Assembly: GCA_902579285.1 (NCBI GenBank)
Contig: CACHGA010000001.1
Coordinates: 287,411-351,410 of the forward strand
From: an uncultured Pelagibacteraceae bacterium
GTDB taxonomy: Bacteria; Pseudomonadota; Alphaproteobacteria; Pelagibacterales; Pelagibacteraceae
Reading direction: 5' to 3'
DNA: 64,000 bases
Part shown: in pieces, positions 1 through 64,000 of the stretch
Numbering within the stretch: the first letter of the stretch is position 1
How the letters are laid out: the number at the start of each line of letters is the position of its first letter
Program-made: the position numbers and the translations under genes
The notes under the pieces: model-generated
Databases searched by the model: none
Seen by the model: the letters and a program-made list of their open reading frames with translations, nothing else
Told to the model about the DNA's origin: nothing

Positions 1-1
1 T

Positions 2-1033
2 TTAGTACAATCCCACTATAAAGAAAATAAAAAAATACTTTCTCTTGAGGGTGTCTTATTAAGATTAGCAATAGAAAGTAAAATTTCAAGGTCTGAATTT
101 CTTAAATATTATATAGGCAATGAAGTAAATCCAAAATTTGAAAACTTTTTACAGGAAAATAAAGTTTGGAAAAATTTTTTTAAAAAGCACAGAAAGGACT
201 TTGATGAAATAAGAGACAGATTAGTAGAACTTAGTAAAAAAATTGAATTACCGGTTGGGGAATTCAAAGAATTGGTCAAAAGAATACAGAAAGGTGAGCG
301 AGAATCCAGGATTGCTAAAAAGGAAATGGTTGAAGCAAACCTTAGACTAGTTATTTCAATAGCAAAAAAATATACTAACAGAGGATTACAATTTTTAGAC
401 CTTATTCAGGAAGGTAATATCGGTCTAATGAAAGCTGTAGATAAGTTTGAATATAGAAGAGGCTATAAGTTCTCTACATATGCTACTTGGTGGATAAGAC
501 AAGCAATAACAAGATCAATTGCAGATCAAGCACGGACTATCAGAATTCCTGTTCACATGATTGAAACCATAAATAAAATCGTGAGAACTCAGAGACAAAT
601 TTTAAGTGAATTTGGTAGAGAGGCCACACCAGAAGAATTAGCAAAAAAATTAGCTATGCCTCTTGAAAAAGTAAGAAAAGTTTTAAAAATCTCCAAGGAG
701 CCAGTTTCTCTCGAAACACCTGTTGGTGACGAGGAAGACAGCAGTTTGGGAGATTTTATCGAGGACAAAAATGCTTTACAACCTTTGGATACTGCCATTA
801 GATCTAATCTGAGTGAGTCAACAACAAAAATTTTGGCATCACTCACACCTCGTGAGGAAAGAGTTTTAAGAATGAGATTTGGTATTGGGATGAATACTGA
901 TCATACACTAGAAGAAGTTGGTCTCCAATTTTCCGTAACAAGAGAAAGAATTAGACAAATCGAGGCTAAGGCACTTAGAAAATTGAAACACCCAAGCCGA
1001 TCCAAACAATTAAAAAGTTTTCTAGAAAAATAA
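2..1033 (+). CDS. rpoD: RNA polymerase sigma factor RpoD (sigma-70), 3' part; 5' end is outside the window
   Basis: Frame is open from position 2 through the listed ORF. Contains region 2 '[75 protein letters not shown]' and region 4 '[15 protein letters not shown]...[23 protein letters not shown]'. Confidence 0.97.
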
Positions 1034-1062
1034 ATATTTATATTGTAAAAGTTAATTTAAAA

Positions 1063-1139
1063 GGGCCTGTAGCTCAGCTGGTTAGAGCAGTACACTCATA
1101 ATGTATTGGTCCCAGGTTCGAATCCTGGCGGGCCCACCA
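1063..1139 (+). tRNA. tRNA with CAT anticodon (tRNA-Ile2 with lysidine, or tRNA-Met), CCA encoded
   Basis: GGGCCTG...CGGGCCC acceptor stem, D-arm AGCTCAGCTGGTTAGAGC, anticodon loop CTCATAA, T-arm CCAGGTTCGAATCCTGG, terminal ACCA. Confidence 0.93.
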
Positions 1140-1196
1140 TCTAATCGACCGCTAATCCAATTAACCAAAGCGATATGACTATATACCAGATCATAT

Positions 1197-1799
1197 TTAT
1201 TTATTTATAAATTTTTCTAGAGTTGAGAATAATACATTAATGTCATTATTATTTGCACTCAGTACTGATGCGAATTCCTCTTTCTGAGTTCGTGCTAAAC
1301 TTAATCCCTCAATAATCAAATCTCTTATTAATGGATTATCAGGATCTTTAGTATATACCCGCCAATCAATTTTTACTTCGGGTTTTTTATCAGTTTTAAG
1401 TAACATTGTTTTAACAATTGTATATTTATTATTTACAACTTCAGAAGACAGAACACTTATTTTAGGATCGGAGTAATCTGTTAATCTTGAGGTAAAGCTT
1501 TTTAAAAAATATTTTTCAAATAAATCTTCATATTTTTTCAGTTGTTCTGGGGTTATCTCTTTTCTCTTTTTACCTAAAGTGTAAAAAGCCAAGCCTTTGA
1601 TATCTACAGTTTTAAGTGCAATTTGAGATAATTTTTCCGCTTTTTCATCTGAGGAAGAAGAGCCGCTCAAAATTATTTTTGCTTCATCTATAACCTCAGA
1701 AATAAAACTCTCTGGATCAGAACTATAAGATATTGCTTTAGTTTGGACTAAAAATGACCCTACGAAAAAAAACAGAAAAGATAAAAATATTCTTTTCAT
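1197..1799 (-). CDS. mlaC: MlaC/Ttg2D family phospholipid-binding protein
   Basis: Signal peptide, 'KYEDLFEKYFLKSFTSRLTDYSD' and 'KIDWRVY...LIRDLIIEGLSLARTQKEEFASVL' typical of MlaC; next to mlaA. Confidence 0.88.
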   Translation of the reverse strand: MKRIFLSFLFFFVGSFLVQTKAISYSSDPESFISEVIDEAKIILSGSSSSDEKAEKLSQIALKTVDIKGLAFYTLGKKRKEITPEQLKKYEDLFEKYFLKSFTSRLTDYSDPKISVLSSEVVNNKYTIVKTMLLKTDKKPEVKIDWRVYTKDPDNPLIRDLIIEGLSLARTQKEEFASVLSANNNDINVLFSTLEKFINK

Positions 1800-1808
1800 A
1801 GTTGATAA

Positions 1809-2591
1809 TTATTGATTATCTATTTCTTCCCAATCGCTGTCATCAGAATCTGAGTTGGAGATTGGTGAATTTAATATTCTTTGTTGTCTATTTTGTAAAT
1901 AAAGACTCTTTAAAGATGCATAAAAATCAATTGAATTTTTCTCTAAACTATCGAATGACTCTATATTTTTTGATCTAAAGTCAATTGCGTCTGTCCCTCT
2001 ATAATAATAATAATTATGTTCTGACAAGTTTTCATTGCCAATTATTATGTCTGTCTCACTATTATGAGTAAGATGGTAAACTGGATCAACAAACACATTG
2101 CCAATCAAACCTGCTGCATCTCTTGTTGTAGTTGGCCCCAAAACAGGTAAAACAAAATAACATCCTGGGCCAGTTCCCCAAACGCCAAGTGTTTGACCAA
2201 AATCCTCCCTTGGTTTCTTTTCAAAACCCATCTTTGATGCAGGATCAAAAATCCCGAGTATTCCAACAGTAGTATTTATTGTAAATCTCCCAGCTGTGTT
2301 ACCTGCACTTTTAAAATCACCTTGAAGAACATTGTTCGAAAAAGATAGTAGTGAACGTAAATTAGATACAAAGTTGTTTGTTCCTGTTCTGATTGGCTGA
2401 GGCAAAACTCTATAGCCTTTAGCTATAGGTTTAAAGATAGCTTTGTCCAAAGCTTGATTAAATTTAAGTGTTCCCCTGCTAAATTTCTCAAAACACTCAT
2501 TAGCCGTGTATTTTTCATCAGCATTAGTGTTTGTTAAAAACACCATTGACAGTACAGTAATTATTATAAAAATTTTTAACCGTTCTAGCAT
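1809..2591 (-). CDS. mlaA: MlaA/VacJ family lipoprotein-like protein
   Basis: 'NFVSNLRSLLSFSNNVLQGDFKSAGNTAGRFTINTTVGILGIFDPASKMGFEKKPREDFGQTLGVWGTGPGCYFVLPVLGPTTTRDAAG' is characteristic of VacJ/MlaA. Confidence 0.93.
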   Translation of the reverse strand: MLERLKIFIIITVLSMVFLTNTNADEKYTANECFEKFSRGTLKFNQALDKAIFKPIAKGYRVLPQPIRTGTNNFVSNLRSLLSFSNNVLQGDFKSAGNTAGRFTINTTVGILGIFDPASKMGFEKKPREDFGQTLGVWGTGPGCYFVLPVLGPTTTRDAAGLIGNVFVDPVYHLTHNSETDIIIGNENLSEHNYYYYRGTDAIDFRSKNIESFDSLEKNSIDFYASLKSLYLQNRQQRILNSPISNSDSDDSDWEEIDNQ

Positions 2592-2617
2592 CGATTTTTA
2601 TGCTATATATTTTTTTG

Positions 2618-3322
2618 ATGGAAATTACAAAATATTATTCTCCAAATTACGCGGAAAAAGTTAGAAGTGGCAAAAGTATTACCATGATAATTATTCACTA
2701 TACCGGTATGCAATCTGAGCGCGAATCTTTAAAAAGACTAACCTCCGTAAGTTCTAAAGTGAGTGCACATTATTTAATTGGAAGAAGTGGCAAGATATTC
2801 AATTTAGTGGACGTTAAGTATGTTGCCTGGCATGCAGGAAAGTCTATGTGGAAAAAAAATAAAAATTTAAATAAAAATTCAATCGGTATTGAGCTTGTAA
2901 ATAAGGGGCACAAATTTGGATACCAAAAATTTACAAAAATACAAATTAAAAATTTGATCTCACTTTGCAAAAAATTAAAAAAAAAATATAAGATTAAAAA
3001 TAATTTTATTCTTGCTCACTCAGATATTGCCCCGATCCGAAAAATAGATCCCGGTGAAAAATTTCCTTGGCAGTATTTATCTATCAATGGAATTGGAAAT
3101 TATCCTAAAAAAATTGATATAAAGAATAAGTATAAAAAAACTCAAAATAATGGTCTATTTTTTAAAAATCTCTACAAAATAGGATATCGATATTTGAACT
3201 CAAAATATAAGACTAAAATAATCAAAAATTTTCAAAGAAAATATAGACAAAAAAAGATTAACGGGATTATAGATTTCGAAACCCTTAAATTAAGCCAAAT
3301 TTTAAGCAAATCTTTAAATTAG
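2618..3322 (+). CDS. N-acetylmuramoyl-L-alanine amidase (AmpD-like, amidase_2)
   Basis: 'MIIIHYTGMQSERESLKRL', 'VSAHYLIGRSGKIFNLVDVKYVAWHAGKS', 'NSIGIELVNKGH', 'AHSDIAPIRKIDPGEKFPW'. Start probably the internal ATG at 2618. Confidence 0.88.
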   Translation: MEITKYYSPNYAEKVRSGKSITMIIIHYTGMQSERESLKRLTSVSSKVSAHYLIGRSGKIFNLVDVKYVAWHAGKSMWKKNKNLNKNSIGIELVNKGHKFGYQKFTKIQIKNLISLCKKLKKKYKIKNNFILAHSDIAPIRKIDPGEKFPWQYLSINGIGNYPKKIDIKNKYKKTQNNGLFFKNLYKIGYRYLNSKYKTKIIKNFQRKYRQKKINGIIDFETLKLSQILSKSLN

Positions 3323-3357
3323 GCTTGATTTTTCTAACATAATCATTATAGCAGACT

Positions 3358-3709
3358 TGTTAGGCAATTGGATTGTCGCTACATGCGAATGTAGAGGAAA
3401 GTCCGGGCTCTATAAAGACACGGTGCCAGTTAACGGCTGGCGGGGGCGACCTTAGGGATAGTGCCACAGAGAATAGACCGCCTTATCAAGGCAAGGGTGA
3501 AACGGTGTGGTAAGAGCACACCGGTTTTTTGGTAACAAAAAACGCACGGCAAACCCCACCGGGAGCAAGACTAAAAAGAGATGACATTGCGAAAGCTAAA
3601 AACGGTCTTTAGTTAGTCATCAGGGTTAGTCGCTTGAATTTAAGTGCGAGCTTAAATCTAGATAAATGACATCTTAAATGACAAAACCCGGCTTATAGAT
3701 TGCCTAACA
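3358..3709 (+). ncRNA. rnpB: RNase P RNA (bacterial class A)
   Basis: Conserved 'GAGGAAAGTCCGGGCTC', 'ACGGTGCCAG', 'GGCAAGGGTGAAACGGTGTGGTAAGAGCACACCGG', 'AAACCC(C)..'; terminal P1 helix GTTAGGCAAT...ATTGCCTAAC. Confidence 0.95.
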
Positions 3710-3780
3710 TTCCTAACTATATGTTCTCTTTTTGTATCCATTAGAATAATTTAAACAAAATTTTATACACAATTTAAGTA

Positions 3781-3840
3781 TTGACTATAATAAAATATAC
3801 CCATACTATCCCATGAATTCCCAAATTTTGGGAAAATGGG
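3781..3840 (+). promoter_or_regulatory. Predicted sigma-70 promoter (TTGACT-N17-TACTAT) overlapped by a triple MraZ operator
   Basis: -35 TTGACT 3781-3786, 17-bp spacer, -10 TACTAT 3804-3809. CCCA at 3800, 3810 and 3820, i.e. TGGGA-ATTCA-TGGGA-TAGTA-TGGG on the minus strand with exact 10-bp period. Two more TGGG on the plus strand at 3829 and 3837. Confidence 0.8.
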
Positions 3841-3864
3841 AGATTTTTAAAAGAAAGATGAATT

Positions 3865-4329
3865 ATGTTTTTGTCAAGTTTCGAGAACAAAATAGACAAA
3901 AAGGGAAGGGTGTCAGTGCCGTCTAGCTTTAGAGCATATTTAAACTCAAAAGGTTTTAATAGTTTTATTGCCTATCCGTCTTTTAATCATGCTGCACTTG
4001 AGGGTTGTGCACAAGACAGAATTGAAAAATTATCAGACAGCATTGACTCTTTAGGCCCATTTGATGACAAAAGAGATTACTTTGCAACCTCAATTTTATC
4101 TCAAAGTATTAGTCTTAATTTTGATAGTGAGGGAAGAGTAACTATTCCTGAAAAATTACTTAAACACGCAAAAATAAAAACAAATATAATATTCGTTGGT
4201 TTAGGAAAAGTTTTTCAAATATGGGATCCAAACTCTTTTGAAAAATTCAAATCAATTGCAAAGAAGAAATCATATTTAAACAGATCAACTTTAAAATGGG
4301 AAAATAAATTTAAAAAGGAGGGTGTATGA
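3865..4329 (+). CDS. mraZ: Transcriptional regulator MraZ
   Basis: 'MFLSSFENKIDKKGRVSVPSSFRAYL' and 'FDSEGRVTIPEKLLKHAKI' AbrB-like double domain; head of dcw cluster. Confidence 0.95.
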   Translation: MFLSSFENKIDKKGRVSVPSSFRAYLNSKGFNSFIAYPSFNHAALEGCAQDRIEKLSDSIDSLGPFDDKRDYFATSILSQSISLNFDSEGRVTIPEKLLKHAKIKTNIIFVGLGKVFQIWDPNSFEKFKSIAKKKSYLNRSTLKWENKFKKEGV

Positions 4330-5765
4330 CAATTAATATAGGTGGTGGTGAATTAAAAGAACTTAAACCAAGAATCTTAGTAATGGGAATAGGTGGCGCT
4401 GGCGGAAATGCAATTAACGCGATGATCAATGATGGGCTACAAGGAGTAGAATTTGTTGCAGTAAATACAGATGCACAGGATTTAAAAGTAAATAAAGCAG
4501 ATGCCAAAATACAAATTGGTATGAATTTAACTAAAGGACTTGGCGCTGGAGCAAAACATGATATCGGTCAAGCGGCTGCTGACGAGTCTCTTAACGAAAT
4601 AGTAACATATTTACAAGGTGCTAATATGGTTTTTATAACTGCTGGAATGGGTGGTGGCACAGGTACAGGTGCTTCTCATGTTATAGCAAGAGCAGCTAAA
4701 GAATTAAATATTTTAACAATTGGGGTAATTACTTTGCCATTTTCTTACGAAGGTCCCAAAAGAATGAGAAGAGCGATGGAAGGTTGGGAAAAATTAAAAC
4801 AACATCTAGATACCTCAATAGTTGTTCCAAATCAGAATCTTTTCAAAGTTGCAAATGAAGCTACAACTTTCGAGAAATCATTTTCATTATCAAATGATGT
4901 TTTAAAACAAGGTGTTCAAAGTGTTACAGATTTAATGGTAAGACCAGGGCTAATTAATTTAGACTTTGCTGATGTTGAAACAGTAATGACATCTATGGGC
5001 AAAGCAATGATGGGTACTGGCGAGGCTGATGGTGAAAATAGAGCCTTAGCAGCAACAGAACTGGCACTAAACAATCCTTTAATAGATGATTATTCCTTAA
5101 AAGGAGCAAAAGGATTACTAGTTAATATTACTGGAGGAGAAGACATAAAGCTTTTTGAGGTTGATCAGGCTGTGAACAAAATTAGAGCCGAAGTTGACCC
5201 AGAAGCTGAACTTATTTTTGGTGCTATTAAAGATGAAAACTTAAATGGAAAAATGAGAGTATCTATTGTTGCAACAGCACTTGATGGAGAAAGCCCTCAT
5301 GGAAAAACAGTTTTAAATAATGTTCATAGAATTCATACGAGAGGTTCTGGTTATTCAGACGATATTCAAAACAATTTAATTATGCCTTCAATTCCAGAAC
5401 CAGGATCTATTCAGGGAGCAACTGCTTTAAAACTAGAAGAAGAAATTTCTACAAATCCTAATGAAGACTTAATTTCTGGGATATCATTAGAAAATGCATC
5501 TTTTGTTGAAAATAATTTAAATCAAGACCAAATCCAAGACAGTGTTAATGATGAACCCTTAGACGAAACAGTTATAGAGGATATTTCTCTTTACGAAGAT
5601 AAATCTCAAGATAGTTCACAAACTATTGAAAACGAAGTTTCCCCCCAATTATTTTCTGATGAGTTAACTAACGAAACCTCATCAGAAAGTAATGATCAAG
5701 AGGTGATAAAAAGTGAAGAAGAAGACTTTGAAATCCCTGCTTTCTTAAGAAAACAAAAATTCTAA
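4326..5765 (+). CDS. ftsZ: Cell division protein FtsZ
   Basis: Tubulin signature 'GMGGGTGTGAS', 'VNTDAQDL', C-terminal peptide 'FEIPAFLRKQ'; ATGA overlap with mraZ. Confidence 0.98.
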   Translation: MTINIGGGELKELKPRILVMGIGGAGGNAINAMINDGLQGVEFVAVNTDAQDLKVNKADAKIQIGMNLTKGLGAGAKHDIGQAAADESLNEIVTYLQGANMVFITAGMGGGTGTGASHVIARAAKELNILTIGVITLPFSYEGPKRMRRAMEGWEKLKQHLDTSIVVPNQNLFKVANEATTFEKSFSLSNDVLKQGVQSVTDLMVRPGLINLDFADVETVMTSMGKAMMGTGEADGENRALAATELALNNPLIDDYSLKGAKGLLVNITGGEDIKLFEVDQAVNKIRAEVDPEAELIFGAIKDENLNGKMRVSIVATALDGESPHGKTVLNNVHRIHTRGSGYSDDIQNNLIMPSIPEPGSIQGATALKLEEEISTNPNEDLISGISLENASFVENNLNQDQIQDSVNDEPLDETVIEDISLYEDKSQDSSQTIENEVSPQLFSDELTNETSSESNDQEVIKSEEEDFEIPAFLRKQKF

Positions 5766-5776
5766 TTTAAAAGTAG

Positions 5777-6790
5777 ATGAAAGATATTTCATCGTTAAAA
5801 AACTTGCCTCATTATCCAGTAATGTTGAAAGAGGTTTTAGATACTTGTAATCCAAAAAATGGCGGCTTGTTTGTAGACTGTACCTACGGCGCTGGGGGTT
5901 ATTCAAATGCAATACTATCATATCCAAATACACAAGTTATCGCATTAGATAGAGATCCAAATATTCATCACTATGCCAAAAAAACAAAAAAAAAATATGA
6001 AAATCGTTTTTCTTTCTACAACTCAAAATTTAGTGATTTAGATAAATTTGTATCTAAAAAATTAGAGGTAGACTGTATTATTTTTGATCTAGGTTTATCT
6101 TCTTTGCAAATATCAGACCTGAAGAGAGGCTTTTCCTTTTACTCAAAAGAAGAGCCAAACATGGGTATGGGTTTAAATAAAAATACTGCAAAAGAGATTT
6201 TAAATAATTTAGATGCAAAAACTCTTGGAAGTATATTTAGATTATTAGGTGAAGAAAAAGAAGGATTAAGGATATCCAAAAATATTTTGAGGGAACGAAA
6301 GCTAAATCCAATTAAAACTATACCTGACTTAGTAAAAATAATTCAAAAAAGCAAAAAAAAAAATTTTAAAAAAAAAACAAATATATCAACCCAAGTTTTC
6401 CAAGCATTGAGAATTTTTGTAAATAAGGAAATAACAGAATTAATCGAAGGTCTTATTATTGCAACTAAAATTTTAAAAGAAGACGGAAAAATAGTTGTAG
6501 TTACTTTTCATTCACTAGAGGACAAAATAGTTAAATTTTTCTTTACAAATTTTTCATCAAATAAATCAAAAACATCAAGATACTATCCAGAAAGAAAAGA
6601 TAAAAAAATTTTATTTAAAAATTACAAAAATAAAGTAATAAAACCAGATCTTGAAGAACTACAAGAAAATAATCCCTCAAGATCTGCAAAACTAAGACAT
6701 GCTATAAGGAGCAATCATAATTTTACATATCCCGAAGAATTCAAAAAAAAATTTTTACATTACATAGAGCTAGAAAAAATTGATGTTTAA
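5777..6790 (+). CDS. rsmH: 16S rRNA (cytosine(1402)-N(4))-methyltransferase RsmH
   Basis: 'HYPVMLKEVLD', 'VDCTYGAGGYSNAIL', 'DLGLSSLQISDLKRGFSF', 'STQVFQALRIFVNKE', 'VVTFHSLEDKIVKFFF', 'SRSAKLRHAIR'. Confidence 0.97.
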   Translation: MKDISSLKNLPHYPVMLKEVLDTCNPKNGGLFVDCTYGAGGYSNAILSYPNTQVIALDRDPNIHHYAKKTKKKYENRFSFYNSKFSDLDKFVSKKLEVDCIIFDLGLSSLQISDLKRGFSFYSKEEPNMGMGLNKNTAKEILNNLDAKTLGSIFRLLGEEKEGLRISKNILRERKLNPIKTIPDLVKIIQKSKKKNFKKKTNISTQVFQALRIFVNKEITELIEGLIIATKILKEDGKIVVVTFHSLEDKIVKFFFTNFSSNKSKTSRYYPERKDKKILFKNYKNKVIKPDLEELQENNPSRSAKLRHAIRSNHNFTYPEEFKKKFLHYIELEKIDV

Positions 6791-7076
6791 TAGACCTTTA
6801 TTATTATCTTTATCTACGTTTTTTATTTTAATGATTTTTATATCTTTAATCAAAAATAATACGAGAAATATTGAAAAAAATATTGAACAGTTGAATACGG
6901 AAATTTCAATACTCAAAAAAGATTTGTTGAATGCTGAAATAGATTTTATTTACCTATCAAGCCCTGAAAAAATATTATTATTAAATAAAAAAAAGTACTC
7001 TAATTATGATTTCTCAAGGATTTTTTTATCAACCCAAGACTTTATTAATTTTTCATCAAAGCAGACAAAAAATTAA
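6783..7076 (+). CDS. ftsL: Putative FtsL-like cell division protein
   Basis: Short protein with N-terminal TM helix and coiled-coil, located between rsmH and ftsI. Confidence 0.7.
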   Translation: MFNRPLLLSLSTFFILMIFISLIKNNTRNIEKNIEQLNTEISILKKDLLNAEIDFIYLSSPEKILLLNKKKYSNYDFSRIFLSTQDFINFSSKQTKN

Positions 7077-7078
7077 AA

Positions 7079-8815
7079 ATGATTAAAAAAAATATTAATA
7101 CAAATCAAAAGAGCTTTTTCTTTGAAGATAATAGCAATAAGTCATTGCAACAGACAAATAAAAGCAAACTTATGATAACCGAAGACAGGGTTTATTTACT
7201 TTTTTTTGTATTTTTTTGTTTAATATCAATTTTCACTATTAAAATTCTTTTATTGTCTCTAGGTAAAATTAATTATGAAAAAAATTCGATATATTTAAAT
7301 TCAAAATTCGAAATTTTTAGAAACGATATAGTAGATATAAATGGTATTCCTCTTGCTAGAAATACCGAGGTTTTTCATGCAGCAATCAAACCAAATCTAA
7401 TAAAAAATAAAAAAAACTTTTTATTAAAAATACAATTACTTTATCCGAATAAAAATATAAAAAAATTAAATCAAAACTTAAAAAAAAATAAATATTTTTA
7501 TTTTAAAAAAAATATTACAAAGGAAGAGCAGTTTAAATTATGGTCTTTAGGGGAAAAAGGTATACTTTTTGAGAAAACACAGACAAGAATATATCCTCAT
7601 AAAAACTTATTCAGTCATGTAATTGGTCAAGTTGATGAAGATAATAATGGAGTCTCTGGAATTGAAAAATCTTTTAATGATCATCTAAAATTTAATAAAA
7701 AATCATTAGTAACCACGTTAGATGCAAATATTCAATTTTTGATAAGAGAAGAACTTATAAATTTCCAAAAAATTTTTAATAGTATTGGAAGTGCATCTAT
7801 ATTAATGGATGTAAATAATGGTGATGTTCTTTCGTTGGTGTCACTTCCAGATTTTGACATAAACAAAAGACAAACTATTGATGATTTAAATTATATTAAT
7901 AGAGCCACAAAAGGTGTTTATGAGCTCGGATCAGTTTTTAAAACCTTTACTTTAGCTGGGGGTTTAAACGAAGGTGTAATAGAAACTGACTCCGAATTTA
8001 ATGATTTGCCAAAAAAAATTACTTGTGCAGGAAAATCTATTGGAGAGTACGATAACAAAATTCCCAATAATCTTTCCGCTGAGGAAATTTTAATTAGGTC
8101 AGGTAATATTGGTTCAGTCCGGATTGCTCAAAAAATTGGTGAGGTTAAAATGAGAAATTTTTTAGAAGAAATTGGTATAATAAATAAAATTAAATTTGAT
8201 ATAGAAGAAGTAGGACAGCCCTTACCTACAAAATGGGGAAAATGTAAGCTTGCAACAGCATCTTTTGGGCATGGGATAACAACTACATTACTACAACTTG
8301 CAAAAGGCTATTCTATAATATCAAACGGCGGTTATGATATTCAGCCCACCTTAATAAAAAAAGTGGATCAAACAATCAATCAAAAAAATAAAATTTTAAA
8401 AAATGGAATATCAAATAAAATCAATTCTATTTTAAGAAAAATTGTAACTCAAAAGGAGGGGACAGCCAATTTTGCTAACATTTATGGTTATGAAGTGGGA
8501 GGAAAAACTGGTACTGCCCAAAAGATTATAAATGGCACTTATTCCAAAAAAAAAATAAATACTTTTGTTGCTGTATTTCCAACTTCAAAACCAAAATATA
8601 TTCTTATAGTGCTATTAGACGAGCCAAAACCAAATAAAGACTATATTTATCATTACAAAGATGGGAGCGGATTGAAACTCAAAGGTACGCCATATAATAC
8701 AGCTGGATGGACATCAGTAGAGGTAGCCGGCAAAATAATAGAAAAAATTGGACCTATTTTAGCCATAAATAAAATTGATTTTTACGGCAATCATGTTGTT
8801 AAAAAAACTAATTAA
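7079..8815 (+). CDS. ftsI: Peptidoglycan D,D-transpeptidase FtsI (PBP3)
   Basis: 'YELGSVFKTFTLAGGL' (SxxK), 'SGN', 'GGKTGTAQK'; position in dcw. Confidence 0.95.
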   Translation: MIKKNINTNQKSFFFEDNSNKSLQQTNKSKLMITEDRVYLLFFVFFCLISIFTIKILLLSLGKINYEKNSIYLNSKFEIFRNDIVDINGIPLARNTEVFHAAIKPNLIKNKKNFLLKIQLLYPNKNIKKLNQNLKKNKYFYFKKNITKEEQFKLWSLGEKGILFEKTQTRIYPHKNLFSHVIGQVDEDNNGVSGIEKSFNDHLKFNKKSLVTTLDANIQFLIREELINFQKIFNSIGSASILMDVNNGDVLSLVSLPDFDINKRQTIDDLNYINRATKGVYELGSVFKTFTLAGGLNEGVIETDSEFNDLPKKITCAGKSIGEYDNKIPNNLSAEEILIRSGNIGSVRIAQKIGEVKMRNFLEEIGIINKIKFDIEEVGQPLPTKWGKCKLATASFGHGITTTLLQLAKGYSIISNGGYDIQPTLIKKVDQTINQKNKILKNGISNKINSILRKIVTQKEGTANFANIYGYEVGGKTGTAQKIINGTYSKKKINTFVAVFPTSKPKYILIVLLDEPKPNKDYIYHYKDGSGLKLKGTPYNTAGWTSVEVAGKIIEKIGPILAINKIDFYGNHVVKKTN

Positions 8816-11624
8816 AAATTTAAGTCCAGAAATTGGTGCGACTCAAATTAATGGTATTTGCTTTGACAGCAGGAAGGTCAAAAAGGGAGATTTATTTATT
8901 GCTATTAAAGGTGAAAAACATAATGGTAATAAATTTGTATCCCAGGCTGTTTCTAAAGGTGCGAAAGTAGTAATACATTCGGAAAAAATAAAAAAAAACA
9001 CAAAAACTAAATTTATAAAGTTCGCGGATACCAGAGATATATTAGCTAAAATAAGTTCAAAGTTTTTTAAAAATAAGCCCAAAAATATAATTGCAGTCAC
9101 CGGAACAAATGGAAAAACGTCAATATCAGATTTTTTTTACCAGATTTTTAAATTACAAAATCTTAAATCAGGTTTCATAGGAACACTTGGTTGTAGAAAA
9201 GATAAATTATTAAAAAAGAGAAACCTAACTTCTTTAGACTCATTAACATTGAACAAAGATCTAAATGAAATGAGTAGAATTAAAATAAATAATGTCATTA
9301 TTGAAGCATCTAGTCATGGTCTTAAACAAAAAAGATTAAATTTTTTAAAAATAAAAGCAGGTATTTTTACAAATTTAAGTCATGACCATTTGGACTATCA
9401 CAAAAATATGAAAAATTATTTTGAATCTAAGTTGCTTCTTTTTAAAGATCTTTTAAAAAAAAGAGGCACAGTAATAACAGACACTGATATTAAGCAATTT
9501 AAAGAAATAAAAAAAATTCAAAAAAAAAGGAAACTTAAAATGCTCAATATAGGGTTAAAGAGTAATACATTTGATATTTTAGATCATAAGATATTTGAGA
9601 ATTTTCAATATCTTAAAATTAAATACAAAAATAAAATATACAAACTAAGGATAAATCTTTATGGCTCAATTCAAATTAAGAATCTATTTATGGCAATTTT
9701 AGCTTCAAAAGTTTGTGGTCTCAAAGTTGAAAATATATTAAATAAAATTGATAGAATCGAAAGTGTTGAGGGAAGACTACAATTAAAAAGAATATTGACA
9801 AATAATTCAAAAATATTTTTAGATTATGCTCATACCCCGGAAGCTTTAGAAAAAGCAATATTATCATTGAGGGAACACTTTAATAAAAAAATATCTGTTA
9901 TTTTTGGATGTGGCGGCGAAAGAGACAAAAGCAAAAGAAAACTAATGGGAAAAATTGCAAGCAGATACTGTGATAAAATTTATATTACGGACGATAATCC
10001 AAGAAATGAAAATGCAAAAAAAATTAGAAAGGATATTATTAAAGGAATCAATCATTCTTTTGTTAGAGAAATCGGAAATAGAAAAAAAGCAATTATTTAT
10101 GCCTTAAAAAATTCTGATCCTTATGAAATAATTTTAGTTGCAGGAAAAGGACATGAAACACATCAAGAATTTGGAAATAAAAAAATTATTTTAAGTGATA
10201 AAAATATTATTAAAAATTTTAAAAACAAAAAAAATCTATCCAATACAAAAAATAATTTAAAATATAATGGTGTTATTATAAAAAAAATACTCAAAACAAA
10301 AAAAAATTACAATTTTAACGGCGTATCAATTGATTCTAAAACTACTAAGAAAAATAATTTATTTATAGCTATTAAAGGGAAAAAAAATGATGGACATAAT
10401 TTTTTAAAACAAGCAGTTTATAACGGTGCTAAATATTGTATAGTCAATAGAGTTAATCAGAATAAATCAAAATTTATTTACACAAAAAACACAATTAAAT
10501 TTCTCAATAAACTGGCAAAAGAAAAAAGAAATTTATCTTCTGCAAAGTTTATTGCTGTAACTGGAAGTACTGGAAAAACTACTGTAAAAACAATGCTTGG
10601 AAATCTATTAAATGAGTATTCGAAAACTTATTTTTCACCAAGGTCATTTAATAATCAGCTTGGAGTTCCATTAAGCATTTCTAATATGAATCCAGATCAT
10701 AAATTTGGAGTATTTGAAGTTGGAATGAGTAGATTTAATGAAATTAATAAACTTTCAGCCTTAGTAAAACCTCATTTAGGAATAATAACAAATATATCAG
10801 AGGCACACTTGGAAAATTTCAAAAATATTGATGATATTGCTAAAGCAAAAAGTGAAATTATTTATAATTTGCAAAAAGGAGGAACAGTTATTTTAAATCA
10901 AGATGATAAATTTTTTACGTATTTAAAAAAAATAGCTGATAAAAATAATATAAAGGTTATATCATTTGGTTATTCAAAAAAATCCCACATTAGATTTAAT
11001 AATTTGTTAGAAAAAAGGGGATTTTTCTTACTTACACTTTTTGTAAATAAAAAAAAACTTTTCTTAAAAATAAATAATAGAAACAAAAATTATATTATGA
11101 ATATTTTATCGTGTATTTCAATTATAAATGAATTGAATTTACCTTTTAATAAAATTAGAGATTTTTTTAAAAATAGAATACTCTTAAAAGGAAGAGGTAA
11201 AATTAGTAAAATTAATAAATTTAACAAAAAATTCTTTTTAATCGATGAGAGTTATAATGCAAACCCTTTATCTGTTAAATCAGCAATTCAGAACTTTTCA
11301 AACATAAAAAAAGGGGGAAAAAGAAAATACTTTCTTTTTGGGGATATGTTGGAACTAGGTAAGAATTCTCATATTTACCATAAAAAAATCTCTAAATTTA
11401 TAAATAATAGTGATATTGATAAAACTTATGTCTATGGAAGTAATGCTTCTGAAACATACAAAAGTTTAAATAAACAGAAACAAGGTGAGATAATAAAAGA
11501 TCTAAAATTGTTTAAAAACAAGATATTTAATGTTTTAAGAGACGGAGATTATTTGATGATAAAAGGTTCTAACGCTACGAGACTTCATGAGGTAACTAAA
11601 AAATTTATAGGAGGCAGCAATTAA
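8793..11624 (+). CDS. Fused MurE (meso-DAP ligase)-MurF
   Basis: N-terminal half: 'ITDDNPRNE' DAP motif, 'AVTGTNGKTS', 'VAGKGHETHQEF'. C-terminal half: 'VTGSTGKTTVKTML', 'SFNNQLGVPL', 'DESYNANPLSVKSAIQNF', 'GDMLELG'. Single open frame; listed ORF starts at 8775. Confidence 0.95.
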   Translation: MLLKKLIKNLSPEIGATQINGICFDSRKVKKGDLFIAIKGEKHNGNKFVSQAVSKGAKVVIHSEKIKKNTKTKFIKFADTRDILAKISSKFFKNKPKNIIAVTGTNGKTSISDFFYQIFKLQNLKSGFIGTLGCRKDKLLKKRNLTSLDSLTLNKDLNEMSRIKINNVIIEASSHGLKQKRLNFLKIKAGIFTNLSHDHLDYHKNMKNYFESKLLLFKDLLKKRGTVITDTDIKQFKEIKKIQKKRKLKMLNIGLKSNTFDILDHKIFENFQYLKIKYKNKIYKLRINLYGSIQIKNLFMAILASKVCGLKVENILNKIDRIESVEGRLQLKRILTNNSKIFLDYAHTPEALEKAILSLREHFNKKISVIFGCGGERDKSKRKLMGKIASRYCDKIYITDDNPRNENAKKIRKDIIKGINHSFVREIGNRKKAIIYALKNSDPYEIILVAGKGHETHQEFGNKKIILSDKNIIKNFKNKKNLSNTKNNLKYNGVIIKKILKTKKNYNFNGVSIDSKTTKKNNLFIAIKGKKNDGHNFLKQAVYNGAKYCIVNRVNQNKSKFIYTKNTIKFLNKLAKEKRNLSSAKFIAVTGSTGKTTVKTMLGNLLNEYSKTYFSPRSFNNQLGVPLSISNMNPDHKFGVFEVGMSRFNEINKLSALVKPHLGIITNISEAHLENFKNIDDIAKAKSEIIYNLQKGGTVILNQDDKFFTYLKKIADKNNIKVISFGYSKKSHIRFNNLLEKRGFFLLTLFVNKKKLFLKINNRNKNYIMNILSCISIINELNLPFNKIRDFFKNRILLKGRGKISKINKFNKKFFLIDESYNANPLSVKSAIQNFSNIKKGGKRKYFLFGDMLELGKNSHIYHKKISKFINNSDIDKTYVYGSNASETYKSLNKQKQGEIIKDLKLFKNKIFNVLRDGDYLMIKGSNATRLHEVTKKFIGGSN

Positions 11625-12710
11625 ATGCTTTACAGTTTTTTAACTTCATTGGTTGATACTTTTAGTTTTTTAAATGTATTTAAATACATTACTTTTAGAA
11701 TCGGTTTGTCTGTTGTCACGTCTTTGACCATAATCTTTTTGATTGGCACACCACTAATTAAATATTTTGCAAAAAAGCAAATTACTGGACCAATTAGACA
11801 AGATGGTCCTATTGATCATATAATTAAAAAAAGTGGAACCCCAACAATGGGGGGATTGATGATCCTAATAGGTATTATAGTAAGTACTATTTTATGGGCA
11901 GATTTAACAAATATTTACATTTGGATAGTCCTGTTTGTGTGCACTAGCCTTGGTTTATTAGGTTTTTTAGATGATTATTTAAAAATTAAATTTAAAAATT
12001 CATCAGGTGTGAATGCAAAATTAAAATTTTTTGGTCAGTTTATTATTTCTCTAATTAGTATTTTATTACTTATCTACTTTACTGACCACGAAACTATATC
12101 GAACCTATATTTTCCTTTTTTTAAAAATCTCGTACTACATATGGGTTTATTTTTTATACCTTTTGGTATTTTTGTTATCATTGGCTCCTCTAATGCAGTA
12201 AATTTAACAGATGGATTAGATGGTTTAGCAACTGTTCCAGTTATGTTGGTTGCACTATCATTTTCTTTAATTTGTTATTTGGTTGGAAATACAATATTTG
12301 CAAACTACCTTCAAATTCAATACATACCCAACGTTGGAGAGCTATCAATTTTTTGTGGTTCAATCGTTGGATCTTGCCTAGGTTTTCTATGGTATAACGC
12401 ACCGCCAGCAAAAATATTTATGGGTGATACCGGATCATTATCACTGGGTGGATCAATCGCTGCAGTTGCAATAATTGTAAAACATGAAATTGTTTTAGCA
12501 ATTATTGGAGGACTATTTGTTTTAGAAACTGTTTCAGTAATCATTCAAGTAATATCATTCAAGTTGACTGGAAAAAGAGTATTTATGATGGCTCCAATAC
12601 ATCATCATTTTGAAAAAAAAGGTTGGGCCGAGTCTACCGTGGTCATTAGGTTTTGGATTATTGCCATCATTTTAGCTTTAGTAGGTCTGGCCACATTAAA
12701 ATTAAGATAA
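11625..12710 (+). CDS. mraY: Phospho-N-acetylmuramoyl-pentapeptide transferase
   Basis: '[13 protein letters not shown]', '[11 protein letters not shown]', '[12 protein letters not shown]', '[13 protein letters not shown]'. Confidence 0.98.
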
Positions 12711-12713
12711 TAA

Positions 12714-13997
12714 ATGAAAACATTAATCTCGAACCCCTCATCATTGAATTTTTGCATCTATGGTCTTGGATCAACAGGAGAATCCGTGGCGAAATATTTA
12801 AAAAGAAAAAATTTTCAAAACGTAAAAGTTTGGGATGACAAAATAAAACTAAAAAGTAAAAAAAAAAGTTTTTCAAAATATTTGGACTTTTCTGATTATA
12901 TAATTTTAAGTCCTGGTATAAGCTTAAATAATGCAAAGCTTAAGAGCAAACTTATTAAAAATAAAAAAAAAATTATAACAGATATTGATCTGTTCTATCT
13001 TTTTAATCGAAATATAAAATCAATTGTTATCACTGGAACAAACGGAAAGTCTACAACATGTAAAATACTTGAACACGTATTAAAACAAAATAAAATTAAT
13101 GTTAAATTAGGCGGGAACATTGGAAAACCTATTTTAGATATAAATTTAAACAGCAATCCAATTGTAATAATTGAAGCTTCTTCTTTTCAATTAGCATATT
13201 CAAAATTTATAAAACCAAATTTTGCGGCAATTCTAAATATAACAAAAGATCATTTAGACTGGCATGGTTCTATGAAGGATTATGTTGATTCAAAGTTTAA
13301 AATTTTTTCAAATCAAAATAATAATGATTTTGCGTATCTTAATAATAAAGTCTTAATAAAAAAATTTAAAAAGAATAAATTCTCAAGCAAATTAAAATAT
13401 ATTAATATAAATAAATATAAAAAATTACAAAATAAAATAAATAACAGTTATCTTAGATCAGATGTTAATATTGAAAATCTAAGTTATATTTTTGAATTAT
13501 CCAAAAAACTCAAAATAAAAGAAAATAATATTATAAAAACTCTAAAAAATTTTAAAGGTTTAGAACATAGACATGAAATTTTCTATAAAAAAAATAATAA
13601 AATATTTATCAATGATTCAAAAGCAACTAGTTTTGATGCAACAAAATCAGCGCTTAAAAGCAACAAAAATATTTTTTGGATTGTCGGAGGTTTACCTAAA
13701 ATTGGAGATAAATTTAGAATAAATGGACTGAAAAAAAACATTATAAAAGCATATGTAATTGGTAATTATTCAAAATATTTTCAAAAAATTTTTACTAATC
13801 ATATTGATTTTGAATTAAGTAAAAATATGAAAAATGCAATAGGTTCACTATTTAAAGATATTAGAAAATTAAATCAAAAAAAAATTACGATTCTTTTAAG
13901 CCCCGCATGTGCTTCATATGATCAATATAAAAATTTTGAGCAGAGAGGAAATAATTTTAAAAATCTAGTAATACAATATGCAAAAAAATATTTTTAA
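12714..13997 (+). CDS. murD: UDP-N-acetylmuramoylalanine--D-glutamate ligase
   Basis: 'YGLGSTGESVAKYL', 'ITGTNGKSTT', 'NDSKATSFDATKSAL', 'LLSPACASYDQYKNFEQRGNNF'. Confidence 0.96.
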   Translation: MKTLISNPSSLNFCIYGLGSTGESVAKYLKRKNFQNVKVWDDKIKLKSKKKSFSKYLDFSDYIILSPGISLNNAKLKSKLIKNKKKIITDIDLFYLFNRNIKSIVITGTNGKSTTCKILEHVLKQNKINVKLGGNIGKPILDINLNSNPIVIIEASSFQLAYSKFIKPNFAAILNITKDHLDWHGSMKDYVDSKFKIFSNQNNNDFAYLNNKVLIKKFKKNKFSSKLKYININKYKKLQNKINNSYLRSDVNIENLSYIFELSKKLKIKENNIIKTLKNFKGLEHRHEIFYKKNNKIFINDSKATSFDATKSALKSNKNIFWIVGGLPKIGDKFRINGLKKNIIKAYVIGNYSKYFQKIFTNHIDFELSKNMKNAIGSLFKDIRKLNQKKITILLSPACASYDQYKNFEQRGNNFKNLVIQYAKKYF

Positions 13998-15093
13998 TAC
14001 AAAAAATTATTGGAGAAATATTGATAAACAAATTCTATCATGTTTTCTCGTACTATTTGTTCTTGGCGTTTTTATCTCCTTTTCATCTACTTCGTTTTTG
14101 GCAGATGAGAGGTTAAATAAAAGTTATTATTTTTTTTTTCAAAAACATCTTGTATATGCTTGTGCTTCCTTTTTAGTAATGATTTTTATATCCACACTTA
14201 GCACAAATGTAATTAATAAAAGTTTGATACCAATTTTTATATTTTTTTTATTATTATTGTTATTAGTTCCTTTTTTTGGAACAGAGGTCAAAGGAGCCAA
14301 AAGATGGTTAAATTTATATATTTTTCGTTTTCAACCTATAGAGTTTGTTAAACCTTTTTTTATACTGATAGTTGCTCAAGTTATTTCGACAAGTAAAGTT
14401 AAAAGCTTAAATTTTTCTCATATTATTTCTTTTCTTTTCTTGTCTTTAATTACTTTACTTCTTTTAATTCAACCTGATGTAGGACAAACTATTTTGCTAA
14501 TTGCTTCATGGTCATCATTAATATTTGTTTCAGGGTTCAGTATAATTTTTCTTATTTTAATTTTTTTAATTCTTATTGTTCTGTTTTTCCTTCTTCTCTA
14601 TGTGGCTCCAGAACGGTTTAGTTATATTATTTCTAGAATTACGTCTTTTATGGACCCAGAAAAGTCTGGTTGGTCTCAGTCACAAAAAGCTATTGAAGCA
14701 ATTAAGCAAGGAGGTTTTAAGGGCCAAGGTATGGGAGAAGGGATTTTAAAGGACAGCGTCCCAGAAGCGCATACGGATTATATTATTGCAGTTATTAGTG
14801 AAGAATTTGGATCAGTAATTTCAATTTTAATTATTATGATTTTTTTATTTATAGCATTTAGAATAATTAAAAAAGTTATCAACTTCTCAAATAATTATTA
14901 CAAACTTGCTCTTTGTGGTTTAACTTCTTTAATAATTTTTCAAACCTTCATTCATATTGGTGTCAATGCAAATTTATTGCCATCTACTGGTATGACGCTA
15001 CCATTTTTGAGCTATGGCGGATCATCATTGTTATCTACTGGAATAATTGCTGGAATTATACTGAATTACACTTCACTAACTGAAAAAAATTAA
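13978..15093 (+). CDS. ftsW: Lipid II polymerase FtsW (SEDS family)
   Basis: 'KGAKRWLNL', 'QPIEFVKPF', 'LIQPDVGQT', 'LPFLSYGGSSLLSTGI'. Confidence 0.95.
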   Translation: MQKNIFNTKNYWRNIDKQILSCFLVLFVLGVFISFSSTSFLADERLNKSYYFFFQKHLVYACASFLVMIFISTLSTNVINKSLIPIFIFFLLLLLLVPFFGTEVKGAKRWLNLYIFRFQPIEFVKPFFILIVAQVISTSKVKSLNFSHIISFLFLSLITLLLLIQPDVGQTILLIASWSSLIFVSGFSIIFLILIFLILIVLFFLLLYVAPERFSYIISRITSFMDPEKSGWSQSQKAIEAIKQGGFKGQGMGEGILKDSVPEAHTDYIIAVISEEFGSVISILIIMIFLFIAFRIIKKVINFSNNYYKLALCGLTSLIIFQTFIHIGVNANLLPSTGMTLPFLSYGGSSLLSTGIIAGIILNYTSLTEKN

Positions 15094-16184
15094 TGAATAA
15101 TAAATCAACAAAAATTCTTATAGCTACAGGGGGCACTGGCGGACATATTTTTCCATCATTAAGTTTAGCTACGTTTTTAAGCAATAAATATAATTTGCAA
15201 ATAGTTTCTGACAGAAGAGGGCATAAATTTTTACCAGAAAATATAAATACAAAAGTAAAAATAATTGATACCGGGACAATTTTTAAAAAGAATATTTTGT
15301 TAGCATTTTTGGGAATTTTTAAAATAATATCTGCTTTTATAATTTCAATTTACTATTTAATCTTTTCAAGACCCAAATTAATAATTGGTATGGGTGGTTA
15401 TTCCTCATTTCCAATCTGTGTTGCTGGTTTCATTTTAAGAATTCCAATAATTATTTATGAAAATAATTTGATTATAGGTAGGGCAAATAAATTTTTGTTA
15501 CCAATAGTAAAAAAAATAATGTTATCTACAGATAAAGTGAAAGGTATAGGACCAAAATACGAAAATAAAATATTTATAAGTGGATATATTTTGAAAGAAA
15601 GTATTTTAAACTCAATAAATTTAAAAAAACAACTAGCTAACAAAGGTGAACTATCATTGTTAATTATGGGAGGTAGTCAGTCTGCAAAAATATTTGGGGA
15701 GATATTGCCTTTAGAAATTACAAAATGTTTCAAAAAGGGGGCAAAGTTTAAAATTTATCAACAGTGTCTTGAAGATCAAATACCTCAAATAAAAAAAATA
15801 TACGAAAAATCTAATATTAATTTTCAATTATTTTCTTTTTCTAAAAATATGCTTGAATATTATAAAAAATCTGATGTAGCAATTACTAGATCAGGTGCCT
15901 CATCATTGGCAGAGTTAACAAACCTAAGGATTCCATTTATTGCAATTCCTTTACCCTCTGCAGCTGACAATCATCAATTTATAAATGCAAAATATTTTGA
16001 AAAAAAAGGATATTGTTTTTTATTAGAAGAAAAATTTATTTCTGATAAATTAAATAAAATTCTTTTAGATCTGTATAATAATGAAAAAAAATTACAGTCT
16101 ATCAAAGACAAAATGACAGAACACTCAGATAAAAATATATTTATGAAAATTGAAAAATTAATTATAAGGATTTTAAATGAATAA
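15093..16184 (+). CDS. murG: MurG glycosyltransferase
   Basis: 'IATGGTGGHIFPSL', 'IGMGGYSSFP', 'RSGASSLAELTNLRIPFIAIPLPSAADNHQ'. Confidence 0.97.
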   Translation: MNNKSTKILIATGGTGGHIFPSLSLATFLSNKYNLQIVSDRRGHKFLPENINTKVKIIDTGTIFKKNILLAFLGIFKIISAFIISIYYLIFSRPKLIIGMGGYSSFPICVAGFILRIPIIIYENNLIIGRANKFLLPIVKKIMLSTDKVKGIGPKYENKIFISGYILKESILNSINLKKQLANKGELSLLIMGGSQSAKIFGEILPLEITKCFKKGAKFKIYQQCLEDQIPQIKKIYEKSNINFQLFSFSKNMLEYYKKSDVAITRSGASSLAELTNLRIPFIAIPLPSAADNHQFINAKYFEKKGYCFLLEEKFISDKLNKILLDLYNNEKKLQSIKDKMTEHSDKNIFMKIEKLIIRILNE

Positions 16185-17568
16185 AATCAAAATAAATTTA
16201 AATCAAAAAATACACTTTATAGGGATAGGTGGGATTGGAATGAGCGGTCTTGCTCAGATTATGAAAAATATGGGTTTTAAAGTTCAGGGAAGTGATTTGA
16301 TAAATAGTAAAAATGTTGAAAGATGTAGAAAAATTGGGATTAAAATATTTAGATCACATAAAAAAGAAAATATAGATCACACCTCGATAGTTATTAAATC
16401 TTCAGCTATAAAAAATAACAACCCAGAAATAAAAGCAGCAATTGAAAAAAATATTACTATATTGAAAAGAGCAGAAATGTTGGCACATGTTGTGGCTTTA
16501 AAAACCAACATAGTGATAACTGGTTCTCACGGCAAAACAACAACTACATCCTTAATTTCAAATATACTTTCACAAGCAAAATTTGATCCTACTATAATAA
16601 ATGGGGGAATAATTAATTCTTTCAATGGAAATGCCAGACTAGGAAAAGGTGACTGGGCGGTATTAGAAGCGGACGAGTCAGACGGCAGCTTTTTAAATTT
16701 CCCAATAAATTATTCAGTCGTGACAAATATTGATAGAGAGCACATGGACTTTTATAAAAATTTTAAAAACTTAAAAAATGCTTTCTTAAAATTTTTAAAT
16801 AAAACACCATTAATCGGAAAATCTTTTATTTGTATAGATGATTATGAAATTGAAAAATTAAGTAAAAAAATAAAAAATAAAAATTTTTATACTTATGGTT
16901 TTTCCAAAAAAGCTGATTTTCAAATTTTAAATCCCGTATACAACAAAGATTACTCAATATTTGATTTAAAAATATCTATTCCAGGCGAAAATAATAGAAC
17001 TATCAAACAAATTAAATTAAACCTTATTGGTAGTCATAATATTCTTAATTCAGTAGGAGCAATTTCTCTCTGTTTACATATAGGGATTAAAATTAAAATA
17101 ATAAAAAACTCACTTAAAAAATTTTCTGGAATTCAAAGAAGACTAACTAAACGTTTTACATTTAAAGGGAGAGAATTTTTTGATGATTACGCCCATCATC
17201 CAACTGAAATTAAATCAGTTTTAAAAAGTTTAAAACTTACCTCAAATGGTAGAAAGATTATATCCGTTTTTCAACCTCATAGATATTCAAGACTAAAATT
17301 TTTAAATAAAGATTTTTCATCCTCTTTTAAAAATTCTGATCTAGTTGTTTTGTGTCCGGTATATTCTGCTGGTGAAAAAATTGACAAAAAATATAACCCA
17401 ATGACTTTTGCCAAGTCTATTACTCAGTATTCAAATACACAAGTTGTACTAATTAATGGTGAAAAAGATTTAAATAATTTTTTCAAAAAAAATTTGATTT
17501 CTAACGAAATAGTTATTTGTATGGGGGCTGGATCAATTTCTAAATGGTTACGAGAAATAAGACTTTAA
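16177..17568 (+). CDS. murC: UDP-N-acetylmuramate--L-alanine ligase
   Basis: 'HFIGIGGIGMSGLAQIM', 'ITGSHGKTTTTS', 'EADESDGSF', 'FDDYAHHPTEIKSVLK', 'FQPHRYSRLK'. Confidence 0.97.
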   Translation: MNKIKINLNQKIHFIGIGGIGMSGLAQIMKNMGFKVQGSDLINSKNVERCRKIGIKIFRSHKKENIDHTSIVIKSSAIKNNNPEIKAAIEKNITILKRAEMLAHVVALKTNIVITGSHGKTTTTSLISNILSQAKFDPTIINGGIINSFNGNARLGKGDWAVLEADESDGSFLNFPINYSVVTNIDREHMDFYKNFKNLKNAFLKFLNKTPLIGKSFICIDDYEIEKLSKKIKNKNFYTYGFSKKADFQILNPVYNKDYSIFDLKISIPGENNRTIKQIKLNLIGSHNILNSVGAISLCLHIGIKIKIIKNSLKKFSGIQRRLTKRFTFKGREFFDDYAHHPTEIKSVLKSLKLTSNGRKIISVFQPHRYSRLKFLNKDFSSSFKNSDLVVLCPVYSAGEKIDKKYNPMTFAKSITQYSNTQVVLINGEKDLNNFFKKNLISNEIVICMGAGSISKWLREIRL

Positions 17569-17576
17569 TTTAAAAT

Positions 17577-18440
17577 ATGATATATAAAAATGAAATACTA
17601 TCAAAATACAGTTGGTTCAATTTAGGAGGGCCAGCTGAGATATTTTTTAAGCCAAATTCAATCGACGATCTAAAAAATTTTTTACTAAAATCAAAAAATA
17701 AAAAAGATAAAATTTTTATTTTGGGAGCTGGTTCAAATACTCTTTTTAGAGACGCAGGTTTTGATGGAATTATAATAAAGCTTGGCAAGGCTTTTACAGA
17801 AACTAAATTAATTGAAAATAATAAAATTGAAGTTGGTGCAGCAACATTAGATAAAAAATTATCTGATTTTGCATATCAAAATTCTTTATCAGGACTTGAA
17901 TTTTTATCTTGTATACCAGGAAGTATTGGGGGAGCTATTACGATGAATAGTGGTTGTTATGATAGTGATATATCAAAAATTTTTGTTTCTCTAAAGGCGA
18001 TAAATTTAGATGGAGAAATTAAATCTTTTACAAAAGATGAGGTAAAATTTTTTTACAGAGGAAATAACTTGAATAACAAGTTAATAATCCTAAGCGTGAT
18101 CTTGCAAGGAGAGCCTGCAGATAAAAATCAAATTAAAGAAAAACAAGAGTCTTTATTAAAAAGAAAAAAAGAAACACAACCATCCAGAATAAAAACTTGT
18201 GGAAGTACATTTAAAAATCCACCCAATAAAAAGGCATGGAAGTTAATCAAGGTATCAAATTGTTCAAACTTAATTGTTGGAGGGGCGAGTATATCTACAC
18301 AGCATTGTAATTTCTTTCAGAATAATGGAAAGGCTAGCTCAGCAGATATTGAAAAATTAATTGAAACAGTTAAAGAAAAAGTCTTTTTAAAAACAGGTAC
18401 AAATTTAGAATTAGAAATTAAAATAATAGGAGCTAAATAA
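17577..18440 (+). CDS. murB: UDP-N-acetylenolpyruvoylglucosamine reductase
   Basis: 'YSWFNLGGPAEIFFKP', 'LGAGSNTLF', 'IPGSIGGAITMNSGCY', 'CGSTFKNP'. Confidence 0.96.
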   Translation: MIYKNEILSKYSWFNLGGPAEIFFKPNSIDDLKNFLLKSKNKKDKIFILGAGSNTLFRDAGFDGIIIKLGKAFTETKLIENNKIEVGAATLDKKLSDFAYQNSLSGLEFLSCIPGSIGGAITMNSGCYDSDISKIFVSLKAINLDGEIKSFTKDEVKFFYRGNNLNNKLIILSVILQGEPADKNQIKEKQESLLKRKKETQPSRIKTCGSTFKNPPNKKAWKLIKVSNCSNLIVGGASISTQHCNFFQNNGKASSADIEKLIETVKEKVFLKTGTNLELEIKIIGAK

Positions 18441-18442
18441 GC

Positions 18443-19375
18443 TTGAGAACAAAGAAAAAAATTTTAGTTGTACTGGGAGGCAACTCCAATGAAAGAAAAG
18501 TAAGTTTAGATTCTGGCAAGTCATGTATTTCAGCTTTAAATAAGATGGGTTATAATTCAATTAAATTTGATCCCCAAAAAAACTCTTTACATAATATTAG
18601 GAAAATCAGTCCAGACGTCATATTTAATGCCCTTCATGGTAAAGATGGAGAAGACGGTAATATTCAAAGTTTTTTTGAATACCTAAAGATTCCATATACA
18701 CATTCCGGAGTTCTTTCTTCAATGATTGCGATGGACAAGTTTTTATCTAAAAAGTTTTTTGAAAAAAACAATATTATAACCCCAAAATATTTCTATCTAA
18801 ACAAAAAAAATTATTTAAACACAACTTTGAAAAAACTTATAAAAAAAAATAAACTAACCTTTCCAATAGTTGTTAAACCAAATAATGAAGGTTCAAGTAT
18901 CGGGGTAAGAATATGTAAAAACTTAGCTATATTACAAAAGGAATTTAAGAAATTAAATAAAGTTTATGAAAACTTGTTATTTGAGAATTATATACCTGGT
19001 CAAGAAATACAAGTTGCTCTGATGGGAGGTAAATCTATAGGAGCCATAGAACTAAAACCCAAAAGAGCTTTTTATGACTATAAAGCAAAATATAAAAAAT
19101 CTGCAAACACATTACATATAATGCCAGCTCAGATAAGCAGAAAAAAATATAATCAAGTTTTAAGGATATCAGAAAAAGCTTATAAAATTCTTAAATGCAA
19201 AGGAATAGCTAGGTGTGATTTTAGATTTCATAAAAATACTTTTTATCTCTTAGAATTAAATACTCAACCTGGAATGACTAGTTTGTCTCTTGTTCCAGAA
19301 ATAGCGAATTATTCAAATATTTCATTTAAACAATTAGTTAATTGGATGATAAAAGATTCTAGCATAAATAGATGA
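18443..19375 (+). CDS. ddl: D-alanine--D-alanine ligase
   Basis: 'VVLGGNSNERKVSLDSG', 'FNALHGKDGEDGNIQ', 'KPNNEGSSIGV', 'ELNTQPGMTSLSLVP'. TTG start. Confidence 0.96.
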   Translation: MRTKKKILVVLGGNSNERKVSLDSGKSCISALNKMGYNSIKFDPQKNSLHNIRKISPDVIFNALHGKDGEDGNIQSFFEYLKIPYTHSGVLSSMIAMDKFLSKKFFEKNNIITPKYFYLNKKNYLNTTLKKLIKKNKLTFPIVVKPNNEGSSIGVRICKNLAILQKEFKKLNKVYENLLFENYIPGQEIQVALMGGKSIGAIELKPKRAFYDYKAKYKKSANTLHIMPAQISRKKYNQVLRISEKAYKILKCKGIARCDFRFHKNTFYLLELNTQPGMTSLSLVPEIANYSNISFKQLVNWMIKDSSINR

Positions 19376-20046
19376 AAACAAAAAAAAATTTATTTATATG
19401 GATATTTATATTTATTTTCCTATCAACATATAGCTTAAACGCAATACAAAAAAAAAAAATTTCATTTTTTTTAATAAAAAAAATTAATGTTGAAGGTCTT
19501 TTAAACGTTAATAGTTACGATTTAGAAAGCTCGCTTGAAGAATTTTATGGAAAAAATCTTATTTTTTTAAATAGAGAAAAATTCAATGAAATAGGAAGTA
19601 AATTTAGTTTTATCAAAGAGATAAAAATTAAAAAAATTTATCCAAGCACATTAAATATAATAGTAAAAGAAAATAAACCATTAGGTATTTTTATTGAAAA
19701 AGATAAAAAAATACTACTTTTAGAAAATGGTAACGAAATTTTAAATTTTAAATTAAATGCAGAAAAAAACTTATTGTTTGTAAAAGGTGAAGGTGCTAGA
19801 AAAAAATTTCATAAATTTTATGAAATTTTAGAAACCACAAATTTTGAAATAGAATTAATACAAGAATTAAATCATTTTGATGTAAATAGGTGGGATATTG
19901 TTTTAAAGAATGGTAAAGTAGTGAAGTTACCAACAGATAGATTTAAAGGATCTATTGAAAAATTTATATCAATCTATGATAAAGATAATTTTAGTAATTT
20001 TAAAATATTTGACTTTAGAATTAATGGACAGCTTATTTTGGAATAG
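19372..20046 (+). CDS. ftsQ: Cell division protein FtsQ (POTRA domain)
   Basis: N-terminal TM, POTRA-like 'INVEGLLNVNSYDLESSLEEFYGKNLIFLN', position between ddl and ftsA. Confidence 0.85.
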   Translation: MKTKKNLFIWIFIFIFLSTYSLNAIQKKKISFFLIKKINVEGLLNVNSYDLESSLEEFYGKNLIFLNREKFNEIGSKFSFIKEIKIKKIYPSTLNIIVKENKPLGIFIEKDKKILLLENGNEILNFKLNAEKNLLFVKGEGARKKFHKFYEILETTNFEIELIQELNHFDVNRWDIVLKNGKVVKLPTDRFKGSIEKFISIYDKDNFSNFKIFDFRINGQLILE

Positions 20047-20052
20047 GAGCTT

Positions 20053-21240
20053 ATGAGCCAAGATAATTTAATTGCTGAAATAGCGGACGATAAAATTCGT
20101 TATATAATTTATAAACATAATGAGAAATCTAATTATGAAATCCTATCTAAAAAAATCTTAAAAAATAACGGTATCAAAAAAGGAAAAATACTTGATTTTG
20201 AATATACCTCAAAAAAAATTAACGAAGACATTAAAGGACTTGAAAAAGATACAAATAAAATATTTAAAAATATTTCTTTGGTAATAAATGAACCCGAAAT
20301 TTCATGTACTAATCTTTCAGGATATAAAAAACTTAATGGATCAAAAGTAGAAAAAAGAGATTTAGAATATATACTTAACGAAGCACAAATATCGATATCT
20401 CAAAATCAAGAGAACAATTCAATTTTACACATTATTAACTCAAACTTTATTTTAGATAAAATTAAAAAAAATAAGATACCTTTAGACTTGCATGGCGATC
20501 ACTTAAGTCTACATATGACATTTATTTCATTACCTAAAAACAATTTAAAAAATATTAAGGCTTTATTTGACAGCAATGATTTAAAAATTGACAGAATTAT
20601 AAGCAAGCCTTTAGCATGTGGCATAAAATTACTTAATCAAAATAAAAAAAATAAAAATTTTTTTTTAATAAACATTGATAAAGAAACTAGCTTTATTTCG
20701 CTTTTCGAAGAATCTTCTTTGGTCTTCACTAAAATATTTCCATTTGGAACAAATTCTATTATTAATGATATTAGCAAGCTTTGTTCCTTAAACGAAAATG
20801 ACGTAAGATCAATTATTAAAAAAATAGACTTTAAAAACACAACCAATAATAAAAATTATATAGATCAAAATTTATTTAAAGAATCAAAATTTAAGAAATT
20901 AAGCATCCAACATATAAAAGAAATAATAAATGCCCGAGTAGTCGAAATACTTGACCATTTATTTAACAAAAATAATAATTTAAAATATGCAAATAAAAAG
21001 GCATTAAGAATTGATATTTTTTTTGAGGATAAAGAAATTTTGGACTTTTTAGGGAGCACTTTTTATGAAAATTTAAAAGTCGACAATTTGGAGACCGAAA
21101 TTAAATTAATACAATTAGATGATTTTTTCGCTCTCTCAGGTGCTGCTGAACTTATTTATAAAGGATGGGATAAAGAAGCTATTCCTTTAAATGTAAGAAA
21201 AAAGTCAGTAATTTCAAGATTTTTTGAGCGTTTTTTTTAA
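20053..21240 (+). CDS. ftsA: FtsA-like cell division protein with degenerate actin-fold motifs
   Basis: Position after ftsQ; 'FPFGTNSIINDISKLCSLNENDVRSIIKK' resembles the FtsA GG-x-IT-xDI segment; C-terminal amphipathic tail 'VISRFFERFF'. Confidence 0.8.
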   Translation: MSQDNLIAEIADDKIRYIIYKHNEKSNYEILSKKILKNNGIKKGKILDFEYTSKKINEDIKGLEKDTNKIFKNISLVINEPEISCTNLSGYKKLNGSKVEKRDLEYILNEAQISISQNQENNSILHIINSNFILDKIKKNKIPLDLHGDHLSLHMTFISLPKNNLKNIKALFDSNDLKIDRIISKPLACGIKLLNQNKKNKNFFLINIDKETSFISLFEESSLVFTKIFPFGTNSIINDISKLCSLNENDVRSIIKKIDFKNTTNNKNYIDQNLFKESKFKKLSIQHIKEIINARVVEILDHLFNKNNNLKYANKKALRIDIFFEDKEILDFLGSTFYENLKVDNLETEIKLIQLDDFFALSGAAELIYKGWDKEAIPLNVRKKSVISRFFERFF

Positions 21241-21312
21241 AAATAATTTTTTGTAGTTTTTTGTAATATTTGTTGTTTTTAAGTCATTTTCAACTTTTTG
21301 TATATTTTCCAC

Positions 21313-22242
21313 ATGTGGGAAAACAAACAAAAAACTCTAAATAAATCTGTAGATTTTTTAGGAACAGGGCTGCATTCAGGCAAAACAATCTCTATGAAAC
21401 TTCACCCCGCCGAAGCAAATACAGGAATTGTATTCAGGAGAACTGATTTAAAAAAGAACAATGAGATAAAAGCTAACTACGAAAATGTTTCTTCAGCAAA
21501 ACTTTGCACAAAAATAGAAAATGACCAAGGTGTTTCGATTTCAACTATAGAACATTTAATGGCTTCTTTTTATATTTGTGGTGTAGATAATTCTGTGGTT
21601 GAGTTAAACAACGAAGAAGTTCCTATAATGGACGGGTCAGCAATTGAATTTGTTAAAAAAATTAAAGAAATCGGTTTAAAGACATTGGAGGAGAACAGAA
21701 AGTTCATCAAAATTAAAAAAAGAGTTGAATTAAAATTAGATGACAAGTCAATATCTATAGAACCATCATCTGAAAGTTTAAAAGTTGCTTTTACACTTAG
21801 CTATGAGAATAATCCTTTGATCAGATCACAAACAAACTGCGTAGACTTTAAAGATAAAAATCTAGAAAATATCTACTCTGCAAGAACTTTTTGTTTGTAT
21901 GAAGATATTGAAAAAGTAAAATCTTTAGGTTTGGCCAAAGGCGGTAATCTAGATAACGCTGTTGTTATCAAGGGGGACAAAGTTTTAAATAAAAAAGGCC
22001 TTAGATCTAAAAATGAATTTGTAAATCATAAAATTTTAGACTTAGCAGGAGATTTTATGTTAACTGGTAAAAGAGTAATTGGTTCTGTATCTTGCATGCA
22101 TGGTGGCCATTTACTTACTAATGATTTTCTTAGAAAATTACTATCAGATCAAAGCAATTTCACAGTTGTAGAAAGTATTCAAAATATATCGAATCTTAAA
22201 AAAATTGCTCCCAACCAAAAAAGAATTGCTGTAAACGCCTAA
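21313..22242 (+). CDS. lpxC: UDP-3-O-acyl-N-acetylglucosamine deacetylase
   Basis: 'GTGLHSGKTISMKLHPA', 'STIEHLMASFYICGVDN', 'EVPIMDGSAIEFV', 'NEFVNHKILDLAGDF'. Confidence 0.97.
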   Translation: MWENKQKTLNKSVDFLGTGLHSGKTISMKLHPAEANTGIVFRRTDLKKNNEIKANYENVSSAKLCTKIENDQGVSISTIEHLMASFYICGVDNSVVELNNEEVPIMDGSAIEFVKKIKEIGLKTLEENRKFIKIKKRVELKLDDKSISIEPSSESLKVAFTLSYENNPLIRSQTNCVDFKDKNLENIYSARTFCLYEDIEKVKSLGLAKGGNLDNAVVIKGDKVLNKKGLRSKNEFVNHKILDLAGDFMLTGKRVIGSVSCMHGGHLLTNDFLRKLLSDQSNFTVVESIQNISNLKKIAPNQKRIAVNA

Positions 22243-22291
22243 TTAGGAAACATAATTTTACGTTAAGTATTTTTTTTGTTATTAATACTTG

Positions 22292-26824
<4,533 letters not shown>

Positions 26825-26825
<1 letters not shown>

Positions 26826-28861
26826 TATTTAGTCAATTTTTTTTTTAATCTTGCCCACCCTGGACTTCTAAACTCATCATTATTTTCAAGAAGTCTGTCT
26901 TGATTAAAATCAAAGTCATCAGATACATCTTTTATCAATTCTTCGTTTTTCTCAATTCCCTTATCTGGTAGTTCATTAATAAATCTTGAGGGTAAACTGT
27001 CCATCCATTCACCATGCCAAACTCTTTGAGTTGCAAAAGATATATAAGCGTTCTTTTTTGCTCTTGTAACACCTACATACGCCAACCTTCTTTCTTCTTC
27101 CAAAGCTAAGTCACCTTTTTCTTCCAAAGATTTTTGATGGGGAAATAAACCCTCCTCCCAACCGGGTAAAAATATTGAATTAAATTCCAGCCCTTTTGCT
27201 GCATGCATTGTCATGATATTAACTTTTTCATCATTCCATTCTTGATCAATTGAAGTAGCTAAAGCCACATGTTCTAAGAAACCTTGTAAGTTATCATAAT
27301 CATTCATTGCTCTTAATAATTCTTTTAAATTTTCTAAACGATTCTCGTTTTCAATATCTTTTTTGTTTTTAAGCATAGCCGAGTATCCAGACTCATCTAA
27401 TACAATTTTCAAAAGATCATAATGTTTATTTTTTTTAAGATCAGATCTCCATTTGCTTATCAAATCTAAAAGATTTGAAAATATAATTTTTATTTTTGGT
27501 TTAAACTTATTGTTCTGGAGAAGTTGACGACTGGCATCTTCCAAACAGACTTTATTTTTTGATGCAAACTCGTGAAGCTGTTTTATTGTTGTGTCACCTA
27601 TTCCTCTTCTTGGCGTGTTTACGATTCGCTCAAAAGCCAAATCATCAAACTTTTGATTTATTATTCTCAAATAACATATTGCATCTTTAACTTCAGCTCT
27701 TTCATAAAATTTTATACCACCGATAATTCTATAATTAATTCCTACTTTTAAAAACCTTTCCTCAAATTCTCTTGTCTGATATATGGCTCGAACCAATATT
27801 GCCGATTCATTTAAGGAATTATTATTTTTTGAATATTCCTCAAGAATATTACTAACCCCTCTGGCTTCCTCTTTTCCATTTTTATAACAATTTAATTTAA
27901 CAAGATCACCACGCTCACCTTCTGACCAAAGTTTTTTCCCTAGTCTATCTTTATTATGCCCAATTAGGTGTGAAGCAGTATCCAAAATATTTTTTGTTGA
28001 TCTATAATTTTGTTCTAATCTAAAAATTTTGCAATTCGGATAAACTTTATCGAATCCAAGGAAATTTTTTATTTCAGCACCCCGCCAACTATAAATTGAT
28101 TGATCGTCATCTCCAACACAACATATATTATTATTTTCATTTACAATTAAATTTAACCATTTGTTTTGAATAAAGTTGGTATCTTGATATTCATCAACCA
28201 AAATATATTTAAAATTATTAGAGTAAATATTTCTTATATCCATATTTTTTTCAAATAATTTTACACAATAAAGTATCAAGTCACCGAAATCACATGAATT
28301 TAAATCTCTAACTTTATTTTGATAAATTTTATAAACTTTTAATATTTGATTATCAAAAATATCTTTATTATTTAATTTTACTTCCTCTGGTAAAAGACCT
28401 CTATTCTTCCATTTATCTATCATTGAAATTATAAATTGAGGTGATAATTTTTTTGCATCTATATTTTCACCTTTGCAAATATTTTTAATTAGTTTTTTTT
28501 GGTCTTCAGTGTCTAATATTGTAAAGTTACTTTTAAGACCTATAGCTTCTGCATGTCTTCTCAAAAATCTCACACTTATTGAATGAAAAGTACCAAGCCA
28601 GGGCATTGAATTTAACTTACTCCCTAACATTCTAATCACTCTATCCCTCATCTCCTTAGCAGCCTTGTTGGTGAAAGTTACGCACAGTATTTGGTTAGGC
28701 CACGCTTTTTTTTGATCAACCAAATAAGACAATTTAGATGTTAGTACCTTAGTTTTACCAGAACCAGCCCCCGCCACAACTAACGAAGGGCCCTCGATAT
28801 TAAGGACTGCGGCTTTCTGCTGCTCATTAAGTTCATTAAGGAAATTTGTTTTTTCTTTCAT
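26825..28861 (-). CDS. uvrD: UvrD/PcrA-type superfamily I DNA helicase
   Basis: 'VVAGAGSGKTKVLTSKL', 'VDEYQDTNFIQ', 'VGDDDQSIYSWRGAE', 'TMHAAKGLEFNSIFLPGWEEGLFPH', 'YVGVTRAKK'. Probable start at 28861. Confidence 0.97.
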
Positions 28862-28904
28862 TATATATTTTATTTTTACATTAAATTGCTTATAAAACAA
28901 CAAA

Positions 28905-30347
28905 ATGAAAGTCACACCAACAAAAATAATCAAACAGCTGCTTAAAAAAAAGATTTTTAATCCACAGCAGTTTATTAATAAAAAATTTTTTTTTATAAGT
29001 GTTGCTCTAATTTTTTTAACATTTTTTTTGGTATACTTTCTGAAGCCACTTTATTTTGATTACAATACAAAAAAAGATATTATTCAAAAAAAAATTAGTG
29101 ATCAATTCAAATTAAAAACACAAATTAATGGAAATATATCTTACTCATTAATTCCTAGTCCAACTATAATTATCGAAAACATAAAACTAAATTTAGCAAA
29201 AGATAGTTCAAACACTGTAGAAGTAAAAAAGGTCTTGATAAGAACTAGTGTAAATAAAATTTCAAGCATTAATCAATTAGAATTTAAAAAAATTATATTT
29301 GAAAATCAAAACATAAAGATTAGTCCATCACATTTAAGGCAAATATTTGCTTTTTTTACATATCACAAGAAAGGACAAGTAATATTTAAAAATTCCAAAG
29401 TTATTTTTCGAGATAATCAGCAAAATATAATTAATTTTGAAAATATAAATTTAAATGACAAATTCAAAAATGACAAACATGTGATTAATGCAAAATTAAA
29501 TTTTTCTAATAACGATATTAAAATAAATTTCAAAAACCTCATTGACTCTGAAAAATTACTTAAAATTAAGATACCTAGTTTAAAGCAAAATCTCGAAATT
29601 AATTTTGATAAACAAAGTACACTAAAAAAATTAAGCGGGGACCTTAAGCTCAATATTTTCAACAGTATTTTATTATTGAATTTTAAAGGTAAAGATAATT
29701 TTGAAATTTCAAATTCATACTTAAGAAATAAATATTTAAACTCAAAAATAAACGGGAAAATTTCATTTAAAAATCCTTTCAATTTTAACCTTAATTTAGA
29801 TATTAATCAGATTAACTTTAGAAACTTATATAAAAATTATGCAAGTATTAAAAATCCAAAAATCAGTAAAAAAATTAACGGTACTATGAATGTAAAAATA
29901 AAATCTTTAGAAACTTTATTTGGAAAATTAAAAGACACACAAATGAAGCTTAATTTTCAAAACGGAGATTTGAAAATAACCGGCATCACTGCTAAATTAC
30001 CATTTGATAGTTCTTTAAATTCTAATTTACAAATATTGTTAAATAATAAGAAACCAATAATAGAATATAAGGTAAATTTTTCATCTGCAAATGCTAAAAA
30101 ATTTTTAAGAAAATTAAGTATCTATGATTTTAGTCAAAAAAAAGCTAATTGGTATTCTGAGGGAGTAATAGATATCAAAAATAGAAAAATTAATATTAAA
30201 AAACTTCTAAAAGATCAGGTTCGTATAACAAATAAAAATCAAATTAAGCTTGTAGAGGACTCTTTTAATAAAAATGTAATTGACGACGAGATTGTTGATG
30301 TTTTTGATACTTTTAAAGTAAAAAAATTTCTAAAAGAAATCTATTAG
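28905..30347 (+). CDS. AsmA-like / DUF748-type inner-membrane-anchored protein
   Basis: N-terminal TM then 'LKTQINGNISYSLIPSPTIIIENIKL', long beta-rich body, repeated 'NGKISF/NGTMNVK' segments. Confidence 0.7.
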   Translation: MKVTPTKIIKQLLKKKIFNPQQFINKKFFFISVALIFLTFFLVYFLKPLYFDYNTKKDIIQKKISDQFKLKTQINGNISYSLIPSPTIIIENIKLNLAKDSSNTVEVKKVLIRTSVNKISSINQLEFKKIIFENQNIKISPSHLRQIFAFFTYHKKGQVIFKNSKVIFRDNQQNIINFENINLNDKFKNDKHVINAKLNFSNNDIKINFKNLIDSEKLLKIKIPSLKQNLEINFDKQSTLKKLSGDLKLNIFNSILLLNFKGKDNFEISNSYLRNKYLNSKINGKISFKNPFNFNLNLDINQINFRNLYKNYASIKNPKISKKINGTMNVKIKSLETLFGKLKDTQMKLNFQNGDLKITGITAKLPFDSSLNSNLQILLNNKKPIIEYKVNFSSANAKKFLRKLSIYDFSQKKANWYSEGVIDIKNRKINIKKLLKDQVRITNKNQIKLVEDSFNKNVIDDEIVDVFDTFKVKKFLKEIY

Positions 30348-30352
30348 AAAAT

Positions 30353-31744
30353 TTATCTGTTGGGTTTCGTCATTTTGAGAGGATTTACAATATTTAAAAA
30401 TTCTTTTTCATTAATTAATCCAGATTTTAAGGCCTCAAATTTTAAAGTCGTTCCATTTTTATGTGCCAATTTCGCAATTCTGGCAGCATTATCGTAACCT
30501 ATTTTTGGAGATAATGCTGTGACCAACATCAAAGAATTTTCTAATAAAAATTTAATTCTTTTTTTATCCGCCTTAAGTCCTTTGATACAATATTTTGCAA
30601 AAGCTAAAGATGAGTCTGACATAATGTTTATAGATTGTAAAATATTATGAATTATTAAAGGTTTAAAAACATTTAATTCAAAATGTCCATGAGACCCTGC
30701 CATAGTAATACCGTTATGATTTCCAATTACTTTAACACATACCATCGTTACAGCTTCGCATTGGGTGGGATTTACTTTTCCAGGCATTATAGATGACCCA
30801 GGTTCATTTTCTGGCAAAATAAGTTCGCCATAACCTGCTCTTGGACCTGAACCCAAAAATCTTATATCGTTAGCAATTTTCATGAGACATACAGCAGTAG
30901 TATTCATTGTTCCAGAAAAATTAACAATCGGATCGTGAGATGCTAATGCTGCAAATTTATTTTTAGATGGTTTAAAAGGTAATTTTGTTATTTTTTTGAT
31001 TTCTCTAACAATTTTTTTATCGAAACCTTTTCTAGTATTAAGACCTGTTCCAACAGCAGTACCTCCTTGAGCTAAATAAAAAATTTCATTAAGTGCTCTT
31101 TCAATTCTTTCTATACATTTTTTTAATTGAGAGTGATAACCAGAAAACTCCTGACCTAAAGTTAAAGGAGTTGCATCTTGCAAATGCGTTCTACCTAGCT
31201 TTACAATTTTTTTAAATTCACCAGTCTTTTTTTTTAATTCGTTTTCTAATAATTTTAGAGAAGGAAGCAATTTTTTTTTTGCTTTCAATGCTATTGCAAT
31301 ATGCATTGCTGTTGGGAAAACATCATTAGTAGATTGGGATTTATTAACATGATCATTAGGATGTACTGGTTTTTTGGTTCCCATTTCCCCACCCATCATC
31401 TGTATCGCTCTGTTGGCAATAACCTCGTTTACGTTCATATTTGTTTGTGTACCCGATCCTGTTTGCCAAACTTTTAATGGAAAATGGCTATCTAATTTAC
31501 CTTTTATTATTTCATCTGATGCTTTAATGATGTATTTACCAATTTTTTTATCTAAATCTTTATTTTTAACATTAACAATTGCAGCTGCTTTTTTTACAAT
31601 TGCTATTGATTGAATAAGTATCGGCCTGACTAAAAAATCTCCAATATCAAAGTATTTATTTGATCTTTGGGTTGAAGCACCCCAATACTTATCACCAGGA
31701 ACTTTAATTTTTCCGATAGAATCAAATTCAGTTCTATATTTCAT
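30353..31744 (-). CDS. fumC: Fumarate hydratase class II
   Basis: '[26 protein letters not shown]', '[18 protein letters not shown]', '[20 protein letters not shown]', '[16 protein letters not shown]'. Confidence 0.97.
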
Positions 31745-31811
31745 TAGTATAACCAAGTTATATTAAACGTTTAAAATTGTAAATAATTTATAAATTAACT
31801 GTGGAGATTTT

Positions 31812-32183
31812 ATGTCAAATTTTATTAGTGTAAAAAAATTTATGGAAACATTTGGTCAAGAAGTAAAGTCAAAAGCAGGTTTTCCATCTGAAAAAATATC
31901 TAAGTTGAGGTATGATCTTATAAAAGAAGAATTAGATGAATTTCAAGAAGCTTTAAATGATAAAAATTTAAAAGAGGTTGCCGACTCATTAACCGATATT
32001 TTATACGTAACTTATGGTGCCGGACATGCTTTTGGGATAGATCTTGATAAATGTTTTGACGAGGTTCAAAGGTCAAATATGAGCAAACTAGGAGCAGATG
32101 GAAAACCAATATATAATGAACACGGTAAAGTTATGAAGGGACCAAATTATTTTGAACCAAATTTAAAAAAATTTATAGATTAG
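31812..32183 (+). CDS. MazG-like / phosphoribosyl-ATP pyrophosphohydrolase-fold protein
   Basis: 'RYDLIKEELDEFQEALNDKNLKEVADSLTDILYVTYGAGHAFGIDLDKCFDEVQRSNMSKL'. Confidence 0.88.
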   Translation: MSNFISVKKFMETFGQEVKSKAGFPSEKISKLRYDLIKEELDEFQEALNDKNLKEVADSLTDILYVTYGAGHAFGIDLDKCFDEVQRSNMSKLGADGKPIYNEHGKVMKGPNYFEPNLKKFID

Positions 32184-32200
32184 TTTCAATATATTAAAGA

Positions 32201-33094
32201 TCATATTAAGTTGGCACAATTTCGATGTAACATTGAATGTAACTCTATAAGTTTATCAAAGTCTTTATTATATCCACCTCCAAGAACACCACATAAAGGT
32301 ACTTCTTTAGAGTAGAAATTATCGATAACTGTTTTATCTCTTTGGTCTATCCCGTCGTCAGTTAATTTTAATTTGCCAAGTTTGTCTTGATAATGAACAT
32401 CAACTCCAGCTATATAAAAAACGAAATCAAAGTTCATTTTATTTAGTTTTAACAAGTTATTTTTTAATATCTCAAGATAATCTTTATCTTCTAGATTTTC
32501 TTCAAGTTCCACATCAAGGTTGCTATTTGATTTTTTTGCTGGATAATTGGTTTTACAATGCATACTAAATGTAAATATATTTTTATCATTTTTAAAAATT
32601 TCAGAGTTTCCATTTCCTTGATGCACATCAAGATCTAAAATTAATATATTTTTAATCTTTTTTCGATACTTTAAATAATTAGCTGCTACTGCAACATCAT
32701 TAAAAACACAGTAACCTGCTCCATGATCATAGGATGCATGGTGACTTCCGCCAGCAGTATTGCAGGCAAGTTTAAAATCTAATGCTAGTTTGCTAGCCAA
32801 AACTGTACCTCCAGTTGCTAAAAATGATCTTTTTATTACAGTATCATTTATTGGAAAACCAATTTTAACTTCAGATTTTTTATCAAGAGTTTTATTTTTA
32901 ATATCATTTATATATTTAGTTGAATGTGATTTACTTAAAGTTTCAATAGAACATTCTTTTGGAATATAAAATTTATCTACTACTTTTTTTTCTAAAAGGT
33001 AATTTGCTAAAGCACTAAATTTTTTAATAGGAAAAACACTATTTTCATTTATTTTTGCAACGTATTCAGGGTGATTGACTACTGGTAATTTCAT
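32201..33094 (-). CDS. Histone deacetylase family protein
   Basis: 'GGSHHASYDHGAGYCVFNDVAVAANYL', 'ILDLDVHQGNGNSEIF', 'YIAGVDVHYQDKLGKLKLT', 'LGGGYN'. Confidence 0.95.
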   Translation of the reverse strand: MKLPVVNHPEYVAKINENSVFPIKKFSALANYLLEKKVVDKFYIPKECSIETLSKSHSTKYINDIKNKTLDKKSEVKIGFPINDTVIKRSFLATGGTVLASKLALDFKLACNTAGGSHHASYDHGAGYCVFNDVAVAANYLKYRKKIKNILILDLDVHQGNGNSEIFKNDKNIFTFSMHCKTNYPAKKSNSNLDVELEENLEDKDYLEILKNNLLKLNKMNFDFVFYIAGVDVHYQDKLGKLKLTDDGIDQRDKTVIDNFYSKEVPLCGVLGGGYNKDFDKLIELHSMLHRNCANLI

Positions 33095-33098
33095 TTTA

Positions 33099-33125
33099 AA
33101 AGGGGCGTTCTGTTGCCAGGTGCCC
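33099..33125 (+). repeat. Direct repeat R1-left (displaced tmRNA 3'-end copy, attL-like)
   Basis: AAAGGGGCGTTCTGTTGCCAGGTGCCC, identical to 34919-34945. Weaker similarity to the tmRNA end continues to about 33145. Confidence 0.95.
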
Positions 33126-33154
33126 GAACCTCATTTCGTTAATCCTTGTTATAT

Positions 33155-33202
33155 AATAATTATTTTACAACCTAAAGCCCAAAACTGGTTCTTCACTGCG
33201 TC
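33155..33202 (+). repeat. Direct repeat R2-left
   Basis: AATAATTATTTTACAACCTAAAGCCCAAAACTGGTTCTTCACTGCGTC, 48 bp identical to 34817-34864. Confidence 0.97.
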
Positions 33203-33241
33203 GGTATTGCTTCAATTACTATATCTGTATATGGTGAGTTA

Positions 33242-34102
33242 ATGAGAAAAATATTGTCATTAATTTTTGCTTCATTTTTTTTTGTGTCAGCTTCACATGC
33301 TGATCTTGAAAATAGAATATCAGAAATCATTGCAGGCTGGATACCAGGAGAAGGTATAACTGAAGTCGGAGTTGAATTAAATGATGCAGATAATGATAAT
33401 ATCAATTTTTCAATTCTAGGAGTTCGAAGTATAGAAAAAACTGATGACTCAAATGTTTTTACTCAATTTAGTTTAAGAAATGAGGAAAAAAATAGCTCAG
33501 GAAGATTAACTGGAAATTTAGGTTTTGGTTTAAGAGAATTAAACGAAGATCAATCTTTTATGTATGGAGCTAATGTTTTTTTAGATGCAGATATATTAGA
33601 AGGACATAAAAGATTAGGATTAGGTTTGGAAACCAAATCGTCACTAGTGGATTTAAGCACAAATTATTATCAAGGATTAACTAGAATGAAAATAGTTGAT
33701 GAAACTGAAGAAAAAGTCTTAAGTGGTTGGGACTATAATTTAACAACGCAAGTTCCATATTATCCGTGGATTAATTTAAATCTAGAGGGATATAAATGGA
33801 ATGCTGAAAAAGCAATTACAGACTCTAAAGGAATGGTCTATGGATCTGAATTTAATATTAATCCAGTAGTACAATTTAATTTTTCTCTGGATAAATCAAG
33901 CAACGAGGGCGTTGAAGATATTTACAAAGCAGAGCTATTATTTACTTACCCTCCAAGGGAAAATATTAGAACAATGCAAGACGGTAAATCAGATGTTGCA
34001 TTTGAAAAGGATAATATGCAGGCAAAACTAACTGAAAAAGTAAGAAGAAATAATAACTTGGCAGTTGAGATTCAAGGAGCAGTTATTGTAACGAGCAAAT
34101 AA
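33242..34102 (+). CDS. Barrel-only inverse autotransporter (intimin/invasin-type beta-barrel) outer membrane protein
   Basis: Signal peptide 'MRKILSLIFASFFFVSASHA'. 'LTGNLGFGLRELNEDQSFMYGANVFLDADILEGHKRLGLGLETKSSLVDLSTNYYQGLTRMK...SGWDYNLTTQVPYYPWINLNLEGYKWN' follows the IAT_beta pattern. C-terminal 'LTEKVRRNNNLAVEIQ' matches the RNNN-x-x-LEY linker after intimin barrels. Confidence 0.82.
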   Translation: MRKILSLIFASFFFVSASHADLENRISEIIAGWIPGEGITEVGVELNDADNDNINFSILGVRSIEKTDDSNVFTQFSLRNEEKNSSGRLTGNLGFGLRELNEDQSFMYGANVFLDADILEGHKRLGLGLETKSSLVDLSTNYYQGLTRMKIVDETEEKVLSGWDYNLTTQVPYYPWINLNLEGYKWNAEKAITDSKGMVYGSEFNINPVVQFNFSLDKSSNEGVEDIYKAELLFTYPPRENIRTMQDGKSDVAFEKDNMQAKLTEKVRRNNNLAVEIQGAVIVTSK

Positions 34103-34104
34103 TT

Positions 34105-34821
34105 ATGAAAAAAATAAAAACATTTTTAATTTCAATTATATTTACATCTATTTTTTGTGGTAATGTTGTTGCTGGAACAGGCGAAGCAACAGAGTATAAA
34201 ATAAATATATTTAAGATAGAATTGTGCGACAGTAGCAGTACAGCATCAGTGTGCAATGGTGCTGTTACTATTTTTGATGGTAACTCAGGTGATATTGACA
34301 TTGCTAATACAACTGCTGGAGCAGCTGCAGCAAGTTTAGGAAATGCAAATGCCGCAAAATTTGGAACAGCGTATACTTATTTACAGATTACAATGGGTAG
34401 AGACTTTACAGTTAAAGGATCTGCGGCCGATGGTAGTGGAACTACCTGCCATACTAAAAGCAATGGATCAGCAGGAACACTTGCTAAAGGATCAGAAGAC
34501 GCAGGAGAAGAAGCATCGGCAACTTTGTATGCAGCTGTGAATGGAACAAGTGTTGGCGATAATTTAACTGGTCTACAGACTTTAACAGACACTACAGGAG
34601 TTGCATCAACTATGGATGAAGATGATGAGTTTTTTCAGTACAGACAACAATTAGCAAATACATTTATTATGGAACCAGGAAATATACCAAGTGTAACTAT
34701 TGCATTTGGTACTGATAATGCTGTAGGGGCTATTGATAATATGGGAGACTCTTGTGAGACAGTTGGTGCTGCAAAAGGATTGTACGCAGCAGAACCTGAT
34801 GTAACAGTCACTATAGAATAA
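34105..34821 (+). CDS. Secreted Gly/Ala/Thr/Ser-rich protein of unknown function
   Basis: Signal peptide 'MKKIKTFLISIIFTSIFCGNVVAG'; four cysteines in mature region; starts 3 nt after the barrel gene stop; no family recognised. Confidence 0.8.
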   Translation: MKKIKTFLISIIFTSIFCGNVVAGTGEATEYKINIFKIELCDSSSTASVCNGAVTIFDGNSGDIDIANTTAGAAAASLGNANAAKFGTAYTYLQITMGRDFTVKGSAADGSGTTCHTKSNGSAGTLAKGSEDAGEEASATLYAAVNGTSVGDNLTGLQTLTDTTGVASTMDEDDEFFQYRQQLANTFIMEPGNIPSVTIAFGTDNAVGAIDNMGDSCETVGAAKGLYAAEPDVTVTIE

Positions 34822-34864
34822 TTATTTTACAACCTAAAGCCCAAAACTGGTTCTTCACTGCGTC
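34817..34864 (+). repeat. Direct repeat R2-right, overlapping the stop codon of the second islet gene
   Basis: Identical 48 bp to 33155-33202. Confidence 0.97.
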
Positions 34865-34918
34865 CATAGTGCGTCAGAAAATTTTTAATTGTTTATATTA
34901 AAGAAGAAGCAGAGATTT

Positions 34919-34945
34919 AAAGGGGCGTTCTGTTGCCAGGTGCCC
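34919..34945 (+). repeat. Direct repeat R1-right (3' end of tmRNA coding piece, attR-like)
   Basis: Identical 27 bp to 33099-33125. On the minus strand GGGCACCTGGCAACAGAACGCCC forms a stem with an inner CTG-GCAA-CAG hairpin. Confidence 0.95.
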
Positions 34946-35165
34946 CGGACCCCGTTTACTTAATTAACAAGTTAATTAAGCAGCAAGTGCAAATTTATTA
35001 TTTGCATTTATAATTAGCCCGTTACGTCGGAACCATCTCGAACGAAAGAATAGCCTTTAGACACTCGTCGATTCTGATTCACCCCCATAAGTTGTAAATG
35101 GTGGAGGTGGTGGGTACTGCCCCCACGTCCGCAATGTTTATTACGAAACTCGTTTATCGTCATAG
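34920..35165 (-). ncRNA. ssrA: Two-piece (circularly permuted) tmRNA: acceptor piece (about 35165-35099), 12-nt loop, coding piece (35086 to about 34920)
   Basis: On minus strand: T-arm GTGGGGGCAGTACCCAC and acceptor CACCTCC-ACCA (ends 35099), loop, then GGGGGTGAATCAGAATCGAC (starts 35086) whose GGGGGTG pairs with CACCTCC. Tag reading frame GCA AAT AAT AAA TTT GCA CTT GCT GCT TAA (35005-34976) = ANNKFALAA*. Outer ends approximate. Confidence 0.9.
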
Positions 35166-35224
35166 TTGGAAAACCAACAGATATAATATAAAATCAAAAA
35201 ATAAAGATTCAATAAATAATTTAA

Positions 35225-36172
35225 ATGAAACTCACAAAAGAGCAAAAAAGCGAAATTTTAGAACAACAATCACAAAAGAATGTAACTAAAAGGGTGACTT
35301 CTCCAGAACTAGAAAAAATTCTTTATGAAGCAATGCCAGTCTTAGACCATGGTTTTGTGAGAGTAGTTGATTATATGGGGGATGACACCTCTATAGTTCA
35401 ATCTGCAAGAGTTTCATACGGGAAAGGCACAAAAAAAGTTTCAACAGACAATGGTTTGATAAAATATTTAATGAGACATCGACATAGCACCCCCTTTGAA
35501 ATGTGTGAAATTAAATATCATATCAAACTTCCAATTTTTATCGCCAGACAATGGATTAGACATAGAACAGCAAATGTGAACGAATATTCTGCAAGATATT
35601 CTATTATGGATAAAGAATTTTACGTTCCTTCAAAAGAAAATCTAGCTGCTCAATCTACAAATAATAGACAAGGTAGAGGTGATTTAATAAACGGAACACA
35701 AGCCGATAGTATTTTAAAAATATTAAAGGAAGACGCTGAAAGAAATTACAAACATTATGAAGAAATGCTTAATGAAAAATATGATGGAAGTATAATTGAT
35801 GATAATAAAAAAGGTTTAGCGAGGGAATTAGCCAGGATGAATTTAACACTTAATTCTTATACCCAATGGTATTGGAAAACTGATTTATTAAATCTTCTAA
35901 ATTTTTTAGCTTTAAGGGCAGATAGTCATGCACAATTTGAAATCAGAGAGTACGCAAGCACAATGTTAAACACGGTAAAAAAATGGGTACCTATAACTTA
36001 TGATGCTTTTATTGATTACAGAGTCGGAGGAATGGAGATTTCAGCAAAAGGTAAAATAGTAATTCAAAAAATGATTAAAGGTGAAAAGTGCGATATCAAC
36101 AGCTCAGGCTTGTCAAAAAGAGAATGGAATGAGTTGATGCAATCGTTTGGTTTTACCCAATATCTTTCATAA
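35225..36172 (+). CDS. thyX: Flavin-dependent thymidylate synthase ThyX
   Basis: '[43 protein letters not shown]' contains the ThyX RHR motif. Confidence 0.96.
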
Positions 36173-36977
36173 TTTTTTTTGCGATATCTAAAAATATTTT
36201 AGATATTTCATGATCTGGTTCTTTATAGGTCAATGGCAAACCAAGATCAGCAGACTCTCTTAGTTGTGTGCTTATAGGTATTTGACCAAGAAATTTTTTG
36301 TCAAATTGTTTTGCAGTTTTTTCAACCCCACCTTCTCCAAATATATTGTATTTTTTTCCATCATCACCTTTAAAAAAGCTCATGTTATCAACTAAACCAA
36401 GAATTTTTATTTTAGTTTTATCGAACATTTGAATACCTCTTTGTACATCCATTAAAGCTAGCTCTTGGGGTGTTGAAACAATAATTGATCCATCAACTTT
36501 GATATCTTGTGCGAAAGTAAGCTGCGTATCTCCAGTTCCTGGAGGCATATCAATAATTAAAAAATCTAAATCTTTCCAAGCTACTTTTTCAGTTAAAGTT
36601 TTGATAGCACTTATAACCATAGGACCTCTCCAAATCATTGGAGTTTTCTCATCAACTAAAAAACCTAAAGACATAAATTGTGCTCCATATTTTTCTAACG
36701 GGAATAACAATTTTCCGTCACTCTTTGGTTTTTCATTAAGACCTATAACTTTTGGAAGAGATGGGCCATAAATGTCGGCATCTAGTAAGCCAACTTTTTT
36801 ACCTAGTTTTTGAAGTGCAAAAGTTAAATTTATTGCAAAAGTTGATTTACCGACCCCGCCTTTAGCGCTAGAGACCATTATTGTAAAATTGGTGCCTTTT
36901 ATTGGGTTTTTTTTGAATTCTTTCGGAGCAGGTTTTTCTTTGGGTTTTTTGTTAGTTTCGGCTTTGTTTTCAGACAT
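36153..36977 (-). CDS. mrp: Mrp/NBP35-family P-loop Fe-S carrier
   Basis: '[45 protein letters not shown]', '[18 protein letters not shown]'. Confidence 0.94.
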
Positions 36978-37031
36978 TATATCGCTTCATCATAACTTGT
37001 TTTTATTCAAAAAGTCACTATATAAAGTGTC

Positions 37032-38141
37032 ATGTCAAAAGACGATAATATATTCAAAAATGATTCACCATGGGGATCGCCTCCTGGTGGTGGACAAGGT
37101 AGAGGTGATGGAAATGGATCAGGACAAAGACGACAACCACCTAATATTGACGACTTAATAAGAAAAGCACAAGGTTCAGTTGGCAGAATTTTTCCAGGTG
37201 GAAAAGGAGGCAACAAACCAATTTATTTAGGAATTATAGTTTTATTAGTACTATGGGCTCTAAGCGGTCTTTATAGAGTATTACCAGACGAGCAAGGTGT
37301 AGTTTTAAGGTTTGGAAAATTTGTAACAACAACTCAACCTGGTTTAAATTATCATATTCCATATCCTATTGAGAGAGTTCTCACACCCAAAGTAACAAAA
37401 GTAAATCGTATAGATGTAGGTTTTAGATCAGAAAGTGATAGCGGAAGATCATCAGGTGTAGGAGATGTTTCAGAAGAAAGTTTAATGTTAACAGGTGATG
37501 AAAATATTGTAGACATAGACTATTCAGTTTTTTGGGTAATAAAAGATGCAGGAAAATTTCTCTTTAATATTCAAAGTCCATTAGAGACAGTAAAAGCAGC
37601 CTCAGAAACAGCTATGAGAGAAGTCATTGCGAAAAGCCAAATTCAATCAATTTTAACCGAAGGAAGATCAAAAATAGAAACTGAGGTACAAGAAATTACA
37701 CAAGGAATTTTAGATGAATATGGTTCGGGAATTCAAGTTACACAAGTACAAACACAAAAAGCAGATCCACCTGATCAAGTAATTGATGCTTTTAGAGATG
37801 TTCAAGCGGCGCGAGCTGATAGAGAAAGATCAAAAAACGAAGCAGAGGCATATGCTAACGACGTTATACCAAGAGCGCGAGGTGAAGCTGAGAAAGTTTT
37901 ACAACAAGCGGAAGCATATAAAAAAGAAGTTGTAGCAAAAGCTGAGGGTGAAGCTAGTAGATTTTTAGCTATATATAATGAGTATAAAGACGCGAAACAA
38001 GTAACTCAAGAAAGAATGTATTTAGAAACAATGGAAAAAGTTTTAGCTGATATTGATAAAGTTATTATTGATAAAAACTCAGGTTCAGGGGTAGTTCCTT
38101 ATTTACCACTTCCTGAAATTAAGAAGAAAGCACAACAATGA
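37032..38141 (+). CDS. hflK: HflK
   Basis: Gly-rich N-terminus, TM, 'LPDEQGVVLRFGKFVTTTQPGLNYHIPYPIE', SPFH domain. Confidence 0.95.
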   Translation: MSKDDNIFKNDSPWGSPPGGGQGRGDGNGSGQRRQPPNIDDLIRKAQGSVGRIFPGGKGGNKPIYLGIIVLLVLWALSGLYRVLPDEQGVVLRFGKFVTTTQPGLNYHIPYPIERVLTPKVTKVNRIDVGFRSESDSGRSSGVGDVSEESLMLTGDENIVDIDYSVFWVIKDAGKFLFNIQSPLETVKAASETAMREVIAKSQIQSILTEGRSKIETEVQEITQGILDEYGSGIQVTQVQTQKADPPDQVIDAFRDVQAARADRERSKNEAEAYANDVIPRARGEAEKVLQQAEAYKKEVVAKAEGEASRFLAIYNEYKDAKQVTQERMYLETMEKVLADIDKVIIDKNSGSGVVPYLPLPEIKKKAQQ

Positions 38142-39010
38142 AAAAAATTTTAATAGGTGCATTAGTTGTTTTGGGCGTTGTAGCTTACCAAGCTTTATTT
38201 GTAGTTCAAGAAATTAACCAAGCAATTGTTTTACAATTTGGTGACCCAAAAAAAATAATTACAAAACCAGGATTAAATTATAAAATCCCTTTCATACAAA
38301 ACGTAGTATATTTAGATCGTAGAGTATTAAACTTAGACAATCCACCAGAAGAAGTAATTGCAGCAGACCAAAAAAGATTAATCGTTGATGCTTTTGCAAG
38401 ATTTAAAATTGTTGACCCGTTAAAATTCTATATATCGGTTGGAAATGAAAGAGTGGCAAGATCGAGACTAGCCACGATAATAAATTCAAGAATTAGAAGT
38501 GTGTTAGGTACCCAAGAACTAGCAACACTCTTATCAACCGATAGAGCGGTCCACATGGGAACAATTCAAAACGATGTAAATACAGAAGCCCAAAATTTTG
38601 GAATTACTATTGTTGATGTAAGAATAAAGAGGGCTGATTTACCACCTGCTAACAGTGAAGCAATTTACGCACGAATGCAGACAGAAAGACAAAGAGAGGC
38701 AAAAGAATTCAGAGCTCAAGGAGCTGAGATGGCCGCAAAAATAACTTCAACTGCCGACAAAGAAGTTACCGTAATTCTGGCAAATGCTAACAAACAGTCA
38801 GAGATCATGAAAGGTGAAGGAGATGGTACAAGAAATAGAATTTTTGCGCAGGCTTTTGGAAAAGATCCAGAGTTTTTTGGGTTTTACCGAGCTATGCAAT
38901 CATACGAAAAAGCGCTAATCGGTGGTGACACATCTCTAATTTTATCACCAGATAGCGATTTCTTTAAATTTTTTGGAAATACCGGAGTTATAAAAAGTAA
39001 AAAACAATAG
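38138..39010 (+). CDS. hflC: HflC
   Basis: 'VVQEINQAIVLQFGDPKKIITKPGLNYKIPFIQNVVYLDRRVLNLD', SPFH domain, follows hflK. Confidence 0.95.
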   Translation: MKKILIGALVVLGVVAYQALFVVQEINQAIVLQFGDPKKIITKPGLNYKIPFIQNVVYLDRRVLNLDNPPEEVIAADQKRLIVDAFARFKIVDPLKFYISVGNERVARSRLATIINSRIRSVLGTQELATLLSTDRAVHMGTIQNDVNTEAQNFGITIVDVRIKRADLPPANSEAIYARMQTERQREAKEFRAQGAEMAAKITSTADKEVTVILANANKQSEIMKGEGDGTRNRIFAQAFGKDPEFFGFYRAMQSYEKALIGGDTSLILSPDSDFFKFFGNTGVIKSKKQ

Positions 39011-39017
39011 TCACGGC

Positions 39018-39203
39018 ATGAAGGAATTCGTTATTGCTATTGGCTTAGTTTTGCTAATTGAAGGTATTTTATGCGCAGTTTTTCCAAATAAAATCATTAA
39101 TATGTCCAAATTAATACAGAATATATCGCCAGATACTTTAAGAAAATTTGGTTTTGTATTTGCAATAATAGGATTTATTATAATTTGGTATATAAAAAAA
39201 TAA
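39018..39203 (+). CDS. DUF2065-like small membrane protein
   Basis: 61 aa, two TM segments, between hflC and the HtrA-type protease. Confidence 0.7.
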   Translation: MKEFVIAIGLVLLIEGILCAVFPNKIINMSKLIQNISPDTLRKFGFVFAIIGFIIIWYIKK

Positions 39204-40294
39204 TGAAGTTAAGTTATAAAAAATTCTATATCTGGTTTGTATTTTTCTATTTTATATTTAATATTGAAGGACATACTAAAAATCCTCCCTCATCATTTGC
39301 AGATTTAGCAGATGAACTAATGCCATCAGTTGTTAATATTTCAACTACTCAAACAATAAAAACACAAGCAAATCCTTTTCCATTTCAATTTCCTCCAGGC
39401 TCACCATTTGGAGAAATGTTCAAAGAATTTGATAAACCAACAGAAAGAAAAGCTACTTCTCTTGGATCAGGATTTATAATTGAAAAAAATGGAACTGTGA
39501 TAACCAATAACCATGTCATTGCAAACGCAGAAGATATTATAGTGAGAGTTAATAATAAAGAATATCAAGCTAAGGTAATAGGCGCCGATCCTTATTCTGA
39601 TATAGCAGTATTAAAAATTGATACATCAGATATTTTTAAAACTGTAGAGTTTGGAAATTCAGACAAATCAAGAGTTGGTGATTGGGTAGTTGCTATTGGA
39701 AATCCTTTTGGATTAGGAGGAACAGTTACGTCTGGAATAATATCTGCACGAAACAGGGATATTAATTTAACAAGATATGATGATTTTATTCAAACGGACG
39801 CATCAATCAACCAAGGTAATTCTGGTGGACCTCTATTTAATCTAGATGGAGATGTAATTGGAATAAATACTGCAATCATAAGCCCCTCAGGAGCAAGCAG
39901 TGGAATTGGTTTTGCAATACCCGCGAACTATGCCTCAACTATCATTAACCAATTAATAAAATTTGGTGAAACAAAAAGAGGCTGGTTAGGAGTTAGAATT
40001 CAAGAAGTTACAAAAGAAATGGCCTCAGTCGCAAATCTTGGTGATCCAAGAGGTGCGTTTATCGGCGGAGTCTCCGAAGGAAGTCCTGCTGAAAAAGGAG
40101 GCATGAAAAGTGGAGACATAGTTCTAGAATTTGATGGCCAAAAAATAAAAACAATGCGTAACCTTCCAAAGGTAGTAGCAAATACACCACCAAACAAACG
40201 TGTTGCATTAAAAGTTTGGAGAGATAAAAAAACAATTACTTTAAAATTGACTTTAGGCAGAATGGAGTCAGCAGAAGAATTTAAAAAACAATAG
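39203..40294 (+). CDS. Periplasmic serine protease of HtrA/DegP-DegS family, single PDZ
   Basis: 'VITNNHVIANA', 'DPYSDIAVLKID', 'DASINQGNSGGPLFNLDGDVIGINTAI', one PDZ. Confidence 0.94.
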   Translation: MKLSYKKFYIWFVFFYFIFNIEGHTKNPPSSFADLADELMPSVVNISTTQTIKTQANPFPFQFPPGSPFGEMFKEFDKPTERKATSLGSGFIIEKNGTVITNNHVIANAEDIIVRVNNKEYQAKVIGADPYSDIAVLKIDTSDIFKTVEFGNSDKSRVGDWVVAIGNPFGLGGTVTSGIISARNRDINLTRYDDFIQTDASINQGNSGGPLFNLDGDVIGINTAIISPSGASSGIGFAIPANYASTIINQLIKFGETKRGWLGVRIQEVTKEMASVANLGDPRGAFIGGVSEGSPAEKGGMKSGDIVLEFDGQKIKTMRNLPKVVANTPPNKRVALKVWRDKKTITLKLTLGRMESAEEFKKQ

Positions 40295-40295
40295 T

Positions 40296-41207
40296 TTGTC
40301 AAAAAAAATTATACTTTTATTTGGTCCTACTGCATCTGGAAAATCAAGATTGGCAATTGATATAGCAAAAAAATATAATGGAGAAATCTTAAATGCAGAT
40401 AGTATGCAGGTATATAAAGAAATTAAAATACTCTCTGCGCGACCAGAAAAAAGTGAAATTAAACATCATTTTTATGGTTTCATATCAGCAAAGAATACTT
40501 TTTCTGCAGGTAAATGGTGTAAGTTAGTAGCAAAAAAAATAAAAGAGATACAAAAAAAAAATAAAACTCCAATTGTAGTTGGTGGAACTGGACTTTACTT
40601 TAGAGCATTAATTGAAGGTCTAGTTAAAATACCAAAAGTAAAAAAATTAGATTATTCTCATTTAAATCCCATTGGAAGATGGATGATGGGAAATCATTAT
40701 CATAAAAAAAACCCAACAATTTTTGAAGGTATAAATAGAAATGATATTCAACGCGTTTCGAGAGCTATTTCAGTTTACGAAGGAACAGGTTTAACTCTAA
40801 AGGAATGGCAAAATAAAGAAAATAAAAAATATTTTAATTCATCTGACTTTATTAAGTTATGTCTATTACCTCCAAAAGATGATTTAGAAAAAAAAATAAA
40901 TAGTAGATTTACTCAAATGTTAAAAAAAGGCGCTTTAGATGAAGTAAGAAAATATAATAAAAAATTTTTTGTCCCGGCCTCTCATATTTCTGCTAACTCG
41001 ATAATAGGTATTTATGAAATTGGTTTATATTTACAAAAGTCTATAACTCTTAAAAATCTAAAAGATAGAGTTCTAATCAGAACTCGGCAATATGCTAAAA
41101 GGCAATATACATGGCAAAGAGGCCAGATGCAGGATTGGAAGCAGTTTACTGATACCAATTATCTTGATTTAAGAAAAAAAATTCTAAGTTATTTATCTAA
41201 AACTTGA
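40296..41207 (+). CDS. miaA: tRNA dimethylallyltransferase
   Basis: 'LLFGPTASGKSRLAIDIAKKYNGEILNADSMQVYKE', 'VVGGTGLYFRALIEGL', 'RTRQYAKRQYTWQRGQ'. Confidence 0.96.
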   Translation: MSKKIILLFGPTASGKSRLAIDIAKKYNGEILNADSMQVYKEIKILSARPEKSEIKHHFYGFISAKNTFSAGKWCKLVAKKIKEIQKKNKTPIVVGGTGLYFRALIEGLVKIPKVKKLDYSHLNPIGRWMMGNHYHKKNPTIFEGINRNDIQRVSRAISVYEGTGLTLKEWQNKENKKYFNSSDFIKLCLLPPKDDLEKKINSRFTQMLKKGALDEVRKYNKKFFVPASHISANSIIGIYEIGLYLQKSITLKNLKDRVLIRTRQYAKRQYTWQRGQMQDWKQFTDTNYLDLRKKILSYLSKT

Positions 41208-41237
41208 CCCAAAATTTTCCTAAGATAGATTATATTT

Positions 41238-43009
41238 ATGGGAAAATTAATATCAGGCGCTGAAATAGTTTTTAAAGTTTTAGAGCATCACAAGGTAGAA
41301 CATATATTCGGGTATCCAGGGGGAGCTGTTTTACCAATTTATGATGAACTTAAAAACCATAAAACAATAAAACATATTTTGGCTCGACACGAACAAGGCG
41401 CAGGGCATGCAGCAGAGGGATACGCACGTTCATCTGGAAAGCCAGGAGTTTTATTAGTCACTTCCGGGCCTGGAGCTACAAACGCTGTAACTGCTCTTAC
41501 AGATGCTTATATGGACTCTGTCCCATTAGTTTGCATAAGTGGTCAAGTCCCAACTCATTTAATCGGAACAGATGCATTTCAAGAATGTGATACGACTGGA
41601 ATTACTAGACCTTGTACAAAACATAATTGGTTGGTTAAAGATGTAAACGATTTGGCAAAAATAATGGATTTAGCATTTGAAGTTGCAACAACTGGTAGAC
41701 CTGGACCAGTTCTTGTAGATATACCAAAAGATATTCAATTTAAAAAAACAAATTTTATTTTAAAAAGTTCAAACAAGAAAAAATTAAATGGCAAATCAAG
41801 TCCGAATGGAAAAATAAGCTCAAGTGATTTAGATAATGTTATTAATTTGATGAAAAAGTCTTCAAAACCAATTTTTTATACCGGGGGTGGAGTAATTAAT
41901 TCAGGCCCAGATGCAAGTAAATCGTTAAGGGAACTTGTTTCATTAACTGGTTTTCCAATAACATCTACTTTGCAAGGTCTTGGAGCTTATCCAGGTGACG
42001 ATCCTTTGTTTTTAGGAATGCTGGGAATGCACGGAACATATGAGGCGAACAACTCTATGTACAGTTGTGATCTAATGATAAATATTGGAGCAAGGTTTGA
42101 TGATAGAATAACCGGAAAAGTAGATGAGTTTTCACCAAAGTCAAAAAAAATTCATGTAGATATTGATCCATCATCGATTGGGAAAAACATCAAAGTAGAT
42201 TTAGCAGTTGTGAGTGATGTTGGTAGCTTTCTAAAAGCTTTAAATAAGAGAATAAAAGATAAACATAAAGATTTTTTAAACTCTAACAAACAAAATATTT
42301 CAAAATGGTGGAAGGACATAGATAAGTGGAGACAAAAAAAATCCTTAAGCTTTAAAAATAGCAAAGAAGTTATTAAACCACAGTATGCGGTGCAAAGACT
42401 TTACGAGTTATCAAAAAACCAAGATACTTATATTACAACTGAGGTAGGCCAGCACCAAATGTGGGCTGCTCAGCATTATAAATTTAACAAACCAAATAGA
42501 TGGATGACTTCAGGTGGACTTGGCACAATGGGATACGGCTTACCAGCTGCAGTAGGTGTTCAAATTGCTCACCCAGATAAACTTGTTATCGATATCGCTG
42601 GAGAAGCATCTGTTTTGATGACCATGCAAGAAATGTCTACAGCTGTACAATACAAACTGCCGATTAAAATATTTATTTTAAACAATCAGTACATGGGGAT
42701 GGTTAGACAGTGGCAGGAACTTTTACATGAAAAAAATTATTCCGAAAGTTATACTGAAGCTTTACCAGATTTTGTTAAATTAGCTGAAGCATACGGTTGC
42801 GTGGGAATTCAAGCAACAAAACCAGAGGAGCTAGACGAAAAAATAAATGAAATGATTAATACAAAAGAACCAGTTATATTTGACTGTAGAGTTGACCCAG
42901 CTGAGAATTGTTTTCCAATGATACCTTCTGGAAAACCCCATAATCAAATGTTACTTGGTCCTGAAGATGAAAAAGAAGAAGTATCAGACGAAGGTAAGAC
43001 TTTAGTATA

Positions 43010-43010
<1 letters not shown>
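41238..43010 (+). CDS. ilvB: Acetolactate synthase large subunit
   Basis: 'GYPGGAVLPIYDEL', 'HEQGAGHAAEGYARSSGKPGV', 'GLGTMGYGLPAAVG', ThDP motif. Confidence 0.97.
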
Positions 43011-44594
<1,584 letters not shown>

Positions 44595-44686
44595 CCCAAT
44601 CTGGCCAAAATTTCTAAATTTCTTAATAAATATTTTGCAAATTAACGTATTAATTGTATTATATTTATCATCAAAAATTAAACAAA

Positions 44687-46252
44687 ATGGAAGATAAAAA
44701 CAGAATTATAATATTTGATACGACCATGCGAGATGGCGAACAATCTCCTGGCGCATCAATGAGTCTTGAGGAAAAAATTCAAATATCTAGAGTATTTGAT
44801 GAACTTGGTATTGATATTATAGAGGCTGGTTTCCCAATCGCATCTCCTGGGGATTTTGAAGCTGTTACAGCTATAAGTAAAATTTTAAAAAAATCAGTTC
44901 CTGCTGGTCTTGCAAGACATACAAAAAAAGATATTGATGCTTGTCACGAAGCATTAAAATCTGCCAAAAGATTTAGAATACATACTTTTATTTCAACAAG
45001 TTCACTTCACATGAAACACAAATTAAATAAAACACCCGAACAAGTAATTGATTCAATTAAAGAACATGTTACTTATGCTAGAAAATTTACAGATGATGTA
45101 GAGTGGTCTTGCGAGGATGGTACAAGAACTGACATGGATTTTATGTGCAAGACAGTCGAGCTAGCAATTAAATGTGGTGCTAAAACAATAAATATACCTG
45201 ATACAGTTGGTTATACAGTTCCCTCAGAGTTTAAAAAGATTATTGAAACTTTAACAAACAAAGTTCCAAATATTGATAAAGCAATTTTATCGGTTCATTG
45301 CCACAACGATTTAGGCCTAGCAGTAGCAAATTCACTTGCAGGAGTTTCCGCTGGTGCAAGACAAGTTGAATGTACAATAAATGGTATTGGTGAAAGAGCA
45401 GGAAATGCAGCATTAGAGGAAATTGTTATGGCAATGAAAACTAGAAGTGACTTAATGCCATTCAAAACTGGAATTAATACAAAATTAATAAGCAAAGCAT
45501 CTAAAACTGTTTCAAATGCTACTGGATTTCCAGTTCAATTCAATAAAGCTATCGTAGGAAAAAATGCTTTTGCTCATGAGTCAGGTATCCACCAGGATGG
45601 AATGCTTAAAAATAGAAACACATATGAGATAATGACACCCGAAAGTGTGGGAGTTAAAAAAACTTCTCTAGTAATGGGAAAACACTCGGGAAGACATGCC
45701 TTTAAAGATAAATTAAGTGATCTTGGATATGCAGGGGTAACAGATGATGTAATTCAAACTGCATTTGGAAAGTTCAAAATTTTAGCTGACAAGAAAAAAC
45801 ATGTTTATGATGAAGACATTATTGCGTTAGTAGATGATAGTTTAATTAAAGAAAGCAATGTAATTAATTTAAAATCTTTGAAAGTATTTGCAGGAACTGG
45901 AGAACCTCAAAAAGCAGAGATGACACTTGAAGTTTATGGTGAGCTTAAAAAAGCTAACGAAACAGGAGATGGTCCAGTTGATGCAATTTTTAAATGTATT
46001 AAAAAATTATATCCGCATGATGTAAAACTACAATTATACCAAGTTCATGCTGTAACTGAAGGAACTGACGCTCAAGCAACTGTGAGTGTAAGGATTGAAG
46101 AGAAAGGCAAAACAACTGTTGGTCAAGCTGCCGACACAGATACTCTTGTTGCTTCTGCCAATGCTTATTTAAATGCATTAAATAAGATGATTATTAAAAG
46201 AGAAAAAACCGCTCCTGAAGAGTTTGAGCAAGAGAGAATGAAAGGTATATAA
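44687..46252 (+). CDS. leuA: 2-isopropylmalate synthase
   Basis: '[20 protein letters not shown]', '[42 protein letters not shown]'. Start likely at the internal ATG 44687. Confidence 0.97.
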
Positions 46253-46256
46253 ATAA

Positions 46257-47291
<1,035 letters not shown>

Positions 47292-47309
47292 TTTATTGAT
47301 ATTTAAGCA

Positions 47310-48182
47310 ATGGCAACAAGCAGAGATGATTTTGGAATAGCTATTCGCTCTGCTTTATTGCAGAGAGGAGCAAAACAAAAATTTTCTCTTTTCGTATTAA
47401 TATTAGCTTCTATTTTAATTTTTACTTTAGACAATTTAGAACTTAAACCTGTTAAAGTCTTGCGAGGAGTCATAAATGATGGGGTATATCGTTTATCTGC
47501 CATATCTTCTTCACCAATATCATTTGCATCCGCCTCAAAAAATTTTTTATCAACGCATTTAAATATTTATAAAGAAAATGAGGAATTAAAAAAGAAAATC
47601 GAGATACTAGAAAAAGATAGATTTGATACTCTTTATCTTCAAACAGAAAATAATAAGTTACAAGAGGTCTTAGACCTAGACAAAACAACTGCCTATTCAA
47701 CAATTGGTGCTAAGATAATGTTAGACAAAAACAGTCCTTACTTAAATTCTGTAATTATTAACAAAGGATCAAACGTTGGAATAAAACTTGGAATGCCAGT
47801 ATTGAGCAAAGGAAATTTGGTTGGAAGAATTGTAGAAGTTAATTATATTTCATCAAGAATTTTATTACTAAATGATCTTAATAGTAAAATACCTGCAGTA
47901 ATTTCTCCAACAGGAGAACAAGCTATTCTTTCTGGTATAGGGCAAAAAAACCCTACATTAGAATATCTTCCTGATAGTTTCCAAAACGTAGACAATCTTA
48001 CAGTTTATACATCGGGCAAAGATGGAGTTTTGTTTCCAGGAATTTCAATAGGAAAAATTATAAGAGATGAAGATGATGAAAGTGATGAAGACAGGATCAG
48101 AGTTAAACTTTTTAGTGATCCGACACAGATACTTTATGTTAATGTCGTTTTAGATAAATCAAATGATGAAGAGGCAAAGTAA
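47310..48182 (+). CDS. mreC: Rod shape-determining protein MreC
   Basis: TM, coiled-coil, 'INKGSNVGIKLGMPVLSKGNLVGRIVEVNYISSRILLLNDLNSKIPA'. Confidence 0.95.
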   Translation: MATSRDDFGIAIRSALLQRGAKQKFSLFVLILASILIFTLDNLELKPVKVLRGVINDGVYRLSAISSSPISFASASKNFLSTHLNIYKENEELKKKIEILEKDRFDTLYLQTENNKLQEVLDLDKTTAYSTIGAKIMLDKNSPYLNSVIINKGSNVGIKLGMPVLSKGNLVGRIVEVNYISSRILLLNDLNSKIPAVISPTGEQAILSGIGQKNPTLEYLPDSFQNVDNLTVYTSGKDGVLFPGISIGKIIRDEDDESDEDRIRVKLFSDPTQILYVNVVLDKSNDEEAK

Positions 48183-48698
48183 ATGGCTATTAATGTAAAA
48201 GGCTTTAAAGATGGTTTATTAAGATCCTTACCATTAATTGTACTTATTTACGTTAGTATTTCAGAGTTTCAAACTCAGTTTTATTACTGGAAAATATTTT
48301 CTTTTAATCTTCAATTTATAATAATTTATTATTGGGTTTTAAGGGACCCATCTATTCTTGGATATGGGTTTATATTTTTATGTGGATTAGTGAATGATGT
48401 AGTTTTGAGCTTAAATCTTGGAACGAGCCCACTTTCTTACTTATTTGTATCCCTTGTAGCCGCTTATATAAGAACAGCAACGGTAAGAAGCACTCTAATA
48501 TCTGACTGGTTTACTTTTGTAATTGCGATAATGGGAGGCAATTTCATAACTTTTATTTTAATTAAAAATTTTTCGGATGTTGGAGTAAGTTATACTGATT
48601 TTTTCTACAACTCTTTATTTACATTTATATTATACCCTGCCTTTTGGGGGATTTTTGAATTATATAAAAGAGGTATTTCTTTGAGGGTTTATGATTAA
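48183..48698 (+). CDS. mreD: Rod shape-determining protein MreD
   Basis: Multi-TM protein with 'GFIFLCGLVNDVVLSLNLGTSPLSYL' between mreC and mrdA. Confidence 0.85.
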   Translation: MAINVKGFKDGLLRSLPLIVLIYVSISEFQTQFYYWKIFSFNLQFIIIYYWVLRDPSILGYGFIFLCGLVNDVVLSLNLGTSPLSYLFVSLVAAYIRTATVRSTLISDWFTFVIAIMGGNFITFILIKNFSDVGVSYTDFFYNSLFTFILYPAFWGIFELYKRGISLRVYD

Positions 48699-50622
48699 TT
48701 CAAGTGGCGAAAGCAAATCAAAACTAATAGGCAGAAGAATGTTTGTAATTTCAGCAGCAAAGGCTGTTGTCGTATTCGGCATTCTTGGAAGACTAGTATC
48801 ACTTCAAATTAACGAGAGCAAAAAGTACAAAACTTTATCTGATAAAAATAGATTTAGAGAGTGGAAATTTTCACCACCAAGAGGAACAATAAATGATTAT
48901 TATGGAAAACAAATAGCTTCGAATAAGCAAGTTTACCAATTGCATATTATTCCAGAAAATTCAGAAAATATAGAAACTTTACTTTTTAGATTAAAGAATA
49001 TTTTGAATTTAACAGACAAGAAGGTTTTTAAAATAAGAAGAAAAATAACATCACAAAAACCCTGGGATCCTGTAGTGATATCTGACAATCTCACATGGTC
49101 AGAATTCTCAAGAATAAATTTATTCTTACACGAGTTACAGGGTGCAGAGCCAATAGTATCAGTTGCAAGACTCTACACTGAGCCATCTTCTGCACATGTG
49201 ATTGGATATGTCTCTAAAGCAAGTAAAAAAGATTTACAAAATAAAGCATACTTAAAAGATAAAATTACTACAAGTACAAGAGTAGGTAAAACAGGATTAG
49301 AGAGTAAATTAGACCTTCAAGTTTTAGGTGATGTTGGTTACAAAAGATACGAGGTAAACGCCTATGGAAAAAGAATTAAAGAAATTTCTATCAATCCTGG
49401 AAAAGCTGGCCAAAATTTTAAAACAACTTTAGACCAAGAAGTTCAAGAACTAGCATCTAATTTACTTAAAGATAAATCTGGATCAGTTTGTGTTATGGAT
49501 ATTTATAAAGGAGATATTGTTGCAATGGTTTCATCTCCTGTTTTTGATCCAAACCAATTTGTTCATGGAATAAACACTGAAAATTGGAACAAACTTATCA
49601 AACACAGAGACAAACCTCTCATTAATAAATCTATAGCTGGACTTTACCCACCTGGATCTACAATAAAAAGTTTAGCTGTAATAAGTGCATTGGAAAATGA
49701 TGTTTTTAATCCAAAAACTGTAATTCGTTGCAGCGGTTCTATCGAACTTTACGGTGAAAAATTTCACTGTTGGAAAAAAAAAGGACACGGTTACATGGAT
49801 ATGAGAGAAGGTCTTAAACAATCATGTGACGTATATTTTTATGAAGTAGCAAGAAAACTAGGTATAGATCGGTTGTCGGAAACTGCAAGAAAATTTGGTT
49901 TAGGTGAAAAAGTTTTAGATGGATTTATAGAGGAAAGAACTGGAATTGTGCCAAATACATCCTGGAAGAAAAAGTATATTGGTAAAAATTGGTATCTCGG
50001 AGAAACATTACACGCAGGTATAGGGCAAGGATATTGGCAATCATCACCAATGCAACTATGTTTAATGACGGCTCAAATTGCAAATGGTGGATATAAAATA
50101 AAACCAAGAATTATTTTAAATGATGATGAAAGTAAAAAATTTAGTGACCTAAATCAATTTATTGAAGATAGAAAATTATTTGCCGACGATGTTGTTAGTC
50201 TTTATGATTTTATTTCAAAATTTAAATACAAAAGTTTGTTTAGAAACCCAGAAAATATAAAATTTGTAATTGATGCTTTGTACGGCGCAACAAATGAGCC
50301 AGGTGGAACTTCTTATGGATCAAGATTAACAAAAAAAGGTTTTATTTTTGCTGGAAAAACCGGAACATCACAAGTAAAAAGATTTACAGCTAGGCAAAGA
50401 GAGCTTGAAATTAAAAATGAGGATTTACCTTATAAAGATAGAGATCACGCTCTATTTGTTGCATTTGCGCCATTCAATGATCCAAGGTATGCAATCAGCG
50501 TAGTTATTGAGCATGGTGGTTCTGGTAGTAAAAGTGCAGCTCCGATTGCCAAAAAAGTCATTAAGAAAGTTTTGGAAAGACATCCTTTAAGAGAGGCGCA
50601 GGCTAATGGAGAGGTAGCTTAA
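48691..50622 (+). CDS. mrdA: Penicillin-binding protein 2
   Basis: 'PPGSTIKSLAVISALE' (SxxK), 'QSCDVYFYEVARKLGID', 'AGKTGTSQVKR'. Confidence 0.96.
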   Translation: MINSSGESKSKLIGRRMFVISAAKAVVVFGILGRLVSLQINESKKYKTLSDKNRFREWKFSPPRGTINDYYGKQIASNKQVYQLHIIPENSENIETLLFRLKNILNLTDKKVFKIRRKITSQKPWDPVVISDNLTWSEFSRINLFLHELQGAEPIVSVARLYTEPSSAHVIGYVSKASKKDLQNKAYLKDKITTSTRVGKTGLESKLDLQVLGDVGYKRYEVNAYGKRIKEISINPGKAGQNFKTTLDQEVQELASNLLKDKSGSVCVMDIYKGDIVAMVSSPVFDPNQFVHGINTENWNKLIKHRDKPLINKSIAGLYPPGSTIKSLAVISALENDVFNPKTVIRCSGSIELYGEKFHCWKKKGHGYMDMREGLKQSCDVYFYEVARKLGIDRLSETARKFGLGEKVLDGFIEERTGIVPNTSWKKKYIGKNWYLGETLHAGIGQGYWQSSPMQLCLMTAQIANGGYKIKPRIILNDDESKKFSDLNQFIEDRKLFADDVVSLYDFISKFKYKSLFRNPENIKFVIDALYGATNEPGGTSYGSRLTKKGFIFAGKTGTSQVKRFTARQRELEIKNEDLPYKDRDHALFVAFAPFNDPRYAISVVIEHGGSGSKSAAPIAKKVIKKVLERHPLREAQANGEVA

Positions 50623-51746
50623 TGTTTAAGCAGGGAAGTATTCAATCACACTTAAATTTCAGAGACAAATTTCTTGCAATGGATTTTGTTTTGCTGAGTT
50701 GTATTATATTTTTAGGTTTAATTAGTTTTTTTGCCATGTACTCTACCGATGGGGGCGAGTTTGCTTATCACACAAAAAGTCACATTGTAAGATTTTTTGT
50801 ATTTTTCTTCCTATTTTTTGTTGCTTCATTTTTTAAAACAAGTTTTTGGTATTCTACTAGCATTCCCATATATATTTTTATTCTAATTCTATTAATATTT
50901 GTAAAATATTTTGGCCTAACATCTTCGGGCTCACAAAGATGGTTAGATTTGTATTTTTTAAACTTACAGCCTTCAGAATTAATGAAAATTGGTTTGATAT
51001 TATTTTTAGCTAATTATTATCACAGAATTTCAGCTGGAGATGTAAATAGAATTACATTTCTATTTAAACCTCTTGTTGCTTTAATAATACCATTTATATT
51101 AGTCGTAACCCAACCAGATCTTGGAACTGCTTTTCTGATTGGTGTTGGTGGTTTCATTGTCATTTGGTTAGCAGGAGTAAAAATGAAATATTTTACTTAC
51201 TTTGGTTTAATTTTGGTTTCATTAACTCCAATAGCGATTTCTTTTCTCAAACCTTATCAAAAATCAAGAATTTTAACTTTTTTAGATCCGAGCAGAGATC
51301 CATTAGGTGCGGGCTATCAAATCACACAATCTAAGATTGCAATAGGATCAGGCGGTTTTTTTGGAAAAGGTTTCCTAAATGGATCTCAAAGTTATCTCGA
51401 TTACTTACCTGAAAAACATACTGATTTTATATTCACTTTATTTTCCGAAGAGTTTGGTTTTTTTGGTTCCTCAATAGTTTTAGCACTATATGTAGTAATG
51501 ACCATGAGGATCGTTTCAATTGGAAATATGGTTAGAGATACTTTTTCAAAACTTTATTGCTACAGTTTCGCTACAGCCTTTTTTATCTATGTAGCTGTAA
51601 ATATGTGTATGGTTCTAGGTTTAATACCCATTGTGGGCGCACCTTTACCTATATTATCTTATGGAGGTTCTTCAATGATGGCTATGATGCTAGGTTTAGG
51701 GATAGCCATGAGTTGTAAAATTCATAAGGATCAATCAATAAATTAG
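50622..51746 (+). CDS. rodA: Rod shape-determining SEDS protein RodA
   Basis: 'GSQRWLDLYFLNLQPSELMKIGLI', 'TQPDLGTA', 'LPEKHTDFIFTLFSEEFGFFG', 'PILSYGGSSMMAMMLGLGIAMS'. Confidence 0.96.
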   Translation: MFKQGSIQSHLNFRDKFLAMDFVLLSCIIFLGLISFFAMYSTDGGEFAYHTKSHIVRFFVFFFLFFVASFFKTSFWYSTSIPIYIFILILLIFVKYFGLTSSGSQRWLDLYFLNLQPSELMKIGLILFLANYYHRISAGDVNRITFLFKPLVALIIPFILVVTQPDLGTAFLIGVGGFIVIWLAGVKMKYFTYFGLILVSLTPIAISFLKPYQKSRILTFLDPSRDPLGAGYQITQSKIAIGSGGFFGKGFLNGSQSYLDYLPEKHTDFIFTLFSEEFGFFGSSIVLALYVVMTMRIVSIGNMVRDTFSKLYCYSFATAFFIYVAVNMCMVLGLIPIVGAPLPILSYGGSSMMAMMLGLGIAMSCKIHKDQSIN

Positions 51747-51790
51747 TTGCTTTTTAAATAATAATTTGCTGAAATTGGGTAAAATATAAA

Positions 51791-52267
51791 ATGTTTGGAT
51801 CAAAGAAAAAAGATACAGTAAGACCCTTAAATGATACCGGTAGATCTCAGGTAAGCGAAACTTTCTCTTTAGAGGGTACTCTAAGAACTTCAGGAGCGAT
51901 AGATATTGCTGGATTAATTAAAGGGCCGGTTTTTGCAGATGATTTAATTATAAAAGAAACAGGTTCAATAATTGGACCAGTTGAGGCAGACAAAATCGAA
52001 ATTTACGGACATCTTGAAGGAAAAATTTTAGCTAAATCAATAGTGATTGGTAGTACAGGAGTTGTTAAAGGTGATATCTTGTTTAGTGAATCTTTAAAAA
52101 CTGAGGAAGGTGCCGATATAAACGGATATTTAAAGAAAACCGAAAGTACAAGCATGGAAGCTGCTCAAAATGAATTCAAACTAGATACGATTGAGACAAG
52201 CGGTTCAAAAGAAAAAGAAAAAGAAAAATCTAAAAAAGGTCGTCCTAAAATAGTTGCTAGCAACTAA
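51791..52267 (+). CDS. Bactofilin (polymer-forming cytoskeletal protein)
   Basis: 'FSLEGTLRTSGAIDIAGLIKGPVFADDLIIKETGSIIGPVEADKIEIYGHLEGKILAKSIVIGSTGVVKGDI' beta-helical repeats. Confidence 0.93.
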   Translation: MFGSKKKDTVRPLNDTGRSQVSETFSLEGTLRTSGAIDIAGLIKGPVFADDLIIKETGSIIGPVEADKIEIYGHLEGKILAKSIVIGSTGVVKGDILFSESLKTEEGADINGYLKKTESTSMEAAQNEFKLDTIETSGSKEKEKEKSKKGRPKIVASN

Positions 52268-52326
52268 ATAAAAGCAGTACAATCTATCACAGTTAAATCA
52301 TGAAGCTTTTGATTTAAATTGGATTT

Positions 52327-53574
52327 ATGTCAGATAAAACATGTTCATCAGTTGGAATTGTTGGAGCGGGTATCCAGGGAGTTTGTACAGGTCTTCAATT
52401 ACTCAAAAAAAATATTCCTACCACAATATTTGATCAAAACGACCCAGGTTCTATGGCTTCATATGGTAATGCGGGTCACTTTTCACCTTATGCCGTTGTA
52501 CAATTGAATAGACCAGATATTTTATATGATGTTCCCAAAATGCTTCTAAGTTCTTCAGGACCTTTAGCACTTAAGTGGAATTATATTCCAAAAATGCTTC
52601 CATGGATCCTAAAATATTTAAAAAATTGTAACCAAAAATCGATGTTACATACTGCGAAATATATGAATCAAATTTTGAGTCTTTCAATGCATGCTTACGA
52701 AGAAATTTTTCAAGAGATTGATATGACTAATTTAGTAGAACAAAAGGGTATAATTTATGTTTGGACAAATAAAAATCTCAAAAGTAGAGAGATGGAGATT
52801 AAAATTAGAAAAGATTTAGGTGTTGAACAAAAAATATTAACTGCAAAAGAAATTCTAGACCTTGAACCTAATTTAAAACCAGTTTTTTCAGGAGGTTGCT
52901 TTTATGATTATGCGTACCACGCAAAAGATCCTCAGGGTATAACAAAAAAAATTTTTGAACTTTTTTTAAAGCGTGGAGGGAAATTTATTAAACAAGATGT
53001 CAAATCTGTTAATCAAATAGGTACAAATAAAACAATTATTAAAACTGATGACAAAGATTATGAGTTTGAAAAATCAGTTATCGCTTGCGGTGCGTTTTCA
53101 AAAAAATTTACAGATCAATTAGGAGAAAAAATTCCACTCGATACAGAGCGAGGTTATCATGTTCATTTTAAAGGCATGGAAAATTTATTAAGTAGACCTG
53201 TTATTTTTCTTGATAGAGGTTTTGGTTTAACACCAATGAACCAAGGGCTTAGAGCTGTTGGCACAGTTGAGTTAGGTGGATTAAAAAATCCGATATCAAA
53301 AAAAAGAATTCAATATATTGTAAATTGCGCTAAAGAACTTTTACCTCAACTTGGAGACCATGAGGATGAATGGTTAGGCTTCAGACCAACTCTACCAGAT
53401 TTTTTACCAGTAATTGGTCCCTCAAAAAACAACCAAAATATTATTTATGCTTTTGGCCACCATCATCTTGGTTGGACTCTTGGAGCAATAACAGGAAAAA
53501 TTGTTTCTGGAATTTTAGCAAATGAAAAAACAAATTTAGATTTATCTCCTTATAATTCTTTAAGGTTCAGCTAA
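52327..53574 (+). CDS. FAD-dependent oxidoreductase, D-amino-acid dehydrogenase (DadA)-like
   Basis: 'VGIVGAGIQGVCTGLQLLKKNIPTTIFDQNDPGSMASYGNAGHFSPYAV', 'GFRPTLPDFLPVIGPSKNNQNIIYAFGHHHLGWTLGAITGKIVSGIL'. Confidence 0.9.
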   Translation: MSDKTCSSVGIVGAGIQGVCTGLQLLKKNIPTTIFDQNDPGSMASYGNAGHFSPYAVVQLNRPDILYDVPKMLLSSSGPLALKWNYIPKMLPWILKYLKNCNQKSMLHTAKYMNQILSLSMHAYEEIFQEIDMTNLVEQKGIIYVWTNKNLKSREMEIKIRKDLGVEQKILTAKEILDLEPNLKPVFSGGCFYDYAYHAKDPQGITKKIFELFLKRGGKFIKQDVKSVNQIGTNKTIIKTDDKDYEFEKSVIACGAFSKKFTDQLGEKIPLDTERGYHVHFKGMENLLSRPVIFLDRGFGLTPMNQGLRAVGTVELGGLKNPISKKRIQYIVNCAKELLPQLGDHEDEWLGFRPTLPDFLPVIGPSKNNQNIIYAFGHHHLGWTLGAITGKIVSGILANEKTNLDLSPYNSLRFS

Positions 53575-54524
53575 TGATCAAAGTTGCTGTTTTGGACGAT
53601 TATCAGAATGTTTTTAAAGAATTTATTGATATAGAGAAGTATAAAAATAAGTATTCTTTTAAAATTTTTACAAATCCTTTTCAAAATGAGGATGAAGCAA
53701 TTCTAGAATTAGAAAATTTTGATGTGATATTTGCAATGAGAGAAAGAACAAAAATATCTAAATCATTAATATCTGGTCTGAAAAATTTAAAATATATAAT
53801 GACAAGTGGCATGAGAAATAAAGCTATAGATTTAGATGAAGCCAAAAAAAGAAATATTATTATTTGCGGCACCGAAATTCACTCTAATCCTACTGCAGAA
53901 ATAACCTGGGCTTTAATACTCGGTTTAATAAGAAACATGAAACAAGAAGTAGACAATATGTTTCAAGGATATTGGCAAACTACTATTGGCCTTGAACTAA
54001 AAGGTAAAATCTTAGGTATAATTGGTTTAGGAAAAATTGGATCCCAAGTAGCAAAAATTGGTAAAGCTTTTGGAATGCAGGTTGTTGCTTGGAGCGAAAA
54101 TTTAGATCTATCAAATGCTAATAAGCTTGGCGTATTACCTATAAGTAAAGAGGAGTTATTTAAAGAATCAGACATCATCTCATTACATGTAGTCTTGGGA
54201 GATAGATATAAAAATTTAATTTCAGAGAAAGAATTTAAACAAATGAAAAAGTCCTCATTTTTAATTAATACATCCCGGGGCCCAATAATTAACGAAAAAG
54301 ATTTGGTAAAAGCTCTAGAGGATGAAGTAATTGCTGGAGCTGGACTAGATGTTTATGATATTGAGCCGCTACCTCAAGATCATAAACTGAGATTTTTACC
54401 GAATGCATTATTGTTACCTCACCTTGGTTATGTAACCGAAGAAAACTATTCAATTTTTTTTAGCCAAATGATGGAAAATCTGGAGTTTTGTCTCGAAGGA
54501 AAGCCTAAAAGACAATTAAAATAA
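53574..54524 (+). CDS. D-2-hydroxyacid dehydrogenase (NAD-binding)
   Basis: 'LKGKILGIIGLGKIGSQVAKIGKAFGMQVVAWSE', 'LINTSRGPIINEKDLVKALEDEVIAGAGLDVYDIEPLP'. Confidence 0.93.
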   Translation: MIKVAVLDDYQNVFKEFIDIEKYKNKYSFKIFTNPFQNEDEAILELENFDVIFAMRERTKISKSLISGLKNLKYIMTSGMRNKAIDLDEAKKRNIIICGTEIHSNPTAEITWALILGLIRNMKQEVDNMFQGYWQTTIGLELKGKILGIIGLGKIGSQVAKIGKAFGMQVVAWSENLDLSNANKLGVLPISKEELFKESDIISLHVVLGDRYKNLISEKEFKQMKKSSFLINTSRGPIINEKDLVKALEDEVIAGAGLDVYDIEPLPQDHKLRFLPNALLLPHLGYVTEENYSIFFSQMMENLEFCLEGKPKRQLK

Positions 54525-54607
54525 AGAAACTATCAGTTGTATTTTTAATCATAATTTAAGTATATTTATCCACAGTTTTGTGTTTGATTCGTTTTTGAGA
54601 GGAAGAG

Positions 54608-54943
54608 ATGAACAGAATACTTATTTTGTTAATTTTGGGATTATTTTTAACTGGTTGTTACTCCAGCTCTTTAACTATGGTCGGTCCAGCAACAGGAGTA
54701 GCTTCAGGAAAAATTGGAGAATCAGCAGTAAGCAGCTCTTTAAATTACGCGGTAAAAAAACAAACTGGAAAATCTGCAGCTGAACACATCCTGAGCGAGA
54801 GTCAAAATAAAAAAATCGCACAAACCAAAGCCAAGATTAACCCATGCAAAACAAACGAATCTCTTTGTGTAATGTTAAAAACTAGGGTTAATAAAATGCA
54901 GAAAAAGCTAAACGGAAAAAATCTACAAGCGAAAAATAATTAA
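54608..54943 (+). CDS. Small lipoprotein of unknown function (paralog A)
   Basis: Lipobox 'LFLTGC', 'MVGPATGVASGKIGESAVSSSLNYAVKKQTGKSAAEHIL'. Confidence 0.82.
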   Translation: MNRILILLILGLFLTGCYSSSLTMVGPATGVASGKIGESAVSSSLNYAVKKQTGKSAAEHILSESQNKKIAQTKAKINPCKTNESLCVMLKTRVNKMQKKLNGKNLQAKNN

Positions 54944-55042
54944 AATTTTAAATCAACCCTAGGTTTACTTTTAATCAAACATTTATTCACAGCATCAAAG
55001 ATTAACTTTTAAAAATTATAACATGTGCTAAGTCAACTACAC

Positions 55043-55444
55043 ATGAAGCGTGTAATTCTTTTGATTCTATCGACATTTTTTCTTATGGGTTGCTACCAGA
55101 CCTCCCTTGCTCCTATGATAGGACCTGCGGCAGGCGCATCACAAGGTAGAATAGCTCACTCAGCTATATCAAGTGGAATAAGCTATGGTGTAAAAAATCA
55201 AACTGGAAAATATCCAATTGAACACATATTAAAACGTGAAAAAAATAAGATAGTTAAAAAAATTGATTTAATTGAGAAAGAGGTAGTAGATAAATCAATT
55301 TATGCAAAAAATACACTTATCGACAAAAAAGATGCTACTAAAAAAAAGTGGGTGCTACATCTTAAAGAGATAAAAAATGTTAAAAACGAAGAAGCCTTTC
55401 CTGCAAACAAACCCAGATATTCATACTGGTCTAATGCAAAATAG
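55043..55444 (+). CDS. Small lipoprotein of unknown function (paralog B)
   Basis: Lipobox 'FFLMGC', 'MIGPAAGASQGRIAHSAISSGISYGVKNQTGKYPIEHIL'. Listed ORF opens at a GTG at 55025; ATG at 55043 gives the lipoprotein signal. Confidence 0.82.
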   Translation: MKRVILLILSTFFLMGCYQTSLAPMIGPAAGASQGRIAHSAISSGISYGVKNQTGKYPIEHILKREKNKIVKKIDLIEKEVVDKSIYAKNTLIDKKDATKKKWVLHLKEIKNVKNEEAFPANKPRYSYWSNAK

Positions 55445-55492
55445 ACTATTTTAATCGTTTCAATATCTTTATAGTTATCATATTCTCTAAAA

Positions 55493-57925
55493 ATGAAATC
55501 AAAAGCTAAAGTTGTTGTAGTAGGTGGTGGCGCAGTAGGGGTCAGCACACTTTATCATTTAGCTAAAAAAGGTTGGTCTGATGTTGTTTTAGTTGAAAGA
55601 AAAGAACTTACTTCTGGATCAACTTGGCATGCCGCTGGTCTTTTACCTCTTTTTAATATGAGTTATTCAGTAGGACAACTTCATAGATATGCGGTTCAAT
55701 TATATAAATCTTTAGAAAAAGAAACAGGGAAGAAAGTTGGTTTTAGTGTCGTATCAAATATTCGGTTGGCACAAACAAATGACAGAATGGATGAGTACCA
55801 CCAGTATGCTGGTGTTGCGAAAACAATTGGCGTAAAAGTAAAATTTTTAAAACCAGAGCAAGTAAAAGAAATTTGGCCTTTATGTAATATCGAAGGCTTA
55901 GTTGGTGCAATACAACATCCAGAAGATGGATACATTCAACCAGCAGATCTTACTCAAGCATTAGCTACAGGAGCAAGGAATCATGGAGCGGAAATTTATA
56001 GAAACACAACAGTTACAGGAATTAAACAAACAAAAGATGGCTGGAGCGTAGAAACAGACAAAGGTGCAATTTCTTGTGAACATGTTGTCTCTTGTAGTGG
56101 AAACTTCGCAAGACAAACAGGACAAATGGTTGGTATCGAAATTCCTGCTATACCAGTTGAACATCAATATATTGTTACAGAACCTCATCCAGAAGTTCAA
56201 AAAAGACAAAAAGAAAAAAAACCAGAGATGGGAGTTTTAAGAGATAGTGACAACTCATGGTATATGAGAGAAGAAGCGGGCGGATTTATTCTAGGTCCTT
56301 ATGAAAAAGGCGCACCTTGTTGTTATGTAGATGGCCCATCAAAAGATAGTGAATATGAATTATTTCAAGAAGATTTAGATAGATTAGCACCACACATTGA
56401 AGGTGCAATAAAAAGAGTTCCTGCATTTGGTGAGGTTGGAGTTAAAAAAGTTTATAACGGTGCAATTTGTTACACACCTGATGGAAGTCCACTGGTAGGA
56501 CCGGCTTGGGGATTAAAAAATTTCTGGATCAATGATGGACATAGTTTTGGAATTACAGCAGCAGGTGGAGCAGGTTGGCAGTTAGCCGAGTGGATTATTG
56601 ATGGTGAACCAACAATAGATATGCTTGGTGTAGACCCAAGAAGATTTGGATCATACGTCACAAAATCTTATTTAATGGAAAAAAATGAAGAGGCTTATGC
56701 AAATGTTTTTACAGTTCACTATCCAGACGAAGAACGTGAAGCTGGAAGACCATTAAGACAAGCACCTTGCTATGATCGAATGAAAAAACTTGGAGCAGTC
56801 TTCGGTCAAAAGTTCGGTTGGGAAAGACCAAATTTTTTTGCAACCGATGGAGCAAAACAAGAGGATGATTGGTCATTCAGAAGATCAAATTGGTTTAAAA
56901 GTGTCGAGAAAGAATGCAAGAACGTAAAAGAAAACGCAGGACTATTAGACATGTCTGCATTTGGTAAGTGCAGAATAAAAGGTCCAGGAGCCGAAGAGTT
57001 TTTAGACAAACTTGTTGCAAATAAACTTCCTAAAAAAATTGGCAGAATAAATCTTTGCCACGCGCTTAATACAAAAGGTGGAGTACATTCTGAATTTACA
57101 ATAATGAGAGAAGCTGAAGATAGTTTTTATTTAGTTTCAGCTGGCGCATACCAAAGATTAGATCATGATTGGATTTACAAATGGATGCCGAAAGATGGTT
57201 CAGTTCAATATGAAAATTTAACAAACAGCATGGGAGTACTTGTTGTATCAGGTCCAAAAGCAAGACAACTAATGCAAAAAGTATCTAAAACAGATTTTTC
57301 AAATGAAAAATTTAAATGGCTGAGTGCACAAAATATTAATATTGGCTTAGCACCTTGCAATGCTATGAGGGTAAATTTTGTCGGTGAACTTGGTTGGGAA
57401 TTACATCATCCAATCGAATATCAAAATCATATATTTGATAAACTTATGGATGCTGGTAAAGAATTTAATCTGAAGCCTTACGGTATTCGAGCGATGAATA
57501 GTCTGAGAGTTGAAAAATCTTATAAGTTAGTGGGAACTGAACTTTCAATTGAATATGCGCCATATGAGTCAGGTTTAGATAGATTTATTCATCCAAATAA
57601 AGGAGATTTTATTGGACGTGCGGCACTGGATCAATGGAGAGCAAAAGGTTTTTCAAATAAATTAGTCACCATGGAAATCCACGGAGTTTCAGACGCCGAT
57701 GTACTTGGGAACAATCCTATTTATGAAAATGGATCTGTGATTGGAAGAGCAACAGGAGGGGACTATGGTTTTAGATTAAAAAAATCTATTGCTCTTGGAA
57801 TGGTAAAACCTGAATATGCAAAAGTTGGACAAAAACTTAAAATAGATATATTAGGTAAAATGCATGAAGTTTCAATTATTGAAGACTCACCTTACGACTC
57901 TGAAAATAAATTACTAAGAGCATAA
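55493..57925 (+). CDS. Dimethylglycine/sarcosine dehydrogenase-like FAD oxidoreductase fused to GcvT-type folate-binding domain
   Basis: 'VVVVGGGAVGVSTLYHLAKKGWSDVVLVERKELTSGSTWHAAGLLP'; C-terminal GcvT-like 'LLDMSAFGKCRIKGPGAEEFLDKL', 'GELGWELHHPIEYQ', 'IGRATGGDYGFRLKKSIALGMV'. Confidence 0.92.
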   Translation: MKSKAKVVVVGGGAVGVSTLYHLAKKGWSDVVLVERKELTSGSTWHAAGLLPLFNMSYSVGQLHRYAVQLYKSLEKETGKKVGFSVVSNIRLAQTNDRMDEYHQYAGVAKTIGVKVKFLKPEQVKEIWPLCNIEGLVGAIQHPEDGYIQPADLTQALATGARNHGAEIYRNTTVTGIKQTKDGWSVETDKGAISCEHVVSCSGNFARQTGQMVGIEIPAIPVEHQYIVTEPHPEVQKRQKEKKPEMGVLRDSDNSWYMREEAGGFILGPYEKGAPCCYVDGPSKDSEYELFQEDLDRLAPHIEGAIKRVPAFGEVGVKKVYNGAICYTPDGSPLVGPAWGLKNFWINDGHSFGITAAGGAGWQLAEWIIDGEPTIDMLGVDPRRFGSYVTKSYLMEKNEEAYANVFTVHYPDEEREAGRPLRQAPCYDRMKKLGAVFGQKFGWERPNFFATDGAKQEDDWSFRRSNWFKSVEKECKNVKENAGLLDMSAFGKCRIKGPGAEEFLDKLVANKLPKKIGRINLCHALNTKGGVHSEFTIMREAEDSFYLVSAGAYQRLDHDWIYKWMPKDGSVQYENLTNSMGVLVVSGPKARQLMQKVSKTDFSNEKFKWLSAQNINIGLAPCNAMRVNFVGELGWELHHPIEYQNHIFDKLMDAGKEFNLKPYGIRAMNSLRVEKSYKLVGTELSIEYAPYESGLDRFIHPNKGDFIGRAALDQWRAKGFSNKLVTMEIHGVSDADVLGNNPIYENGSVIGRATGGDYGFRLKKSIALGMVKPEYAKVGQKLKIDILGKMHEVSIIEDSPYDSENKLLRA

Positions 57926-58515
57926 TGAAAAAGTTAATATTAATCTGCCTATTGTTGGCTTTACCAAAAATAGCTTTTGCAAATGAAAGATCTATTCCAT
58001 TAGAATTATTTACTGCAAAGGAAAGACAACACAGTGGTAAACTTAAAGTCACAGGTCCTATGGATTGGAAAAATAAAAGAACTGGTGAAGTACACCAAGT
58101 TTACGAGAGAAAAAGAGGTTCAAAGATCCAATTATTTACAAAAACAAATAACGGCCAGTGTTTAGGAAGAGTAATGGATAGTAGATATGAAAAAAGAGGA
58201 TTAGTTTATATAAAAAATGGCTGTAAATTTCCTCTAGGAAATTGGAAAGAGGGTGAGACAAGAGAATTTGTGTCGACTTATTTTTACAATAATAAAAGCA
58301 GAGATTATAAGAAGACTATCACAATAAAAAAAATCGGTAATGAAAAAAAATGCTTAACATTTAGATGGTCAAAAGCTAAATTAGATGGAAAGATGGTTGA
58401 TGATAATAGCTATACATATTGCCCAAAAAAAGGTTTTACAAAAATATTATCGCATAAATCTGGAAAAATGAGCATGAAAATATCGGGGAACATAAAAGCT
58501 ACAGGCACCAAATGA
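57925..58515 (+). CDS. Uncharacterised secreted protein with four cysteines
   Basis: Signal peptide '[20 protein letters not shown]'; TAATG overlap with upstream gene and ATGA overlap with etfB. Confidence 0.82.
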
Positions 58516-59261
58516 AAATATTAGTCGCTGTTAAAAGAGTTATTGATTACAACGTACAAATCAGAGTTAAAGAAGATGGCTCTGGAGTTCACACAGACAA
58601 CGTAAAAATGTCAACCAATCCTCCAGATGACAACGCAACTGAGGAGTCTGTTAAATTAAAAGAGTCTGGAAAAGTTAAAGAAATTGTTGCGGTTACAATC
58701 GGAGATGATAAAGCACAGGAAACAGTTAGAAAAGCTTTAGCAGTCGGAGCAGATAGAGGAATTCACGTTAAGTCTGATACATATATAGAACCGCTAGGCA
58801 TTGCCAAAATTTTAAAAAAAGTTGTTGAGAAAGAAAAACCAGATATGATTTTCTTAGGCAAGCAAGCAATCGATGATGATTGTAATCAAACAGGACAAAT
58901 GCTTGCAGCTATGTTGAATTGGCCCCAAGCAACTTTTTCTTCAAAAGTAACTTTAAAAGATAAAAGCATGGAGATAGTGAGAGAAATTGATGAAGGTTTA
59001 GAAACAGTTGAGGTAAATCTACCAGCGGTGGTTACTTGTGATCTAAGACTTAATGAACCCCGATATGCCTCTTTACCAAATATAATGAAAGCTAAAAAGA
59101 AACCAATTGATCAAATGGTAGCGAAAGATTTAGGTGTAGACATTACAAACAGAGTTCAGCAATTAAAAGTAGAGGAACCACCAAAAAGAAAAGCAGGAAT
59201 TAAAGTTGCAAATGTAGCGGAATTAGTGAGCAAACTTAAAAATGAGGCGAAGGTAATTTAA
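58512..59261 (+). CDS. etfB: Electron transfer flavoprotein beta subunit
   Basis: '[26 protein letters not shown]', '[13 protein letters not shown]', '[28 protein letters not shown]'. Confidence 0.97.
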
Positions 59262-60214
59262 TGTCAGTACTATTAATAGCAGAACACAATAATAAAAACC
59301 TTAAACCATTTACTTTAAATGCAATAAGTGCTGCATCAAAAATCGATGCTGAGATACATGTATTGGTTGCTGGCAGTGGATGTGAAAGTGTTGCAAAAGA
59401 AGTTGCTGAAGTTCCTTTAGTCAAAAAAGTTTTACACTGCGATTCTCCTAATTATCAAAATTATTTACCAGAAAATTTAGCTCCTTTAGTAACTAAGAAT
59501 GCAGATAAATATGATCATATTGTTGCATCAGCAAATACATTTGGAAAAAACTTTATGCCAAGAGTTGCTGCTGCATTAGATACTTCTCAAGTAAGTGATG
59601 TAATAAAAGTTAATTCGCCTGATACATTTGTAAGACCAATTTATGCAGGTAACGCTTTTGCGACTGTAAAAAGCAATGACAAAAAAAGATGTGTAACAAT
59701 TAGACCGACTTCTTTTGAACCTGCACCTAAAACTGGAGGTTCTGCACAAATTGATAAAATAGATGCAGTTGATGTTCCTAATTTTTCTAAATTTGTAAAA
59801 AGAGAAGAAACAAATTCAGAAAGACCGGAACTTGGAACTGCTAGAATAGTAGTGTCTGGTGGAAGAGGATTAGAAAGTGGAGAGAACTTTAAACTCATAA
59901 CTGATATTGCAGACAAATTAAATGCAGCGGTAGGTGCATCACGTGCAGCTGTTGATGCCGGTTATATAAGTAATGATCATCAAGTCGGTCAAACAGGAAA
60001 AGTTGTTGTGCCAGATTTATATATTGCAGTTGGAATTTCAGGAGCGATTCAACACTTGGCTGGAATGAAAGAGAGCAAAATAATTGTCGCAATTAACAAA
60101 GATGGTGAAGCTCCAATATTCAGTATCGCTGATTATGGTTTAGAAGCAGACTTATTCAAAGCCCTTCCCGAGTTCCTTTCCGAGTTAAACAAACTCAATA
60201 CTATCCAAAAATAA
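59261..60214 (+). CDS. etfA: Electron transfer flavoprotein alpha subunit
   Basis: 'VVSGGRGLESGENFKLITDIADKLNAAVGASRAAVDAGYISNDHQVGQTGKVVVPDLYIAVGISGAIQHLAGMKESKIIVAINKD'. Confidence 0.97.
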   Translation: MSVLLIAEHNNKNLKPFTLNAISAASKIDAEIHVLVAGSGCESVAKEVAEVPLVKKVLHCDSPNYQNYLPENLAPLVTKNADKYDHIVASANTFGKNFMPRVAAALDTSQVSDVIKVNSPDTFVRPIYAGNAFATVKSNDKKRCVTIRPTSFEPAPKTGGSAQIDKIDAVDVPNFSKFVKREETNSERPELGTARIVVSGGRGLESGENFKLITDIADKLNAAVGASRAAVDAGYISNDHQVGQTGKVVVPDLYIAVGISGAIQHLAGMKESKIIVAINKDGEAPIFSIADYGLEADLFKALPEFLSELNKLNTIQK

Positions 60215-60235
60215 TTAGTTTGATATAGTCTCGTC

Positions 60236-61843
60236 ATGGCGCGAGAAGCAACAGAATATGATGTAGTAATAGTAGGAGCTGGTCCAGCGGGTTTATCTAC
60301 GGCAATTAAATTAAAACAATTAGATCCCAAACTAAATGTATGTATTTTAGAAAAAGGATCTGAAGTAGGTGCTCATATTTTAAGTGGAAATGTTTTAGAA
60401 ACAAGAGCTCTCGATGAATTATTGCCAAAATGGAGAGAGCAAGGAGCACCAATTAAAACGAAAGTCTCAAAAGAAAAGTTTTTATTTTTAGGAAAAAATT
60501 CCTCATTAAGTTGGCCAACTTGGCTTTTACCAGCAGTTCAAAAAAATCATAATAATTATATTGTAAGTCTTGCAAATTTATGTCGTTGGTTGGCAGAGCA
60601 GGCTGAAAAATTGGGAGTTGAAATTTTCCCTGGATTTCCAGCAAGCGAAGTACTTTATAACGAAGATGGATCTATAAAAGGAGTAGCAACTCTAGATATG
60701 GGTTTAGATAAAGATGGAAATAAAAAAGATGGTTATCAAGAGGGAATGGAATTGCATGCTAAGGTTACTATTTTTTCTGAAGGTTGTAGAGGGCATTTAG
60801 GAAAAGAATTAATTAAAAAATTTAATCTTGATGAGGGAAAAAATCCTCAACAATACGGAATTGGTTTAAAAGAAATTTGGGAAGTAAGCGATGAACAGCA
60901 TCAGGAAGGTTTGGTTATGCATACAGCTGGCTGGCCTTTAGATAGCAAAACATATGGTGGAAGTTTTATTTATCACGCTGAAAAAAAACAAATTTATATT
61001 GGTTACGTGATTGGTCTTGATTACCAAAACCCACACCTATCACCTTTTGATGAGTTTCAAAGATTTAAAACCCATAAGGCAATTAGAAAAATGCTAGAAG
61101 GTGGAAAAAGAATTTCATTCGGAGCTAGAGCCTTAATTGAAGGCGGTCTTCAAAGTTTACCTAAAATGTACATGCCTGGTGCTTTATTGGTTGGATGCGA
61201 TGCAGGAACTTTAAATATGCCTAAGATTAAAGGAACACATACTGCAATGAAGAGTGGAATGATTGCAGCGGAAACTATTATTGAGCATTTTAAAAATAAA
61301 AGAACATTATCTTATTATGAAGAATTATTTAAAAAAAGTTGGGTTTACCAAGAGTTATATGCAGCAAGAAATGTTAAACCAAGTTTTAGTTGGGGTTTAT
61401 TATTAGGGATTATTTTTACAGGTATCGACCAAATATTATTCAGAGGTAAATTACCATTTACTCTTAAACACAAGCATGCTGATCATGAGGCGTTAAAACC
61501 TTCAGCTCAAATGCCTAAAATAGATTATCCAAAACCTGACGGGAAACTTATTTTTGATAAAACAAGTTCAGTTTATTTGACAGGTACTAATCACACAGAT
61601 AATCAACCTGTACACCTTAAATTAAAAGATCCTAATTTGCCGGTGAGTTATACTTTAAATAAGTACGATGAACCTGCTCAAAGATACTGCCCAGTGGGAG
61701 TTTATGAAATTCAACAAGAAAAATTTGTAATAAATTCACAAAACTGTATTCACTGTAAAACTTGCGATATTAAAGAACCTTCTCAGAATATTACCTGGGT
61801 CGCCCCTGAAGGTGGCGGCGGACCTAAGTACGGTAATATGTAA
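60236..61843 (+). CDS. Electron transfer flavoprotein-ubiquinone oxidoreductase
   Basis: 'YDVVIVGAGPAGLSTAIKLKQ', 'KGTHTAMKSGMIAAETI', C-terminal 4Fe-4S 'RYCPVGVYE...NCIHCKTCDIKEPSQNITWVAPEGGGGPKY'. Confidence 0.96.
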   Translation: MAREATEYDVVIVGAGPAGLSTAIKLKQLDPKLNVCILEKGSEVGAHILSGNVLETRALDELLPKWREQGAPIKTKVSKEKFLFLGKNSSLSWPTWLLPAVQKNHNNYIVSLANLCRWLAEQAEKLGVEIFPGFPASEVLYNEDGSIKGVATLDMGLDKDGNKKDGYQEGMELHAKVTIFSEGCRGHLGKELIKKFNLDEGKNPQQYGIGLKEIWEVSDEQHQEGLVMHTAGWPLDSKTYGGSFIYHAEKKQIYIGYVIGLDYQNPHLSPFDEFQRFKTHKAIRKMLEGGKRISFGARALIEGGLQSLPKMYMPGALLVGCDAGTLNMPKIKGTHTAMKSGMIAAETIIEHFKNKRTLSYYEELFKKSWVYQELYAARNVKPSFSWGLLLGIIFTGIDQILFRGKLPFTLKHKHADHEALKPSAQMPKIDYPKPDGKLIFDKTSSVYLTGTNHTDNQPVHLKLKDPNLPVSYTLNKYDEPAQRYCPVGVYEIQQEKFVINSQNCIHCKTCDIKEPSQNITWVAPEGGGGPKYGNM

Positions 61844-62736
61844 TGTCAAAAAATAAAGTTAGCTCAGCTATGTTTTTTGTTTTGTTGGCTGGGTTAATTT
61901 GGTCTTTCGGTCCATTGGTTGTTAGAAATATGGATAATGCAGAGCTAGTTCCATGGCAGTATTCTTTAATAAGAGGGTTAGCAATTTTTTTAATTTTAAA
62001 CCTTTATTTATTTTTAATCGAAGGCACAAACTTTATTAATAATTATAACAAAATAGGCACATCAGGATTAATCGGAGGAATAAGTCTTGGTGTTGCTAAC
62101 ATAACTTTTATTCTCTCATTAACAACAACCTCAGCCGCAGTTACTCTTTTGATGTTAGGTGCATTACCTTTTATAGCGGCAATAATTGCTTATATTGTTT
62201 TAAACGAAAAAATATCTAAAACTACTTTGATAGCCATAACAATTGCAGCAGCAGGAATAATATTTATGTGTTTTGATAGTATTCAAACCGGAACACTGTT
62301 TGGTCTTGTTAATGGATTAATATCTTCTTTAGGGTTTGCAATATTTACAGTTACTCTAAGATATAAAAAAAATACTCCAAAACTAACAACTGTATCTATA
62401 GCAGGATTATTTGCAGCCAGTGTTTCTTTGTTAGTTTTAATTTTTAATGACAGTAATGTTTTTATGACTTTAAAAAACACTTCACTCTCGTCACTACATG
62501 GATTTATAGTTTGTTCAGCACTTATTTTATATTCAGCAAAATCAAAATATCTACCAGCTGCTGATCTAACTCTTCTATCACTTACAGAAATATTGGGTGG
62601 AATTTTTTGGGTTTGGCTTCCTTTATTAGGGATTAATGAGGTTCCAAGTTATAATACAATTGTTGGGGGGTTAATAATTACTTTGGCAATTATATTTTAC
62701 GGTTTGAATACTAAACGCTATATTTTTAGATATTAA
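61843..62736 (+). CDS. EamA/DMT-family transporter
   Basis: About 10 TM segments, two EamA-like repeats. Confidence 0.87.
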   Translation: MSKNKVSSAMFFVLLAGLIWSFGPLVVRNMDNAELVPWQYSLIRGLAIFLILNLYLFLIEGTNFINNYNKIGTSGLIGGISLGVANITFILSLTTTSAAVTLLMLGALPFIAAIIAYIVLNEKISKTTLIAITIAAAGIIFMCFDSIQTGTLFGLVNGLISSLGFAIFTVTLRYKKNTPKLTTVSIAGLFAASVSLLVLIFNDSNVFMTLKNTSLSSLHGFIVCSALILYSAKSKYLPAADLTLLSLTEILGGIFWVWLPLLGINEVPSYNTIVGGLIITLAIIFYGLNTKRYIFRY

Positions 62737-63392
62737 TTTAATTTAGCTATTCTCTCAAGCTCATCTGACTCGAAGACTATTTTATCTGAAACATTTTTCG
62801 ATATATACAATATTGCTTTAACGACATTTTGAATATTTATAGGTTTGTATTTCTTTAAACCTCCAAAAGCAAACAGAGTAAGTGTATTCATTACTGGAGT
62901 AAAAATTACTTCACCTAATCTAAATGATTTTCTATTTCCAATTAACAAAGACGGTCTAATAATAGCAAGTTTTAAAAAGTTTAAATTTTTCAATTCCCCT
63001 TCCACTTGGCCTTTATTTTTTAAATAATTGCTTGATGCATTTGGATTAGCACCAATAGATGAGACGTAATAAAAAGATTTCACGGAGTTTGTTTTTGCTA
63101 TTTTCGCAACATCAACTGGAATATTATATTCAACTCTTCTGTATTCATCTTTATTAGGTGTATCTTTTTTAGTGGTACCAATACAAAAAAAACAATCATC
63201 TCCAATTATTTTATCTTTATATTGTTCTAGATTGGAAAAATCAGTCTTAATAATTTCTACTTTTGGATTATTGACTTCAGGTATAGAGCGCACAAAAACT
63301 TTAATCTTATCGTAAGAATTATTTAAAAGAATAGTTTTAAATAACTCGTTTCCAATTAAACCTGATGAACCAAATATTAATGCAGTTTTCAT
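62733..63392 (-). CDS. NAD(P)-binding SDR/epimerase-like protein
   Basis: 'ALIFGSSGLIGNELFKTIL', 'VKSFYYVSSIGAN', 'LAIIRPSLLIGNR'. Confidence 0.85.
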   Translation of the reverse strand: MKTALIFGSSGLIGNELFKTILLNNSYDKIKVFVRSIPEVNNPKVEIIKTDFSNLEQYKDKIIGDDCFFCIGTTKKDTPNKDEYRRVEYNIPVDVAKIAKTNSVKSFYYVSSIGANPNASSNYLKNKGQVEGELKNLNFLKLAIIRPSLLIGNRKSFRLGEVIFTPVMNTLTLFAFGGLKKYKPINIQNVVKAILYISKNVSDKIVFESDELERIAKLN

Positions 63393-63417
63393 AAATTAAA
63401 TTTGGAGAGTAGGGCTA

Positions 63418-64000
63418 TTATATTTCCCAATCAAATCTTGGAAATGTATCGAATAGTTTAACAACTTTTTCAGACCATTGATTACAGACTTTGGCGTAGT
63501 CTTCGTCTGTAGTATTCAAACATTTTAGAGATGTAATTTTATTTGTATCTTTTTTGTAAATAGCAAAATCTATCGGAGGTCCCACAGTCAAATCACTTTT
63601 TAAAGTGGAGTCCATTGAAATTAAAGCACATCTTGAAGCATCACCTATTTTCACACTCGGCGTTATTACTCTGTCAAGAATTGGTTTTCCATACTTAACC
63701 TCGCCAATTACTAAATATGGTTTGCTATCAGCTGGTCTAATAAAATTTCCCTGCGGATAAACTAGATAAATTTCTTGAGGTTGACCTTTAATTTGACCGC
63801 CAACAATAAACGTCGCTCCAAGAGTAAGAATGTCTGTGTTAACCCCATCTGGCGATGAATGTTTAATGTTTAATTTACCCAAATAAGTCGCGATCTGCTC
63901 GAAATCTTTACATGTATTAAGATTCGGACCATTTTTACTTTTTAAATCTTTTTCTATAGATTTATAGACCGCTTGAGATGTACCTAAATTCCCTGAAGTT
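63418..64000 (-). CDS. Anbu-type (bacterial proteasome-like) peptidase, partial; 5' end outside window
   Basis: 'VIGEVKYGKPILDRVITPSVKIGDASRCALISMDSTLKSDLTVGPPIDFAIYKKD'. Frame is open to the window end. Confidence 0.82.
   Translation of the reverse strand, partial: TSGNLGTSQAVYKSIEKDLKSKNGPNLNTCKDFEQIATYLGKLNIKHSSPDGVNTDILTLGATFIVGGQIKGQPQEIYLVYPQGNFIRPADSKPYLVIGEVKYGKPILDRVITPSVKIGDASRCALISMDSTLKSDLTVGPPIDFAIYKKDTNKITSLKCLNTTDEDYAKVCNQWSEKVVKLFDTFPRFDWEI

What the first reader, a model, noticed from the sequence alone, without database searches (positions are those of the whole stretch)
20053..21240. FtsA appears to have lost its nucleotide-binding motifs
Where FtsA normally has a phosphate-1 motif (like LDIGTSK) this protein has 'AEIADDKIRYIIYK'. 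The phosphate-2 region reads 'LINIDKETSFISLFE' instead of a DxGxGxT motif. The adenosine motif (GGG-type) is replaced by 'LRIDIFFEDKEILDF'. The C-terminal amphipathic membrane-targeting tail (VISRFFERFF) is kept. It may act as a non-ATP-binding membrane tether for FtsZ.
Basis: partly seen in the sequence, partly recalled or inferred. Interest (0 to 1): 0.62.

Follow-up and report, generated by a model that had tools for sequence, protein, structure and literature searches.

The report
SAR11 FtsA without ATP-binding motifs
In a major group of the ocean's most abundant bacteria, the cell-division actin FtsA has kept its fold, its FtsZ-contact residues and its membrane anchor but lost the parts that hold ATP, and in related strains the whole ATP-holding half of the protein has been cut out, which suggests that this actin can serve cell division without being an ATP switch.

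Summary
The 395-aa gene at 20053-21240 lies in the ftsA slot (ddl-ftsQ-ftsA-lpxC) and is an FtsA by sequence, synteny and predicted fold. Its phosphate-1, phosphate-2 and adenosine motifs are gone. This is not one odd sequence: all 18 FtsAs examined from the two related genera to which the window belongs (SAR11 subclade II) lack the motif residues, whereas other Pelagibacteraceae genera and the rest of Alphaproteobacteria keep most of them. The gene is under strong purifying selection (dN/dS 0.05-0.15). The Arg/Glu pair aligned with the FtsZ-tail site of Thermotoga FtsA, the SHS2 (1C) core residues and the amphipathic tail are retained, and FtsZ keeps its C-terminal peptide. Best reading: a nucleotide-independent membrane adaptor for FtsZ. 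Relatives gave a stronger result: in the large genus g3 (probably Pelagibacter), 83 of 147 sampled genomes carry a 220-245 aa FtsA from which domain 2 (2A+2B: ATP pocket and FtsZ site) is excised, leaving 1A+1C, the last helix and the tail. This arose about four times on my tree. I found no report of it in the paper library. No ATP-binding or division assay exists, so loss of nucleotide binding is inferred.

The parts
20053..21240 (+). ftsA, 395 aa, divergent FtsA without nucleotide-binding motifs
20071..20103 (+). former phosphate-1 region, residues 7-17 (IAEIADDKIRY in place of AAxDxGSSKxC); D9 to E, G11 to A
   Evidence: alignment
20296..20526 (+). subdomain 1C (SHS2), residues 82-158, retained; H126, D135, P143 conserved
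   Evidence: Pfam SHS2_FTSA 3e-9
20659..20694 (+). former phosphate-2 region, residues 203-214 (FFLINIDKETSF in place of xxxIDMGGGTTS); D207 to N, G209 to D
20815..20817 (+). residue 255, Lys in FtsA generally (inferred actin-type adenosine-contact Lys), here Ile
   Evidence: role from general knowledge of the actin fold
20935..20946 (+). R295-x-x-E298, equivalent of Thermotoga FtsA R301/E304 in subdomain 2B (FtsZ-tail site); invariant in all long SAR11 FtsAs aligned
21004..21048 (+). former adenosine motif, residues 318-332 (LRIDIFFEDKEILDF in place of RRVVLTGGASQLxGV); G325 to E
21208..21237 (+). C-terminal amphipathic membrane-targeting helix VISRFFERFF
   Evidence: helix 386-394 in model; hydrophobic moment 0.78, 2.3% of shuffles as high; similar tail in all SAR11 relatives
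19372..20046 (+). ftsQ, upstream neighbour (synteny)
   Evidence: Pfam POTRA_1 and FtsQ_DivIB_C
21298..22242 (+). lpxC, downstream neighbour (synteny)
4326..5765 (+). ftsZ, the only copy found in the genome; separated from ftsA, between mraZ and rsmH
5730..5762 (+). FtsZ C-terminal conserved peptide EIPAFLRKQKF, the FtsA-docking peptide, retained

Best explanation
The gene encodes the true FtsA of a SAR11 subclade II bacterium, which in the ancestor of this clade stopped using ATP. Shown: the nucleotide motifs are replaced in every member examined, the fold is predicted to be that of FtsA, the gene is under purifying selection, and the FtsZ-contact pair (2B), the SHS2 core residues (1C) and the amphipathic tail are kept. 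Inferred: the protein is held in one conformation, sits on the membrane through its tail, binds the FtsZ C-terminal peptide through subdomain 2B and reaches downstream divisome proteins through 1C, without ATP-driven switching. Division in SAR11 would then be timed by FtsZ GTP turnover and periplasmic signals rather than by an FtsA ATP cycle. In genus g3 the same trend ended with excision of domain 2, giving a half-actin (1A+1C+tail).
For: Motif loss in 18 of 18 clade members against near-full retention in the reference groups. The two genera form one clade, 16 of 16, bootstrap 100. 36 loci from single-cell genomes and MAGs encode the same protein at full or near-full length. dN/dS 0.05-0.15 for the pairs with usable dS. 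AlphaFold pLDDT 87, pTM 0.86; the 19 best PDB matches are all FtsA, TM 0.60-0.74 by query length. R295 and E298 are among only 7 invariant columns of a 30-sequence family alignment. FtsZ ends in EIPAFLR(K/R)Q in all 25 family FtsZs read to the end. No second FtsA, only MreB and weak Hsp70-length matches. No SepF or ZipA. Repeated domain-2 excision in relatives.
Against: No biochemical evidence. A degenerate pocket could still bind nucleotide weakly through backbone contacts. In E. coli and S. pneumoniae, FtsA function, polymerisation and membrane attachment depend on the ATP site (PMC5832921; PMC10213515), so complete independence would be unusual. FtsZ-binding residues are assigned by alignment, not tested here.
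Confidence: 0.72

Rival explanations
1. The pocket still binds a nucleotide, using alternative residues, so the protein remains an ATP-responsive FtsA with a rewritten site.
For: Fold and cleft are predicted intact. P1 Asp is replaced by Glu in all congeners, keeping an acid. g2 and g9 show the Asp-to-Glu change with P2 and adenosine motifs kept, so that change alone can be tolerated.
Against: All three motifs plus K255 are lost together, glycine positions often take acidic residues, and the replacements vary within the clade (for example positions 11-13, 209-211, 325-327), as expected of sites released from ligand binding.
Confidence: 0.15
2. The gene is decaying: FtsA is on its way out in SAR11, and the window copy is a dying or dispensable remnant.
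For: FtsA diverges much faster than FtsZ (69% against 85% identity to G012). Relatives have truncated it, and one copy (G066, L085) is frameshifted at a poly-T/poly-A tract.
Against: Intact frames throughout the clade; dN/dS 0.05-0.15; residues outside the pocket stay invariant; even the truncated forms keep a precise architecture and tail.
Confidence: 0.07
3. The protein no longer tethers FtsZ; it mainly acts through 1C and the tail on FtsN/FtsQLB-FtsWI, and the conserved FtsZ tail peptide serves another partner.
For: Truncated relatives lack the 2B FtsZ site altogether although their FtsZ keeps the C-terminal peptide. 1C is the FtsN-recruiting domain in E. coli (PMC8998562).
Against: In the window's own clade R295/E298 of 2B are 100% retained, which would be unexplained.
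Confidence: 0.2

Closest known systems
FtsA of E. coli / Thermotoga maritima (TIGR01174; PDB 7q6d, 1e4g, 4a2a)
   Same: Operon position, four-subdomain actin fold with the 1C (SHS2) insertion, R301/E304-equivalent pair in 2B, C-terminal amphipathic helix.
   Different: No P1, P2 or adenosine motif; scores below the TIGR01174 cut-off.
FtsA of other SAR11 genera (g5, g8, g10, long g3 forms)
   Same: Orthologous, same synteny, similar length, same tail type.
   Different: They keep DxG, DxG and GxG motifs; the window clade does not.
Truncated FtsA of SAR11 genus g3 (220-245 aa; described here, L076, L082-L084, L087, L089-L091)
   Same: Same locus; 1A+1C+tail; no usable ATP site.
   Different: Lost the site by excision of domain 2 (with the FtsZ site) rather than by point change.
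GspL cytoplasmic domain / PilM (actin-fold adaptors of secretion and pilus machines)
   Same: Actin-like membrane-machine adaptors with structural similarity; to my knowledge GspL's domain is an actin fold without a full ATPase site.
   Different: Different systems; lower structural scores than FtsA; no FtsZ link.

Membership tests
FtsA (TIGR01174) | Curated equivalog score cut-off 175.85 bits | tested here: not met
   146.6 bits, E=9.9e-43; most SAR11 genomes also fail it, 190 of 198
FtsA (TIGR01174) | Position in the dcw cluster after ftsQ | tested here: met
   ddl-ftsQ-ftsA-lpxC in window and relatives; ftsZ itself lies elsewhere
FtsA (TIGR01174) | Actin fold with the 1C/SHS2 subdomain | tested here: met
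   Pfam SHS2_FTSA; Foldseek ranks 1-19 all FtsA
FtsA (TIGR01174) | Nucleotide-binding motifs P1, P2, adenosine | tested here: not met
FtsA (TIGR01174) | FtsZ C-terminal peptide site in 2B (Arg/Glu) | tested here: met
   R295 and E298 invariant; binding itself not tested
FtsA (TIGR01174) | C-terminal amphipathic membrane helix | tested here: met
FtsA (TIGR01174) | ATP binding and polymerisation in vitro | not testable with these tools
   needs protein
PilM / GspL-type actin adaptors | Best structural and sequence match to that family and location in its operon | tested here: not met
   PilM ranks below all FtsAs; locus is dcw
MreB | Best match to MreB | tested here: not met
   The MreB-like hit lies elsewhere, G000:C1:334060, which is also inside the window; MreB ranks far below FtsA structurally

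The most novel reading that the evidence does not exclude
SAR11 has repeatedly converted FtsA from an ATP-dependent actin into a nucleotide-free adaptor: by erasing the pocket in subclade II and, about four separate times in g3, by excising the whole of domain 2, leaving a half-actin (1A+1C+tail) that works in division without ATP and without the canonical FtsZ site.
Probability: 0.55. Interest if true: 0.85.

Novelty: new variant of a known kind. Interest (0 to 1): 0.72.

Why it matters
What FtsA uses ATP for is a long-standing question: pocket mutations inactivate FtsA in E. coli, and ATP controls polymerisation and membrane binding in S. pneumoniae (PMC5832921). Natural FtsAs that lack the pocket, and others that lack the whole ATP-binding half, show by evolution what the protein can do without ATP and which part is irreducible (1A, 1C, tail). 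They occur in SAR11, among the most abundant bacteria on Earth, and the contrasts between sister genera make the question testable with purified proteins.

Tried and rejected
1) Window assembly error or pseudogene: rejected by the clade-wide pattern, independent single-cell genomes and dN/dS. 2) ftsZ lost, since it is missing next to ftsA: rejected, ftsZ is at 4326-5765. 3) A second canonical FtsA elsewhere: none; the other hits are MreB and weak matches in proteins of Hsp70 length. 4) Replacement of the tether by SepF or ZipA: none found in 16 SAR11 genomes; FzlC was not tested. 5) The first alignment of the short forms put their C-terminus on the P2 region; this was a global-alignment artefact, corrected by profile comparison: the C-terminus matches the C-terminal helix region of long forms (probability 96.9%) and not their middle region (0.1%). 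6) Pfam alone barely recognises the short form; profile and fold comparison do. 7) Literature searches in the held library found no report of this; one cell-cycle search returned only irrelevant papers.

Full report
What is in the window. It lies in ddl-ftsQ-ftsA-lpxC-bamD. It is an FtsA: TIGR01174 E=9.9e-43 (146.6 bits, under the cut-off of 175.85), Pfam SHS2_FTSA, and only FtsA chains among PDB sequences. The genome holds no other FtsA; the further TIGR01174 matches are an MreB at G000:C1:334060 and a weak match in a 643-aa frame of Hsp70-like length. ftsZ is at 4326-5765, between mraZ and rsmH.

Which organism. A scan of genome contigs gave 36 related loci, all Pelagibacteraceae or Pelagibacterales single-cell genomes or MAGs. 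The closest are AG-422-A21 and AG-430-F10 (77% identity); one MAG is labelled SAR11 IIa.A. I conclude that the window is from SAR11 subclade II. The genome set uses anonymous labels: g1 is the window's genus and g4 its neighbour.

The motifs are gone, selectively and clade-wide. I aligned 26 FtsAs from across the class with 62 long SAR11 FtsAs. Taking sites at least 90% conserved both in the class and in motif-keeping SAR11 genera (g5, g6, g7, g8, g10) gives 21 sites. Seven are in the nucleotide site (D9, G11, D207, G209, T213, K255, G325; assignment of K255 as the actin-type adenosine contact is from general knowledge). None of the seven is kept by half of the 18 g1+g4 sequences. Of the 14 others, 12 are, and E64, H126, D135, P143, N167, G232, D239, R295 and E298 are kept in all. 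If survival were random the chance of none of seven surviving is C(9,7)/C(21,7)=3e-4. The replacement residues in the former glycine loops are often acidic.

The gene is not decaying. All frames are open in the 12 congeners with a match. dN/dS is 0.05-0.06 among the close trio G002/G007/G008 and 0.08-0.15 for wider pairs, where dS is near saturation. AlphaFold2 with 30 family sequences gives pLDDT 87 and pTM 0.86. Foldseek ranks 19 FtsA chains first (TM 0.60-0.74 by query length), before PilM.

What is kept points to function. R295 aligns with Thermotoga FtsA R301 and E298 with E304; to my knowledge this helix of 2B lines the FtsZ-tail site. They are two of seven invariant columns in a 30-sequence alignment. 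2B binds FtsZ and 1C recruits FtsN in E. coli (PMC8998562). The tail VISRFFERFF is a predicted helix with a high hydrophobic moment. FtsZ ends in EIPAFLRKQ or EIPAFLRRQ followed by two residues in every family FtsZ read to its end. SepF and ZipA are absent. The simplest reading is a nucleotide-independent tether.

A larger pattern. In g3 the ftsQ-lpxC slot often holds a short ORF. A profile of eight short forms finds complete 220-245 aa copies in 83 of 147 g3 genomes sampled (my count), while about 35 carry the long form; the rest are partial, broken or not found. The short protein matches residues 4-190 of the window FtsA (hhalign 99.4%, E=1.7e-21). With the last 11 residues removed, its C-terminus matches the C-terminal helix region of long g3 FtsAs (96.9%, E=1.5e-10) and not their middle (0.1%). 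Its AlphaFold model (pLDDT 79.5) matches FtsA chains first, over about 190 columns. Domain 2 (2A+2B) has therefore been excised and the last helix of 1A, linker and tail rejoined. On an LpxC+Ddl+FtsQ tree a loss-only count gives four truncations. Some deep g3 nodes are weak (44-54), but the HTCC1062-like long group sits with short G067 at support 94, inside a clade of 39 at support 100. FtsZ of these genomes keeps its tail peptide, so the peptide must bind something other than the canonical 2B site.

A third variant. In the sister family f2 the glycines of P1 (DIR) and P2 (DIQ/DIN) are replaced while the adenosine motif stays. Together, subclade II, g3 and f2 suggest that SAR11 relaxed the need for FtsA-bound ATP more than once.

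Limits. No binding or division data exist for any of these proteins in what I could search. The window genome is 80% complete. Motif loss is a single historical event in g1+g4, so the 18 sequences are not 18 independent cases. The literature library lacks most subscription papers, so absence of a report there is not proof of novelty.

Noticed in passing
window 4326-5765: ftsZ lies between mraZ and rsmH at the head of the dcw cluster instead of after ftsA; lpxC directly follows ftsA in the SAR11 relatives read (f1 and f2).
   Followed up: partly
L076, L082, L083, L084, L087, L089, L090, L091: FtsA truncated to 220-235 aa by loss of domain 2 in g3 genomes; used in the main report.
   Followed up: yes
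L085 (G066), about 5950-5975: The short ftsA of one complete genome is frameshifted near a poly-T/poly-A tract; either a sequencing error, a real lesion or slippage.
   Followed up: partly
L039-L056 (family f2): FtsA with P1 glycine replaced by Arg (DIRADK) and P2 glycine by Gln (DIQKNKT), adenosine motif kept; a third way of altering the phosphate site.
   Followed up: partly
L016, L017, L018 (g2, g9): P1 Asp already changed to Glu while P2 and adenosine motifs are kept; looks like an intermediate state.
   Followed up: no
window 22289-25136: bamD is followed directly by ligA; recN (TIGR00634) was not found over its cut-off in any of 15 SAR11 genomes, with only weak matches inside larger proteins in three.
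   Followed up: partly
window 8775-11624: One 949-aa ORF appears to be a murE-murF fusion.
   Followed up: no
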